Shown here piece by piece: positions 1 to 64,000 of a stretch of 64,000 bases of DNA. The stretch spans positions 2,282,001-2,346,000 of the forward strand of contig JAOTOL010001598.1 in NCBI GenBank assembly GCA_034440575.1, read 5' to 3'. Position 1 is the stretch's first letter. The number at the start of each line of letters is the position of its first letter. The notes under the pieces are model-generated. The model ran no database searches. It was not told the origin of the DNA and saw only the letters and a list, made by a program, of their open reading frames with translations. This DNA is from Imbricaverruca yamaguchii (taxonomy: Eukaryota; Arthropoda; Thecostraca; Neoverrucidae). A program made the translations under genes and the position numbers.

Positions 1-632
1 ACTTCAGGGGAGTTCATAATCCACCCAGTGAGCTTCACGACCCGAAAATATCCAGTCATAGCCCTCATGCGTGTAGCACTACCTGATGCTCGTCTATAAT
101 TTAGTAGCGTCAACATCACGGCGATCTTGTTACACAAAGGGAGTATTTTGAAAAAGCACCAACACTTACAACAGCTGGAAATTATCTGTGTTATGTCTCC
201 TTATGGAAGCCAATCACGTAAGACCATCAACGGCAACGGAAATATTTACATGCCGGGCCATTGGTCGCTTCCGAGTCTAAAGCGTGGTTCAATGCCGAGC
301 TATGAAACAGACTGACATGTTGAGTTGGATAATTTAATTGGAGGAAAGGCTGACACATTAAGTTGGAATGTTGAGTTGAGAGAAAGACCAACACCTTGCG
401 TTAAGAGACATACTGACGCATTGAGTTGGGGGACAGCCGGACGCATTGAGTTAGACCAATGAGTTGTGGGATAGACTGAGGAGGCTTTGCCACTCCAATT
501 TTGCATATTTTTAAAAGCTTCTCTTCATGAAGTTCTGGCTACGCCCATAGGCAAGGCCTGGGCCCCGCCAATTGATTTCATAGCACAACACCACTGGTCA
601 CTAACAACATTGACAACACTCCCGGCCGATCC

Positions 633-959
633 TGGTGGTGGTGGTGGTGGTGGTGGTGGTGGTGGTGGTGGTGGTGGTGGTGGTGGTGGTGGTGGTGGTG
701 GTGGTGGTGGTGGTGGTGGTGATGGTCGGCTGGCAGTGGTGGTGGTGGTGGTGGTGGTGGTGGTGGTGGTGGTGGTGGTGGTGGTGGTGGTGGTGGTGGT
801 GGTGGTGGTGGTGGTGGTGGTGGTGGTGGTGGTGGTGGTGGTGGTGGTGGTGGTGTGGTGGTGGTGGTGGTGGTGGTGGTGGTGGTGGTGGTGGTGGTGG
901 TGGTGGTGGTGGTGGTGGTGGTGGTGGTGGTGGTGGTGGTGGTGGTGGTGGTGGTGGTG
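633..959. repeat. (GGT)n trinucleotide microsatellite
   Basis: About 105 GGT units with interruptions at 720-736 and 853-856. Homopolymeric reading frames (poly-Gly, Val, Trp, His, Thr, Pro) on both strands are artefacts. CpG-rich sequence follows to about 1120. Confidence 0.97.
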
Positions 960-1549
960 ATGACTCCCGGCCGCCGACCGAGCCTGCGGCCCGACCTGCT
1001 GCGCCGGCCAACACGACACGCGATCTCATCTCGCCGGCGCGACCAGGTCGGCGGGCGAGCACGCAACGCCGCCGCAGATCCCCCGACCGCTGGCGGATCC
1101 GGCTCGGCCCGGCTCTGCGCTTTTTTCTATTATGAATGACGGACAAATGCATGGATTTGAACAAGATCCGATCAGGAAATTCTTCAGAAGTGTAGTTGGG
1201 CGGATCAGATTCTGCTTCCTGAACGCCGGTTGACAGTGCTCGTCGTTTCAAATCCGAGCGTGAAGAAGTCAAGTCAATGGGCGTGCAGAAGCACAAGCGG
1301 GGTAATTTCTGGTTGCAAGTGACGACTGATTTGGCGTTGAGCCGAATCATGAATCATGATGAAGAGGAAAACATTATAACCCAGTATACGTCGAATGAGT
1401 GAAGCGTATACTTTTAACAATTTGGTCCTGTCGGCTCCCCATTGTCGCCCAGAAATATCTCGGAGAATGTTGAGTCGTTGTAGACATTTTGAACGAGTGT
1501 AGCTGATGTGCGGAATTAAGTGAAAATCATGGTTAAGAATAACGCTTAA

Positions 1550-2330
1550 CTATTTGGTTTCTAGGATGTTCGTAAGCGATGCATACTTTAGTGCTAATTC
1601 GTTTCGCGTGATATTGCCAGTTCGACGGCGAATAAATATCATGGATGCACATTTGCGGATGGAAAGAGATACACACCCCGTCATACTTCGTTCGATGCTC
1701 TCTGAATTAAATGCATTGCTGTCTCCGCATGCTTGTGCCTCCAACATGCTACCCAGTCATCTGTATACATCCAATATTGCAATTTCAAAGAAATATGCAC
1801 CATCGAGTAGGAAGATGTCATTTATAGGCACCAAAGGTAAGTCATGAGACAACATACTCCCATGGGGGAGACCCTGTTCTTGGGTAGCCACCGATGAAGA
1901 AACATTGCTTCACCGGACAGCGATGGATTCAGATTACAGAACGTTCTGCAGGAGCCCCACCATTCGGCACCGGATTCCAAGGTTGTGTAATTTGACGAGG
2001 AGTACCTTACGATGAACGGCATCGGATGCGGCTTTCAAGTCGAGGGAGAAAGCTACGGTAATTTCCCTCTCCTTGAAACCAATCTGGATGTCGCTGATCA
2101 TGTTCATTAGATTGTTAGTAGTTGTGCTAAGGGCAGATTGAAAACCATTCTGAGACGGCGAAAACATACGGTTTGATTCCAAATATGTTCTCAGGCTGAC
2201 ATTAACAATTCTTTCGAATAAGTTGCGAGCACAACTGATGAGGGAAATAGCTCTATAGCTTCCGGGATTCATGAGTGGTCTGCTGGGTTTCAGGCTGGGT
2301 ATATGATGCAAGCCAGACGCCGTTCGTCAG
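1550..2330 (-). pseudogene. Non-LTR retrotransposon (LINE) reverse transcriptase remnant
   Basis: Minus-strand frames preserve reverse transcriptase blocks. SYRAISLISCARNLFERIV corresponds to the PISLLS...K..E motif. QNGFQSALSTTTNNL corresponds to Q.GF....ST. FSLDLKAASDAVHRKVLLVK corresponds to the LDLKAAFDTV.R..LL.K block with the first catalytic Asp region. Then, after a frameshift near 1990, a GSPHG-like block (equivalent of G.PQGS) occurs. The FADD-type catalytic motif is not intact. Frameshifts and stops show it is dead, and both ends of the element are missing. The style is Jockey/CR1-like, but the clade is uncertain. Confidence 0.82.
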
Positions 2331-3942
2331 AGTGCCCGGTCAGGATATCATTAAAGACGTCCATTCGTTGGTTTTTGTGATGGATCTGACATGTTGGAAA
2401 ACAAGAAGAAGCAATATTACCAGGGCATACCGACGTATTTCAATATAGGAATCATCATGAATGCTCAGCCGGATGGAGTGTAAAAATAGAAGTATTTAGG
2501 AAAGAGAGGCTTATGGTCTGTGTGACACGCTGATACCAGCCATAATTTTGGTGAAGTCTTTCCATATGCGGCGGTGGAGCTGCTCGTATGTTATTCGTGC
2601 ACGTGTCGTGCAGGTGATCATCCCGCCGTGCTAACCCTCGCTGGTGCATGCACCATTCTGGAAACTCATACGCATCAGTAACCCCGAGCCCCGCACTGAC
2701 CGGTATGGCGGGGATGAGCTAGAGAAGACGAGTAGGATGTCGTGGTCTTGCTACCACTCAGCATGTCATGTTGGGCTTTACATGCACTAATGCCTGGCGG
2801 TAAGTCGCTGATCGGATGCTTACTGAGCGTGGTCGGTGCGCTTTTATGAGCTTTTTGCTTAAAAAATGCTAGTTTGAAGGCTATCAAGTAGCAGCAATAT
2901 TAATGATCCTGGCACTATCGCTATCGCTAATGTTGGTGCGCAATCGCTCATGGATTAGGAAGTGAATTGTCGTAGCCTAATTATAGAATTGGTTGTATTA
3001 TTGCTGAATTGATTGTATTATTGCTGAATTCAACATAGGTAACGGCATCTGATGTGTGACCTTCAGTGTTGAATTGATCTCAGCCGTTTCTGGCATGTAT
3101 GGTGTCTGGGCAAGCGATTCACGACGGAATTTTCACCGCAAATGTCGATCGGTGTAAGCTGCACTCTGATAGCTGTGCACTTACTGCGCATTGGTCTCAG
3201 CTCCACGTGTAGCCGTAGATGCACAAGCAAATCGGCATTGGTGCAAATCAACATTTTCCTCACTTATTTGATGACGAAACACCCTTCGTCTCATAAACAT
3301 GTCGGAATTTGAGAGAAGTGTTTTCGAAAAGTATTTTCCTTAGCCACGAGGCGTGTTAGTAGCACATGCCGATATCGGTAGCTGGGGCGCAAGGGCACGG
3401 CCCCGCTTCTCGTGACCGGAACAGTGCTCTGTACACGGGGCGAGACGCAGCGGAAGAGCCTGTGCATCATCGCTATGGCGGTGAATCTGAGAGTAAGCGC
3501 GTTAGCAGGGTTGTCCCACGAGGAGTCGAAAAATGATATGTAAGCGGTGTACATGCAGTGAGCGTGATGTTTTCAGGTAAATTTTGTTTTTTAGTTCGCA
3601 ACCTCTTATTCAGGGAATGCAAACTAGCTGAAACCTGATGTGATTGGCAAGGCCAATTTTCAAAGTAGCTTATTTCTATGCACCGCGGACAGCACAAATG
3701 CTAAATCGTCCAAAAATGGATCAGGCAGTTGTTGTTCTGCTCATTTCTTCTACGCCACTGCTCTTCATATGCTGTTTGCTGACACCTCTTGAATCTGTAT
3801 CTCCTTCCTCTGCCACATTTTGCATACCTCACCAATACATGTCAAATCCAGTTGTATTCCATGTATAAATAAATATATAAATATATACATACGTATGAAT
3901 AAATGCATACACACACACTCACATACACCCATACATACATAT

Positions 3943-3954
<12 letters not shown>

Positions 3955-4028
<74 letters not shown>

Positions 4029-4039
4029 CTTTATCAACC

Positions 4040-4097
<58 letters not shown>
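3955..4097. repeat. (AT)n microsatellite, two blocks
   Basis: TA dinucleotides at about 3956-4026 and 4049-4097, separated by about 22 bp of unique sequence. A CA/TACA-rich lead-in begins at 3880. Confidence 0.95.
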
Positions 4098-4100
<3 letters not shown>

Positions 4101-4329
4101 CAGCAAATATCGTCAATTAGGTGTATAAGTGTGTGACGAAAATCTACATAACAGGATGCTCAGAAAACAGGCGGATTTCATGTGCTCATATCAAGCGCAT
4201 TCTCACTTTAATCGTGGTGAAAATGCACAAAAAAAAAACATTATGTCCACCCAATGCCATTTTGTCACACGTGCACTGCACATATTTTGACAGCCTATTT
4301 CTCTATACCGGATATGTCTAGATGATTGG

Positions 4330-5520
4330 CTCCTCGCTCCAGGCAGTGTTCCTCGTTTCTGGGCTGAAGTTGCGACTGCGCGACATGTGGCCTGTGAGAT
4401 TGATCTCACAGCTGACTTCACCGCTTTCTTGAGCTGGGTGGTGGTCTTGAGGATGTGTGTGCACGCCACGAACTTCAAGCATTCCAACAAAGAACGATTT
4501 TTTTTTAACCCGCGCTCCACAAGAGCGCGGGTCACGAAACCTGCTCCCTTACTGCAATGAAACGGCCACCAACCTGTATACGCAGCCATTGACGCGTCTT
4601 GCAGGCGGTGTGGGGTGGTGCCTCGTCATGGAGGAACTAATGCCCTTGCAGGCGGTGTGGGGTGGTGCCTCGTCATGGAGGAACTAATGCCCTTGCAGGC
4701 GGTGTGGGGTGGTGCCTCGTCATGGAGGAACTAATGCTCTTGCAGGCGGTGTGGGATGGTGCTCTGTCATGGAGGAACTATTGCTCTTGCAGGCGGTGTG
4801 GGATGGTGCTCTGTCTTGGAGGAACTATTGCTCTTGCAGGCGGTGTGGGGTGGTGTCCCGTCATGGAGGAACTATTGGTCTTGCAGGCGGTGTGGAGTAG
4901 TGCCCCGCCTTGGAGGAACTATTGCTCTTGCAGGCGGTGTGGGGTGGTGCCCCGTCTTGGAGGAACTATTGCTCTTACAGGGCGTCGCTCCATCCATCGG
5001 ACAGCTGCTTCAGGCTCTTGTAAAACTTCCTCAGCGCCTCACGGCATCTCACGTTGACCGTGGCAGCTTGGCCTCTGGAGTCCGCAATCCAGCCAGATGA
5101 TGTCCGGCTTCCCACGGCACACCATGCTGTGCACTTTTCACCATGAAGCGGCTTTTGAGTCGTATCTTGGGGCGAGTTTGATTTCCAAGTTGGGCTGCTT
5201 TGTCCGTTTACAGCGCCATCCAAGTGAAAACGTGCTCCATCGCTGAGACAGGCGTTCCAAAAAGTTACTCTCCTGTTACATTTTCTCATAAGCCACGCGG
5301 TGCACCGCATTCATGTGCTTTTGGAAAATGTTGACTATGAAGATTGGTGATGAATTGAAATCTTATATGCATGCAACTTTAGGCCCGTTTCGACTATTTA
5401 TCGCTCTGTGCTGAGGCTACAGCCGGTCTCTTCACTGACCTTCCGTAATGGATTTTTGGTTCCCTCATCAAGATCTCTCGTGCCTTCAGGGCGTGTCCAT
5501 TTAATCCTTCTGGCGCCACA
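4330..5520 (-). pseudogene. Tc1/mariner-type (DDE/D) transposase pseudogene split by a minisatellite
   Basis: Reading the minus strand from 5520, degraded frames give NPLRKVSEETGCSLS (N-terminal helix-turn-helix type), then LKLHAYKI. Next come TFWNACLSDGARFHLDGAVN (first catalytic Asp region, normally SDEAxFxLxGxVN), then KPLHGEKCTAWCAVGSR (normally KPLHxxKVTVWCA), then REALRKFYKSLKQLSDGW. The second catalytic Asp motif, FLQDGAPPHTACK, follows, but here it is expanded into eight tandem copies (4591-4985). The C-terminal part resumes with TRQWLRIQVGGRFIA and ends with LKKAVKSAVRSISQATCRA. Stops and frameshifts throughout show that it is inactive. The family is clear from motif order. The exact subfamily and terminal inverted repeats were not determined. 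Confidence 0.85.
4591..4985 (-). repeat. 47-bp minisatellite derived from the transposase catalytic motif
   Basis: Eight near-identical 47-bp units (plus-strand starts of GCAGGCGGTGTGG near 4602, 4649, 4696, 4743, 4790, 4837, 4885, 4932). On the minus strand a unit reads TTC CTC CAA GAC GGG GCA then CCA CCC CAC ACC GCC TGC AAG, encoding FLQDGAPPHTACK, then AGCAATAG. The transposase sequence is continuous on either side, so the array grew in situ by tandem duplication. Confidence 0.92.
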
Positions 5521-5829
5521 CTCAGCTGATTCAATCTGAAAAGTTTACCCTGCTCTAAAAGTGTGTGCATGATGCCGAGTGATGCAAGTTGCGATAGTAC
5601 CTCGTGCGTTTTGAAGGTGAGTTGGAACTTGCGCTACCCATGGGTTTTAGCTGAAGATCGTATATTACTATGTTTACATTTTGGTCTGCAGCGTGCCAGT
5701 GAATGGTGCCCACCAAGGTTATATAGACATCAAATATAATTGTCCGATACAAGAACGTGGATACTATCGAAGTCATTGCCACGTTGCCTTCGAGAAATCA
5801 AAACCTGGTGATTTCTGATTCGATTGAGT

Positions 5830-8500
5830 CAATAGCTCGCATACCCATCCCGTATGTATTATTTTTGTAGGCTTAATGGAGAATGGCAGCGGACAGAAAT
5901 GACTTTTTTCACCTGGATGTTGAACATTTTTCGCAGAAAAAAATAATGATGATTGATAATTGTATTACCATTTGCAGCGGTTTTGTTTCCTTTTGAAGTT
6001 TGTCGCTGCGTAACTATCACGGGCGACACTCCTGTGATGTCGCAGTTGCTGGGTTATGAGGGCTTGTCCGTTGCACCGACTACACCGCTGATCATGCTGA
6101 AGAGATGCGTCAGTTATATGTAGGTACCAATATATACATATGTTCTACAACATGTAGGCACCAATATGCATGTTCATTTACGTGTAAGTACCAACATACA
6201 TATTCCGCAACATGTAGGTATCAATATACCTGTTCATTTACATGAAGGTACCAATATACATGTCCAGTTACATGCGGGTACCAATATACATGTTCAATTG
6301 CATGCAAGCTCACGTAACAACACTGAATTATAAATAGCCAGGGTTTGACATCGGCTTGAAAGCTCAACAACCACGCGCGCTAGAATAGTCGACCGCGTCA
6401 GACTGTGAGATTTATGAATGTAAATAGAATAAGTCGGGAAATTTCATTGAGATATAATTTTCTTGAATCATGATTTCCAAATAGGTTTATAGTCAATTTC
6501 GGTAAGTCAAAAACGTAAATGCAAATATAGTTTTCTTGACTGTCTGACGAACGACCACTCTGTAAAAATTATGAAACAGCCAGGTGCTGAGAGATAGTGC
6601 CTTCGAGGTTTTCGCTGAATTCAATCTGCAGCTCCTTATACCTCACGAATTGGTAGTGACCGTGGCTTTGTGGTCTCCACTTTCGGCCAATGCTTAAACG
6701 CCCGGATGATACTGCCCCGGTGTAACACAAGCTATCCGAGAAGACGATAGAGCAAAATAGCATGAACATATTAATTATTAACTGCACATCATCTGTAAAG
6801 ATTGACGTACACCTTCTCTGGAGTGAAGGGGTGCTCCTGTTCTTTCTGAAAGAGAATGTAAGATCTAAATAAACAAAAGTTGAGATTATGCCTGAAAGCC
6901 ATTCTCGAAACCAAGAAACCATTGACAAACACAATGGTTTCGTTCAAAAATGGCTTTAAACTCATAAATAAGTCCTCCCAAAGCTGATATGCCTGCTAAA
7001 CAGCGAGTTCAAGAAAGGTGAACAAGGAAATAGGTACTTGCTTCTTTTATAATTAACTCATGCGATTAATGTGAATGTAAATATGTGCAACATAACATTC
7101 AAATTTTGCTTTCCGTCCATTATTTTTGCGCCATCCTGTAAGCCCCCAAAAAACGTTCTGGTCCAGTTTCAGCCAACAGCATTTCCGGCGCCGATACATT
7201 GGATTCGCTTTGAGTTCGCACGGGACAGTCGCAATTCAAATACTGATCTGCTTCGAATGCTTCACGCATGGCACACGCAGCAGACCCTGTCTACTTCGCT
7301 TACAGCAGCACGGAGCTTAACGCTGACGCAGCCAACCTCAGTGCTGGAGTGATCGATGCAAGAGGATGTATACAAAACTTCATCACTTCGCTTCACGATT
7401 GGTGACATCATGCACTATATTAACCTTGACTGCACCACTTCCATCAGATAGTTCGACGGCCGTGCATCAGATATTTGTTTAAAAAGAAGAAGAAAACGAA
7501 CAGTTGATCGTCGGCGACGCTTTGCGCCAAGGTCAGTTGCCCTTAGCAATGTCAGGGACGCAGAGGGAGTGGCGATCTAGATATAGATAATCGGATTAGA
7601 AAAAGTAAGGATTCAAATTTACATCACAACATCGGTGTTGGGAGGAGGGGGTGGGAATGCCCACACTTTTCATGAAAGCTTAACACTAACACTAATGCTA
7701 TGACGATGCATGGTAAGAATCAACTTGAAAAGGGATCTTGCCACCTTCCCCCACATTTCTTTAGACGTTTCTTCTACTCTGGATCACAGCATAATAAAAA
7801 AGAAACAAAGCAGATTGCAGTTTGTACAATTAAAACAGCAAAAACTTGCAAAGCAAGGTTTCACACAAGCAGCGACGAGTTTCCTGGGCGAACACAGCAT
7901 AGGCGTACCTACCTGCCTGGGATTGGGTACCGACCATCACGCATGTTAAAGATTCCGATTTTCCAGCAAGCTACATCGCAATTGAAAACTTAAACTAACA
8001 GAGTTTAATATATATAGGTTTTCCGAATGGTTCAGATACAGGTGCGAGACCACAACCGAAAGATTCGGAGTACATATTTACCCAGATCGCGGTGTTAGCC
8101 GTTTCCCTGGGTTCGATGATGCCGCAGGTACGCCAAATTCGCGAGAAAAAGCAATCGTCCAATGCTTACCATATCCTCTTACACATGTTCTTAAATCATA
8201 CATAATATTTACATAATCTTACCACATGATCTCTCTTCAATTGCCTAACTGAGCACACATTACAAGCACAAAAACACATACCAAATGACAGCACAAATTA
8301 CGAAAGATACAACACAAATATGCTCATTGTTTGTATTCTTTTTCTAGGTATTTTGAAGAAGAAATGACATGAAATCACATTCCTGAAGTGTGCATTCTAA
8401 AATAACACCACGAGGCGATGTTTTTTTTCGAGGTCATGCATTCTCTTTAAAATCCACGTACGATAACATAATGAATATATTTTTTCGGGAAAACTATATT
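5830..8500. other. Gene-free AT-rich region
   Basis: Apart from the 6.1-6.3 kb repeat, I recognise no gene, RNA or transposon. Short frames here lack codon or motif support. A block near 7695 (CTATGACGATGCATGGTAAG) resembles one near 57111, next to the second SINE, and so may belong to an unnamed dispersed repeat. Confidence 0.5.
6110..6310. repeat. 33-35-bp AT-rich tandem repeat, about 6 copies
   Basis: Imperfect units like ATGTAGGTACCAATATACAT followed by GTTCATTTAC. No gene is nearby. Confidence 0.85.
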
Positions 8501-8509
8501 ATTGTGCAG

Positions 8510-9010
8510 AGCACCTGTCCACGCACTCCCAGTCGCGGGGCCCAGTGTGCCACCACCGGCCAGTGGTCCGTCCGCGCAACCAGCCGAAACGCGGCGCGCC
8601 ACGACCCGAGCAGTCAAAACTGCGGTCGCTCCGTGCCGACGCTGCCTGCCGACGCTCCCCGCCAAGGCCGGCGCCGCGACGATCGCGCCGATAGGGCTGC
8701 ATCGCCGGCGGCCGACAAAACACGCGGCGCCGCGCGGCCGCCGGCCGGCCGGTCGTGCTGCCGACGCGCCGCCGCCATTGGCCGGTGCAGCGGCGCCGCG
8801 TGACGGACGCGCCAAAAACGGCGCTGACAATGGCGCGCTGGCCAGTCGCCGCGGCGGCGGCCGGCAGTTCCGACCGGCGCCGCCGCTGCCGTCGCCGGCT
8901 GGGTTCCCATGGTGCCGCCGGTGCCACCGCTCGGTCTGTCGGGAGCGTGTGGCGCCGGTGCGGCCCCCGATCTATCCGGGGCGTCGGCTGATGGGTGGGC
9001 TCAGTGAAGC
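8510..9010. other. CpG-rich block without a recognised exon
   Basis: Dense CpG and GCCG/CGGC runs give open frames of up to 180 codons on both strands with no recognisable domain. It could be a CpG island for an unannotated transcript or a 5' exon. No direct evidence is visible. Confidence 0.5.
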
Positions 9011-9171
9011 CGTGTGGAATGGGTAACAATCCGTGCGTCAACTGCGGAGCTCTTGAGCATTTGTGCGGAAGCAGATGCGGTGACAGTCAACAACTGGAGA
9101 TCACTGGAGTGGGGTGGGGGCAGGAGTCAAGCCAGTGTTAGATATTGGGACAAAGACTCGTTATGGGATGA

Positions 9172-9482
9172 CGCCCTGGTAGCTCAGTGGGTAAGAGCGC
9201 TGGCCTGAACTGGTCTCTCCTGTCCTGGCAAAACAGGGTTCGAGTCGCTTCACGTACTCGCATTTAGGCTGGGAGGGTCAGTTGGCAACTGGCCCGGAAA
9301 GACCAGGGACGAGCTACCGGGACGGCCGTGTCGGTGCATTGACGGCACGTTAAGCTCCCTGCCAAAATTCTGCTGTAAAACTGGAATTCATAGGTAGGGT
9401 GATGGAGACAGGGTTCATCCAACAATCTCCGCCTAGCAATAAAACCCTAGTTCATAAAGCAACCTCAGCAAGCATTCGGGCT

Positions 9483-9487
<5 letters not shown>
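9172..9487 (+). mobile_element. tRNA-derived SINE, copy 1
   Basis: The tRNA-like head has A box TAGCTCAGTGGGTAAGAGCG and B box GGTTCGAGTC. It is followed by a body containing ACGAGCTACCGGGACGGCCG, GTGTCGGTGCATTGACGGCA and a tail CTAGTTCATAAAGCAACC. The whole matches, end to end, the reverse complement of 56755-57083, which defines the family and its length of about 320 bp. The copy ends in a TA microsatellite. An internal RNA polymerase III promoter is implied by the boxes. Whether it is active is unknown. Confidence 0.88.

Positions 9488-9555
<68 letters not shown>
9488..9555. repeat. (TA)n microsatellite at the SINE 3' end
   Basis: About 33 TA units directly after the SINE tail, plausibly grown from the insertion's tail. 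Confidence 0.95.
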
Positions 9556-9556
<1 letters not shown>

Positions 9557-10480
9557 TAGCCGAACCGCTAGCCGTAAACTTTAAAAACAATTTGTAGCAA
9601 TGCAGACAGGGTATAAAGAGGACTAAGATATACTCCTAATATAGGACGGTAAATGACACTCGTTGAAAATGGAATACGAGGGTGTAGACGCGTTGATGGG
9701 TCGCAGGCGTTGCGTGCGGCTCGGTCGTCACATTACATCGCGCTCATGGCGTAGCCAGGGTGTTGTCAATGGGCCATGACCACTCTCGTAATGCCGTGCA
9801 CCTTATCCACAAGAGTTTCCCTGGCTGAAAGCACACATGAAGGAAAAACCTTTGTTTGTTTGCGAAAAAAAAAGTTAATAGGACTACACACCTTCATCGC
9901 GCGGCTTTTCGCATTGTAGGAGTGCTTCCCGTTCCATATTTGTTGGTTTTCTCACGCGCTGCCAGCAATATTCGGACCGCTATCGTCGCCGAGTGCGTCA
10001 GACGGAGCATAAGTTTGCTGCAACTAACACACTGCACGGTGATACAGTGGCACAGTGCATTATAATAAAACTAAATTGGGACAAGTGACTCAATCCCAAT
10101 CCCAATGCAATATTCATACCAAAAGAATGACTCAAACCCCCGATACTTTTTCTGTGACAGGGAGTGATTCCACGTCAACCCCATATCGAAAATTCAGTTA
10201 AAATACGACTCTAAAAAAGGAATAAAAAAGGACTTTAAAAATGAATAAAATACCATAGGCATCAGTATTTAATAGCATAACATTGCATTACATTACATTG
10301 GCATCAGTGAGTGGGTGTTGGTTTAGTGGCTTCAGTGGCATGTATTGGTTTATTATTGCATCAGATTAGTGTCTAATGGCTAGTCTAAGAATCGTGCATC
10401 AGGACGTATTTTGCAAAGTATCTCCAATGTTTAAAGATTGAAGGCATTCCAAATATTCTCCATACCAGTTGCGTGACCAA

Positions 10481-11545
10481 AGGGGAGGGCGAGGTGGGCA
10501 GCCGCCCCCTGAAGGGTCCGATGGGGTCCTCCAGGCGACCGCCTTGAGGGGCCCGGAAGGGCATCTCAAGGCGTCGGTGCAGAGCAGGGCCGACGTGAAG
10601 GGCTCGGGATAAGAGGAAAGGCCCAGGTCGGCGAAGAGGACCTCAAATCAGCGGAGAGTGCTCTTGGGAAGATATGTTGCGGGCCTTAGGCAGGGCCAAC
10701 GTCAAGGGCTTTCAGGTTCACGGAAGGGGCTCCGGATCGTTGGAAGGGCTCGGGCTGACGGAGAGGGCCCAGAGCCGATATTAAAGGCCCCTGAGCTGAT
10801 GGCGAAGCACAAGCCGAAGAAAGGGTTCACACTTGTGAAAAGGGTCCGCTGGCCTGCAGGAAAAGGCCCTGATTCGTCAAAGAAGACCCCTGAGACGACA
10901 GAGGGCCCAAGTTTCCTTGGAGGACATGTGGCCGTCAGAAGGTGGCCATGGACCGACGAATGTGTTCTAAGCCGTTCAGGGGCCCCTTACCTAATTGAGG
11001 GGCTCAAGCCGTTGAAAGAGGGCCTCTGGTCCGACACAGGAGAACATGGATCGTTAATGAGAGACTCTGCACTGACGAAGAGGACCCCTAGTCGTTGGAG
11101 GACCTTGGACCACCATCAGAGAAGGCCAAAGGCCGGCATGAAGGGCCCTGGGCAGGGGGCCGAAGCATAGAGCCTCTTGCGTGACCTAGAATATACAAGT
11201 TGTTTGAAAGATGGGCCTTCGGTCATATGCAAAATGTCTTGAACCGTAAAGGAAGGCTCCTATGCCGACGGAGGGGCCCCGGGAAGGACGTGCAGGGCCA
11301 CTGAATCGGCTTTGACTCACGCTGATGGAGAGGGGGCTCAGAGCTGACAGTGTGCCTCGTGAAGAGGACTCAGGAGAGTTCCCGGTGCTACATAAAGAGC
11401 CTCTAAACACATGGAGAGGCCCTGGAATGTTAAAACGCAGCGGCGTATCCAAGGTGTGAAGGGACAACCGTCCCTTGGCAAATCAGATGGACCATCCTAG
11501 GCAACCACCTTGAAGGGCCCACAACGACCCCTCAAGGCGGCTGCA
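10481..11545. repeat. Diverged repeat block bounded by similar 80-bp segments
   Basis: 10497-10573 and 11464-11540 are similar in direct orientation (shared TCCKMYAGGCRACCRCCTTG, then RGGGGCCC and CTCAAGGCG). Between them are irregular units such as AGGGCCCAGAGCCGAT and GACGAAGAGGACCCC, 25-40 bp apart. The 170-codon frame at 10658-11170 has this repeat composition and no domain. It may be a decayed satellite or a mobile element. Confidence 0.6.
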
Positions 11546-11625
11546 GCTTATGCATCGCCACCAGCCCAAGGAATACAGGAATTGGTCAACGAATGGGAAT
11601 TTGTATATACACACAGCATAGGGGC

Positions 11626-11830
11626 GAGGAGTAGTCTATGGGTAAGTTGCCCGTCTCATAATCGACAAATTGTGGGCTAGAGTCTCACCCGTCGCTACTC
11701 TTCTCCCGTGGCCAATCGGCGTGAGTAACTTTGCGACGCTACATGACTCAACGGTCCATGTGTCGTAAAACCAAAAACCAAGCAACATACATGCACCATA
11801 GCGGACGTACCTGCCAGGCCAAAAATGAAT
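11626..11830 (+). mobile_element. Possible second tRNA-derived SINE
   Basis: TAGTCTATGGGTAAGTTGCC and, 36 nt on, GGGCTAGAGTCTCACCC resemble diverged A and B boxes. The 3' part GTGTCGTAAAACCAAAAACC is tail-like. It is a single copy here, so the assignment is tentative. Confidence 0.4.
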
Positions 11831-12769
11831 AGAAAAAAAGAAGCTAATGCAATCCGTATTCAAATTGTTAATGTATCAGCGAAATGCTAGCGCGGCGATG
11901 GTGCATTAATTGGTGATCAGAAGATGATCGAAGCAGATGAGCGTCACTATTTCTTCATCCAACTGGTCATCTGTGGCACATCCGGCTCGGTTTTGACTGG
12001 GTCGGCCGCAGCTACACAGATTTTCGTGATCTGTCAGTTCTGCCGGATACTTACGTCACACATGACGTATGAAGCTTCACGTCCTTGACGCCGTTCTCCG
12101 GTTGACAGCCTTGCACATATTGCATGTGCAGCTAACGATGTCATTTTCCTCTTTCCTGTTTGTAAAATGCTCTCCGAAGGATGAATGCTTCGTTACAGCG
12201 GGACCCTCCCTGGCGGAAACACTACCACTGGTCATGGGCTCACTGGAGGTGCGTCGCCAGATCATGCACGTCATCTGACACAGCTAAAGAAAAACTCATC
12301 CAGAGAATCGATTTTCTTCCTACAACATCCTGCCGCATGTCAATGATTAGCGCAGCACTGCAAAGTATCGCAAACACTGATAATTTCGCGTGTTTACAGC
12401 TCGGAACAATCGTTCGTGACTAGGACAAGCTTCAGGCATCAGGCATGACTCGTATTGATACATTGGCACGTATCGTAGCTCCGCTCTGAAGGTATCGAAT
12501 GGCAACCCGGCACTGAAATGTCATCACGGCTCTGAATTGAATTAATATGGACTGTTTGCTTTATTGCAAGCTACGTAATATCTTCAGAAGTTGAGCATGA
12601 AGCCAACTCCAATTCCTTTGCAACGAAGTGGAACCGCTCCAACTACGACGGGTCGTGCTTGGATTGACTGAAACTCCAACTCCTTTAAAAACAAAAGAGA
12701 AGGAGAATCACTCCGGAAGCATCCAACTCCAGCCAACTCAACTCAAATACATTCGTGACACTGTAGCTG

Positions 12770-12965
12770 TCGCTGCAGGGTAATGGTTGGCCCGTTGCGT
12801 TGTAATGGCTGACCGCTGCGACATGGTGGTTGGTCGCTACAATATGCTCCTTGCAGTGCTGCGATCTGTCGCTGCGAGGTAACGGTCAGCCGCTGCAGGG
12901 TAATGGTCGTCCGCTGCAGGGTAATGATCGGCCGCTGCAGGGTAATGATCGGCCGCTGCAGCGGC
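12770..12965. repeat. 21-bp minisatellite, about 9 copies
   Basis: Units like GGCCGCTGCAGGGTAATGAT plus C, increasingly regular toward the 3' end. Confidence 0.85.
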
Positions 12966-12999
12966 TTATCACAGGCGCTTGATATTTTGGTTCTATGTC

Positions 13000-14490
13000 A
13001 CCAATTATCTTTATTGGGCATTTGTTCATAATTACACTGAAGAAAACCGAACGTCTCGGAGAAAACCGCCTTATACCTTGCGATACATATTGCCCAGTGG
13101 TTTGCGAACGTTGCTACCGTTGCCCCTCGACGTGTCCATGCCTAAGTCAAATTCCTTCTTCTTTGGCCCTCTGCTTGGTGGCTGATATTTTAATCTACCG
13201 TCATTTCGTCTATCTTCTTAAAATTTATTTACTGTTGATTTGATTATTTCATAAGCTGATCTGTCCGCCGTCTCGCTTCATAGAAATCTATACTTGGTTG
13301 CAGTAGCGTATTCAGCAAGGTTTTGCTATTGTCACTACTAAAGCTCCCTAGTGTCGCTCGGCACTTACTGATGTTGAATATTGTAATAGCGTATTTAATA
13401 CGGCGAAAACTGGCCTCGCTATTCCAAAATACTCGCTATTCCGTTCTTGATTCGATTCGCCATTCCAGGAAAGAGAATAAAGAACGGGAAGTCAATATCA
13501 GGGTATGACATCGCCTCAGTGTGGTTCTTTTGGATGCACATTGAAGCATTTATATTAACAAACCTGCTATGCGCAAATGCAAAGGTGCATAAGCAACTGA
13601 ATACACATAAGAAATTCCCGGACGTCAGATCACCAGATGAAGAGGAGGCTTCGACTAGAGAAATGGTTCTGGATAATGTTCCGACTAATAGTATTTCTGA
13701 AATATCTGGAAGCACGCAGTAACAAATAAATTATATCCTTTAATAGCGTTTGATGTTACAAGTCAATGCCATGTCGATACCATCAAGTCGACTCTGATTC
13801 ACCGAGGAATCTGCGAGCGTACGAAAGGACAAACGTACATGTCAAATGACGTATCTGTCAATTATCTGTTGTCTAGTTATTTATTTTATATGCGGTGTTT
13901 ATCAACAAGATTATCATTTGTTGACATTATCCCAAGACACATTGTGCTTCGTTTTGACAAGCATGGTGTTTCGATAGATTCCCACCATTTAATTGTGAAA
14001 AATGTGTTTAGCTGAAGCAATGCGTTGACATAAACCTTATGTTGACGTGCTCACGGTAAGACTCAATGTCCATTGGCGCCGTCGCCGTTTTCTGTTTGTA
14101 GGCATCACGATTCACCCTCACTAAACATTTTGAACACAAAAATAGAAAGCTTCTTGCAATATTGCAATGGATGTTTTCGATGACGATCCGAAAGTTATCT
14201 CTGAAGATTCTCCTGCCCATATTAATCGATAAAACCTACGGCACAGGCCTAGCCGAAGTCCCTGAATTGAAGAGCACAGCCTGATTGCAAAATCATCAGC
14301 TTCAACAATTCATCGCATATTCCTGGCACTTGACCTTGATATGATCCGTCGACTTGATCTTGATGTGATGGCGCTACCCTGGGTCTTCAGTTTGCCTATC
14401 ATCGATATTGGAGCACTAAGCCTGAGGCACTCTGCTTCACGACCAGAGTTAGAAAACTACGGCGAGGACTGCCGTATAGCGGCCGTATAA
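13000..14490. other. Gene-free region
   Basis: AT-rich unique sequence with short frames only. No recognised gene, RNA or repeat. Confidence 0.5.
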
Positions 14491-14504
14491 CGTGCACAGC
14501 TAGC

Positions 14505-15180
14505 CGTAGCTAGCTGTGCACGCCGCAGCAACACGCCGAATGTGCTACACACCGCTAGCTGTGCACGCCGCAGCTACCCGCCGAATGCGCTACACACCGC
14601 TAGCTGTGCACGCCGCAGCTACCCGCCGAATGTGCTACACACGGCTAGCTGTGCACGCCGCAGCTACCCGCCGAATGTGCTACACACGGCTAGCTGTCAC
14701 CCGCGCACGCTGTGCACGCCGCAGCTACCCGCCGAATGTGCTACACACGGCTAGCTGTGCACGCCGCAGCTACCCGCCGAATGTGCTACACACGGCTAGC
14801 TGTGCACGCCGCAGCAACACGCCGAATGCGCTACACACGGCTAGCAGTGCACGCCGCAGCTACCCGCCGAATGTGCTACACACGTAGCGTGCACGCCGCA
14901 GCACACGCCGAATGTGCTACACACGCTAGCAGTGCACGCCGCTAGCTGTGCACGCCGCAGCTACCCGCCGAATGTGCTACACACGGCTAGCTGTGCACGC
15001 CGCAGCTACCCGCCGAATGTGCTACACACCGCTAGCTGTGCACGCCGCAGCTACCCGCCGAATGTGCTACACACCGCTAGCTGTGCACGCCGCAGCTACC
15101 CGCCGAATGTGCTACACACCGCTAGCTGTGCACGCCGCAGCTACCCGCCGAGTGCGCTACACACCGCTAGCTGTGCACGT
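14505..15180. repeat. 45-bp minisatellite, about 14 copies
   Basis: The unit is GCTAGCTGTGCACGCCGCAG then CTACCCGCCGAATGTGCTAC then ACACC. The first 19 bases include the palindromes GCTAGC and GTGCAC. Forty-five bases is 15 codons, so frames of 15-residue repeats stay open and look protein-like. Irregular units at 14695-14710 and 14885-14945 shift the frame, arguing against coding. Confidence 0.92.
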
Positions 15181-15848
15181 GGAGAATCCGACGACCAACG
15201 GCGCTGAGCACCTGGACACATGGTGCAATGGAGAGGGTGGATGGGTGACTCACTTGAATGCCTAAACGATTTCAAGTGTGCAAGCGTGACGACGTGACGT
15301 AAAATCTAGCGCAACTTCGGGCTCGGCCCTGTGAAGTTGTCATCAATCGTGAAGGTCATACAGCAGTCATGACCTACGCTTCACCATGGACGAAGCTGGG
15401 CGCTTCCTCTGAGTTTTCCATTTATCGTTGTATTTCTGGAAGCAGTGAAAGACACCAGCGATGCAATGATATATACGTGCAACGAACGGTTGAGTGCTAT
15501 ATGAAAAGGAAAGCCGTGTAGCGACACGTTCCCGTCCGCAATTGAGTTCCCGTTGCCATCAACATGAAGCGATTTTTGGCGGAATAAATCGGCATGTGGC
15601 TTGCCAGGAACCGTCGATGATTCACACTCAGTTTTCCACCCGGCGCTTTTCGCCGCGAGATAAAGCTAGCACGGGTTTGTCGAACGTCGATATGATATGC
15701 AAAACTCACCTCTTTGCCAAAATATCGTCAACAGTCAACGGGCCAGTGTCCCCGATGCTAGTCCATTCCAGCTTTGCTCAGTTCCGTTCAGGTGCAAGAC
15801 CGAGTCAGACCGATTTCAGTGCAAGATGAAGAGCCTGCCGTCCGACTA

Positions 15849-16080
15849 CACAACCCCGCTCCCAAACCAGTGTGGGCTTAGGCAAGCATCTGCCCTTATC
15901 GTGACTCGGCCTCCCGGACTCTCGACAACGCTGTCAAGTATGAAATCAACACTTGAAAGGTAGGTAGGTTAAAAGTGGCTCATTTGATGCTTAACAACAT
16001 TGTCGAGAACTCGGGAGGCCAAGTCGAGATACAGGCAAATATTTGCATAAGCCCATACTGGTTTGGGGTGGATTTGTGCT
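15849..16080. repeat. Imperfect inverted repeat with arms of about 100 bp
   Basis: Arm 15849-15952 and the reverse complement of 15979-16078 share CCAAACCAGTRTGGGCTTA, CTCGRCTTGGCCTCCCG-like and CTCGACAAYGYTGTYAAG blocks, with about 25 bp between the arms. It could be a foldback/MITE relic or a source of hairpin RNA. Confidence 0.85.
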
Positions 16081-16959
16081 TCCATGTAAACAATTGCAAG
16101 AAAGGTAAGCTGCAAGTGGTTGATTTGATGTTAAGCGATGTTTTTAGTTTCACCGACAAAATTAAGCATACCAAGTTCGCAATGGACCAACCGAATTATG
16201 GGGTTCAAAGTGTAAATATTTCCCAGGGTATGACAGTTTGTAGTTTACGACGGCTTTGGGCTATGGATTTCTGGGTTTGGTTTGGACAATTTTCATTTAG
16301 TTTGGAAATTTCATCGCATTTAAGAAATGAGCTTTTCGGAAAAAAACGTTCGCTTCCCCTGAGAAAGAAAAACAGCTCCCAAAACATCCTGCAGTTCCTA
16401 GGAAGCTCCCTATGAAAAAGTTCCTGATTAGGTCAACATACTTAGCTCAATGTGCTATAAAATTTGCTGATGTATTGATTAAAAAGTATTGCGTTATTAC
16501 CGTAAAATCTAAACAATGATATGCGTGATTAGAAAACTGAGCTGTTCTTTTCTAGGAATGTCCAACTTTTCTGCAAAAGTCGAAGAATTTATAGCATTTG
16601 ATGAACGTGTCTGACTTGAAGACGACCCAAACATAAAAAGAACATTCCTCGTGTGGAACGAATGCAATATTAAGTCAACATTTCGGTATCGCTTACATTG
16701 TTTCCTACATTAGAACTTCTGGGGACCAATTGATTTTCCCCTCGCCTTTAGGTAATATTTGAGTATCCGCGATGTCCCCCGCTTCCACCACTCTTAGAAC
16801 CTCCTTTGCTTTCCATCGTCCACGTCTCTCCTGAAGCAGGAGCGAAAACACACGAGCTGGCTTTGATTCGTGTTCCACATAATAAGTCAATCACACAGCT
16901 GCCTGCAAATTGTACTTATTCAACAGTTTCTTACCCTCAGCAGCTGCCAACAAGTGACC

Positions 16960-17330
16960 TCGCGCAGACGCACGCACATGCACACGCACACGCCGGCACA
17001 CTCTATGTACAGACGGGCGGCCGAGACAGGGCCCGGCGCCGAGCAGTGGCTCGCGCGTCGGCGCGCCAACCAACTGCCCGCCGGCCGACGCCCAGCCACG
17101 CTCGCCCCGAAAGCGAACACGGCGGCTACGTATCGTGCGATAATCGAGAACAGTCTGTGCACACACTGACGACCGGGCCGCACCCGCACCCGCACCCGCA
17201 CCCCAGCCGCGAGACCGCGCGGCGTGCCGGCAGCGGCCGGCGCCGTCCCGCTACCTCTAGACACGAACACACGTCGGAACGGCCCGCCAGCGACCGAGTC
17301 GGCTCCGCTCACGTCTTTGGTGGCAGACTG
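16960..17330. other. CpG-rich, CA-rich block 3' of Otx
   Basis: Contains ACGCACATGCACACGCACAC and a CACCCG run at 17181-17206. It lies downstream of the Otx stop, so part may be 3' UTR. No independent exon is recognised. Confidence 0.45.
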
Positions 17331-17639
17331 CTGCGCGCTACGCTGGTCTAAGCACAGTGCAGCTAAGCTGGTTCGGCTCTATCACAGGAAACGCTGATAA
17401 TGGGCAACAGTGCTGCGTGCACACGCGCAGACCTAGTTCGTACACAGAAACACAACGTCGATTTCGGCTGTCCAACTCGCCCGCGACGCGGGTCACGTCG
17501 TCGCCGCCCGGGGGCACCTCCACAGTTCGGACGCGGCCGGCGACGTTCCCCGCCCTCGGCTGCCGGGCGTGCGGCCCCGCCGGCGCGCGACACGTCGACC
17601 GACGCGCCTCCCCGCGCCGTCCGCATGGACTCGTCCAGT

Positions 17640-17753
17640 CTACAACACTTGAAAGTTCTGGTAGCGGTAGTCGAAGTCGGAGCTAATGCTGTGCCGAGCC
17701 GTCGGTCCGCTGCTCTGCTGTGATTGGTTCATCGCGTTGATATGACTGCTCAC
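17640..17753 (-). CDS. Otx: Otx terminal coding exon 6: Otx tail
   Basis: Encodes 37 residues, [10 protein letters not shown] through [13 protein letters not shown], then TAG at 17642-17640. The D-Y-R/K-x-x-x-FQVL ending corresponds to the conserved Otx C-terminal tail (DYKDQ...WKFQVL in vertebrates), although the tryptophan is replaced. The acceptor is GTGCCGTTGCAG (AG at 17755-17754), and the first base is in phase 0 with exon 5. The exon is short, and an automatic predictor could miss it by reading through exon 5. The 3' UTR should continue to lower coordinates. I did not find a convincing polyadenylation site close by. Confidence 0.85.
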   Translation of the reverse strand: MSSHINAMNQSQQSSGPTARHSISSDFDYRYQNFQVL

Positions 17754-20700
17754 CTGCAACGGCACGCGACGTGATAACAGCGTGGCGACTGGGCGACTGG
17801 GCGACACAGACGCCGACGAGGCGCCACTAACGGGGAAACCGCCACACAGATTGGCGGGCCGGGCACGCGCCGCTTTACAGTGCGACGCTTTCCTCGCAGA
17901 CGCTTCTGCCAGTTTCTGAACCACCGCATCGGGAGCAGGCGTGTCATGGTGCGATGAATGCATCGCTGCATTTGTGCCGGGAGTGCAGATGCGAATGACA
18001 TGTGGACATGTGGATGAGCATGTGGATTGGCTGGCCATGTGCGTGGGTGGGTTGGGTGTTTGCTGAGCCGCTGACAGCAGAACAGGCACTTCTCAAGACA
18101 TTACTCAGTCCACGCATCTCTCTGGAGTTTACGGGAGCCGTGTCGCAGGCCCAGCAGGACTGCAAGCCTCCCACTAAAGTGTACACTACGACTGTCACAT
18201 CAAACATGCTATTTTAGATAATTTGCAATCTTTAAACATGCGTACAAGGCATATACATATGATGGTACTCATCAGAAGAATCATTTGGGTGCGTCTCCTT
18301 TTCATATGTGTTGTTGGGCGAATAAGAGGCATTTTTGACCTCTTGCGAGCTTAGCAGATACAAATCCCCTATAATTAATTAGGGTTGAAATTCTTCTGAA
18401 AGCTAAGTTAGCACAACCAACAAACCCATCATCCGGGAGGGGGAGAAATGAACCAATTAGTTGGTAGTGGTTCACCCGAAAGTATACAAAAGAACTTCCA
18501 ACGACTATGTTCAATAATTATTGCATATGTGGAAATAAATAAAATATATATTTTGTAAATAAAATATTTTATTTTAAAAATAATCGTATCATTTACCACG
18601 TCTCGAAAAGGTGGTAAAGCATGGAGAGCCAGAGGGAGTGAATGAGTGCAACTTAGCACGACAGCATTCTGCCGTCCGTACTCCGACGCGCAGCCGAGCC
18701 CTGACTCGCGGCCGCTCCGCCTGCTGACCTGCGGGTTGATCTGGCCGTGCGAGTTGAGGTGGTACTCCATGTTGCCGTAGTAGCCGCTGTAGTTGGCGTA
18801 GGGGTTGGCCTGGTTGGTCTGGTAGGCCGTCCTGTCCATGACCGTCTGGCCGGGCACCAGGTCGCCCATGGGGGCCAGCGAGGCGGCCGGGTTCCAGATC
18901 GTGTTGTACACGCCGCCGTAGCTCTGGGTGGAGAGAGAGGGGAGGGCTGAAGTTGGCTGCCACACTCGGAAGAAGGTGAACACTGTCAGCAGACTGGCGG
19001 ATCGAGAGCTGGACAAATCCCAGGTCAACACGATCAATTGTATGTCATCTGAACCTGCAGTCGCACTTTCTGTGATCAATGCAAATTTGTATTTGAAGCG
19101 AATAAAGAGACAATTAACTTGCGCAAGCTGGAGCCGTCAGTGAGGCTAGGACCTGGTGCGGGGTAGTGTCGGTGTTGACCCCTTACCTGGTGCGGGGTGG
19201 TGTCGGTGTTGACCTCTCACCTGGTGCGGAGTGCGGGGCGGGTGGTGCCGGTGCTGGCCTCTCACCTGGTGCGGGGCGGGTGGTGCCGGTGTTGACCTCT
19301 CACCTGGTGCGGGGCGGGTGGTGCCGGTGCTGGCCTCTCACCTGGTGCGGGGCGGGTGGTGTCGGTGTTGACCTCTCACCTGGTGCGGGGTGGTGCCGGT
19401 GCTGGCCTCTCACCTGGTGCGGGGTGGTGCCGGTGCTGGCCTCTCACCTGGTGCGGGGTGGTGCCGGTGTTGACCTCTCACCTGGTGCGGGGGGGTGGTG
19501 TCGGTGCTGGCCTCTCACCTGGTGCGGGGTGTGGTGGTGCCGGTGCTGGCCTCTCACCTGGTGCGGGGGGTGGTGTCGGTGCTGGCCTCTCACCTGGTGC
19601 GGGGCGGGTGGTGCCGGTGCTGACCTCTCACCTGGTGCGGGGTGGTGCCGGTGCTGGCCTCTCACCTGGTGCGGGGTGGTGGACGGTGTGCTGATGGCCG
19701 GAGCCGCGGAGCAGGTGACCGGCGGCGAGTAGGGCGAGTCTCGCTGAGCGCCGGCCGGCGGTGACGGGGTACCCACGGCCGGGGTCGGGGTCACCACAGC
19801 GGCGCTCACCGGCGCAGCTGTGGTCGGCGGCGTGCGCGTGCGCGGCTTGGGCTTGGGCTTTGGCTCAGCTGGAGCCCCGTTGGTGCTCGTCTGCTTGGCT
19901 TGCTGCCTGATTTTGGCGCGCCGGTTCTTGAACCACACCTGAGGGAGACGAGGGGCGACCGTGGTCATTGATAGTCGGCCACTGCGCTCGTATGTGGAAC
20001 AGCGTGGGCGTTTTCCGATCTGAAGTGAAGAATAGTGCGTCAAGCAAGGACTGCTGCGTGTTCTTGGCTCCTGGACGTGATCAAGCTTGACAAGCAGCTG
20101 TTCTAATCAGATGAGATGGTCAACTTTATCCCCGTCACACGCATTAATACATCATGCAAATCTTGATACATCCTACTGAATCGCACAGTGCCGCGAAGCC
20201 GGAAGCCTTCTGGTCCACAACTGGATGGAGTTGAATGGGATGGAATAGAAAGTCCGCAGGTGAATGGAATGAGGATTTACGCTGAAAATAGCATTTCCAT
20301 AGTCCTTGAAACTGCGCAATAATTTAAAATTATGTAATACATTTCGTGCACACTGGATGAGCTATGTTGAGTGCACACTGGATGAGTTATTCTGGCGGTG
20401 TTCTTTCAGCCACAGAAGAACCATATCCGACAATCTGCAACACCGCTCATTTGGATCTATTGTACCCGCTCCTCGGCAACTCCCACCAGCTGAATCATCC
20501 TCTGGTTCCACCATCACACCGGCTTTGGCGCCTGGTGAGCCCCCCTCCCCCTCCCCGCTCTGACGACGACATGGCGAGCCATCTGTCAGACCAGTAGCAG
20601 CCAGACGGAGGAGCCGACGGCTACAATGAGGCGGGCGATATTCGCCGGCACGTCTCTGGGCCGAGTTTCGCGCCGCGCCGCGCCACTCATCACCTGGACC

Positions 20701-23700
20701 CGGGACCGAGGAGTTCGGGGCCGGGTCTGTCTGTATCGAGGTCCCGGGCTGGTCCGGGAGAGGTTGGTCTGTGTATTTGTGTGGTCAGGTCTGTCTGTAC
20801 CGAGGTCCCGAGCTGGTCCGGGAGAGGTTGGTCTGTGTATTTGTGTGGTCGGGTCTGTCTGTACCGAGGTCCAGGGCTGGTCCGGGAGAGGTTGGTCTGT
20901 GTATTTGTGTGGTCGGGTCTGTCTGTACCGAGGTCCCGGGCTGGTCCGGGAGAGGTTGGTCTGTGTATTTGTGTGGTCAGGTCTGTCTGTACCGAGGTCG
21001 CGGGCTGGTCCGGGAGAGGTTGGTCTGTGTATTTGTGTGGTCAGGTCTGTCTGTACCGAGATCGCGGGCTGGTCCGGGAGAGGTTGGTCTGTGTATCTGT
21101 GTGGTCGGGTCTGTCTGTACCGAGGTCCCGGGCTGGTCCGGGAAAGCCAGTCGATGGTCTGACAGGCGAGGCTGGTCAATCGACTGGACGAGGCAGTCAG
21201 ACTGCTTGCCAGGCTGGTCTGCTTGTCTGTCAGACTGATCTTCCTGTTTGACAGACGGGCATGTCTGTTTGCCAGACTGATCTGCCTGTTTGACTGACGG
21301 GCATGTCTGTTTAACAGAGACGAGTCTGTTAGTCTGCCAAAGAGTCCGGCAGAAATTTGACGAGCCGGGCGGACGATACTTGCAGACTCGCTCAACGGAC
21401 TGGTGACACAGACTGCTGTATATTTGGCGGCCAGCTTTGTATAGCTGTGACGAACCGCCTGCCGACGTTCCCAAGGAGCCGGCATGACGGACCGCCCGTC
21501 CATTGAGCCACGCCTGCTCGAGTCATCTGCCAGACGCGACTACCCGATACGTCTAACTTCATAGCATGCTGTTACGGAGTCCGAAAGACGAGGCCAATAG
21601 ACGGGTTCGACAGACGAACCCAGTGGACGTGGACGAATCTAGGGTTGGACAGACGAACCCAGTGGACGGGCCTGACGGACGGTGAGCGAGTCCGGCAGAC
21701 GAGTCCAATGGACGGGTTTGACCGACGAGTCCAGTGAACGAGTCCGGAAGACGAGTCCAATGGACGGGTTTGACCGATGGGTCCAGTGAGCGAGTCCGGC
21801 AGACGAGTCCGATGGACGAGTTTGACAGACGAGTCCAGTGAGCGAGTCCGGCAGACGAGTCCAGTGGACAGTCGGCCGGCGCCGGTCGATGCTACCACAT
21901 TGGCTGAGCCGCGTTGCATGCTGGGAATGATTGGGTGCGCGGCGGTGATTGAGCGACATCGAGCCGCCTGTCGAGCCGGCGGCGGGGCGGCGTGTGCGCG
22001 CACAGTGCTGTCGCTCGTCCGACGTAAGGCGCTTCTCAAGTCGGCACGAGCGCGCGCGGATGCAGTCCGCTTGGCGCCGTTTTTGTGCCGGTGAGGCGAC
22101 CGACGGCCGGCCGGCGGCCCGGCAGCTCTGCAGAGTGGACCGTCGGATTGTCGGGATGGGCGCTCGCGGCGTTGCGTCGGCAGCGATGCTCATCAAGGCA
22201 CCGGTGTGTCCCAAGTGAACGAAAAGAGCGAGTCTGGAAGCGAAGGGCTTGCCTTGGGAGCCACGCTCATCGCGTCCTACTACCACGACATGAGCTCATA
22301 GCACAGATTCCGCATTTGCTTTGTTGACAAGTGCTAACGTCCAATCATGCTGGCGTTTATATTCTGCATGAGGTCTGGTCGTCGTAGAGAAAACAACTAT
22401 AAACTTTCAACATCCGATCTTTCACGCCATTTTTTCTTCATTTTTCGAAATCATGCCGCTTCGAGAAGGCTGTGTTTTAAGGTTTCCCATAATTGTCACC
22501 TGAAGAGATTCCTGAAACTTCATCCAATTTCAACGGTATGATATTCTAGAAGCAACTCTTCCACGTTCGCAGCGGCACTGCAGCGAGTGAAAGTGAGAGC
22601 AAGAAATGAGAATGAGCGCGACCTATTCCTTACCCGAAACCTCTTTCATGAGGTAAGATAGAAATCAAAGCAAGCTGGCACTTTGTTATTCGGATTTTCG
22701 AACGTATTTAGTGTGTTCGATGCACCAAAGCGCAAAATGGTTTAAAACAGAACGTGTTTTGATCTTGCTGGCGGCACAGCGAAGGTTTGATAATTTCAGT
22801 CCAAGGTTCTCCAATGCTACGTGCCATATTTCAGTCAGATGAAGCGCAATTCTGATGCGGGCACCAACAAGTCACCTTCATACATCAACCCTGGCGGATT
22901 TAGCTGGATAATCCCAGGCAAGGCAAATTATATATCTTTTGGAAATCGGCAGTGGTTTATAAGCCAGTTGTCATATTGGAGGCAACTTACTTCAGGTTAT
23001 TTCACACACTGATTGGGATGCCTGACTTCTACATGCAAGTATTTGCTACACACATTGCTATGTACATGCGTGAAAATGCACCGCATTTTTTAGACATTGG
23101 GACACAAGAATGACAAGCTGTGTAGCCTATTCTGAGTAAATCGGCCATTACCATTAGATTCAGATGCGAGACCGTGATAAGGTTCAGCAGTGCTTTATTG
23201 GCATCACGTTTGGGCTATCCTGGTGATAATATCAGCATCAAATACGTCAGCGGGGAATGCCAACACAATGCAAATTGCCCATAAACGACGAGGTACACGC
23301 TCGGCGGCGGGGAAACTACTCGTCAATGGCCCGCTTCCATATGCGACGCATTTTGCATTTCTTAATGTGCAGACGAACCTAACGTAAAATACTGCGAACC
23401 AAACATGGCCAATTTTTACTGTCGTGACTTGGGCTTTCAACTTTTATACCGACCGACGAGCACAACGTCGAGTCGCCCATACACGGTCACACCCCGAGCT
23501 GTGTGTTTTGACCCCCGACTACCGACCGGCTCGGCGGCGCGACCCGGTCGGTGAAGCCGGCCGGCCTGACCTGACCTGACCTGGAGTGTAGTGCTCAGAC
23601 GGTGATCTGTGCGAGCCTGTGGTCGGCAGAACCGCCACTGAAGTCTGTGCGGAGCGACCGTACTGAAGCGTGTTCGAACAGCCTGACAGGAGTTTGGGGT

Positions 23701-24270
23701 GGGCAGCCCGCACTGACCCATGTCCTGTTCAGACGACCCACGCTGACCTATCGCCAGCATTGGTGACCTACATTCACCTACCATCAGCATTGTTGACGAA
23801 CATTGACCATCATCAGCATTGTTGACCTTCATTGACCTGTCATCAGCATTGGTGTCCTACGTCGACCTGTCCTCAGTGTTTGTGACATGTTCGACCAATC
23901 ATTAGCATTGGTGACCTGTACTGACTTGTCATCAGCACTGGTAACCTGCAATGATCTATGCTGAGCATTGATGACCTGCACTGGCCATGCTCGGCGCCGG
24001 AGACGCGTACTGACCTGGACGCGAGACTCGGGCAAGTTGATTTTCATGGCGACCTCTTCACGCATGAAGATGTCCGGATAGCGCGTCTTCTGGAACAGCG
24101 CCTCCAGTATGTCCAGCTGCTGGCGGGTGAACGTGGTGCGCTCGCGACGCTGCTTGCGGGCGTTTCCGGGTCCGGCTGCGGCAACAGGAGAGGCGCGTTA
24201 CAATTGTGCGGCCGGCGCTGACGTCGGCCTGGTGCCGACACTGACGGCCAGCGGCAGCGAGTACACAACA

Positions 24271-24312
<42 letters not shown>

Positions 24313-27300
24313 GGCTGCGGCAATACACGACACGCTGTCGCCGCCACGCAGGCGGCGAAGACCGCCGCGGGGAGCCGCAGGTCAGCCGCGGGACGGGCCC
24401 GGCCGGCTCCTCCCGCCGCTCGTCGCCGCACACCCGGTCTGCCGGACGTGCGGCCGTGCCGGTCGGCTCGGCGTGGCCGGCGCTCTGGCCGGCGCTCTGG
24501 CCGGCGAGCTCGTTAGCCGGCCGGGCGGCGCGCAAAAATGCGGCCGCCGCGGCGGTGTGTCGGTGTGCGCGCGTGCAGCGCCGCCCGGGCCGCAGCTGCG
24601 GTGTCTGCCGCCGGCCGGCGCCGGCCACACGGCCGCCACCGGCCGGCGGCCAAAAATCCCATGCATTCGCGACGCCCGCTATTGATTGGTTCGTGACACA
24701 TCTGATCGTGACAGTTATTGGCGAAAAAGTCACGATGCGTCACGATACGACAACCACTGCACACGTAACCGGCTGCGAGTTTCCTCGTCGGCCGACTAAC
24801 GACCCATAGCGCACCGCGCCGCCGCCGTCGGTCGGCTCGCACGCACCGCTTGGCGCCCGAGCAGCCGGGGCAGCGGCAGCGGCGGCGGCCTCGGACGCGG
24901 CCGGCCTGGTGCTGTATCCTGGCGGGTCCGCATGCTCCAGCACACGCGGCGGGCAGCGCCAGCCATTGCCAGTGCAGCTAAGCCAGCTGAGAAGCGACCT
25001 CTGATGGCTATGACGGCTATGAAGCCAGCTCAGCCATGGCGGCTATGAAGCCAGCTCAGCCATGTCAGTCATGAAGCCAGTTCGGCTATGACGGCTATGA
25101 AGCCAGCTGTCATGGCGGCCACGAAGCACACTCGGCTATGGCGGCTATGAAGCCAGCTCGGCTATGACGGCTATGACGGCTAGGAAGCCAGCTCGGCGAT
25201 GACGGTTATAAAGCCAGCTCGGCTATGACGGCTATGAAGCCAGCTCGGCGATGACGGTTATAAAGCCAGCTCGGCTAGGGAGCCAGCTCGGCTATGACGG
25301 CTATGAAGCCAGCTCGGCGATGACGGTTATAAAGCCAGCTCGGCTGGACGTGCGAGTGAGCGAGCTGCGACATGGCGCGTCAGGTGACCAATGGTCGCCA
25401 GCTTGGTGAGGTGCAATGTTCTCAGATGACCACAAGCGGTGAAGTCAGCGGCTGGGACTGGTGATCAACGTGATCTCAGTAGCAACACCAAGTGCCCTCC
25501 TGGCCGCAGAGGGCGTGAGGGTTTGTCGCTTTTTCTGCAAAGGCACCGGGGGCTGACGTGGTCTACAACGATATTGCAGACGCCAGAGGTAGAGGCGAGA
25601 CCAGTGTGCTCTCAGAACCCACCAAATCCACTTTTCGGGTGGGAGATGAGCGCTTTCCACACATCCCTCCCCCGGTTACTTGTTGCGATCATATGGCGCG
25701 AGAAAAACGCATGGGCTGGCACCCACTACCCCTTGATAGAGCGTGAGAGAAGGAGTATATTCAAAAGTTATAGCTGCGAGGAAGCAAACACAGACAGGAG
25801 CAAAACTGAGCACGCATCCTCCAATCACAGTGCAAAAAGCTTTAACTGGCTTTGTACCACTTTATGATAGTTACTATCCTCAGCGCCGACAGCAACTATT
25901 TGTCAGCCAAGACAGTTGCGTTTTTGTGACGTGGACGGACCCGCCAACTGTTGTTAATTATTTTGTACGCTCACACCTGCTTCGGGCACCACAATCAATA
26001 AGTACCACACGGGCCGTCTGCAGAGTGGCGAGTACGCCGGCGGCCGCGGCGCCTGATGGACCCAGCTGGATTCGTCCATGTGGATCCGTTCCGTTGGAAC
26101 CGCTCCGATGAGTGGTGTGGGGTCACATCGGTCACAAAACACGGCCGGCTGCAACTGTCCGCGAGCAACGGACGGCTTTCTCAGCAGTGATCAGCGACGC
26201 AGCGATCTCCGCGGCCAGGTGTAGGGCCGCACGTGAGTAGAACCGGGCCTATCACCGGTACAGATAACGGGCCTGCCATCGACACACGGAGCGGGTCTGT
26301 CACCGACACAGGGACCGGACCCGCCACCGACACAGGGACCGGACCCGCCACCGACACAGGGACCAGGCCGGTCACCGGCGCCAGGTCTGTCACCGACACA
26401 GGGACCAGGCCGGTCACCGGCGCCAGGTCTGTCACCGACACAGGGACCGGACCTGCCACCGACACAGGGACCAGGCCGGTCACCGGCACCAGGTCTGTCA
26501 CCGACACAGGGACCGGACCTGCCATCGACACAGGGACCAGGCCGGTCACCGGCGCCAGGTCTGTCATTGACACAGGGACCAGGCCGGTCACCGGCACCAG
26601 GTCTGTCACCGACACAGGGACCAGGCCGGTCACCGGCACCAGGTCTGTCACCGACACAGGGACCAGGTCGGTCACCGGCACCAGGTCTGTCACCGACACA
26701 GGGACCAGGCCGGTCACCGGCGCCAGGTCTGTCACCGACACAGGGACCAGGCCGGTCACCGGCGCCAGGTCTGTCATCGACACAGAGACCAGGCCGGTCA
26801 CCGGCGCCAGGTCTGTCACCGACACAGGGACCAGGCCGGCCACCGGCGCCAGGTCTGTCACCAACACAGGGACCGGACCCGCCACCGACACATATAACAG
26901 GCCTGTCATCGACACACGGAGCGGGTCTGTCACCGACACAGGGACCGGACCCGCCACCGACACAGGGACCGGACCCGCCACCGACACAGGGACCAGGCCG
27001 GTCACCGACACAGGGACCAGGCCGGTCACCGGCACCAGGTCTGTCAACGACACAGGGACCGGACCCGCCACCGACACCAGGTCTGTCACCGACACAGGGA
27101 CCGGACCCGCCACCGACACAGGAACCGGACCCGCCACCGACACAGGGACCGGACCCGCCACCGACACAGGGACCGGACCCGCCACCGACACAGGAACCGG
27201 ACCCGCCACCGACACAGGGACCAGGCCGGTCACCGGCACAGGACCAGGCCGGTCACCGGCACCAGGTCTGTCAACGACACAGGGACCGGGCCCGCCACCG

Positions 27301-30300
27301 GCACCAGGTCTGTCACCGACACAGGGACCGGACCCGCACGCACAGGAACCGGACCCGCCACCGACACAGGGACCGGACCCGCCACCGACACAGGGACCGG
27401 ACCCGCCACCGACACGGAACCGGACCGCCACCGACACAGGGACCGGACCCGCCACCGACACAGGGACCGGACCCTCCACCGACACAGGGACCGGACCCGC
27501 CACCGACACAGGGACCGGACCCGCCACCGACACAGGGACCGGACCCGCCACCGACACAGGGACCTGGATTCGGACCCAGTTCGTGACCGCCTCCGTAGCT
27601 GAAACCCCAAACCTGAACTAGGCCAAGAACCCGCACTGGAATCCGAACCTGAACCGGAACTCGAACACGAGGGTGAGCATCAGAGGCAGAGGCAGGTCGA
27701 TCTCGACGCCGGACCGAAACCTGAACCGGACGCGAACCGGAACCGACCTCAACCCAAACCTGAATCGGGCCACGAGCCTGAACCTGAAGCCTGACGCTGG
27801 GCGTCAGCGTGCGCTCTGCTCCCCTGCTCCCTGTCGCCAGACCCGGGATCAAGACACGTGTCTGTGACGTCATCGTCAACCCGCACGCGCTGTGACGACA
27901 GCATCGGCGGATTAAACGTCGACTTTTTCGGATGACGCAGTTATCGAGAGGTGACGAAAGCCCGGTTGTGGTAGGACCCTTGGCTAAATTTGTACTCTGC
28001 ATCCGCGCGATAAGAAGAGGCGCTACATTAGCAAAGGTGCATAACTCCACTGCACACAGTGCAGACCTGATGAGGGTTCCAGATTGTGGGCATAGAGCAG
28101 GGACTGAATGCAGCAGCGTGGCGCGTGTCGTGTATAGACGGAGAGGATCGCGACCAGGGCCAGCAAACGAACGGCGAGGCTTTCGCCGCCTCATCGCTGC
28201 GGCACGTTTTTATTGAGACTAATGGTGGTTCAGGTACTAACCAATGAGTTTGAAGCCGTGCCTCGTTACCCATTCTCAAGAAATATCTGAACTTTTGAAC
28301 TTGGAAGCATGAAGAGTTGGTTGGCAAGGCATATGGTTAAGATTTGACGTGAAGGGAACCTTCAGGATAATTAGACATAACAAAGTTGTTTTTTTTCCAA
28401 AGTGAAGCTGTTGCTTTGAATAAAGTGAAACTTCCTCTTTCAACATTGTCAATAATTATCGATAACATCAACTGTCAGGCCAGTTTTTGTTCGAAATCTT
28501 CGCTGCTCTTTCCTAACCATGAAATTACGTATTTCCCTGTTTGTCGAACTTTCAAGTGGTGTCTACCAGGATGCACGCCCTTGCTTTCCTTTTTTTGTAG
28601 CTTTTTAGTTTTATTTTAGAACACCAGATATTTCCGTCAAACGATCAGCGCGATATGGTGTGCATGTACACCGGGCCTGTCTGTGTGCATGTGTGTATGC
28701 AGGTGTGCGGGGTTGACGGTTGTATGTGCGCGTGGTGACCGGGCCAGCACCGAGAACCGCCGTCGACAAGGCCACGGTCATGCCAAGTTTACCCGGATGT
28801 GGAGCCACGCCGGCGAGTGGTGCCGCCCCGGCAGCCACACGGCACACAAGTTCCCACACAGTTCACGACTCGCTGCCGGTCGTACGTCTCGCTTGCCTCC
28901 GATTCAACAGGCCGCCGCGTAAAAACATCGAGGAAATCCGGCACTGCGTTTCTGCACCGCTCGGCGCTCCGACGCCGACACAATGCGACAATAGTCACAC
29001 ACCCGGCGGTCGGGTCGCCCGCGGCGAGACGCCGGACGCGCTCCGGTGTGCCGATTGGGAATGGTCGAAAGTCGCACTGTTCGACACATGGACAGGAGTA
29101 AAACATCAATGAGTTTTCACATCAATGAGTAAAAACATCGTCGGCTTCCCCGCAACGGAAGAGCCCACTGACAACGGCGAACCGTTACCGGGATCGCATT
29201 CGGTGAAGCCAATAATCAATTGGCGAGGCTGTGTGCTCGGGCACGGAAATCCGCATTTCGAACGCATCGTCGCGCACCAGAGACGAACGCGGGGCGGCCT
29301 CCGGCACGACCCGCCACGGCGCGCGCACCAGCCGTGGCACGAGCACACGCCGCCTACTACACAGCCACCATTCGTCGCGCGCTTTTGAGCAGCCAATTGG
29401 GTGTCACAAATGGACGGCCGCGTCCGCCGGCCACTCGACAAGACACGCACGTGCGCGGCACGTGCCGCAACAGTCGCAAAGCCGCAGCCGCCGGCGCGAC
29501 AGGATCGGGTCTAATCAAATTACCGCGCCCGTTGACAATGCGCTGTCCGAGCGTCATATTCCAAATTAGGTCGCATGGGAACCGCCGGCGGATGAGCAGA
29601 TGCGGCCCATTTTCCGTCCCAGCCCACCCGCTCCAGGGGAAACGATAAGCTGATCAAAAATTAATTTCATAGATGACAACACTGCAATTGAACGCAGGAA
29701 GAGACGATGACAGACGATAGGACGTGGCGGGCGGAGGACGTTGGACGGCGCGCGTTGATTTCCCAGGCTGATGGTGGGCCTGGCTCCTTAGTTGGCTATC
29801 GCTGCACACGCACACACACACGCACTACACAGCTGAAGTGCCAGCGTAACGAACTACGGAGCCGAATGCGTCCAGTGCAATTCAATGCGTCCATCGGTAA
29901 AAACGGCCCAGGAAATATAGCCGAAACCGTTACGGAACTACGCCAAGCGATGAAGGTACCGACCGCAGCTTCATGGCTCAGCAGTCATAAACAGTGCCAA
30001 CAGTGCCATGTGTTGGAGAACAGATCCCTTTCGATGATCCTTTTTTAGACTTATCAACAGAGAAAGAGCTGACCCGTTACTCGTTAATCGTTTTGCCAGG
30101 GTGAAGTGCATGACCATCAACATACAACTTTTACCAAAATGTGTTGCACAATGGCTATCTGTCTCGTGCCCCCAGTGTCTGTCTGTTCTGCCACTAGTGC
30201 CTGTCTCGTGCCCCCAGTGTTTCTCTGTTCTGCCACTAGTGCCTGTATGGTGCCCCCAGTGTCTGTCTGTTCTGCCACTAGTGTCTGTATGGTGCCGTTA

Positions 30301-33300
30301 ATGCCTGTCTGGTCTGTCACTACTGCACTTCTGGGTTGGCACTGGCGTTCGGAAGCATTACAGAGCTGATGAGAAGGTATTTCTCCACATGAAAGCTGTG
30401 GCTATTTGACTGTTGGAACAGTGGATTTGGGTTTCTGCCCTGGTTGATGTCAATTGACGATGAGCAGACAGCCATCGGAAGAAAATATCGGGACAGTGGG
30501 TGAAGATAATTGAATAAGGTAAAAACAGCCTCCTGGTCCCCGATACTCGTGAAATGATAAACAAAATAAGTGAACAAATTTAAGAGAACTTTCTTTTTGT
30601 TCAGTTTCTTGTACCTTCAACAAGTGTTTACCTTTATATATCGGCTCAAGATTGCACAGTACGACCTACGGATTAGTCAGGTAAGTTTTAGTCGCGTTAA
30701 TGTGCAGGCATCCCCAGAAGAGAGACACTAATTTTAATTGTTCCGCAGCCAATTTGAAATAAACCACATGAGCCTGGTCCATGCTATTTTTGAGATTGTT
30801 AATGTTTCGCTAAGCGATTATATTTTCCTAGTTTTGGCAGCGAAAAATAGCCTGCAACGAGGCCCGGACCAAACCAAGCCACGGGAGGGAATAACAAGAA
30901 GTGGGAACATTCAATGACGAGATTGGACACAAGGACGGGAAACGTTCCAAACCCATCCAAACTACAGAAAACGACGACTGCCCGGATAGCATGTGGAGCC
31001 TGGCTGCGGCGGCGCTGTACACACGGAGGGACCACGACTAAAACCGTCACGAACGTGGCGCCACCACACCAGACGCTACACCGAATATGAAGACGGCGGC
31101 GCGTCCACCGTTCAGTGTGACACGGATGAACATAGGCGTGGGCACATCGCCTACTGTGGAACTGTGAAGCTGAGTGCATCAGTCTTTCCTGTTCCAGTTG
31201 TGTTCAATTATAACGTGGTACCACGACATTGGTGTTGCAATAGGAGGTGACTGTGGTGCATGTACTCACTATCCCGATTTAGTACGCGCATTGTGCATTT
31301 TACCCATTCAAGGATTTGAAATGGCATGCATGGGTGAACCCGATTTACAGAGGCTGCAGCCATGTTCCGAGACATACATCAATTGTATGGGTTTCAATTT
31401 TACGCTCACAATTATTCTGGGATCACACAGAATACAGAAGTCTGCAGAAGGCCGACGGCAGCACGACTCGGCAGGACTCAAATAATGCTTCCACACAAGC
31501 GTGAGTAATTTATCACTAAAGCCATACGGGATAAGTGGCATTGAAGCACCAAAACGGTGAGGAGAAACAGTAGCGAAGCGCCAGAGACACCAGGGAGACA
31601 GCACTGAAGCCCCACTATGGGACAGTGTTAGCAGGTAAGAGTCCCGAATTCCAGATGGAGGGATGGTTGTGGACGGCATCCGGCGAGTTGTCTCCCAACT
31701 GCTTTTCGAATATGTATTTCGATAAAATGTACCCAAATGAGAGGATACAAGAGCTTCTGTGCTCACTTATCTGCATCCAATTCATCATAAAAATTACAGC
31801 TAACCATTGGTCGACGGTATGAATCTGATTAAAGAGAAATGTGCAGTAACAGCCACGAAGGACATGAAAGGAAATTTCCTCATGAGATCGATTATATATT
31901 TTTGTTTGCCATCGAGAGACGGCCAATGCCGGCAAATGCCATCCAATCATAACATCCAACGTTGGATCCTCTCCTATTTTGGTATTTAAAAGTATTTTGC
32001 ACACGAGTGTGTGCAAAATACTTTTAAATAAAGCAAAAGCTAAAACCCTAAAACGTCTGAGAGAGAAAGCGAACAAATGGATTACACACACACACATCAA
32101 ATGTCATTGACCTCGTTGACTTTGGCTAACTGAAGCAACGGGCAAAACACGTTTCTGACAAATTTCAAAAGTGATAAAGAACAAACAAGGCTGAACTGGT
32201 AGCCGTCCAGTGCTCTCCATACCAGGTCATATGTCACGAGCACACAATGCAACCGATGCCTACGTAAAGAAGTGGACGATGGCCGAGAAGGCTACTGTTG
32301 AAAATTTAGCAGCTGGCGTTGCCAAAATATATTTCGTGTTCCAATGCAGATACATAATTTTGCTTCGGAGAGAATTTGTGTGCAACTACACAAGTCGGCG
32401 CTGCAGACGAGGCATGAGTAATAGTCATGTCGTGCAGACAAGGCATGGTAATGATAATATCGTCATGCTGTGCGTTTAGTCATGCCGTCATACAGAGCGA
32501 GAAGAGAGAGAGAGAGAGAGAAAGAGAGAGGGGGGGGTGAGAGAGATAGAGGGTGAAAGAGAGTGTGAGATAGAAGGTGAGATAGAGGGTGAGATAGAGG
32601 GTGAGATAGAGGGTGAGAGAGCGGGTGAGAGAGAAAGCGAGGGAGATAGGGGGTTAGAGAGAGGGTGAGAGAGACGGTGAGAGATAAAGGGTGTGAGAGG
32701 GAGATAGAGGGTGAGATATAGACGGTGATAGAGAGAGGGTGATATAGAGAGGGTGATAGAGAGAGGGTGAGAGAGATAGGGTGAGAGAGATAGGGTGAGA
32801 TAGAGAGGGTGAGAGAGATAGGGTGAGAGATAGGGTGAGAGACATAGGGTGAGGGAGATAGAGGGTGAGAGAGATGGGGTGAGAGGGGGTGAGAGAGAGG
32901 GTGAGAGAGAGGGTGAGATAGAGGGTGAGAGAGAGGGTGAGGGGGAGAGAGAGAGAGACGTAGAGGCATAGAGGAATGGAGAAATGGAGGAATAGAGGAA
33001 TAGAGGAATAGAGGCATAGAGGCATAGTGGCAGAGAGATACACAGAGAGAGAGAAAGAGATATAGAGGCAGAGAGACTGCGAGGGCTCGCCGCCGGTAGC
33101 GACGCTGTCCGGGCCGCTTACCGGTCAGTGTCATCCACTCACCCGCGCCGTAAGGGACGCCCGGCGGGAACGCCTCGGACATCATGACCGGGTAGGCGGG
33201 CCGAGAGACGGCGTAGCCGGGCAGCATGCCGGCCGTGGCGCCCTGGCCGTGCGCCGACGTGCCGAACGGCGGGAACGCCATGGCGCTGCCGAGAGAGAAG

Positions 33301-36300
33301 GGTGGTCAGGTGAGGGGTCACACGGCGGGAACGCTGCCGAGAGAGAAGGGTGGTCAGGTGAGGGGTCACACGTCACACGGCGGGAAACGCTGCCGAGAGA
33401 GAAGGGCGGTCAGGTGAGGGGTACGTCACACGGCGGGAACGTCATGGCGCTGCCGAGAGAGAAGGGTGGTCAGGAGAGGGGTCACACGTCACACGACAGG
33501 AACACCATGGCGCTGCCGAGAGAGAAGGGTGGTCAGGAGAGGGGTCACACGGCGGGAACGTCATGGCGCTGCCGAGAGAGAAGGGTGGTCAGGTGAGGGG
33601 TCACACGGCGGGAACGCTGCCGAGAGAGAAGGGCGGTCAGGAGAGGGGTCACACGTCACACGACAGGAACACCATGGCGCTGCCGAGAGAGAAGGGTGGT
33701 CAGGTGAGGGGTCACACGTCACACGGCGGGAACGCCATGGCGCTGCCGAGAGAGAAGGGTGGTCAGGAGAGGGGTCACACGGCGGGAACGCTGCCGAGAG
33801 AGAAGGGCGGTCAGGAGAGGGGTCACACGTCACACGGCGGGAACGCCATGGCGCTGCCGAGAGAGAAGGGTGGTCAGGTGAGGGGTCACACGTCACACGG
33901 CGGGAACGCCATGGCGCTGCCGAGAGAAGGGTGGTCAGGTGAGGGGTCACACGGCGGGAACGCCATGGCGCTGCCGAGAGAGAAGGGTGGTCAGGTGAGG
34001 GGTCACACGTCACACGGCGGGAACGTCATGGCGCTGCCGAGAGAGAAGGGTGGTCAGGTGAGGCGTCACACGGCGGGAACGTCATGGCGCTGCGAACAAG
34101 ACGGGGGTCACGGGGTGGGGCCGTGCAGAGTGAGGGGAATGTAGTAGCAGCGCGGGGTTGACAGTGGTCAAACGCGCGTGATGGAGCGTCCAGCCGGGCC
34201 GGTCACGCCTCAGCGCACATGCATCTGCAGCGCACCCATACCACGCCGCCGAACACACGGGCATTTCCCATCCATCCCCATATCAGAAGCTCATGTCATC
34301 CTTCATCCACAGAAAATCCTGGCTTTAACAAAGAGATACCTGCGGCGCCAGAGTGCCGTCGAGATGATTCATTCATTGCAGAGTGCAATGTTACGTCGGT
34401 TAAACTAGACCAGCGCACCTAAGCGGAGAGGACAGGCCGCCGCCACAGTCCACCTACCGGACGGCACGGGGCGCACCGGCTGCCGCGAATTGGCTCCGGT
34501 TTGGCCGGCGCGGTGATATCATCGGCAGGGACCGTGTTCCTGCAATGATTTACGGCCGGCCGGCGGCGGCGGCCGACATTGCCGACGCGGCGGGCCGGCC
34601 GCAGCGGCGCCGGGCCGACGGACGAGCCGGCGAGACGCGGCGACGGCGCGTCACGTCGTCACGCGTCACGACGGCCCGCTCGTCTCGGCACGAGCTCTGT
34701 GACGGCGGCCGCCGCCGAACCAGCGCGCCGCCCGCCGGCCGCGGCGCGCTCGTCGACAGAAGCGGCGTGGAGAGACTGACCGCGGCGATGTCGGCCCAGA
34801 CCGGGCGTCGGCGCCGACTCTGCCGACGCGCCGCGGGCGCGCTAACTAACACGACGGCGGCGCGGCCGGGCCAAACTCGGCGCGGCCGGGCCCAACTCGG
34901 CGCGGCCGGGCCCAACTTGGCACGGCCGGGCCAAACTTGGCGCGGCCGGGCCAAACTCGGCGCGGCCGGGCCCAACTCGGCGCGGCCGGGCCCAACTCGG
35001 CGCGGCCGGGCCCAACTCGGCGCGGCCGGGCCCAACTCGGCACGGCCGGGCCCAACTCGGCACGGCCGGGCCCAACTCGGCACGGCCGGGCCCAACTCGG
35101 CACGGCCGGGCCCAACGCCGGACTCGGCGCGGCCGGGCCCAACTCGGCCGGCCGGGCCCAACTCGGCACGTCGCGGGCCCAACTCGGCACGGCCGGGCCC
35201 AACTCGGCACGGCCGGGCCCAACTCGGCACGGCCGGGCCCAACTCGGCACGGCCGGGCCCAACTCGGCACGGCCGGGCCCAACTCGGCACGGCCGGGCCC
35301 AACTCGGCACGGCCGGGCCCAACTCGGCGCGGCCGGGCCCAACTCGGCGCGGCCGGGCCAAACCCGGGCCAAACTCGGCCGGGCCAACGGCCGGGCCCAA
35401 CTCGGCACGGCCGGGCCCAACTCGGCACGGCCGGGCCCAACTCGGCACGGCCGGGCCCAACTCGGCACGGCCGGGCCCAACTCGTCGCGGCCCGCTCTCA
35501 CGCCGTGCTCGCCGATCGCTCAACGGCACTTCGGAACCGCGCGAAACCGAATCGAATGCGCTCGTGTCGACCACCGGGAGCGTGGATTTTTCACCCGAGC
35601 AGGAACACATGTCCACCACTCGCGCTAATGTGGCAGACGCGAGCTTGCCGCCCTAGCGTGACTCCCTACAAGCAGCTCACTGCAAGCTAACGTGACAGAT
35701 GTGAGCTTGCCGCCCTAGCGTGACTCCTTACAAGCTGCAATTTACAGCATGTCGCAATATTAGAGCAGAAACACATCAACCTCTTAATGGCTAATCAACC
35801 TCACAGTGGATAACGTACAGCATGTACAAGCGCGCGACGACAGTGCGATTAATGGCTGATTTATCTTCATTATTCTAACCGATCGAAGCAGTACATTGGA
35901 AGCATTGCAAACATTATCAATGCATCGGACATCGAAATTATCGTCGGGTGGGAATAGATTGTATCTACTGAGTGTTTGAAATACTCGATGCTGGGTAATT
36001 GGCAGCCGGGCGAGATAATGTGACGCCAGGTCTCATCGCTGTCATCTGGCTATCAGATATAAATCGCCCAGCTGTTACTACTAATGTAATGCAAAACAAC
36101 CGGCTATTCCAGAGCATTGGATAGGATCCAACCATAGCGTGGGCTCATCCGCTAACTATTATAGAGAAACGTGTTTTTGTGCAGAGGCAATTAAACAGAA
36201 GTGCAGCACACCAATCAGCTTCACAACCCAATAATCGTTACCCAATACAGCTTATCGGATGCGCCGTACCACCAGATGCTATGCGAGTGCGAGGAGCGCG

Positions 36301-37564
36301 CGTATTAGGATTTCAGATCCATTCCTTCTCATTAGCGCTCGAAACGGGGCGATGGCCAGAACGTTCCATGTTCCGGACCTTAGCCGATCATACACGTTGA
36401 AATGGTCACTGCGAATATTGCCAAGTGCGCAGGAGAAGGTAACCCTTGGACCGCTTGTGCGACCGCCAAAGTACTTGACGTTGCAGCTGAGATTCGTGCA
36501 ATGTCACATCCATCACCCATGACGAAGCCTACGAACGTGGTGCGAAATGCCGCAAACATTTCGCGCAGACCGGAGGAGCGGCACTGCGTCTCCGTCACGA
36601 CATCCTGTCGCACTGCGTCTCCGTCATGGCTTCTGCACACCGCAGCCGAATATCTTGTTGCCAAGCCGACTTCCGCGACGTCGAGGCGATGCACAGGCAC
36701 AGGCCGACTGCGGCACGACTAAGTTCGCCGTGTGTACGGCTGCTGACCGGACAAAAGTCAACTGTCACGAACTGTGACAGCCATCGAGCTCGGAGTCCCC
36801 CAACATCTGGCAATCGCGGCATCTGCCCGACACTCGCGGCACCTGTCAGCGCATCTGCCCGGCACTCGTGACCTGTCCAGTAGCGTAATTCCGGGCACTC
36901 ATCGCCTGGTACTCACTGACCGGCTGGTGCTCGCCGTTGAAGAAGAAGAAAAAAACAATATCTGTCCGAAGGTGAAGGGCATACTCCGGCACTCGCGGCC
37001 CACCCAACACCCGACACCCACCACGGCGACACCAACTCCCTGCATAACACCCGGCACCCACCTCGGCACTCGCGGCCTGCTAAATATCTGACATCCACCC
37101 CGGCATTCACGGCCTGCCTAACATCCGATGCCCACCCCGGTACTCACGGCCCGCATAACGCCCGGCACCCACTCCCTGCATAATATCCGGCACCCACCCA
37201 GCACAACGGCCTGCCTAACATCCGACACCCACCGCGGCATTCACGGCCTGCCTAACATCCGACAACCACCGCGGCACTAGCGGCCTGCGCAACGCCCGAC
37301 AACGACCCCGGCACTCGCGGTCTGCCTAACACCCGACACCCAGCCCGGCACAACGGCCTGCCTAACATCCGACACCCACCCCGGCACTCGCGGCCGCCGG
37401 CGCCGCGCCGACACCTCCAAGTTCCTCAGCTGCAGCGACGACACGGCGTCTGCTGCCTCTCACCTGGACATGGACCTGTAGCCGGGCTCCCTCTTGACGT
37501 CGGCGTAGGCCATGTCGTCGCACGGAGTGAGCTCGCCGTGCGCTCCCAGCCGGTTGGGACTCAT
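17640..37564 (-). CDS. Otx: Otx/orthodenticle homeobox gene, six coding exons (gene-level entry)
   Basis: Sequence-specific transcription factor of the Otx (paired-like, K50) class. In animals these nuclear proteins pattern the anterior head and brain and the eyes, and K50 homeodomains bind TAATCC-type sites. Spliced coding order on the minus strand is 37564-37464, 33285-33143 (or -33122), 24175-24015, 19938-19666, 18923-18729 and 17753-17640. Every junction is GT-AG and phases match (2, 1, 0, 0, 0), giving about 328 aa or 335 aa. The homeodomain starts about 9 residues into the third exon and is interrupted after Q46, the family's usual intron position. The C-terminal half carries an IWNPAAS block like the IWSPAS of Otx proteins, and the last residues are FQVL, the Otx tail. 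The exon model is my own reading by eye, without transcript data. Identity as Otx is very secure. The two N-terminal exons are less certain because that part is poorly conserved. Confidence 0.93.
17754..18728 (-). other. Otx intron 5
   Basis: Intron of 975 bp with GTCAGC at its start and TTGCAG at its end. It contains an AT-rich stretch (about 18530-18600) and no minisatellite, unlike introns 1 to 4. Confidence 0.8.
18729..18923 (-). CDS. Otx: Otx coding exon 5: C-terminal transactivation region
   Basis: Encodes 65 residues from [20 protein letters not shown] to [11 protein letters not shown], phase 0 at both ends. [10 protein letters not shown] followed by MDR, then a Tyr-rich stretch ([13 protein letters not shown]), lines up with the IWSPAS...MQRSY...YFGxMD region of Otx proteins. 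The acceptor is CTCTCTCTCCACCCAG (AG at 18925-18924) and the donor is CCGCAG|GTCAGC (GT at 18728-18727). Without splicing the frame would stay open past the donor and end in AT-rich low-complexity residues. A minus-strand AATAAA-like hexamer lies near 18570, so an intronic polyadenylation isoform is possible but unsupported. Confidence 0.9.
19150..19666 (-). repeat. Minisatellite of duplicated Otx exon 4 splice donors
   Basis: About 15 head-to-tail units of 33-45 bp, modal period 34. On the minus strand each unit reads roughly CCACCCCGCACCAG|GTGAGAG followed by GCCAGCACCGGCACCA-like spacer, so each holds the last codons of exon 4 plus a consensus 5' splice site. Exon-end positions with CAG|GTRAG are 19666 (the genuine border), 19632, 19594, 19558, 19519, 19482, 19448, 19414, 19380, 19342, 19304, 19266, 19221 and 19187. 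A fifteenth unit near 19153 has GTCC instead. The array fills most of the 742-bp intron 4. Confidence 0.92.
19666..19938 (-). CDS. Otx: Otx coding exon 4: homeodomain helix 3 and linker
   Basis: Begins [13 protein letters not shown], completing recognition helix 3 with the class-defining lysine 50 and N51. Residue 56 is isoleucine where Otx proteins usually have cysteine. A Pro/Ala/Thr-rich linker follows, with a [11 protein letters not shown] basic stretch and SPYSPPVT, ending STTPHQ: 91 codons, phase 0 at both ends. The acceptor is CTCCCTCAG (AG at 19940-19939) and the donor is CACCAG|GTGAGAG (GT at 19665-19664). The last codons and the donor are the first unit of a tandem array of near-identical donors. 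The reading frame stays open through the array to a TGA at 19446-19444. In-frame use of array donors ending at 19594, 19558 or 19519 would lengthen the protein by 24, 36 or 49 residues. Confidence 0.93.
20700..21165. repeat. 64-bp minisatellite, about 7 copies, Otx intron 3
   Basis: The unit runs from GAGAGGTTGGTCTGTGTAT through CTGTACCGAGGTCCCGGGC. Copies start near 20757, 20821, 20886, 20950, 21014 and 21079, with partial ends. Units are highly similar, so amplification is recent. Because 64 is not a multiple of three, long open frames on both strands show 64-residue periodicity. I regard these as artefacts. Confidence 0.88.
21165..21345. repeat. Short-period GACTGATCTG/GACAGACGGG repeats
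   Basis: Degenerate units of about 25 bp such as CAGACTGATCTGCCTGTTTG and GACGGGCATGTCTGTTT follow the 64-bp array. They lie in Otx intron 3. No coding signal is seen. Confidence 0.5.
21595..21880. repeat. Minisatellite of GACGAGTCCAGTGGACGGG-type units
   Basis: Imperfect units of roughly 20 and 40 bp built from GAGTCCGGCAGACGAGTCCA and ATGGACGGGTTTGACCGAC. It lies in Otx intron 3 and ends in CpG-rich sequence at 21880-22200. Confidence 0.75.
22210..23545. other. Otx intron 3, unique sequence
   Basis: AT-richer unique DNA. No exon, RNA gene or transposon was recognised. Confidence 0.5.
23550..24010. repeat. Degenerate repeat downstream of the homeobox exon donor
   Basis: Loosely periodic sequence (roughly 25-35 nt) of the form GCATTGGTGACCTGYACTGACCTGTCATCA on the plus strand. 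On the minus strand it contains repeated AGGTCAGT or AGGTCAAT motifs resembling the real exon 3 donor CAG|GTCAGT at 24015. It also includes a short run of CCTGA units at 23565-23585. It lies in intron 3, directly against the exon. Confidence 0.6.
24015..24175 (-). CDS. Otx: Otx coding exon 3: homeodomain residues 1-46
   Basis: Encodes [15 protein letters not shown], then helices 1 and 2 of the homeodomain, ending [10 protein letters not shown]. The motif [20 protein letters not shown] is diagnostic of the Otx class, and [13 protein letters not shown] is the family's N-terminal arm. The acceptor is TGTTGCCGCAG (AG at 24177-24176). The donor is CGCGTCCAG|GTCAGT (GT at 24014-24013). The exon ends in phase 0 after homeodomain Q46, the conserved intron position in Otx genes. 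No frameshift or stop is present, and conservation is very high, so this is a functional exon. Degenerate repeats with donor-like AGGTCAGT or AGGTCAAT motifs lie directly downstream in the intron. Confidence 0.97.
24277..24311. repeat. (CA)n microsatellite, Otx intron 2
   Basis: Uninterrupted CA dinucleotide run of about 17 units, roughly 100 bp upstream (on the minus strand) of the homeobox exon acceptor. CpG-rich sequence follows at 24320-24640. Confidence 0.95.
24985..25345. repeat. Minisatellite of GGCTATGAAGCCAGCTCG units, Otx intron 2
   Basis: Imperfect units of 26-36 bp built from GCTATGACGGCTATGAAGCC and AGCTCGGCGATGACGGTTAT, about 12 copies. Confidence 0.8.
26230..27570. repeat. 1.3-kb composite minisatellite, 24- and 42-bp units, Otx intron 2
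   Basis: Two interleaved units: a 24-mer like CACCGACACAGGGACCGGAC plus CCGC, and a 42-mer that adds GGCCGGTCACCGGCGCCAGGTCTGT. Unit lengths are multiples of three, so stop-free frames of about 460 codons occur on both strands (26233-27621 plus, 26181-27557 minus). They have no homology I recognise. A decayed tail with GAACCTGAACCGGAACTCG repeats continues to about 27800. I treat it as intronic satellite and not as protein. Confidence 0.88.
27800..30100. other. Otx intron 2, unique sequence
   Basis: No exon, RNA gene or transposon was recognised here. Two CpG-rich patches (28720-29060, 29150-29640) lack splice-bounded frames of known type. A near-duplicate of ACATCAATGAG occurs at 29103-29130. 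Confidence 0.5.
30150..30330. repeat. 42-bp minisatellite, about 4 copies, Otx intron 2
   Basis: The unit is roughly GTGCCCCCAGTGTCTGTCTG followed by TTCTGCCACTAGTGCCTGT. It lies in intron 2 and is flanked by unique AT-richer sequence. Confidence 0.85.
31983..32030. repeat. Perfect 22-bp hairpin with a 4-nt loop
   Basis: Arm 31983-32004 (TATTTAAAAGTATTTTGCAC plus AC) is exactly reverse-complementary to 32009-32030, with GAGT between them. It could be a foldback insertion, a MITE relic or a structured RNA. It lies in Otx intron 2. Confidence 0.9.
32490..33070. repeat. 580-bp polypurine/polypyrimidine tract beside Otx exon 2
   Basis: GA-rich plus strand built from GAGAGAGGGTGAGATAGAGG-type units, grading to GAGGAATAGAGGCATAGAGG. 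On the transcribed strand it is a continuous CT-rich tract starting about 50 nt after the exon 2 donor. Mirror-repeat purine tracts of this kind can form triplex DNA, and pyrimidine tracts bind splicing regulators such as PTB. Both consequences here are inference. Confidence 0.9.
33122..33285 (-). CDS. Otx: Otx coding exon 2, with two possible donors
   Basis: The acceptor is a polypyrimidine run ending CTCTCTCGGCAG (AG at 33287-33286). The exon then reads C GCC ATG GCG TTC CCG and encodes [15 protein letters not shown] through [17 protein letters not shown]. Two donors are both consistent with the homeobox exon: GCGG|GTGAGT (exon end 33143) and GACCG|GTAAGC (exon end 33122). Both leave one base G, which joins CC of the next exon as alanine. 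The 21-nt difference adds GEWMTLT. Pro/Gly/Tyr-rich composition before the homeodomain resembles other arthropod Otd N-termini, but only loosely. An ATG lies four bases inside the exon, so translation could also begin here if a promoter in intron 1 were used. A tandem array of the acceptor region begins immediately upstream, and a long polypyrimidine tract lies just after the donor. Confidence 0.8.
33286..34090 (-). repeat. Minisatellite of duplicated Otx exon 2 splice acceptors
   Basis: About 14 tandem units, mostly near 61 bp with shorter forms of about 47-50 bp. On the minus strand each unit carries CTCACCTGACCACC (branch-point-like), then CCTTCTCTCTCGGCAG, then the exon 2 start C GCC ATG GCG TTC CCG CCG or a shortened form. 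Copies begin near 33333, 33389, 33449, 33510, 33566, 33616, 33678, 33739, 33789, 33850, 33912, 33969 and 34029, beyond the genuine acceptor at 33286. Using the nearest copy (exon start 33333) would meet an in-frame TGA within five codons. Confidence 0.92.
34430..35500. repeat. 20-bp GC-rich minisatellite, about 30 copies, Otx intron 1
   Basis: From about 34850 the unit CGCGGCCGGGCCCAACTCGG (or CACGG variant) repeats about 30 times with a few rearranged units near 35110-35170 and 35360-35395. Sequence 34430-34850 before it is CpG-rich and without an exon I can identify. The NotI/NaeI-like CpG content suggests an unmethylated island in intron 1. Long open frames (up to 381 codons on the plus strand, 296 on the minus) are repeat artefacts. 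Confidence 0.88.
35630..35735. repeat. Two-copy direct repeat, Otx intron 1
   Basis: GAGCTTGCCGCCCTAGCGTG and the following ACTCCYTACAAGC occur at about 35640 and again at about 35703, a period near 63 bp. Confidence 0.85.
36980..37400. repeat. Degenerate 37-38-bp minisatellite next to Otx exon 1
   Basis: About 10 imperfect units like CGGCCTGCCTAACATCCGAC followed by ACCCACCCCGGCACTCG. It lies in intron 1, ending about 65 bp before the exon 1 donor. A shorter relative (GGCATCTGCCCGGCACTCG-like) runs back to about 36810. I do not see a copy of the donor itself in the units. Confidence 0.8.
37464..37564 (-). CDS. Otx: Otx coding exon 1 (start codon)
   Basis: Encodes 33 residues beginning [17 protein letters not shown] and ending GYRSMS, plus two bases (AG) of the next codon. 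The ATG is at 37564-37562. An in-frame TGA eight codons upstream (37588-37586) shows that no longer open frame exists without another splice. The donor is CCAG followed by GTGAGAGG (GT at 37463-37462), a strong 5' splice site. The leftover AG joins the leading C of exon 2 to make a serine codon, so the phase agrees. No recognised domain lies here. Otx N-termini diverge quickly, so assignment rests on position, phase and signals. A CpG-rich block lies directly upstream, as expected of a developmental gene's 5' end. Non-coding 5' exons could exist further upstream. Confidence 0.7.
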
Positions 37565-39340
37565 GCTGCCGCGACACGTCCGGCGTCACCAAGTCACCGC
37601 GCCTGAATGGCAGCCGGGCGGGCGGCGGCGCTGCTTGCCCCCACCCACCGGGCCGGCGGCGGCGGCGGCGGCGGCGGCCGGCACAGTATCGTCCGGGCGG
37701 CCGGCGCGGCGGCTGGCCGGGGCGCGGCGGCCCGACCAGGCCCGGCGCGGCGCGGCGCGGCCGCCTCGGAAACGATAATTACCGCGTTACTTCCAGCCAG
37801 GTGCGTGTGAATGGACGCAGATTCCTCGGCTACCTGACGACAGGGCCGCCAAAATAGGCGCCGCCGCGGTGACGGGTCCGACCTGCCGCCCGGCAGGCGG
37901 TCCGCCGGCGCGCTGCCGACCCGCCACTCGCGCTGCGACAATTACCCGCCAGTTGCTCACACAAATTGGCGGGCCATGATGGATGGGCGCGGCGCGCTGT
38001 CCAGCTTCCACTACCGGCGCGGCCCGCCGGCCCGTGGGTCTCGCAGGCGGCGGGGGGCCGGCGGGCGTGTGGGCGGCTCCGCCCCGCGACGCGGCCGCCG
38101 CCGCGGGCCGGCCACCAGCGGGCGCCGGTGCCGGCCACCGCCGATCGAGCGTGTAGTTTGTAATCCGGCGCACAGCTGGGGCCGTAAACATGGCGACAAC
38201 AGCCCGGCCCGGCCAAGATGGCGGCGCGAGCTCGGCCAGCTCCCATTGTGGCGCGGCGCGCGGCGAATTGCGCCATAAAGGCGCGACGCGCGATGCGACC
38301 GGGCGGAACGCGGCCCGGGCGGGGCGACGGCCGGCGGCGGCGGCCTCCACAAAGGAAGATGAAGCCGACGCGGCAGCGCCGACGCAGAGCCAGGGAGAGA
38401 AATGGAGAGAGGGAGAGAGCGGGAGAGAGAGGCACGTCGCCGATGACGACAATACACCAATTACACGCGCCCGAACGCCAGACGGACGCTCAATGCGGCC
38501 GCTGACGTACGACATGGCAGCGCGCTAAACGATGAACTGAATGCGCGCGCCCGACTGACCCGCCGCTGCGGCAGCGGCGGGCGCCGCGACACCGGAGAAA
38601 CCAGAGGCGCTGCGGCGGCGTGACGGTCCGCAGATGCGCACGCAGTCGCGCAGAGGGGCCGCCGGCCGTGCGGAGGCGGCTATGTGGCCGATGCGACTCC
38701 ATAGGTCCGGCATGCGACTCCATGGTGAGGCTCGACTTCACGGAGGTGATCACCGATCAGACTGAGCCGCGCAGAGGTGATCACCGATGGTATCTGACAG
38801 CGCAGAGGTGGTCGCTGGCCACATTTGGCTGCACAAATACGGCTGCCGGCCCTGACCGGCCTCGTGCGTGACCCCGACCGTGCTCGGCCCAGTGGCGGGC
38901 GTGCTCGTGGCCGTAGTCGGTCCAGCGGCGGGCGCGCTCCCGACTATACTCCGCCCAGTGGCGTGCGTGCTCCCGACTAAACTCCGGCCAGTGACGGGCG
39001 TGCTCCCGACTGTACTCGGTCCAGTGGCGGGCGTGCCCCCGACCGTGCTCGGTCCAGTGGCGGGCGTACAGCCGGTGTCGCCGGCCGCCGCGTATCGAAC
39101 GGGTGCGACGAGAAGTGTCGCGCCCCGGCCGGGATCAATAGCGGGGTACGGAGCGACGCCGCTGATCCGGCTCGACCCGCCGACCACCGCCGACGACGAG
39201 CACGGCGCGATCCCAAAACAAAGCACGCCCGACGGCGGACCGACCCCCACTCGGGCCTCCCCGCCATTGTGCTCTCGACAACGTTCGGCCGACAGGGGGA
39301 GACTGGCGGCGGCGGCGCGCCCCGCCGACGGCTGAGTCGT
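37565..39340. promoter_or_regulatory. CpG-rich 5' region of Otx (probable promoter island)
   Basis: Dense CpG, many CGG and GCC runs and no long exon, directly upstream of the Otx ATG. It probably contains the 5' UTR and promoter. I cannot place the transcription start or a TATA box. A GA-rich patch lies at 38385-38435. The exact limits are judged by eye. Confidence 0.5.
38865..39075. repeat. 36-bp minisatellite, about 6 copies, upstream of Otx
   Basis: The unit is roughly GGTCCAGTGGCGGGCGTGCT followed by CCCGACTRTACTC. It lies about 1.3 kb upstream of the Otx start codon, within the CpG-rich block. Confidence 0.85.
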
Positions 39341-39399
39341 GCAGGGCGTCATCCTGCTGCCGTCATCATCTGGTGCGGCTTGCCGGCACCTCAAGCCTC

Positions 39400-41260
39400 C
39401 GCTCTTGATCATTTTTCTAATCTAATTTCAGAAGACACGCATGAGTGACCTGTGACGTAAATGTTGTTTGTTGTCCTATAGTCGAAGTGTTCTGATGCAA
39501 CTTAACCGCAGGCGGAAGAATATGTTTGGATGCTATGCGCACAGGTGTCCTGGCAGCTTGGCATATTTATTCTCATACAAATGAAAGTCGGCAAATGCCT
39601 TGATTGCCCGGTAACTGCAAAGCTGCAACATTGTAAAACTTCCATGCGTCAAAACCCATCAAACAACTTCAAACAAACCTGAGCCGCAAATGAATATATT
39701 TTCCACTAGGAACAGATGTTGTGGGCGCAAGGAACCGGTAAGCATGGATTAATGTTTGAACACCGGCGAAATATGCTTTCATCCGTACAACCTGAGCTTA
39801 CGGCATTCCATTGTCAGATAACGTATATCTACACATTCCATCAGCGTTGTGTTCTCGTCTGGTGTGATTTGAAATGCAAACGTTTCACCGCACGAGCCAG
39901 CAACATAACGCTGCGATTATAACAGTCGACAGGTCAAGATTTAGGTAAGCTGAATCGTGCATTTATAGACTTGTCAGACTTGAATGTTATAATTTACAGG
40001 TCTGCTAGCCTTATCCTGGGAGACGCAATTATACAACATCCATTAGAGCGACTGCTGATAGGCAAGATTTGCAAAAATGCAAAATATTGCCTACGCTCAA
40101 CATCATAATAGTATTTATGATGATAATGTCGAATCAGCATTACATCGTAGCAGAACAAGGATTAAGTACCAAATATTTTCTTTCAGGAGCTGAAGCCGCT
40201 GAAAATAATAATGGATTACACATAGGAATTAGTGGATAAATATGTGGGACAACAGGATAAGAAAATATGCTATTACATTTCTGTGAGGAATAAAGATCGA
40301 ATGTCTTATGACAGATGTGCGGCTTATGTTGAACATACATGGGAACTTTGAATTTTTGTGATGCTTGGACACCCCTAAAGGTATACATATGGTAACATTG
40401 TACCCTGTTAGTGGGCCTGCTCATGATTTCAAACCCAATATTATCAACATGCAAAGCACTCTAAGGAATATATTTTCTACTTTCGGGCAAACTTTATGAA
40501 ATTCATTCCATTCCCGCATATATGTGATGCAGGCAGCAAAATATTTCCCAGCCTGGGTGCCAAATTCTGTGTAATTCAAGACGGCTCCACGACCCTTTTT
40601 TACCATCATGGTACGAGTTGCATATCAGGAAGTGACCGACAGATTGCTGCCTTTCTTTCTCAGAGTATCGGGACACCCGCAATAGTTGAGAACGTCCGCA
40701 TCAATGTACGATCACCCCCATACAACGCTCGGTCACATGCGATAACGTCGCAGTGTACATTGTAAGCACTTCGTCATACACTAGAATTCAAGCTCGCCAG
40801 AAACAAACACAGCATGCTGAACTGTTCCAAAGTAGCAAGCCTACATCGCCCAATTTGAGGTCTAAGTGGCATAATTAGAATGTTTGCGTTAAACGATATT
40901 AGTACCAACAAGCATAATTTAAGTATGGTGTGCAATTCTGTTGCTGTACTTCGGACACTAATAGAGGTGTTTGTTCCTCCTGACGAGACGGGAGCAAATT
41001 ATGCACTCATCAGAAAAGCCCTCCTAATACAACAACTTAATCGGACGATATTACAACATTAGCTAAGCCACTATCACCATGCAAATCGCATCCAAAACGT
41101 GGCGGGCAAAGTTTTCCCCAATCTGGCAGCGGTGCAATCTAATCACGATTATGCGCGCGGCGGCGGACTCAGCGCGTCAGACTGTGTCGCTACTTACGCG
41201 CGCGCTAATGCCAACACAAATAAACAGTGCCGTTTGGAGAGCAAATACAGACACCGAGCC
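39400..41260. other. Gene-free intergenic region upstream of Otx
   Basis: AT-richer unique sequence. No gene, RNA or known repeat was seen. Confidence 0.5.
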
Positions 41261-41264
41261 GGCG

Positions 41265-42545
41265 CTCGACGGGGTGCCACGGCAGCAGCGAGAGTTGCGG
41301 GAGAGGGACAGGCAGCCCCGCTCTCACTCCTCACTGGTGAGGTGCCGCGGCAGCAGCGAGTTCGCGGGAGAGGGGCAGGCAGCCCCGCTCTCACTCCTCA
41401 CTGGTGAGGTGCCGCGGCAGCAGCGAGTGTCGCGAGAGAGGGGCAGGCAGCCCCGCTCTCACTCCTCACTGGTGAGGTGCCGCGGCAGCAGCGAGTGTCG
41501 CGAGAGAGGGGCAGGCAGCCCCGCTCTCACTCCTCACTGGTGAGGTCCGCGGAAGAGAGGGAAGGCAGCCCCGCTCTCACCCTCACTGGTGAGGTGCCGC
41601 GGCAGCAGCGAGTGCGGGAGAGGGGCAGAGCCCCGCTCTCCTCCTCACTGGTGAGGTCCGCGGCAGCAGCGAGAGTCGGGAGGGGGGGGCAGGCAGCCCC
41701 GCTCTCACTCCTCACTGGTGAGGTGCCGCGGCAGCAGCGAGAGTTGCGGGAGAGGGACAGGCAGCCCCGCTCTCACTCCTCACTGGTGAGGTGCCGCGGC
41801 AGCAGCGAGTGTCGCGGGAGAGGGGCAGGCAGCCCCGCTCTCACTCCTCACTGGTGAGGTGCCGCGGCAGCAGCGAGAGTTGCGGGAGAGGGACAGGCAG
41901 CCCCGCTCTCACTCCTCACTGGTGAGGTGCCGCGGCAGCAGCGAGTGTCGCGAGAGAGGGACAGGCAGCCCCGCTCTCACTCCTCACTGGTGAGGTGCCG
42001 CGGCAGCAGCGAGAGTTGCGGGAGAGGGGCAGGCAGCCCCGCTCTCACTCCTCACTGGTGAGGTGCCGCGGCAGCAGCGAGAGTCGCGGGAGAGGGGCAG
42101 GCAGCCCCGCTCTCACTCCTCACTGGTGGGGTGCCGCGGCAGCAGCGAGTGTCGCAAGAGAGGAACAGGCAGAGCCGCTCTCACTCCTCACTGGTGAGGT
42201 GCCGCGGCAGCAGCGAGAGTCACGGGAGAGGAGGAGGCAGCCCCGCTCTCACTCCTCACTGGTGAGGTGCCGCGGCAGCAGCGAGTGTCGCAAGAGAGGA
42301 ACAGGCAGCCCCGCTCTCACTCCTCACTGGTGAGGTGCCGCGGCAGCAGCGAGTGTCGCGAGAGAGGGGCAGGCAGAGCCGCTCTCACTCCTCACTGGTG
42401 AGGTGCCGCGGCAGCAGCGAGAGTCGCGGGAGAGGGGCAGGCAGCCCCGCTCTCACTCCTCACTGGTGAGGTGCCGCGGCAGCAGCGAGAGTCACGGGAG
42501 AGGAGGAGGCAGCCCTGCTCTCGCTCCTCATCGGTGTGGTGCCGC
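41265..42545. repeat. 68-bp minisatellite, about 18 copies
   Basis: The unit is AGGTGCCGCGGCAGCAGCGA, then GAGTCGCGGGAGAGGGGCAG, then GCAGCCCCGCTCTCACTCCT, then CACTGGTG. Some units have internal deletions near 41540-41700. Each contains CTG|GTGAGGT, a donor-like sequence on the plus strand. Frames with AAARVAGEGQAAPLSLLTGE-type repeats are artefacts. Confidence 0.92.
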
Positions 42546-43009
42546 GGCACACCAGAGTAATGGGACCTCTGCTCTGCTCATCCCCACAACTGACCGATGA
42601 GCAGACTGGCTTCTTCAGTGTCGTCCATCAGGAAGACCGACGGGGTTGGAGTTCTTATATGTTGTATGCACACGACACACAAATAGACATATCAAATTAT
42701 TATGTGCTATATCCGCACGGTAGATGGAGATGGAGAGACAGATGCGGATGACAGACAGATGCAGATTGAGAGACAGATGTTCCTTTCAGCCACATGCAAT
42801 TGACGAACCTATGGGGAGACCGAGCTCCCTGTGCCACATCGTCACGGTAGGCCGGCGGAAAGGCAGAGGGATTCTGAGTCACATCCCCACGACTGATGGG
42901 CTCGTGAAGCTGGTGAACTCCACCGTGGACGTACAGAAATACAGAGAGCACCTACTAGTGGAGGTCAGGAAGCGCTGGGTGAGCAACGCATCGCCACGGA
43001 GGAATGCAT

Positions 43010-43065
43010 TTTTGGGCGCTACATGACCAATGTAGTCGATGCGCCCTAAAGCCCTAATAACTAAC
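43010..43065 (+). mobile_element. 56-bp hairpin insertion with 11-bp target duplications, copy 1
   Basis: The core GGGCGCTACATGACCAATGT followed by AGTCGATGCGCCC folds as a GGGCGC/GCGCCC stem with an inner GACC/GGTC-like stem. A CCTAATAACTAAC tail follows. It is flanked on both sides by the identical 11-mer GAGGAATGCAT (42999-43009 and 43066-43076). The layout fits a severely 5'-truncated retrotransposed LINE or SINE 3' end. Confidence 0.75.
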
Positions 43066-43079
43066 GAGGAATGCATCGG

Positions 43080-44190
43080 AAGTGTGGTGTGTGGTCGGGT
43101 ACACGCGGGACCCCGTGGCCTCACCAAGTTCACACGGTCGTCCACCGCAGACATCCCACCGTCCGACCGGAAGTGACTCGACGCACACGCGTGACCTTTG
43201 GCGTTCCCGCCCGGCCCTAATTACGACTCACTCGCGGCCTGAAAGGCGACCCAGCGGGAGTCGGCGCACGCGTTGACATCGCTACTGATGGGCGCGCGCG
43301 GGGGCGACCTGTGCGCCCGGTAATGGGGCAGGTCCCGCCGACAGACCGCCGCTGCCATTCAGCTGCCGGGTGCGGCCAGTGCCGGGCCGGCGGAGGCGGG
43401 CCCCATCTGCCAGTCACTCACGTCGCAGCAGTGCAGGGGGTGCGGGCGGGGGCGGAGGACGGTCGACCCGAGCCGGCACGCCGGTTGCTGCTTGTGAGCG
43501 ACTGGCGGCGGTGCTGAATGGAGTCCGCGCGCCCGGGCAGACTGTCCACCCGCGGCGGTGACGCGGCCTCGTCGACCGAGACAGACGAAAAGATAGCGTC
43601 GGATGGTTTTCCGCAGTTGCGCGCATCATGCCAGCTGGCATTCGTGTCCCAGAGCAGGAGACACAAACTGAGGAAAGTGTCGATACACGGCCGTACGTGA
43701 GCGCGCGTGTGAGGAGCGCAGCGAGCCCCGCGACACGCATGCGACAAATCTGATCACCACTGCACCGTAGAACGGCGAGTGCACGCAAAAACTAGTGAAC
43801 AATTTTTTTCTTCCCTCAGCGGCGCCTCTCACGGGAGAACAGGCGTGGGAACGGACTCGAGCCGAGAAAAAAAATGCCAGCGAAGTGTACAAAGGGCACG
43901 CTGCAGCCGCCGCACGCCACCTGGCTCGCGCGCAGTGCCAGTTAGCGGCGCAGCGTCCGGGAGCGCCGCACACCAGGCGGGTCCAGTAGCCGGCCGAGAG
44001 ATGAGGCGGCCGTCGGCGCCGGCCGGCCGCCGACGTGTCGTGAGAGAATGCGGATCCACGTCAGCGCGTGATGTGGGCGGCCGGCATCCCGTGCCGGCGC
44101 GGCGGCTGCCCGGCCGCCGCCACACACGGGCCGCCGCCGCCGCTATCGCGCCACATCGAGCCCTCTCTCCCGCCGTCGGCCGCCGGGTGT
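43080..44190. other. CpG-rich block without a recognised exon
   Basis: High CpG with open frames on both strands and no identifiable domain. It could be an island of a neighbouring transcript. Confidence 0.4.
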
Positions 44191-44194
44191 CTCG

Positions 44195-44650
44195 GGTCGG
44201 CCGCAGAAGGTCACCGGCCACCTCTCCCGCCACCTCTCCCGTCACCTCTCCCGCCACCTCTCCCGCCACCTCTCCCGCCACCTCTCCCGCCACCTCTCCC
44301 GCAGTCGGCCGCCGGGGTGCCTTGGGTCGGCCCCAGGTCACCGGCCACCTCTCCCGCCACCTCTCCCGCCACCTCTCCCGCCACCTCTCCCGCCACTTCT
44401 CCCGCCACCTCTCCCGCCACCTCTCCCGCCACCTCTTCCGCCGTCGGCCGCCGGGGTGCCTCGGGTCGGCCCCAGAAGGTCACCGGCCACTTCTCCCGCC
44501 ACCTCTCCCGCCACCTCTCCCGCCACCTCTCCCGCCACCTCTGCCGCAGTCGGCCGCCGGGGTGCCTCGGGTCGGCCCCAGGTCACCGGCCACCTCTCCC
44601 GCAGTCGGCCGCCGGGGTACCTCGGGTCGGCCCCAGAAGACCCCCGCTCC
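44195..44650. repeat. 12-bp CCACCTCTCCCG array with higher-order units
   Basis: Runs of the 12-mer alternate with a spacer like AGTCGGCCGCCGGGGTGCCT followed by CGGGTCGGCCCCAGGTCACC. This gives a higher-order repeat of about five blocks. Multiples of three keep frames open on both strands. Confidence 0.9.
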
Positions 44651-45204
44651 CACGGCAGACCACGACACCTGCCGACTCCGGCTCCTCACTCAGCTCCAAC
44701 AGCCGACCTCGCACCCCGATCCTGCCGTCAACCTGGGACCTCGTGACCTCATCCTCCAACAGCGCCCTCACGCTGTGGCGCCACCCGCCAGTCGGCTCCA
44801 GACCCCTTGTTGCCACTCATACAGTTGATTCCAGACCCCTTGACATCATCCTGCAGCAGAGTCCCTGGACCAGTTCCTGCAGCCGAGGTTGATAGTTGCA
44901 GCATTGGCAAGGTGCAGTTGTAGGAGCGCAGCTATCACCGCCGATAATGACGAGCGTGGCGGGGAGTCGACGTACGCGGCCAGCGACCGCCCGCCGCTGC
45001 AGTCCGACCGATCGGGCCGACGGAGCCTCTTCCACGCAGGCGATCCTTCCGGCCTTCCCAGCTGGCATTGTATGCCTGTCGTGGCCAGAATTGCGAAATG
45101 TTCGCAACAAAGCGTCACCATGATGCCGACTTTGGGTGACACATATCCATCTATGACTTCGCCACAACAACAAGTTTGACCGCAACGAAATCCCAGCCTA
45201 CCCG

Positions 45205-45295
45205 TCAGATGGTGGTGTCAGCTGGGTGTTGGATGGGTGTGTCAGGTGGGTGTCAGATGGGTGTCGGTGAGTGTCAGATGGATGTCGAAGACCAC
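45205..45295. repeat. Short GGGTGTCAGATGG repeats
   Basis: Irregular 12-14-bp units of GTGTCAGATGGGTGTC. Confidence 0.75.
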
Positions 45296-46214
45296 CGCTG
45301 TCCCGCTTCGGCCCCAGAACGGCGGACATCGACTGGGGAATGAGCGGAACCCGTTTATATGTGCGTTAATTAGGGTACAAACCCGTTTTTGAGTGCGCAC
45401 GCTCGGCACGCAATTCGTCGACGCGCTGACGCAACGTCGTGTCACTTGTGCACCGCCAGCAGTCTACCACCTGACGTCTTGCCAATCATCATCCATCAAT
45501 GACGCCCGACGGAGCTTATTTTGCATACCAGTCAATTGCTTACAGAATTATCATCCTATCCCTCCCCCACCGCGTATTGCTCATCGCTTCAGCTAGTGAA
45601 TTTGCTCTTGCAAGACAAACGAGCTGCAGGAGTACTGGGAATCTAAACCGAAAAACGACGAAACATGCAGTTGGGACTCCGTTGTGCTCAGCAAACTTAA
45701 TGTGATGAAAGGGTTTTTCTTTAACGCTTTTGCATTTAAGCTATGAAAATGTTTCTGTCATCATGATACATTTGAATTGCTCTCAAAGCATCCACAAACT
45801 GCGAAATCCGAGCATGCAACTTGCTTTACGGAAAGATTCTGCTATACCGTGGAACAGGACACTGAAGGCAGCCGAATTGACAGTGTGGAACATGGCTCAC
45901 AGAACCCTGCCGACACTGCAGCTAGGTCCCGGGTAAACGAAGCCTTCCAGCGCTCTGCTCTCGGTCACGTCCTGAGCACAGCTCAGACCTCGACTTGGGA
46001 TATTTCCTCAACATCGCTCTGTAATATGTATTCCTTTGATCACTCATGGGTTCAAATATACGCTATAAATAATGTGAGTCGATATGATGTTGGCAAATAC
46101 ATCTCAGGATATTGATACTAAGTAGGCAATAAAGAAATGAGGACAACTAATGTAAGGTTGCCATTGAGCTTCGGGTATGGCTTCGAACGAATGGAAGCCG
46201 TAACAGCAGCAGTG

Positions 46215-46285
46215 CATATAATTCAAACATATATATATAATTAAGAGGGTATAATTATATATAAGAATATATATATAATTAAGCT
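46215..46285. repeat. AT-rich low-complexity tract
   Basis: TATATATATAATTAAG occurs twice around TATAATTATATATAAG. It is probably a microsatellite. Confidence 0.8.
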
Positions 46286-46925
46286 TCTACATGATTTCCA
46301 TGGTGACATATAAAATATTAACGTCGTGCGAGCATGATAAAATATCATTAGAGCGTCGCTCGATTTTTTCTTTCAATTTCTGACTTGGTCAATATATGTA
46401 TCGCTCTTATCTCGTTTTCGAAGTCATGGATACCAATTTCTATCCAGTTCAGGGGTTGGTTACCTCCCATCTTGGGAAGCATCCTCCAACGAAATGCATG
46501 CTTACCTCTGCTCAACTTCAAATTGAAAACTTCAGCTGACGTTTTTGTCTGATATTTTCTTTGTTTAAATATACGCATGCATATCTTTGTTAGCTAATGA
46601 AAATGGCCAAGAGAACAGTACAAGACAATTAAGAGTTCCATAAATTCTTCGTGAAAATGACAACATAAAATGTTAACATAAATGTAACTTTTGCAACATA
46701 ACCAAAAAAAATCAGTTTTTGTCTCTCAAGTTCAACATTCAACACCCTCAAGTTCAAATTATGCTCCATTTTGCCCACCACCCCAGAACATTTCACGGGA
46801 GCACTGGCCTGCTCAGTAAGTGCATCACCACCACAGCGACTCTTGCACGTTGCTTGTGCTCGGGCGCACATTATTCATAAGCGCCCAACAGCGCGGAGCT
46901 GCCAACAGCGATCCCACAGACTGCC

Positions 46926-47020
46926 GATGGTCTCGCGGACTTCCGATTGTCTCGCGGACTTCCGATGGTCTCGCGGACTTCCGATAGTCTCGCGGACTTC
47001 CGATGGACTCGCAGACTTCC
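46926..47020. repeat. 19-bp minisatellite, 5 copies
   Basis: The unit GATGGTCTCGCGGACTTCC occurs five times with single-base changes. Confidence 0.92.
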
Positions 47021-47399
47021 GACCGAAGGCTCCCGTTCTGGGCCTGGCTGGCTCTCGGCAGCCGCGAAAGGCCACATGCCGCGTGCATTAGTCAGGACGC
47101 GGCGTCTGTCTAAAATAGGCCACACCGCGTGGCGTGTCTGGCTGGCCGCGGCGCGCCGGCCACAGGCGGAACTGGGCCCGCCGCCGGACGCCCTCCTGCA
47201 GGTGATCGGCGCCAGGCATTTCGCGCCGGGTAATCCGCGCCGACTGCACTTCCCAACACCCGCAACGTGTTACATCGCGCGCCGGGAAATCGGCCGACAT
47301 CGGCAACGATCTGGGAGAAGTGAAGAGTTTGCGACGTGCTGAACTGGTGGAAACTGCTCGTAATATTGGCAGGCATTGCAAGTCACGTAGGCAGTGCGA

Positions 47400-49800
47400 T
47401 TTTCCCGAAAGAAAGCTATTCAAGATCACTCTGTAGGTAAATGATCCGTTTGCAAAGAGGGTTAAGTAACGCCCATTGCAAAGCTGATGCTATTTACACA
47501 TGTGCATTCGTACTATTCATGCAGAAGCTAACTGTATTTGAACACATGATCAGGAACACGATAAACATGAACACCTGAATCGGTCTAACTAGGAAGAGTG
47601 AACACACAAAGCTTTTGGTGTACTGCATTCAAACAGCGCCCACAAACACATTTGAACCAGGAGGATATGCAGCTGTTCCCACAGCTTGGCGGCATATCGG
47701 CCCAGAATTAGTTGCTATGAAGCCGAAATGTGAAATTTGTTGGATTTTAAATGCTTGGAATGAGGACCTACGCGAAGCAGAAACTGCCAATTTTAACGCA
47801 CTGATTGACTGACATTTTGGACTGAAACATTATAGGAACGTATGGCTTGGAACGGCCCTTGCCTGCCACAAGGAGATGAAGAGAGTCGGTAAGTAAAGAG
47901 AGGTAAAGAGAGCAGGTCAGGTACACTGAAGCTACTTTCCTGAACCCAAATACTAAATTTTCACTGAAGACCAATTGTACCCCGATTGTCTTCTCGGTAA
48001 CAAACTACCGCGGCGGGTCGCAAACAAGGACCAACAAGCATACATGCCAAGCAACTCTCATCTGCCCGGTTACCTAAACTGGCTCTGAATGGCTTCAGTC
48101 CGGCTGGACGCAAGAATAAACCAACCGTAACTGTATTTCTCCTGCGTGTTTGTGCCTCCGATCTGGATACGCTAAGAACCCCAACGCAGAGAACTCAAAC
48201 TGCCCGAGCGCCTACCGGGAAGGGGGCAACTTCCGCGCCACTGTGCACCAGCACAACTCCAGCAGGGCACGTTCAGCTGGCGCACGCGGCGCGGCGAGTC
48301 CGCCGCAACTGCAGACCGCCAAGGCTGGCGGCGGCCGACGCACGCTCGGATGCTGCGCTGCAACACGCCGCGCTAACGAGGCGCATGCCGCCAATGCCCG
48401 AGAACGAGTTTCGCCCTTCCGCCGCGTCGCTCCGATGCGGCCGCACCGAAAACCGCGCCATTTCTGTGCGATGTGACGGGCGATATCGCGCGCGGAGGTG
48501 AAGTTTGTGTCCATGGCGATCGGAAATGTTGGCAGGGGGACCGGGGCTTGTGGCATGGATGTCGATTTGTGTACCTTTGAGGGGCATGCACATCATGCCC
48601 TCATCCGCCAATAATTTAAACTTTTAATATGGGACCTCGTGGGTGCCTCCAATTCATTTCAGCCAGATCATTTCCTCCACGCATTGGTTCCCGAATAATC
48701 TTCACAAATAAACGTCCCTGGGGAAAGGGGTACGGAGAGCACTGACCACACTGCCGACTGACAAGCTCAGTGGTCCGTCGAAAGGCTGTGGCGACGCGAC
48801 ACACGCGATCCTAATCCTCAGTCGAATCGGCCAACTGCAGTGGTGATTTGGCCACATTTCGCGCATCAAACCAGGAAACACGGCCTGACGCTGGAGGTGG
48901 GGTAACACACGATATTTAAAGTTTTTTCTTAAACCTTCAGGTTAACTTGACGTGGTTTTTGCCCGTTTTTGATGGCCGTAATGTCGCCATGCACGCGACA
49001 TCCCAGCTGACATTCGCAGTCTCGGACACGTTCTCCCCGGTGTTTCCGTATCTCAGCCACCATCCGGAGTGGTGGCATGAGCTTTGCTAATGCACACCGA
49101 TAATTTATCTTACGGTATTTCCTGTAAGCATAGCACACAAATGTCTGGCGACGTTGGATGCTTCATAGCCAAAAATGAATTGGTCTTGGAAGACGCCATG
49201 CATGAGACACACCAATTCGACATGGCTCATTCAGCGCCTAAATTCAACGTGCCAATGTTTCTCACTCTTATTTTTAAGATTAATGTTCAGTATCTTTATG
49301 TATTCATCGTGCATCTAGCCATCTTACTGTAATACTGTGCAGCATATATCCATGAAAACCCTGCTCTTACTGTTTGACTTGATTTCAAATGTGAGCATTG
49401 TGTGCTGGATTTTATTTTATTAGTACATGTGCATGCGCTAACGCGTACCTATGTAGTTGACCGAACGAGTGATAGCTAGTCTTCCAGAAGAGTTCTGGAT
49501 ATGTGTTTATGACTAAGACTATGGATAGGGCGTTCTACACCACTTCAGGCAGGAAAGTCGGTGTGTGCCAGCTATTTCACTTCATTGTTTGTCTTCTTTC
49601 TTCCGCCTACTTCCTCCTGCTATGCACTATATTAAGGTCAAGAAGTCCTTGCCTTCACTTGAATGGCATTACCAGTTAACGTGGCAAAATCGTTCGTTCA
49701 ATGGCAGCTAAGAACGACGTAGCAGCTGCACTTGAGCGAGGGCGCAGGCCGCATCTGAAGTAGTTCTCTTGCAGTTAATGCCACAGGATTAATGTCGAAA
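47400..49800. other. Gene-free region with one CpG-rich patch
   Basis: 48180-48480 is CpG-rich. The rest is AT-richer unique DNA. No gene, RNA or known element was recognised. Confidence 0.45.
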
Positions 49801-50039
49801 TCGGTCACCTAAGAAGGGGCGCAGCGCCTCAGTGTTTCTCAGACGCCGCCACCGCCTGAGATGGCAGTTGCACGGCAATCAGCCTCCCGATCGCCTCACA
49901 GGCGCGCTTCAACAGGCCATGCGGCACCGAAAACGGCAGGCCTTGAGGAGCTCGGCGGGGATTTGCGCGGCGACCTTTGAGCGCGTGCATCACGCTAGCG
50001 ACAGGTCGCGTGCCGCCTAACTCCGCGGGGACCGGATCC

Positions 50040-50700
50040 GTGGCCGCGCCGGTCACCAGCCGGCCGTGCCGGACCGGCGGCGTCCGGTCACCAGCCGGCC
50101 GGTCACCAGCCGGCCGGGCGGGAGCGGCGGCGTCCGGTCACCAGCCGGCCGTGCCGGACCGGCGGCTCTGGTCCAGCCGGCCGTGCCGGACCGGCGGCGT
50201 CCGGTCACCAGCCGGCCGTGCCGGAGCGGCGGCGTCAGGTCACCAGCCGGCCGTGCCGGACCGGCGGCGTCAGGTTATCAGCCGGCCGTGCCGGACCGGC
50301 GGCGTCCGGTCACCAGCCGGCCGTGCCGGAGCGGCGGCGTCAGGTCACCAGCCGGCCGTGCCGGACCGGCGGCGTCCGGTCACCAGCCGGCCGTGCCGGA
50401 GCGGCGGCGTCAGGTCACTAGCTGGCCGGGCGGAGCGGCGGCGTCCGGTCACCAGCCGGCCGTGCCGGACCGGCGGCGTCAGGTCATCAGCCGGCCGTGC
50501 CGGAGTGGCGGCGTCAGGTCACCAGCCGCAGCCGTGGCCGGAGCCGCGACAGTGGCCACTAGCCGTGCGGACCGGTGCCGGACCGGTGGCGTCAGGTCGA
50601 CTTTGGCCGGTGGCCGCGACAGTGGCCGGTAGCCACGACAGTGGCCGCGACAGTGGCCGGCAGCCGCAACAGTGGCCGGTGGCCGCGACAGTGGACAGCG
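50040..50700. repeat. 35-bp GC-rich minisatellite, about 13 copies, then an 18-19-bp array
   Basis: The unit TCACCAGCCGGCCGTGCCGG followed by ACCGGCGGCGTCCGG occupies 50050-50530. GACAGTGGCCGGTAGCCGC units follow to 50695. Frames with GHQPAVPDRRR-type repeats are artefacts. Confidence 0.9.
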
Positions 50701-50799
50701 GAGCGCGACGAGCGAGAGAGCGAGAGGCGAATCGCCGATGAAGCGAGATCGCAGGGCAACAGCAGCGGCAGCAGAAGCGCCGACAGCAACTGGCTGATT

Positions 50800-51950
50800 C
50801 AGCAGTACCTACATACTTATTTGGAAATCCTATTTGGCACTTTCTGCTGTCGAACACTTTGATTCATGACAATGGCAGTGAAGACTTGAGATTAGTTAGG
50901 CAGGACCAAATTACTAATAAAATAATTAAGACAGAGTGAGTAAGGGAGCGAAGCGACAGAATGAACGCAATGTTACTCACGAGACAAATTCAGACCGATC
51001 TTGTATGTTTTCCCATGGTCCAAGTATTTCTCTTGATTAATTGCATTGATTACGTATTTAAGGTGCATGTGAAAATAATTGCCGCGGAATACGACATTGA
51101 TTACGCCACAGAATGTACTGAACTTTTCAGTTTCTGAGATGTAAGTCAATGTATTCAAAATCTTGAGGCATACCGATTTGGATTTGATTTTACAGATCTA
51201 ACTTTGCACACTGATGCCACCAACCAATGCACCAATGTACCAGCAACCGCCTCGACAACCACCGTTTGGTTGTCGAGACGGGATTCGACGACAGTGGAGT
51301 AGAATACGGACGTAAAATCTCTACATTCCTGACTTACTTCGAAGGTGGTGAAACAGAATAACGTTCAGATAAGCTATGCAGATCCGTTCCTTTTCACTGG
51401 GAGTATTTTTCTTGAACAGACTTCAGGCCAAGGGCCAGCTTAGCGGGGTGTCGACAGACCGGGAGACCGGGTCCACAGCGATCAACACTCTAAGAGCTTT
51501 GATCGGAATCAGCGAATCCCAAATCATACTCTGAGCGGAGGCGGAGCCCTGCAATACCACAACTCGTGCGCACAGAATTGTGCCAGAAAATCCAACCAAA
51601 TGGAATGCATCCGGCTGATCGGTTCGGATTCCGAGCCGGTCTGAAGGAACCGCAAGTCGAGCCGACGGAATTAAAACCCACTTTGCTTCTCTGGAGTGAT
51701 CTCAGAATACCATTCACCATGGGCGCTCATTTCTAAAAAAATATTTTGGAGGCAATGGACGGGCTATAATGTGTGGGGAGGGGTACACTCCATAGAGCCC
51801 CATGTTCAATGCTGAAATTATCGGGGGGGGGCAAAGCCGACATTGAGTGGATTATTTCCCCTCAAAAGTATACCCACCAACATCCATGTCACCTTCTACC
51901 CGGCAGAAGACGACACTCATGATGGTGAATGAGTAAGCAAACCTGCTGTG
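50800..51950. other. Gene-free region
   Basis: Unique AT-rich DNA. No supported feature. Confidence 0.5.
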
Positions 51951-51954
51951 ACAC

Positions 51955-52155
51955 ACAAACACACACACACACACACACATACACCTAAACTGGATGGCGG
52001 TGAAGGTAAGGAGAGAAGGATCCAGTGGCCACCCTAACCCCAGCGGCCAGTGCCAACCGGTTCCAGATGCTTGGCCCTCTCGCGTGCGTCCCGAAACAGC
52101 TCCGGCGACGCGTCCCCCTCTGCCGCGCGGGTGGCGCCAACGCGTCGTCCGACCC

Positions 52156-52192
<37 letters not shown>

Positions 52193-52390
52193 GCCGCCGG
52201 CGGCCGGGGCGCGCGGCTGTGCACGCGCCGCAGACGCGCCGACGCGGCGGACGTGCGTCAGCTCGACTGACGTGCCGACGTCAGCTCGACTGACGTGCAC
52301 GCAGCCGCCGGAGCCCGGCTTAGCGGCGGCGGCCGGCGCTGATGGACGGCTGGGCGCGCGCCGCCACCGGTGGGGCCCAATTTGCGTCGG
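51955..52390. other. Short CA tract, then a CpG-rich block
   Basis: CA repeats at 51955-51982 and a GGAGCC hexamer run at 52157-52190. TCAGCTCGACTGACGTGC is duplicated at 52258-52300. No exon is recognised. Confidence 0.6.
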
Positions 52391-52479
52391 CTAAGCGAGC
52401 GCTGCACTGCTAGCCACGCGGATTTCTTTTCTGGTCGCTCCGCCATGCGCGGCTCTGCGTGCGCGTTGGCCGCCGTGGC

Positions 52480-52770
52480 GAGACGAGCAGCGGCGCGACG
52501 AGACGAGCAGCAGCGCGGCGAGACGAGCAGTGGCGCGGCGAGACGAACAGCGGCGCGGCGAGACGGGCAGCGGCGCGGCGAGACGAGCAGCAGCGCGGCG
52601 AGACGAGCAGTGGCGCGGCGAGACGAACAGCGGCGCGGCGAGACGGACAGCGGCGCGGCGAGACGAGCAGCGGCGTGGCGAGACGAGCAGCGGCGCGGGG
52701 AGACGAGCAGCGCCGCGACGAGACGAGCAGCAGCGCGGCGAGACGAGCAGCGGCGCAGCGAGGCGGCCGG
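52480..52770. repeat. 20-bp minisatellite, about 14 copies
   Basis: The unit AGACGAGCAGCGGCGCGGCG repeats with point changes. Arg/Ala/Gly-rich frames are artefacts. Confidence 0.92.
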
Positions 52771-53904
52771 CGCCGGTCGGACCACAATCGCCAACTGGAA
52801 ATTGCTGCCGCGTGCAGATTGCTGATAAGATCGCAAATTTCATAACGGTTCGAGTGCTTAGCGTCCCCTGACGCACAGGGAGTTGACAGCTTGCACGAGC
52901 CCGACGAGCGAGCCGGTCAAATCTCAAGCAAGGTTACATGCTAAGCGCGTACCCGAGCGCTTCTCTTCAGATTCGAATTGCACTAGGCGAACTGGAGGAT
53001 TTCCAACCATACTTTACAAGCAACATAAAATAAATAACTCGAACGACGTCGGTTTCCAGAGGAGATTCTCCTGCGTACCGACTCAAGCCGACTTATCCTC
53101 ACTTTGCGGAAACTTCGCTCTTTGACGGCGCTGAGGAAAGTTTGGTGGGGATTTGCAGGGCTTATTGGACTGTAGCATCGATAAATTCCCGCTTGTTAGC
53201 GTATATTTTGCCTGAGAGTCCACACATCCGGCGTTCCGGAGACAGACGGGCCTTGGCTGGTTCACCTCCATGCCCGGCCGGAACGCGGAGAAGCGACTCG
53301 TGCACAAAGTGAGAGCCGAACAAAGTGAGAAAACAAGGAGTCGGCGCCTAGCCAAACGAACGCCGAAAACCACAGGGTGCACTTAGACACCTTTGGCTCA
53401 GACACATTTAGCAGATTTGAGCAGCCACATGCCAAGGTGTCCCCTTCTATGCGGCTTGCATTCATGTTGTTTCGTGGGGTGATGCCAGGAGCCTTAGTTA
53501 CGCTTTGATGGTTTGGCGAAGTCACTTGATGCGAACTGAATTTCAAATGCTTTACGAGCATTTTTGTTCAGGGAGGTTTGCATGTTTGAAGAATAAAATA
53601 AATTGTCCAGAAGCGGACTGTGTGATACGCCATTCACGCCCCACACTTCCCGGATAATGAAGTCGGTAAGCGCCAATGGAGTTTTGCGTGCACTGCGGGA
53701 GAGTCTATCCACAAAGACTGCACATTTTGAACAGGAAACGAACATTAATGTTGTGGTGTTTTCGGCGGTCCATCAGACTCCGAGCGTCTCCAACCCACGA
53801 AATCCGTATTACCATGCATGTCATGAACTATTCAACTCCCAGTGTTCCTTGAGTATTCAATATGGCGACATAACCGCCGAGTTATGCGTGAATTTAGAGC
53901 ATTA

Positions 53905-54640
53905 ACATCCCAGAAATTCAAATTCCTCAAAACCTCAGACGTTTCAAAACCACGACAACTTAAAACCCAGACGCGTCAAACCCCGACATCCTAAACGCCG
54001 GAATTCCTCAAATTTCCACAGCTTCAAAGTACCGCATGTCCCGAAGCCCGTAAATTAGCTGATAGGGACCAGACTGCGATAACGATAAGGCAAAAAAACT
54101 GGATCATTTTGCAGTGCCGAAACGGCTTGACACTCCCAAATATTACCATGCAAATGAAGCTATATCCTACATGTTATGTACCAACTGCGCATCTCAGACA
54201 TGGCTATTCGTACACGCATCGTTCGTAGTAGCCCTGTGTTTTTTTAGTGACTCCAGTAGTGCGGAGATGAAGTAGTCATCCTCAACCACTCACATTCTTT
54301 GGATGGCTAACTTTTGGAAGTTTTGTGGTTGCGATTGATATTGAAGCCAGGGCCAGACGTTTGTGCCAGGCAGTCACTGGTACCCCCGCCCCCCCCCCTT
54401 TGCACGATACCGCCAAGACTCGGCTCGAACTGTGATACGTCCCAAGGCCGTCTGCCTTGATACCTGCATTTTCGGCTGATCAAGGGTTTTGAAACATTTG
54501 GGACCTTGAAGCTTTGCATATTGATGTATTGAGAATTAAAAGAAATCGGAGGTTTGAAACATCGATAGTTTTGAAGCATGAAGACTTCGAAATTTGGAAC
54601 TTGAAACGCAGGAATTTTGAGACTCTACAGTTTTGAATTC
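53905..54640. repeat. Candidate foldback element with opposed short-period repeats
   Basis: 53905-54040 holds degenerate units like TTCAAAACCACGACAACTTA. 54490-54640 holds units that are their reverse complement in style (AGTTTTGAAGCATGAAGACT). About 450 bp lies between them. A homonucleotide CCCCCCCCC run is at 54392-54400. Confidence 0.5.
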
Positions 54641-54649
54641 GCCATAAAG

Positions 54650-55770
54650 ATTGTTATTACAATTTCGGGGAATTTGCTTTTGGAAATTCGTATTGACGGT
54701 GTGGTGGTTTTCAAACTTGTGTGTGTTTGTTTATATATGTCATACCGTTCATTCTCATTCATGCAAAGCTTGGGAAAATGAGGATATGAATACATCATTG
54801 TGTGAATAGCTGAAACGTTTGTGATGCTTTTTGATTCTTATTGCTTTGAATTTGGCGTTGGTCTCACAGTGTTCCTGTATACTACATGTACAAATAATAA
54901 CTTACAGATTGATAGATTCACCTAACAAGATCTCCACTAGTGTAAGGCGTCCTGCATATGATTCCCTGTACAATGATTTTGACATAAAATAATTTCTGGT
55001 CCCCTCCAAGTGACCTAGTGGCTGTAACTTGCATTTTCCTCGGATGATTCAGTTTTTCTTCCACGTGATATCGCCAGATGTTTGAAGGTCACTCAGTCGA
55101 CGCGTTTTCTGGCCCTCTCAAAACACAACATAAAACTTTACTTCGACACCCTGATATGCATTGGATTTGAAACGAGGTAGCGGAAACTGTGATCTGTGGG
55201 TCGTCTTAGCACAGAGTGCTTGCTGATCTGAAGGAGCATGGCTAAGGATGTGGATGCACGCTGGTTCCCTGTTGCAAAATTGTCGTCCTAGTTTGTATTC
55301 AAGAGGCTAAATAATTAATTAAAATCAACGATGCAAAATATTAATCTCATCCTATCATTATGGCGCTCAGCACAGCAGCAACTTTCAGATCGGCAGGTGT
55401 GTGTTTGCAAGCTCATCATCCTACATCATTCACAACTTTGACAGACCATGGCTCGAGCGACAAGCTGGAGTGAGAGGGACCAAAAGTCGCTCGATGCGAC
55501 CATGATGAACAGAACGAGGAGAATACTATAACTATAAGTTAACTCAACGTTTGATATTATCAGTTCCTAAGCAGAAATGATCGCCCCAGGAGTCGATAAC
55601 ACAGTGCAATAGCATTGCGGCCAGGTACTGCGCGTCTTGCATCATGTCCCAGAGGCAGTGGGGAGACAAAGTTAGCCGAGGGACCGCTTACAAATTGTCG
55701 CCAACTTCTCCGTGCCAATCGTTCGGAGCTACGTCCATTTGTGTGTCCCTACACCGATCGGCGAGGCACA
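54650..55770. other. Gene-free region
   Basis: Unique AT-rich sequence. No supported feature. Confidence 0.5.
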
Positions 55771-55774
55771 ACAT

Positions 55775-56300
55775 GAACAAACACCCACATCGATAAACAC
55801 TCAGTCATACCATCAACAAACACTCACAGACACACCATCAACAAACACTCACAGTAACAGCATCAATAAACACTTACAGTCACAGCATCAACAAACACTC
55901 ACAGTCGTTTGTTGGTTGGCTATTTTAGTCTTAGGGCGCATTGACCAGGTTTGGTCATTTAGCGCCCATGCACTCACAGTCACAGCATCAACAAACATCC
56001 ATAGTCACAGCATCAACAAACACCCATAGTCAGAGCATAAAAACACAGTCACAGCAAATATAACTGCCCACAGCCACAGCATAAACAAATACCAGCAGCT
56101 ACAGGCTAAACGAATACTCACGGTCACAGCATACAAGAGTATTCATACTCACGGCATGAACAAACACCCATAGCCACAACATAGACAAATAAGCAAGATC
56201 GCTGAACAAACAACCACAGTCACAGCACAAACAAACACCCACAGCCACAGCTCGAGCAAAACATTCAGACACAGCACAAACGGGCACCCACAGTCGCAGC
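55775..56300. repeat. Degenerate CACAGCATCAACAAACACTC repeats
   Basis: Units of about 24-30 bp, more regular at the 5' end, interrupted by the hairpin insertion at 55907-55970. Confidence 0.8.
55907..55970 (-). mobile_element. 64-bp hairpin insertion with 11-bp flanking repeats, copy 2
   Basis: The reverse complement reads GGGCGCTAAATGACCAAACC, then TGGTCAATGCGCCCTAAG, with a tail of AACCAACAAAC type. It is the same stem as the insertion at 43010-43065. The 11-mer CACTCACAGTC flanks it at 55896-55906 and 55971-55981, interrupting a local CA-rich tandem repeat. That repeat could by itself supply the flanking match. Confidence 0.7.
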
Positions 56301-56399
56301 AGGAACAAGAATGCAAACACAACACAGCAATAAAGCACAGTTGCAGTGCAATCAAGAACACATAATCACAGGCTTAACGAGTACATGCAGTCGCAACAG

Positions 56400-56585
56400 G
56401 AAGAACACAGCCACAGCGTACAGCGCAGACGAAGAACACAGCCACAGCACAGACGAGGAACACAGCCACAGCACAGACGAGGAACACAGCTACAGCGCAG
56501 ACGAGGAACACAGCCACAGCACAGACGAGGAACACAGCCACAGCGCAGACGAGGAACACAGCCACAGCACAGACAAGGGAGCGCA
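56400..56585. repeat. 24-bp minisatellite, about 7 copies
   Basis: The unit GACGAGGAACACAGCCACAG plus CACA. It gives a short Asp-Glu-Glu-His-Ser-His repeat frame, probably meaningless. Confidence 0.88.
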
Positions 56586-56754
56586 GTCTCACAACGAGCC
56601 AGTATACAGCAACAGTGCAAAGAAGCATGCAGCAGCATTCGAGAAATACAAGCCATGGCCACGATGCACATGACCATAGCGTAAGCAAGCCCACACTAGA
56701 CAGGACATATATGTAGGAGCAGGGGGAGGCGGGCAGGGGAACATCGTAAATGTA

Positions 56755-57083
56755 CTGTAAAAAAAATCAAATTATTTCTGGGGTGGCTTTATGAACCAGA
56801 GCTCTATTGCTAAGCAGAGCTTGCTGCGTGGACTCTGGCCCCACCACCCGATCCATTAATTCCGGTTCGACGGCAGAATTTAAACCGAAATTTTAACGTG
56901 CCGCCAATGCACCGACACGGCCGCCCGGTGGCTCGTTCCCGGCCCTATCGGGCCAGCTGTCAACTGACACTCCCAGCCGGGGGCTAAATTCGAGCGCGTG
57001 ACGCGACTCGAACCTTGTGTTGCCAGAACAGGGGAGACCAGTGCAGGCCAGCGCTCTAACCAACTGAGCTACCGGGGCGGCAC
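56755..57083 (-). mobile_element. tRNA-derived SINE, copy 2
   Basis: The head (reverse complement) reads GGTAGCTCAGTTGGTTAGAG with B box GGTTCGAGTCGCG. The body and tail match the copy at 9172-9487 along the full length, including GTTCATAAAGCCACC. It ends in an A/T-rich run at 56757-56770. It diverges moderately from copy 1. Confidence 0.9.
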
Positions 57084-57089
57084 AAATGT

Positions 57090-58690
57090 AACTTGAAAGT
57101 GTAATACTATGGCGATGCGTGGTAAGAATCAGCTGGTTTTATCCCCCCATTTAAAAAAAGACACTTCAACGCTTCTGGCCTAGTTAGCCACACACTGCAC
57201 ACACAGCCGAATGTTGTCACAGCACAAACAAGCACCGGCCGACACAGCGCGACCACAGCAGCACACGGCAGCAGCTTAATAGGCGCACGCAGCAAAATTA
57301 GCAGCACACCCGGGCAATGTCAGCCATAAACAGAGGGCTCAGCAGACACAGCCATTTGAGAGGGCCTCCCAGACAGAAGTCTGAGACTGAGAACACTAAC
57401 GCCGGGCCGACTCGTCTGCTGGATTGAGTTAAAAACCAGGGCAAGGGCAAGGGCGGCTTGGCTGGTCTGGAAGAGAAAGAGGTTGTCGAGGCAAGGGCGT
57501 CCACAAGCGAACTTATACGCCTCATGCGACATGTAAGTTTGCGTGGAGATGCCTCGTCAAGTGCCCACAAATGCAAATGCACGCCAGAGACGATGCAAAT
57601 TTTGCAGCTTTGTAGGCATAATAGGTGAAATTAATTATCTGCATTCGTACCATGTTTTAGTGGAGCATAGTTGTCTCTTCCTACCTCTTGGTTCTTTCCC
57701 ACGGACATGTCATTGCGTCAAACCACATTCCCAGAGGATCGGGAATTAAAGCCGAATGAAAAAATGTCCAAACTATCATCGTAAATAATCAGAAGCGACT
57801 TGGATAGGAAATTATCAATAAATGTAGCCACGTTGTGAAATACAGTATTCACGTGGTTTATTAACGCCAAGACTGACCACAGGGCCCGACGAGGGTCGCA
57901 GTGCAATCTTAGTGAAAGAACCCCGGTCTTAGTGTATCAACAGGCACAGGCGTGGCAGTTCCTTTCACCGGTGTCCAGTTTTAGACGCCACGTTTGGGAC
58001 AAATATGAAAAAAACTCATTTTTTCCGAAGAACGTTGTGTGGATGGTTGCACGTACGGCAGACTCACAATATACACATAGCACCGCGACATTTGACACAA
58101 TTCGACAAGGTCGGCACGGGCTCGATAATGAGGCAGTCTACATTGACATGCCCTTATAAACCCATATTGTTGCCCATATAGTTCCCATAGGGACACACGT
58201 TGCAAGTGTTGACCTATCTCGAGCTCAAAGGCTGAATGCACACCGGAAGCCACTTGCGACCAATCAGAGGACACACACGTTGCAGGGATAAGGTCAACTA
58301 ACCGTATTCCATCCGATCAGACCAGATGGCTTTGGAATAGTGCTTGATGATGCCATCCGACGGGATATGATGATCTCATCAGAGGGGTGCAGTTTGTCCG
58401 ACAGCCACCAGGGGGCGAGGGCAGTGCCTGCTCTGCCATGCTAACTGAGGGGGGGGCAAGGCTCTCCACTCATAAGAGCTGGTGCTGGTGGACTGCCAGT
58501 TAAGTCGCATTTCCTCCGGCTTAGGACATTACAGAGGGGGCTCTCGGAAGGCCGGGATTTGTCCCCATTGGAGTCAATGACAGAACACCCCCCTCTTCCC
58601 AGTCAAAGCTTGTTAGACGAGGCGCCGGGTGAAGAGACCGAACGTGCTCTGCCGTAGCACACACTCATCAGGGCAGGCATCACCAAGCCG
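57090..58690. other. Gene-free region
   Basis: Unique sequence with a G-rich patch at 58450-58600. No gene or known element was recognised. Confidence 0.45.
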
Positions 58691-58699
58691 GTCGGACGC

Positions 58700-58885
58700 A
58701 ACTTTACATACGGTCAGCCTGAGGAAACTTCACGTACGGTCAGCCGGTCGGAGGCCACTTCACGTATGGTCAGCCAGTCGGAGGCCACTTTACGTGCGGT
58801 CAGCCGGTCGGAGGCCACTTCACGTGCGGTCAGCCGGTCGGAGGCCACTTCACGTGCGGTCAGCCAGTCGCGTGCACGCTCAGCG
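58700..58885. repeat. 30-bp minisatellite, about 6 copies
   Basis: The unit GGTCAGCCGGTCGGAGGCCA followed by CTTCACGTGC. Confidence 0.92.
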
Positions 58886-58899
58886 TTACTGACAGAAGC

Positions 58900-59145
58900 C
58901 GCCGGCTATCCGACACTCACTGGGACTGAGGGGGGGGGGCAGCTCTGCCGACCGTCCACTGGCAGGGGGCCCGACACTCACTGGGACCGGGGGGGGCAGC
59001 TCTGCCGACCGTCCACTGGCAGGGGGCCCGACACTCACTGGGACCGGGGGGGCAGCTCTGCCGACCGTCCACTGGCAGGGGGCCCGACACTCACTGGGAC
59101 TGGGGGGGGGGGGGCAGCTCTGCCGACCGTCCACTGGCAGGAGGC
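58900..59145. repeat. About 57-bp minisatellite with G-runs, 4 copies
   Basis: The unit CCGACACTCACTGGGACCGG, G-run, then CAGCTCTGCCGACCGTCCAC then TGGCAGGGGG. The G-run varies in length between copies. Confidence 0.9.
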
Positions 59146-59184
59146 TTGGCACATGCTGGCCGACGGCCGGCGCCGCCTCACGAT

Positions 59185-59395
59185 ACACACACAGCGGAAC
59201 ACAGAGCGGAACACACAGCGGAACACAAAGCCGAGCACACAGCCGAGCACGCAGCGGGACACGTGGAGGAACACGCAGCGGAACACACAGCGGAACACGC
59301 AGCGGAACACAGAGCGGAACACACAGCGGAACACAAAGCTGAGCACACAGCAAGGCACGCGGCGGAACACACAGGCGAGCACGCCAGCAGCGGTC
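59185..59395. repeat. 10-bp GCGGAACACA array
   Basis: Units GCGGAACACA and GCCGAGCACA in 10- and 12-base spacing, about 20 copies. Confidence 0.9.
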
Positions 59396-59659
59396 TGCAC
59401 CGGCGCGCCACTCTGTCCGATCACGCCGTGCACTGCACCGCGCCAGCCCAGCAGACAGTGAGTGTGCACTAATTCCCGGCCACCTCTTCCTCGGGCGGCG
59501 GCGAGTCGGCCCAGAGTCGGCGGATTACTGCTAATTGTGGGCCGCCACCTTCCGCTCACCACTGCACCGAATCAGCTTACGGCGACACAATGCTATTCAC
59601 GGCTATCAAAATCTCACCTCCGATTTTGTTTTAAGTTTGAGCACATAAAGACGATATTT

Positions 59660-62600
59660 ACTCACCTAAGCTACGCTGAATGAACGGCGAGGGATGAGGA
59701 ACAGCTAAGCCTGTTAGAGCACTGATAAAACCTCCTAAAACCATCTAAGACCGTATTAACACTGTACTGCTCCCAACTACTCAATACAGCCGAGCGTCCA
59801 GAGGGTGGAGTCAGCAGCGCGGCGCCGCGGCGCCCCGCCCATGCGCGGGCGCTCTCGTCGCTGATTGGCGGACCGACGTCGTCGCCGTCCAATCAGGGCC
59901 GGCCATTTCGCCAGCCGACGGAGAGATGTGACGAACCATGGCCGAGACTGCTTGCGCTCCACAGTTTCCCCGCTGGTATTTTGCAGCATTTCAATGGAAT
60001 TTTGATGTTTCAGAATGGGATTGAAATGACACGGCCGTCGCGAAATGGGAGAGAAATGGTGGCTGATGAAATGCTTTATTCAAATTTATCATGCTCGGCA
60101 CAGATTCTAGTCAAAGACGAGACACATTAAGAGTCAGATTCCCCAATTTATGGTGGACGTTTGTGACTGGTTGGGCTTCTAATTTTTATGACAGTAGAAA
60201 CTCTCGCCCATATAACGACAATGGGCCAACTCGGTAGCCAACATCGCTGCATCTCACGTGTGCTCCGGATGAAGTGAGGAAGTTCTGTCAAAAAATGTGG
60301 CACTGTCTACAGTAATTAGCTCCAAGCCAGGTTCATCCAGGTTGACACTCGCAAATCATTTGAGAAGACTGAGAAATTGAACAACTTTTCTGCAGATGGC
60401 AGCTGTCGGTACGCTTGAAGCTTGCTCTATGGCGAATTAATGAATAAGTTATTGTTCAGAATTAGTGAATAGCCAAAACATGTGTACCACCATCGTGTAT
60501 TATGACTTTTCCAAGCATTTCCGTTCCAAATCACGAAGCTTCTGTTTTGCTCCGTTCAGCCACGATAAACTTAATGTTTACCAAACAGCTCATCCAGTCC
60601 CGAGTGTTACGCCGGGCACTCGTCCCGCCTAAGCCCGAGGCCGGAGTTCACCTGGTCGGCCACCGACGCGCCAGCCACAGGCCCTGGCCCAGGCCACCAC
60701 GCCGCTTCCCACCCACCCGTGTGTTAGTCCGCCTCTTCAGTCCCACCTCCGCCGACTCGCAGACGCCCGCCCATTATACCGCCAGTCCCTGGGCGGCTCT
60801 GCGGCGGACGTCGAGGGCCCTTCACGCGTGCTGATCGCCGGCGGCTGGTGCACGGCTCGTGCGACGCACCGTCGTCTGCCGGGGCGGCGCCCGCCAGCGC
60901 CCGCCAGCGCCCGCCGGCGCCCGCCGACCCGTCGATGCCCAATCAATCGCAGCTTACAAAAAAGAACGCAAAGTAAAACCATTTATTCGAGATGATCCCG
61001 ACGTAAGAAGATTACCGGACACCGCAAGAAGCACCTAATGATTCATGAGTCGAGTGGGCGCTGTGTCGGGGCGACTGCTAACAAGTCTTCCTCGCCGCTA
61101 AGCCACGAATTAGGGCTTCTTTGCCGTGCTATTTTGCTTGGCCGAGCCGGCCGGCGATTGTGACGCGCCGCGCCGCTATTGAGCGCCGCCGCGCCGAGGT
61201 TTGATTAGTCAGCTGGCCATCGGCGGCGCAGCCGATAGACGCGCCCGCCAGAGTAAACACACGGCATTTTGATGATAATTTGCACCACTTTTATCATGGT
61301 AATGGCCGCCGGGGACAGATGGCCGGTCCGAGAGCGAGCCGGCGCGCCGGCTGGCCCGCGGCGTCAGCTGACGAAAACATCAGCCGACTGCGGCTCGGCG
61401 GCGGCGGCGGCGGCGGACACTGGCCAGATGAGACGATACCGGCGGCCGGCCGCGCCGGGTCCTTCCGCGCCGGGCCGTGATCCAATCTTGCCGGCCGGAC
61501 TGAGTGACGTATTTGGACAAACAGGCTGGAACAGGTGGGCCAACCTCTCACCGGGCTATCTCGCCGGCCGTGTCCGACCAGCAGGCTTACACGTGCTCTC
61601 GGCCGCCGACCGCAGATGCATGGATTGATTGGCTGGACTGGGGTGACACATGCATCAGCTGGAAGATCCCAAGATCCCAAACACTGAGAGCGAGTGGCTC
61701 CGCTGCATCTGCGCTAGACTCTAGAGGAATTGAGGCAGAGACGGCTTGTGTACATCGGGAATCTGGGCACAGACAAATGGACATTGTTAACTACGCAATC
61801 TGGATTATATTACTTTGAGCAGAAAGACACGATCGCAGCGACTGTACAGGAAACACCAGTTTCTGACTATTTGGCTGGAAGCCACTCTTCCACCCTTGGA
61901 AATGCTGGCGAAGCACACACAGTAACAGATACCAATTCGTCGAAGCATAAATCCTCACCAGTTCTTATAAATCGCTTCATGGGGAGCTTTGGAACAGAAG
62001 AATAGTTGGAACGGAGGGGAGTAGCAAGGCTAAAGATTATGATAAAAACACTATTCCCTTTCCCCATCGTATATCTGAGGGATTCGGACGAGTATTTGAG
62101 GGGCTCGATTCCATCTAAAGTGCAAGGAGACAGTGCACTCTCCATATGGGGACAGCCTGGGGCCGATCCCAAGTCAATCACTTACTTCGATCACTTTGAT
62201 ATATCTGACGGTAAATTGTGCAGCAGTATCGCCGATGGGCTTAGTGGACGGGCATTTCCAACTTGCGCCGCAAATTAGTTGATCGTTGGAGCGAAAAGAA
62301 AGTTGTATCAAACGCAAATCTACCCTCAAAATCGACGCATCGCTAGAATATAGACGCATTGTTCAGAATTGAGCTGCATCATCACTAACATGCACGTCAT
62401 AGACCTACATATCGGTTCATCATGGCTGGTATAAACTTGGTCCACATTCATTCTGCGCTAGCTCGCATATCTGACGTGACGCAACAAAGATCACCACCGA
62501 GCAACAGCATATCGACATGTGGAACGGCACGAAACGGACGTCTCGCCAAGTGGAGGAGCCAGGCACAAATTAGCCGCGCTCGAGTCAGATTAGGAGTGCT
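59660..62600. other. Mixed unique and CpG-rich DNA, no recognised gene
   Basis: CpG-rich patches at 59800-59920, 60600-60930 (with a 10-bp GCGCCCGCCA run at 60890-60925) and 61140-61500. The frame at 62006-62278 and its neighbours carry no motif I recognise. Confidence 0.45.
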
Positions 62601-63294
62601 GAGTAGCGCGCAAACATGGCCACAAGAGGAGGCTCCCAGCGCCACCAGCTAATCCTCGCCAACTGCAAATACGCGCTGGCTTCCAGCCACTCCAGCGGCG
62701 GCGACAACAATGCGGTACGGGCGCGTGCGCCCCACGCCCAGCCCTGTTTGAGTTTGAGACTACGGGCGGCGCGGCCGCTTCAGGTGCGCTGCGACCGGGT
62801 CAACTGTGCGGAAAACGCTGCCGGGCCGAGAGCGGCGCCGGACAGCGGAGCCGCGGGGCGCGTCACTGAGCGCGGCAGGGCGGGCAGCAGAGCGTCTCAC
62901 GAGTCGCCGCGCCGCACGGCACCGGCCAGTCGACCTGCCGCTGTCCGACAATGCCGGCGCGCCCGCGGCTTTTTGTGCGCGTCGGAGCGGCGCTTCCGAC
63001 AGCTGACGGCGCGGCCCAGTGTCGACGCGTCAGCCGAGCCGACGCGGAATGCGACCGGCGCCGCCAGCTGCGGCGGTATTTTGACGCGCGCGCCGCACGG
63101 ACGCCATTCTGACGCGGGCCGCGCCGGCCGCGGCCGCCCATTCTCCGTCGTCTCGATTATAAAGTTGGCCGGCGCGCCGGAACCCGGCCCAATAAACGCG
63201 CCATTATTCGGCGCCTAATACGTTTTTCGTGTCGGCGTCAATGCGGCGGGCGCGCTGGCCGCGGCCTGACACGTACCGGCGGAGGTGGGCGAGC

Positions 63295-63515
63295 CGGCCG
63301 GGCCCCCGGGTAGGGCCCGGACAGCGCCAGCTCGCGACACGCCCCGGGTCGGGCCCGGACAGCGCCACACCCCCGGGTCGGGCCCGGACAGCGCCAGCCC
63401 GCGTCACGCTCCGGGTCGGGCCCGGACAGCGCCAGCTCGCGTCACGCCCCGGGTCGGGCCCGGACAGCGCCACGTCCCCGGGTCGGGCCCGGACAGCGCC
63501 AGCTCGCGCGGCCGC
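63295..63515. repeat. 26/38-bp minisatellite, about 6 copies
   Basis: The unit CCCCGGGTCGGGCCCGGACA then GCGCCAGCTCGCGTCACG, with shorter forms lacking the second half. Confidence 0.9.
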
Positions 63516-63884
63516 CTCTGATTAAGACCGCAATTAGTGGCCAATGCGGCGGCGGTGCACCGGTCAGCGCGCTAATAAGCCGGGTCGATTGGCCGATTGG
63601 CCCGTGCGGCCGAGCGGCGCGCCGCTTTTTGGCGGTCGCTCGGTAAGTTGTGGTGACGCAGGCGGCCGGCGGCCACCAGCGGCCGGCTTACGGCGGCCGG
63701 CCGCTAATTACACGCGCTGCCCGCCGCACGGTGTAAGCCGGCGCTGCACTCCGGCTTACCCTGAATACTGCATGCGTCACCGACTGGCCGGTGCGGTCGG
63801 GTCGGTCGCCGCGGCGGCGACCTGTCCGTGCGACGTCGGCGCGCGCGCGCAGCCCGACCGGCGGCCGGCGAGTGCGCGCTGAGC

Positions 63885-64000
63885 GACACTGCCGCTGTCG
63901 CGCGCCGCCACTGTGTACCCGTGTTGTCCGGCTCGGCCGCTGTCGCGCGCCGCCACTGTGTACCCGTGTTGTCCGGCTCGGCCGCTGTCGCGCACCGCCA
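63885..64000. repeat. 47-bp tandem repeat truncated by the window end
   Basis: The unit GCCGCTGTCGCGCGCCGCCA then CTGTGTACCCGTGTTGTCCG, then GCTCG. About 2.5 copies are visible. Confidence 0.9.

What the first reader, a model, noticed from the sequence alone, without database searches (positions are those of the whole stretch)
33286..34090. Splice-acceptor minisatellite: 14 tandem copies of the Otx exon 2 3' splice site
Every unit contains a branch-point-like CTCACCTGAC, the pyrimidine tract, CGGCAG and the exon's first bases including an ATG. It mirrors the donor array in exon 4 of the same gene. Use of the nearest extra acceptor (33333) would create a premature stop, so the cell must pick the most 3' copy or tolerate NMD isoforms.
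Basis: partly seen in the sequence, partly recalled or inferred. Interest (0 to 1): 0.9.

Follow-up and report, generated by a model that had tools for sequence, protein, structure and literature searches.

The report
Tandem copies of a splice site
In a barnacle's Otx gene the end of one intron and the first letters of the next exon are copied 14 times in a row, giving the cell many near-identical places to cut; the same happens at other exon edges in this repeat-rich genome, so it is a member of a known oddity rather than a one-off device.

Summary
The array is real. On the minus strand of a barnacle Otx gene, 14 units of 48-63 bp (33286-34089) each carry a branch-point-like CTGAC, a pyrimidine tract, CGGCAG and 11-19 nt of exon 2; a diverged 15th acceptor lies at 34090. 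Barnacle relatives show that exon 1 is coding and place the real acceptor at 33286. All 14 upstream acceptors would put a stop or frameshift into the exon-1 frame. Twelve score the same as the real one and none has a usable donor, so exon definition from exon 2's own donor most likely selects the exon-attached copy (inferred; no RNA data). Such structures are known from amphioxus as "mirages". It is not unique: exon 4 has 13 identical donors in tandem, and arrays span exon edges in other homeobox genes of this genome. Overall 7 of 38 homology-anchored boundaries lie in an array, about what random placement gives where tandem repeats fill 14-19% of DNA. Array units show no enrichment for splice motifs in a test of limited power. 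It is a boundary-spanning minisatellite of a known kind, here in an arthropod and apparently common, tolerated rather than specialised. A regulatory role is possible but unshown.

The parts
37464..37564 (-). Otx exon 1, coding from ATG at 37564 ([33 protein letters not shown]), donor CAG|GTGAGAGG, phase 2
   Evidence: tblastn of the Pollicipes N-terminus 70% identity, E 5e-12; sequence; joins in frame to exon 2
34090..34140 (-). outermost, diverged acceptor (GTTCGCAG|CGCCATGACG); its intron tail still aligns with the unit tail; ancestral or decayed copy
33286..34089 (-). 14 tandem units (48-63 bp), each 11-19 nt of exon-2 start followed by a 35-44 nt intron tail ending CGGCAG
33286..33333 (-). 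last unit (48 bp, no ATG); its CGGCAG is the authentic 3' splice site; branch-point-like A (CTGAC) at 33306, 20 nt upstream of the last intron base
   Evidence: branch point is a motif match only
33143..33285 (-). Otx exon 2 (SAMAFPPFG...VPYGA), donor CGG|GTGAGT at 33142
   Evidence: protein alignment with barnacle relatives
24015..24175 (-). Otx exon 3 (homeodomain first part)
19666..19938 (-). Otx exon 4; authentic donor CACCAG|GTGAGAGG at 19666/19665
19151..19681 (-). exon 4 donor array, 34-38 bp units, 15 CAGGT of which 13 (the real one included) read CACCAG|GTGAGAGG
18729..18923 (-). Otx exon 5
17640..17753 (-). Otx exon 6, ends QNFQVL stop

Best explanation
The array is a minisatellite that grew by tandem duplication across the intron 1 / exon 2 boundary (a 'mirage'). 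The first duplication copied the intron's 3' end plus up to 19 nt of exon 2; later multi-unit duplications (63+63+48 bp) expanded and homogenised it, the real acceptor included. The spliceosome uses the exon-attached copy because only there does a complete exon body with its own donor follow at a normal distance (exon of 143 nt, against 191-947 nt for the decoys, which have no donor of their own). The same rule would pick the first donor of the exon 4 array. The array is tolerated, not required: this genome is dense in minisatellites, and some of them sit on exon edges. Shown: anatomy, reading-frame consequences, equal predicted strength, absence of decoy donors, other examples in the genome, rate compatible with random placement. 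Inferred: the duplication history, exon definition as the selecting rule, near-neutrality.
For: Unit anatomy and higher-order period. Real acceptor placed by conserved SAMAFPPFG and a coding exon 1. Array acceptors rank 1-13, 15 and 17 of 182 AGs in intron 1 and 12 decoys tie exactly with the real site; best donor inside any unit 2.5 bits against 6.7-10.7 for the gene's five donors (matrices recalled, not trained here). 2 of 10 Otx junctions lie in arrays, circular-shift expectation 1.87, P(>=2)=0.54. Splice-like motifs are not enriched in 59 arrays of 130 kb: donor 3, acceptor 3, expected 2.95 each. Boundary arrays in other homeobox genes. Amphioxus precedents in which the array is said not to disturb splicing (passages). 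In vitro, beta-globin transcripts with a duplicated 3' splice site whose upstream copy keeps 14, 55 or 205 nt of exon were spliced only to the distal site, though very inefficiently (passages).
Against: No transcript, no second individual and no second assembly were available, so neither actual splicing nor copy-number variation is shown. Equal local score of acceptors says nothing about exonic enhancers. The motif test has limited power: it flags the exon 4 donor array, but flags the exon 2 array only for a donor-like match on the opposite strand and not for its acceptor (p 0.08). Tolerance of two arrays in an early developmental transcription factor may hide a small cost or a use. The paper notes earlier reports that exon length next to the upstream site affects the choice (it cites Reed and Maniatis 1986, which I did not read).
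Confidence: 0.72

Rival explanations
1. A functional splicing rheostat: decoy acceptors (and donors in exon 4) divert a fraction of Otx transcripts into premature-stop forms, so array length tunes Otx level; CU-rich tails could also bind PTB-like repressors.
For: All 14 upstream acceptors give a stop or frameshift for the exon-1 frame; 12 decoys equal the real site in local score; two arrays in one regulator; the Otx paralog also has donor copies at exons 2 and 4.
Against: Number of Otx boundary arrays equals random expectation; other genes have them too at a similar rate; published amphioxus cases report normal mRNA (passages). PTB binding is recalled motif knowledge, untested.
Confidence: 0.12
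2. Splice junctions are preferred seeds of tandem duplication in this genome (for example because AG|GT and pyrimidine tracts promote slippage), so arrays are generated at junctions more often than elsewhere.
For: Pattern CTCACCTGACN{5,30}CGGCAG, whose first eight letters are the reverse complement of the donor CAGGTGAG, hit 136 times against 14 for the reversed control, several runs of them in arrays; further junction arrays in other genes.
Against: Array units of 130 kb are not enriched for donor or acceptor motifs (limited power); junction coverage 7 of 38 matches background repeat coverage 14-19%. The pattern count is confounded by real exons and by within-array repetition.
Confidence: 0.1
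3. Assembly artefact: repeat copies inflated or collapsed, or not present in vivo.
For: Tandem arrays are error-prone to assemble; one assembly only.
Against: Most unit variants differ from each other (two identical pairs among 14); similar arrays with different units occur on other contigs.
Confidence: 0.05

Closest known systems
Amphioxus 'mirages' (minisatellites spanning intron-exon boundaries: Adh3, globin BflGb6 and BflGb9, PGBD5, troponin C)
   Same: Tandem units holding an exon edge and the adjacent intron end with its splice signal; 5' or 3' boundaries; homogenised inside, diverged at the edge; decoy sites present (passages).
   Different: Arthropod host; long arrays at several loci (14 units, 15, about 22 and 41 donors) against 6 and 3 units in the two BflGb6 haplotypes; two in one gene; found in several homeobox genes. 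Amphioxus cases had RNA and polymorphism evidence, absent here.
Engineered tandem 3' splice sites (beta-globin duplications, Reed and Maniatis 1986, known here only as a citation; reused in PMC5389562)
   Same: Identical competing acceptors with a short piece of exon after the upstream copy; the distal site used in the 2016 experiments (passages).
   Different: Man-made, two copies, in vitro; here 15 natural copies, no splicing data.
Human internal tandem repeats at exon-intron boundaries in segmental duplications (PMC2812944)
   Same: Minisatellite expansion, in some cases at an exon-intron boundary, changing gene structure or proposed to make introns (passages).
   Different: Units average 30 bp x 4; half of the variable repeats lie in coding sequence; recent paralogs.
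NAGNAG tandem acceptors (recalled)
   Same: Competing adjacent acceptors.
   Different: 3 nt apart and one polypyrimidine tract; here each copy is a full site 48-63 nt apart.

Membership tests
Mirage (boundary-spanning minisatellite) | tandem repeat unit contains the exon edge plus adjacent intron end | tested here: met
Mirage (boundary-spanning minisatellite) | unit retains AG or GT splice signal in many copies | tested here: met
   15 of 15 acceptors end in CAG, 14 of 15 in CGGCAG
Mirage (boundary-spanning minisatellite) | internal homogenisation with diverged outer copy | tested here: met
   outermost acceptor diverged; units 0.968 mean identity
Mirage (boundary-spanning minisatellite) | regular mRNA splicing in spite of the array | not testable with these tools
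   no transcript data; the relatives' proteins P0001-P0003 lack any insert at either site, P0004 ends before the second
Mirage (boundary-spanning minisatellite) | length instability between alleles or cells | not testable with these tools
   single assembly; only indirect sign is the multi-unit period
Regulated alternative 3' splice site | more than one acceptor used in transcripts | not testable with these tools
   no RNA
New intron by tandem duplication | unit supplies both an acceptor and a usable donor | tested here: not met
   best donor in any unit 2.5 bits (recalled matrix)

The most novel reading that the evidence does not exclude
In this barnacle about one exon boundary in six lies inside a minisatellite that multiplies its splice site, so accurate splicing depends genome-wide on choosing the exon-attached copy among identical ones, and array length in genes such as Otx is a heritable, fast-mutating dial on productive splicing.
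Probability: 0.15. Interest if true: 0.88.

Novelty: new member of a known kind. Interest (0 to 1): 0.55.

Why it matters
Runs of 10 to 40 near-identical acceptors or donors at a known exon are a natural version of the classical duplicated-splice-site experiment. They let one ask, in ordinary genes, whether position, exon length or order of transcription decides among equal sites. In the acceptor array the copy expected to be used is the last transcribed, in the donor array the first; a first-come rule predicts the wrong acceptor, exon definition predicts both. If the rate seen here holds, barnacles would join amphioxus as an animal lineage with such boundary arrays in many genes. That bears on intron gain and on gene annotation, since gene finders can pick the wrong copy.

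Tried and rejected
Considered and rejected or lowered: (1) splice sites as preferred seeds of arrays, because 59 arrays in 130 kb show no motif enrichment (limited power). (2) ATG in exon 2 as the start codon, which would make extra acceptors harmless 5' UTR extensions; I held this at first, then dropped it because relatives and the window have a coding exon 1. The exon 2 ATG could still serve as a downstream start. (3) Units as mini-exons: no usable donors. (4) CTCACCTGAC as branch point: 5 of 14 units have CTCTCCTGAC, so CTGAC is the better candidate. (5) Exon 1 donor array: the degenerate array at 36986-37395 starts 68 nt inside the intron and does not span the junction. Led nowhere: six donor-motif arrays chosen hits were checked for a coding exon at the first donor; two look coding by eye (L011, L012), four are unclear; Pfam on four of the six reading frames gave nothing above cut-off (one weak CCDC92 match, E 0.15, for L012). 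Paper searches showed me no barnacle or other arthropod report of boundary minisatellites; I saw listings only, opened six papers for passages, did not open the two insect genome papers listed, and the library is open-licence PMC text. Canestro 2002 is not held. Not obtained: genome-wide count of tandem donors (pattern CAGGTGAGN{20,50}CAGGTGAG did not complete).
Full report
What was checked. The finding's interval holds a minisatellite (33266-34093, period 63, score 860; overlapping row of period 174, score 1097). One hundred dinucleotide shuffles reach at most 63. Read on the minus strand it consists of 14 units of 48-63 bp between 15 acceptors. Each unit starts with 11-19 nt of exon 2 (CGCCATGGCGTTCCCGCCG, variants of it, or a shorter form) and ends with an intron tail such as CTGACCACCCTTCTCTCTCGGCAG. 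CTGAC is in 14 of 14 units, CTCACCTGAC in 9, the ATG in 10, CGGCAG in 14. The acceptor 23-mer of the real site recurs in 8 of the 14 upstream acceptors. The outermost acceptor at 34090 is diverged but its tail still aligns with the others.

The gene and the organism. The predicted protein without exon 1 is 84% identical to Pollicipes pollicipes OTX2-like isoform X2 and 75% to Amphibalanus amphitrite OTX2; Pfam finds one homeodomain. So the window comes from a barnacle related to Pollicipes; the species is not known. It lies in an assembly of 767 Mb in 1430 contigs. The four barnacle relatives begin MSP... and run through ...S(A/P)MAFP. The matching exon 1 lies at 37564-37464 and joins exon 2 at 33285 in phase 2; the six exons give a complete 328-aa frame. 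That supports 33286/33285 as the real acceptor and 19666/19665 as the real exon 4 donor, since relatives that cover these places have no insert there.

Consequences of other choices. With exon 1 entering in frame, 13 of 14 upstream acceptors give a stop inside the extension and one (33390) a frameshift stop in exon 2. For the exon 4 donor array, three of 14 alternatives would give an in-frame insert of 24, 36 or 49 aa with the normal C-terminus (donors 19594, 19558, 19519); three give a frameshift and eight a stop in the extension. By consensus matrices recalled from general knowledge, array acceptors take ranks 1-13, 15 and 17 of 182 AGs in intron 1, with 12 decoys tying the real site; 12 of 14 alternative donors of exon 4 tie with the real one, one scores higher and one is not among the 22 best. 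No unit of the acceptor array has a donor above 2.6 bits.

Mechanism (inferred). Local strength cannot decide among equal sites. A decoy acceptor has no donor of its own, so the next usable downstream donor is that of exon 2, giving exons of 191 to 947 nt against 143 nt for the attached copy. Exon definition therefore favours the attached copy, and equally the first donor of exon 4. [quoted passage not shown] Here the decoys keep 11-19 nt.

How special is it? In 130 contiguous kb around the gene (window plus L016-L022), tandem repeats of period >=10 and at least 2.5 copies cover 18.7% and 59 non-redundant arrays were counted. Within Otx, introns are 30% repeat and exons 3.7%. Two of 10 junctions are spanned; circular shifts give 1.87 on average and at least two in 54% of 3514 shifts. 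Consensus units are not enriched for donors or acceptors: 3 and 3 of 59 at p<=0.05, expected 2.95 each. This test is weak for acceptors: the exon 2 array itself reaches only p 0.08 as an acceptor, and is flagged for a donor-like match on its other strand.

Other genes. A search of the same genome with an Otx-paralog protein gave 52 matches, 20 of them as loci L029-L048, three of those (L030, L037, L041) being the window's own gene. Boundaries below are placed by homology of the protein, not by transcripts. Of 11 homeodomain donors in them (after the VQ or equivalent codons: L029, L033, L034, L038, L039, L040, L042, L043, L044, L045, L046) one, L046, is spanned: 11 copies of 91 bp, each repeating the end of the homeodomain exon. 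In the Otx paralog on contig C1180 the exon 4 donor, taken to be the first of 41 CAGGTRAG copies, lies in an array. Its exon 2 donor has an array of copies (23 CAGGTRAG sites in the locus, the real one included) that begins 183 nt downstream, so not contiguous. No array spans its exon 2, 3 and 4 acceptors. The homeobox family search listed 119 matches (150 of 193 candidates scored). Tally: Otx 2 of 10, homeodomain donors 4 of 23, the other five paralog junctions 1 of 5; together 7 of 38 (8 with the non-contiguous one). That is close to the repeat coverage of 14-19%. Left out of the tally because the array was seen first: a Pax3/7-like gene on C959 whose second homeodomain exon has an acceptor array (33 bp x 11.6) and a small donor array (76 bp x 3; L049; gene name by eye), and the loci L009-L015 chosen for a donor-like motif. 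The sample is small and drawn from one gene class.

Known counterparts. Passages of PMC3087553 and PMC3902484 describe 'mirages' in amphioxus: minisatellite-like duplications of intron-exon boundaries at either end of an exon, with homogenised inside and excluded edges, that are said not to disturb regular splicing. The original Adh paper is not held. The anatomical features tested here are met; splicing and polymorphism could not be tested. In the main texts of two barnacle genome papers, searched for terms only, 'tandem' and 'satellite' do not occur; the Pollicipes paper says that nearly all repeats found were classed as simple or low-complexity. My paper searches (listings) showed no arthropod case.

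Verdict. The interest lies in the generality and in the natural test of splice-site choice that it offers.

Noticed in passing
L049 nt 216-598 and 708-938 (G000:C959:129700-132700): Pax3/7-like homeobox gene: second homeodomain exon has an acceptor array (33 bp x 11.6) directly before it and a small donor array (76 bp x 3) at its other end.
   Followed up: partly
L031 nt 1658-2800 and L035 nt 1773-3138 (positions on the reverse strand of the loci; contig C1180): Otx paralog of the same genome has donor-copy arrays at exon 2 (46 bp x 22, separated by 183 nt) and exon 4 (41 CAGGTRAG), the latter at the same exon as the window gene's donor array; shared origin or independent is open. The 183-nt gap looks by eye like a tRNA-derived insert.
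   Followed up: partly
L046, L052, L058, L061: Homeodomain exons of other genes whose donor is repeated about 7 to 15 times in tandem.
   Followed up: partly
window 36986-37395: Degenerate 37-bp array starting 68 nt inside intron 1 after the exon 1 donor; some units contain donor-like GGCCGTGAGTA.
   Followed up: partly
window 41273-42549: 68-bp unit x 19 array with a donor-like CACCAGTGAGGAG in most units, upstream of exon 1 on the gene strand; could mark a 5' UTR exon edge.
   Followed up: no
window 1934-2326 (minus): Open frame resembling a non-LTR retrotransposon reverse transcriptase fragment (recognised by eye, not searched).
   Followed up: no
window 633-959: (TGG)n run of about 109 copies, 96% matches.
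   Followed up: no
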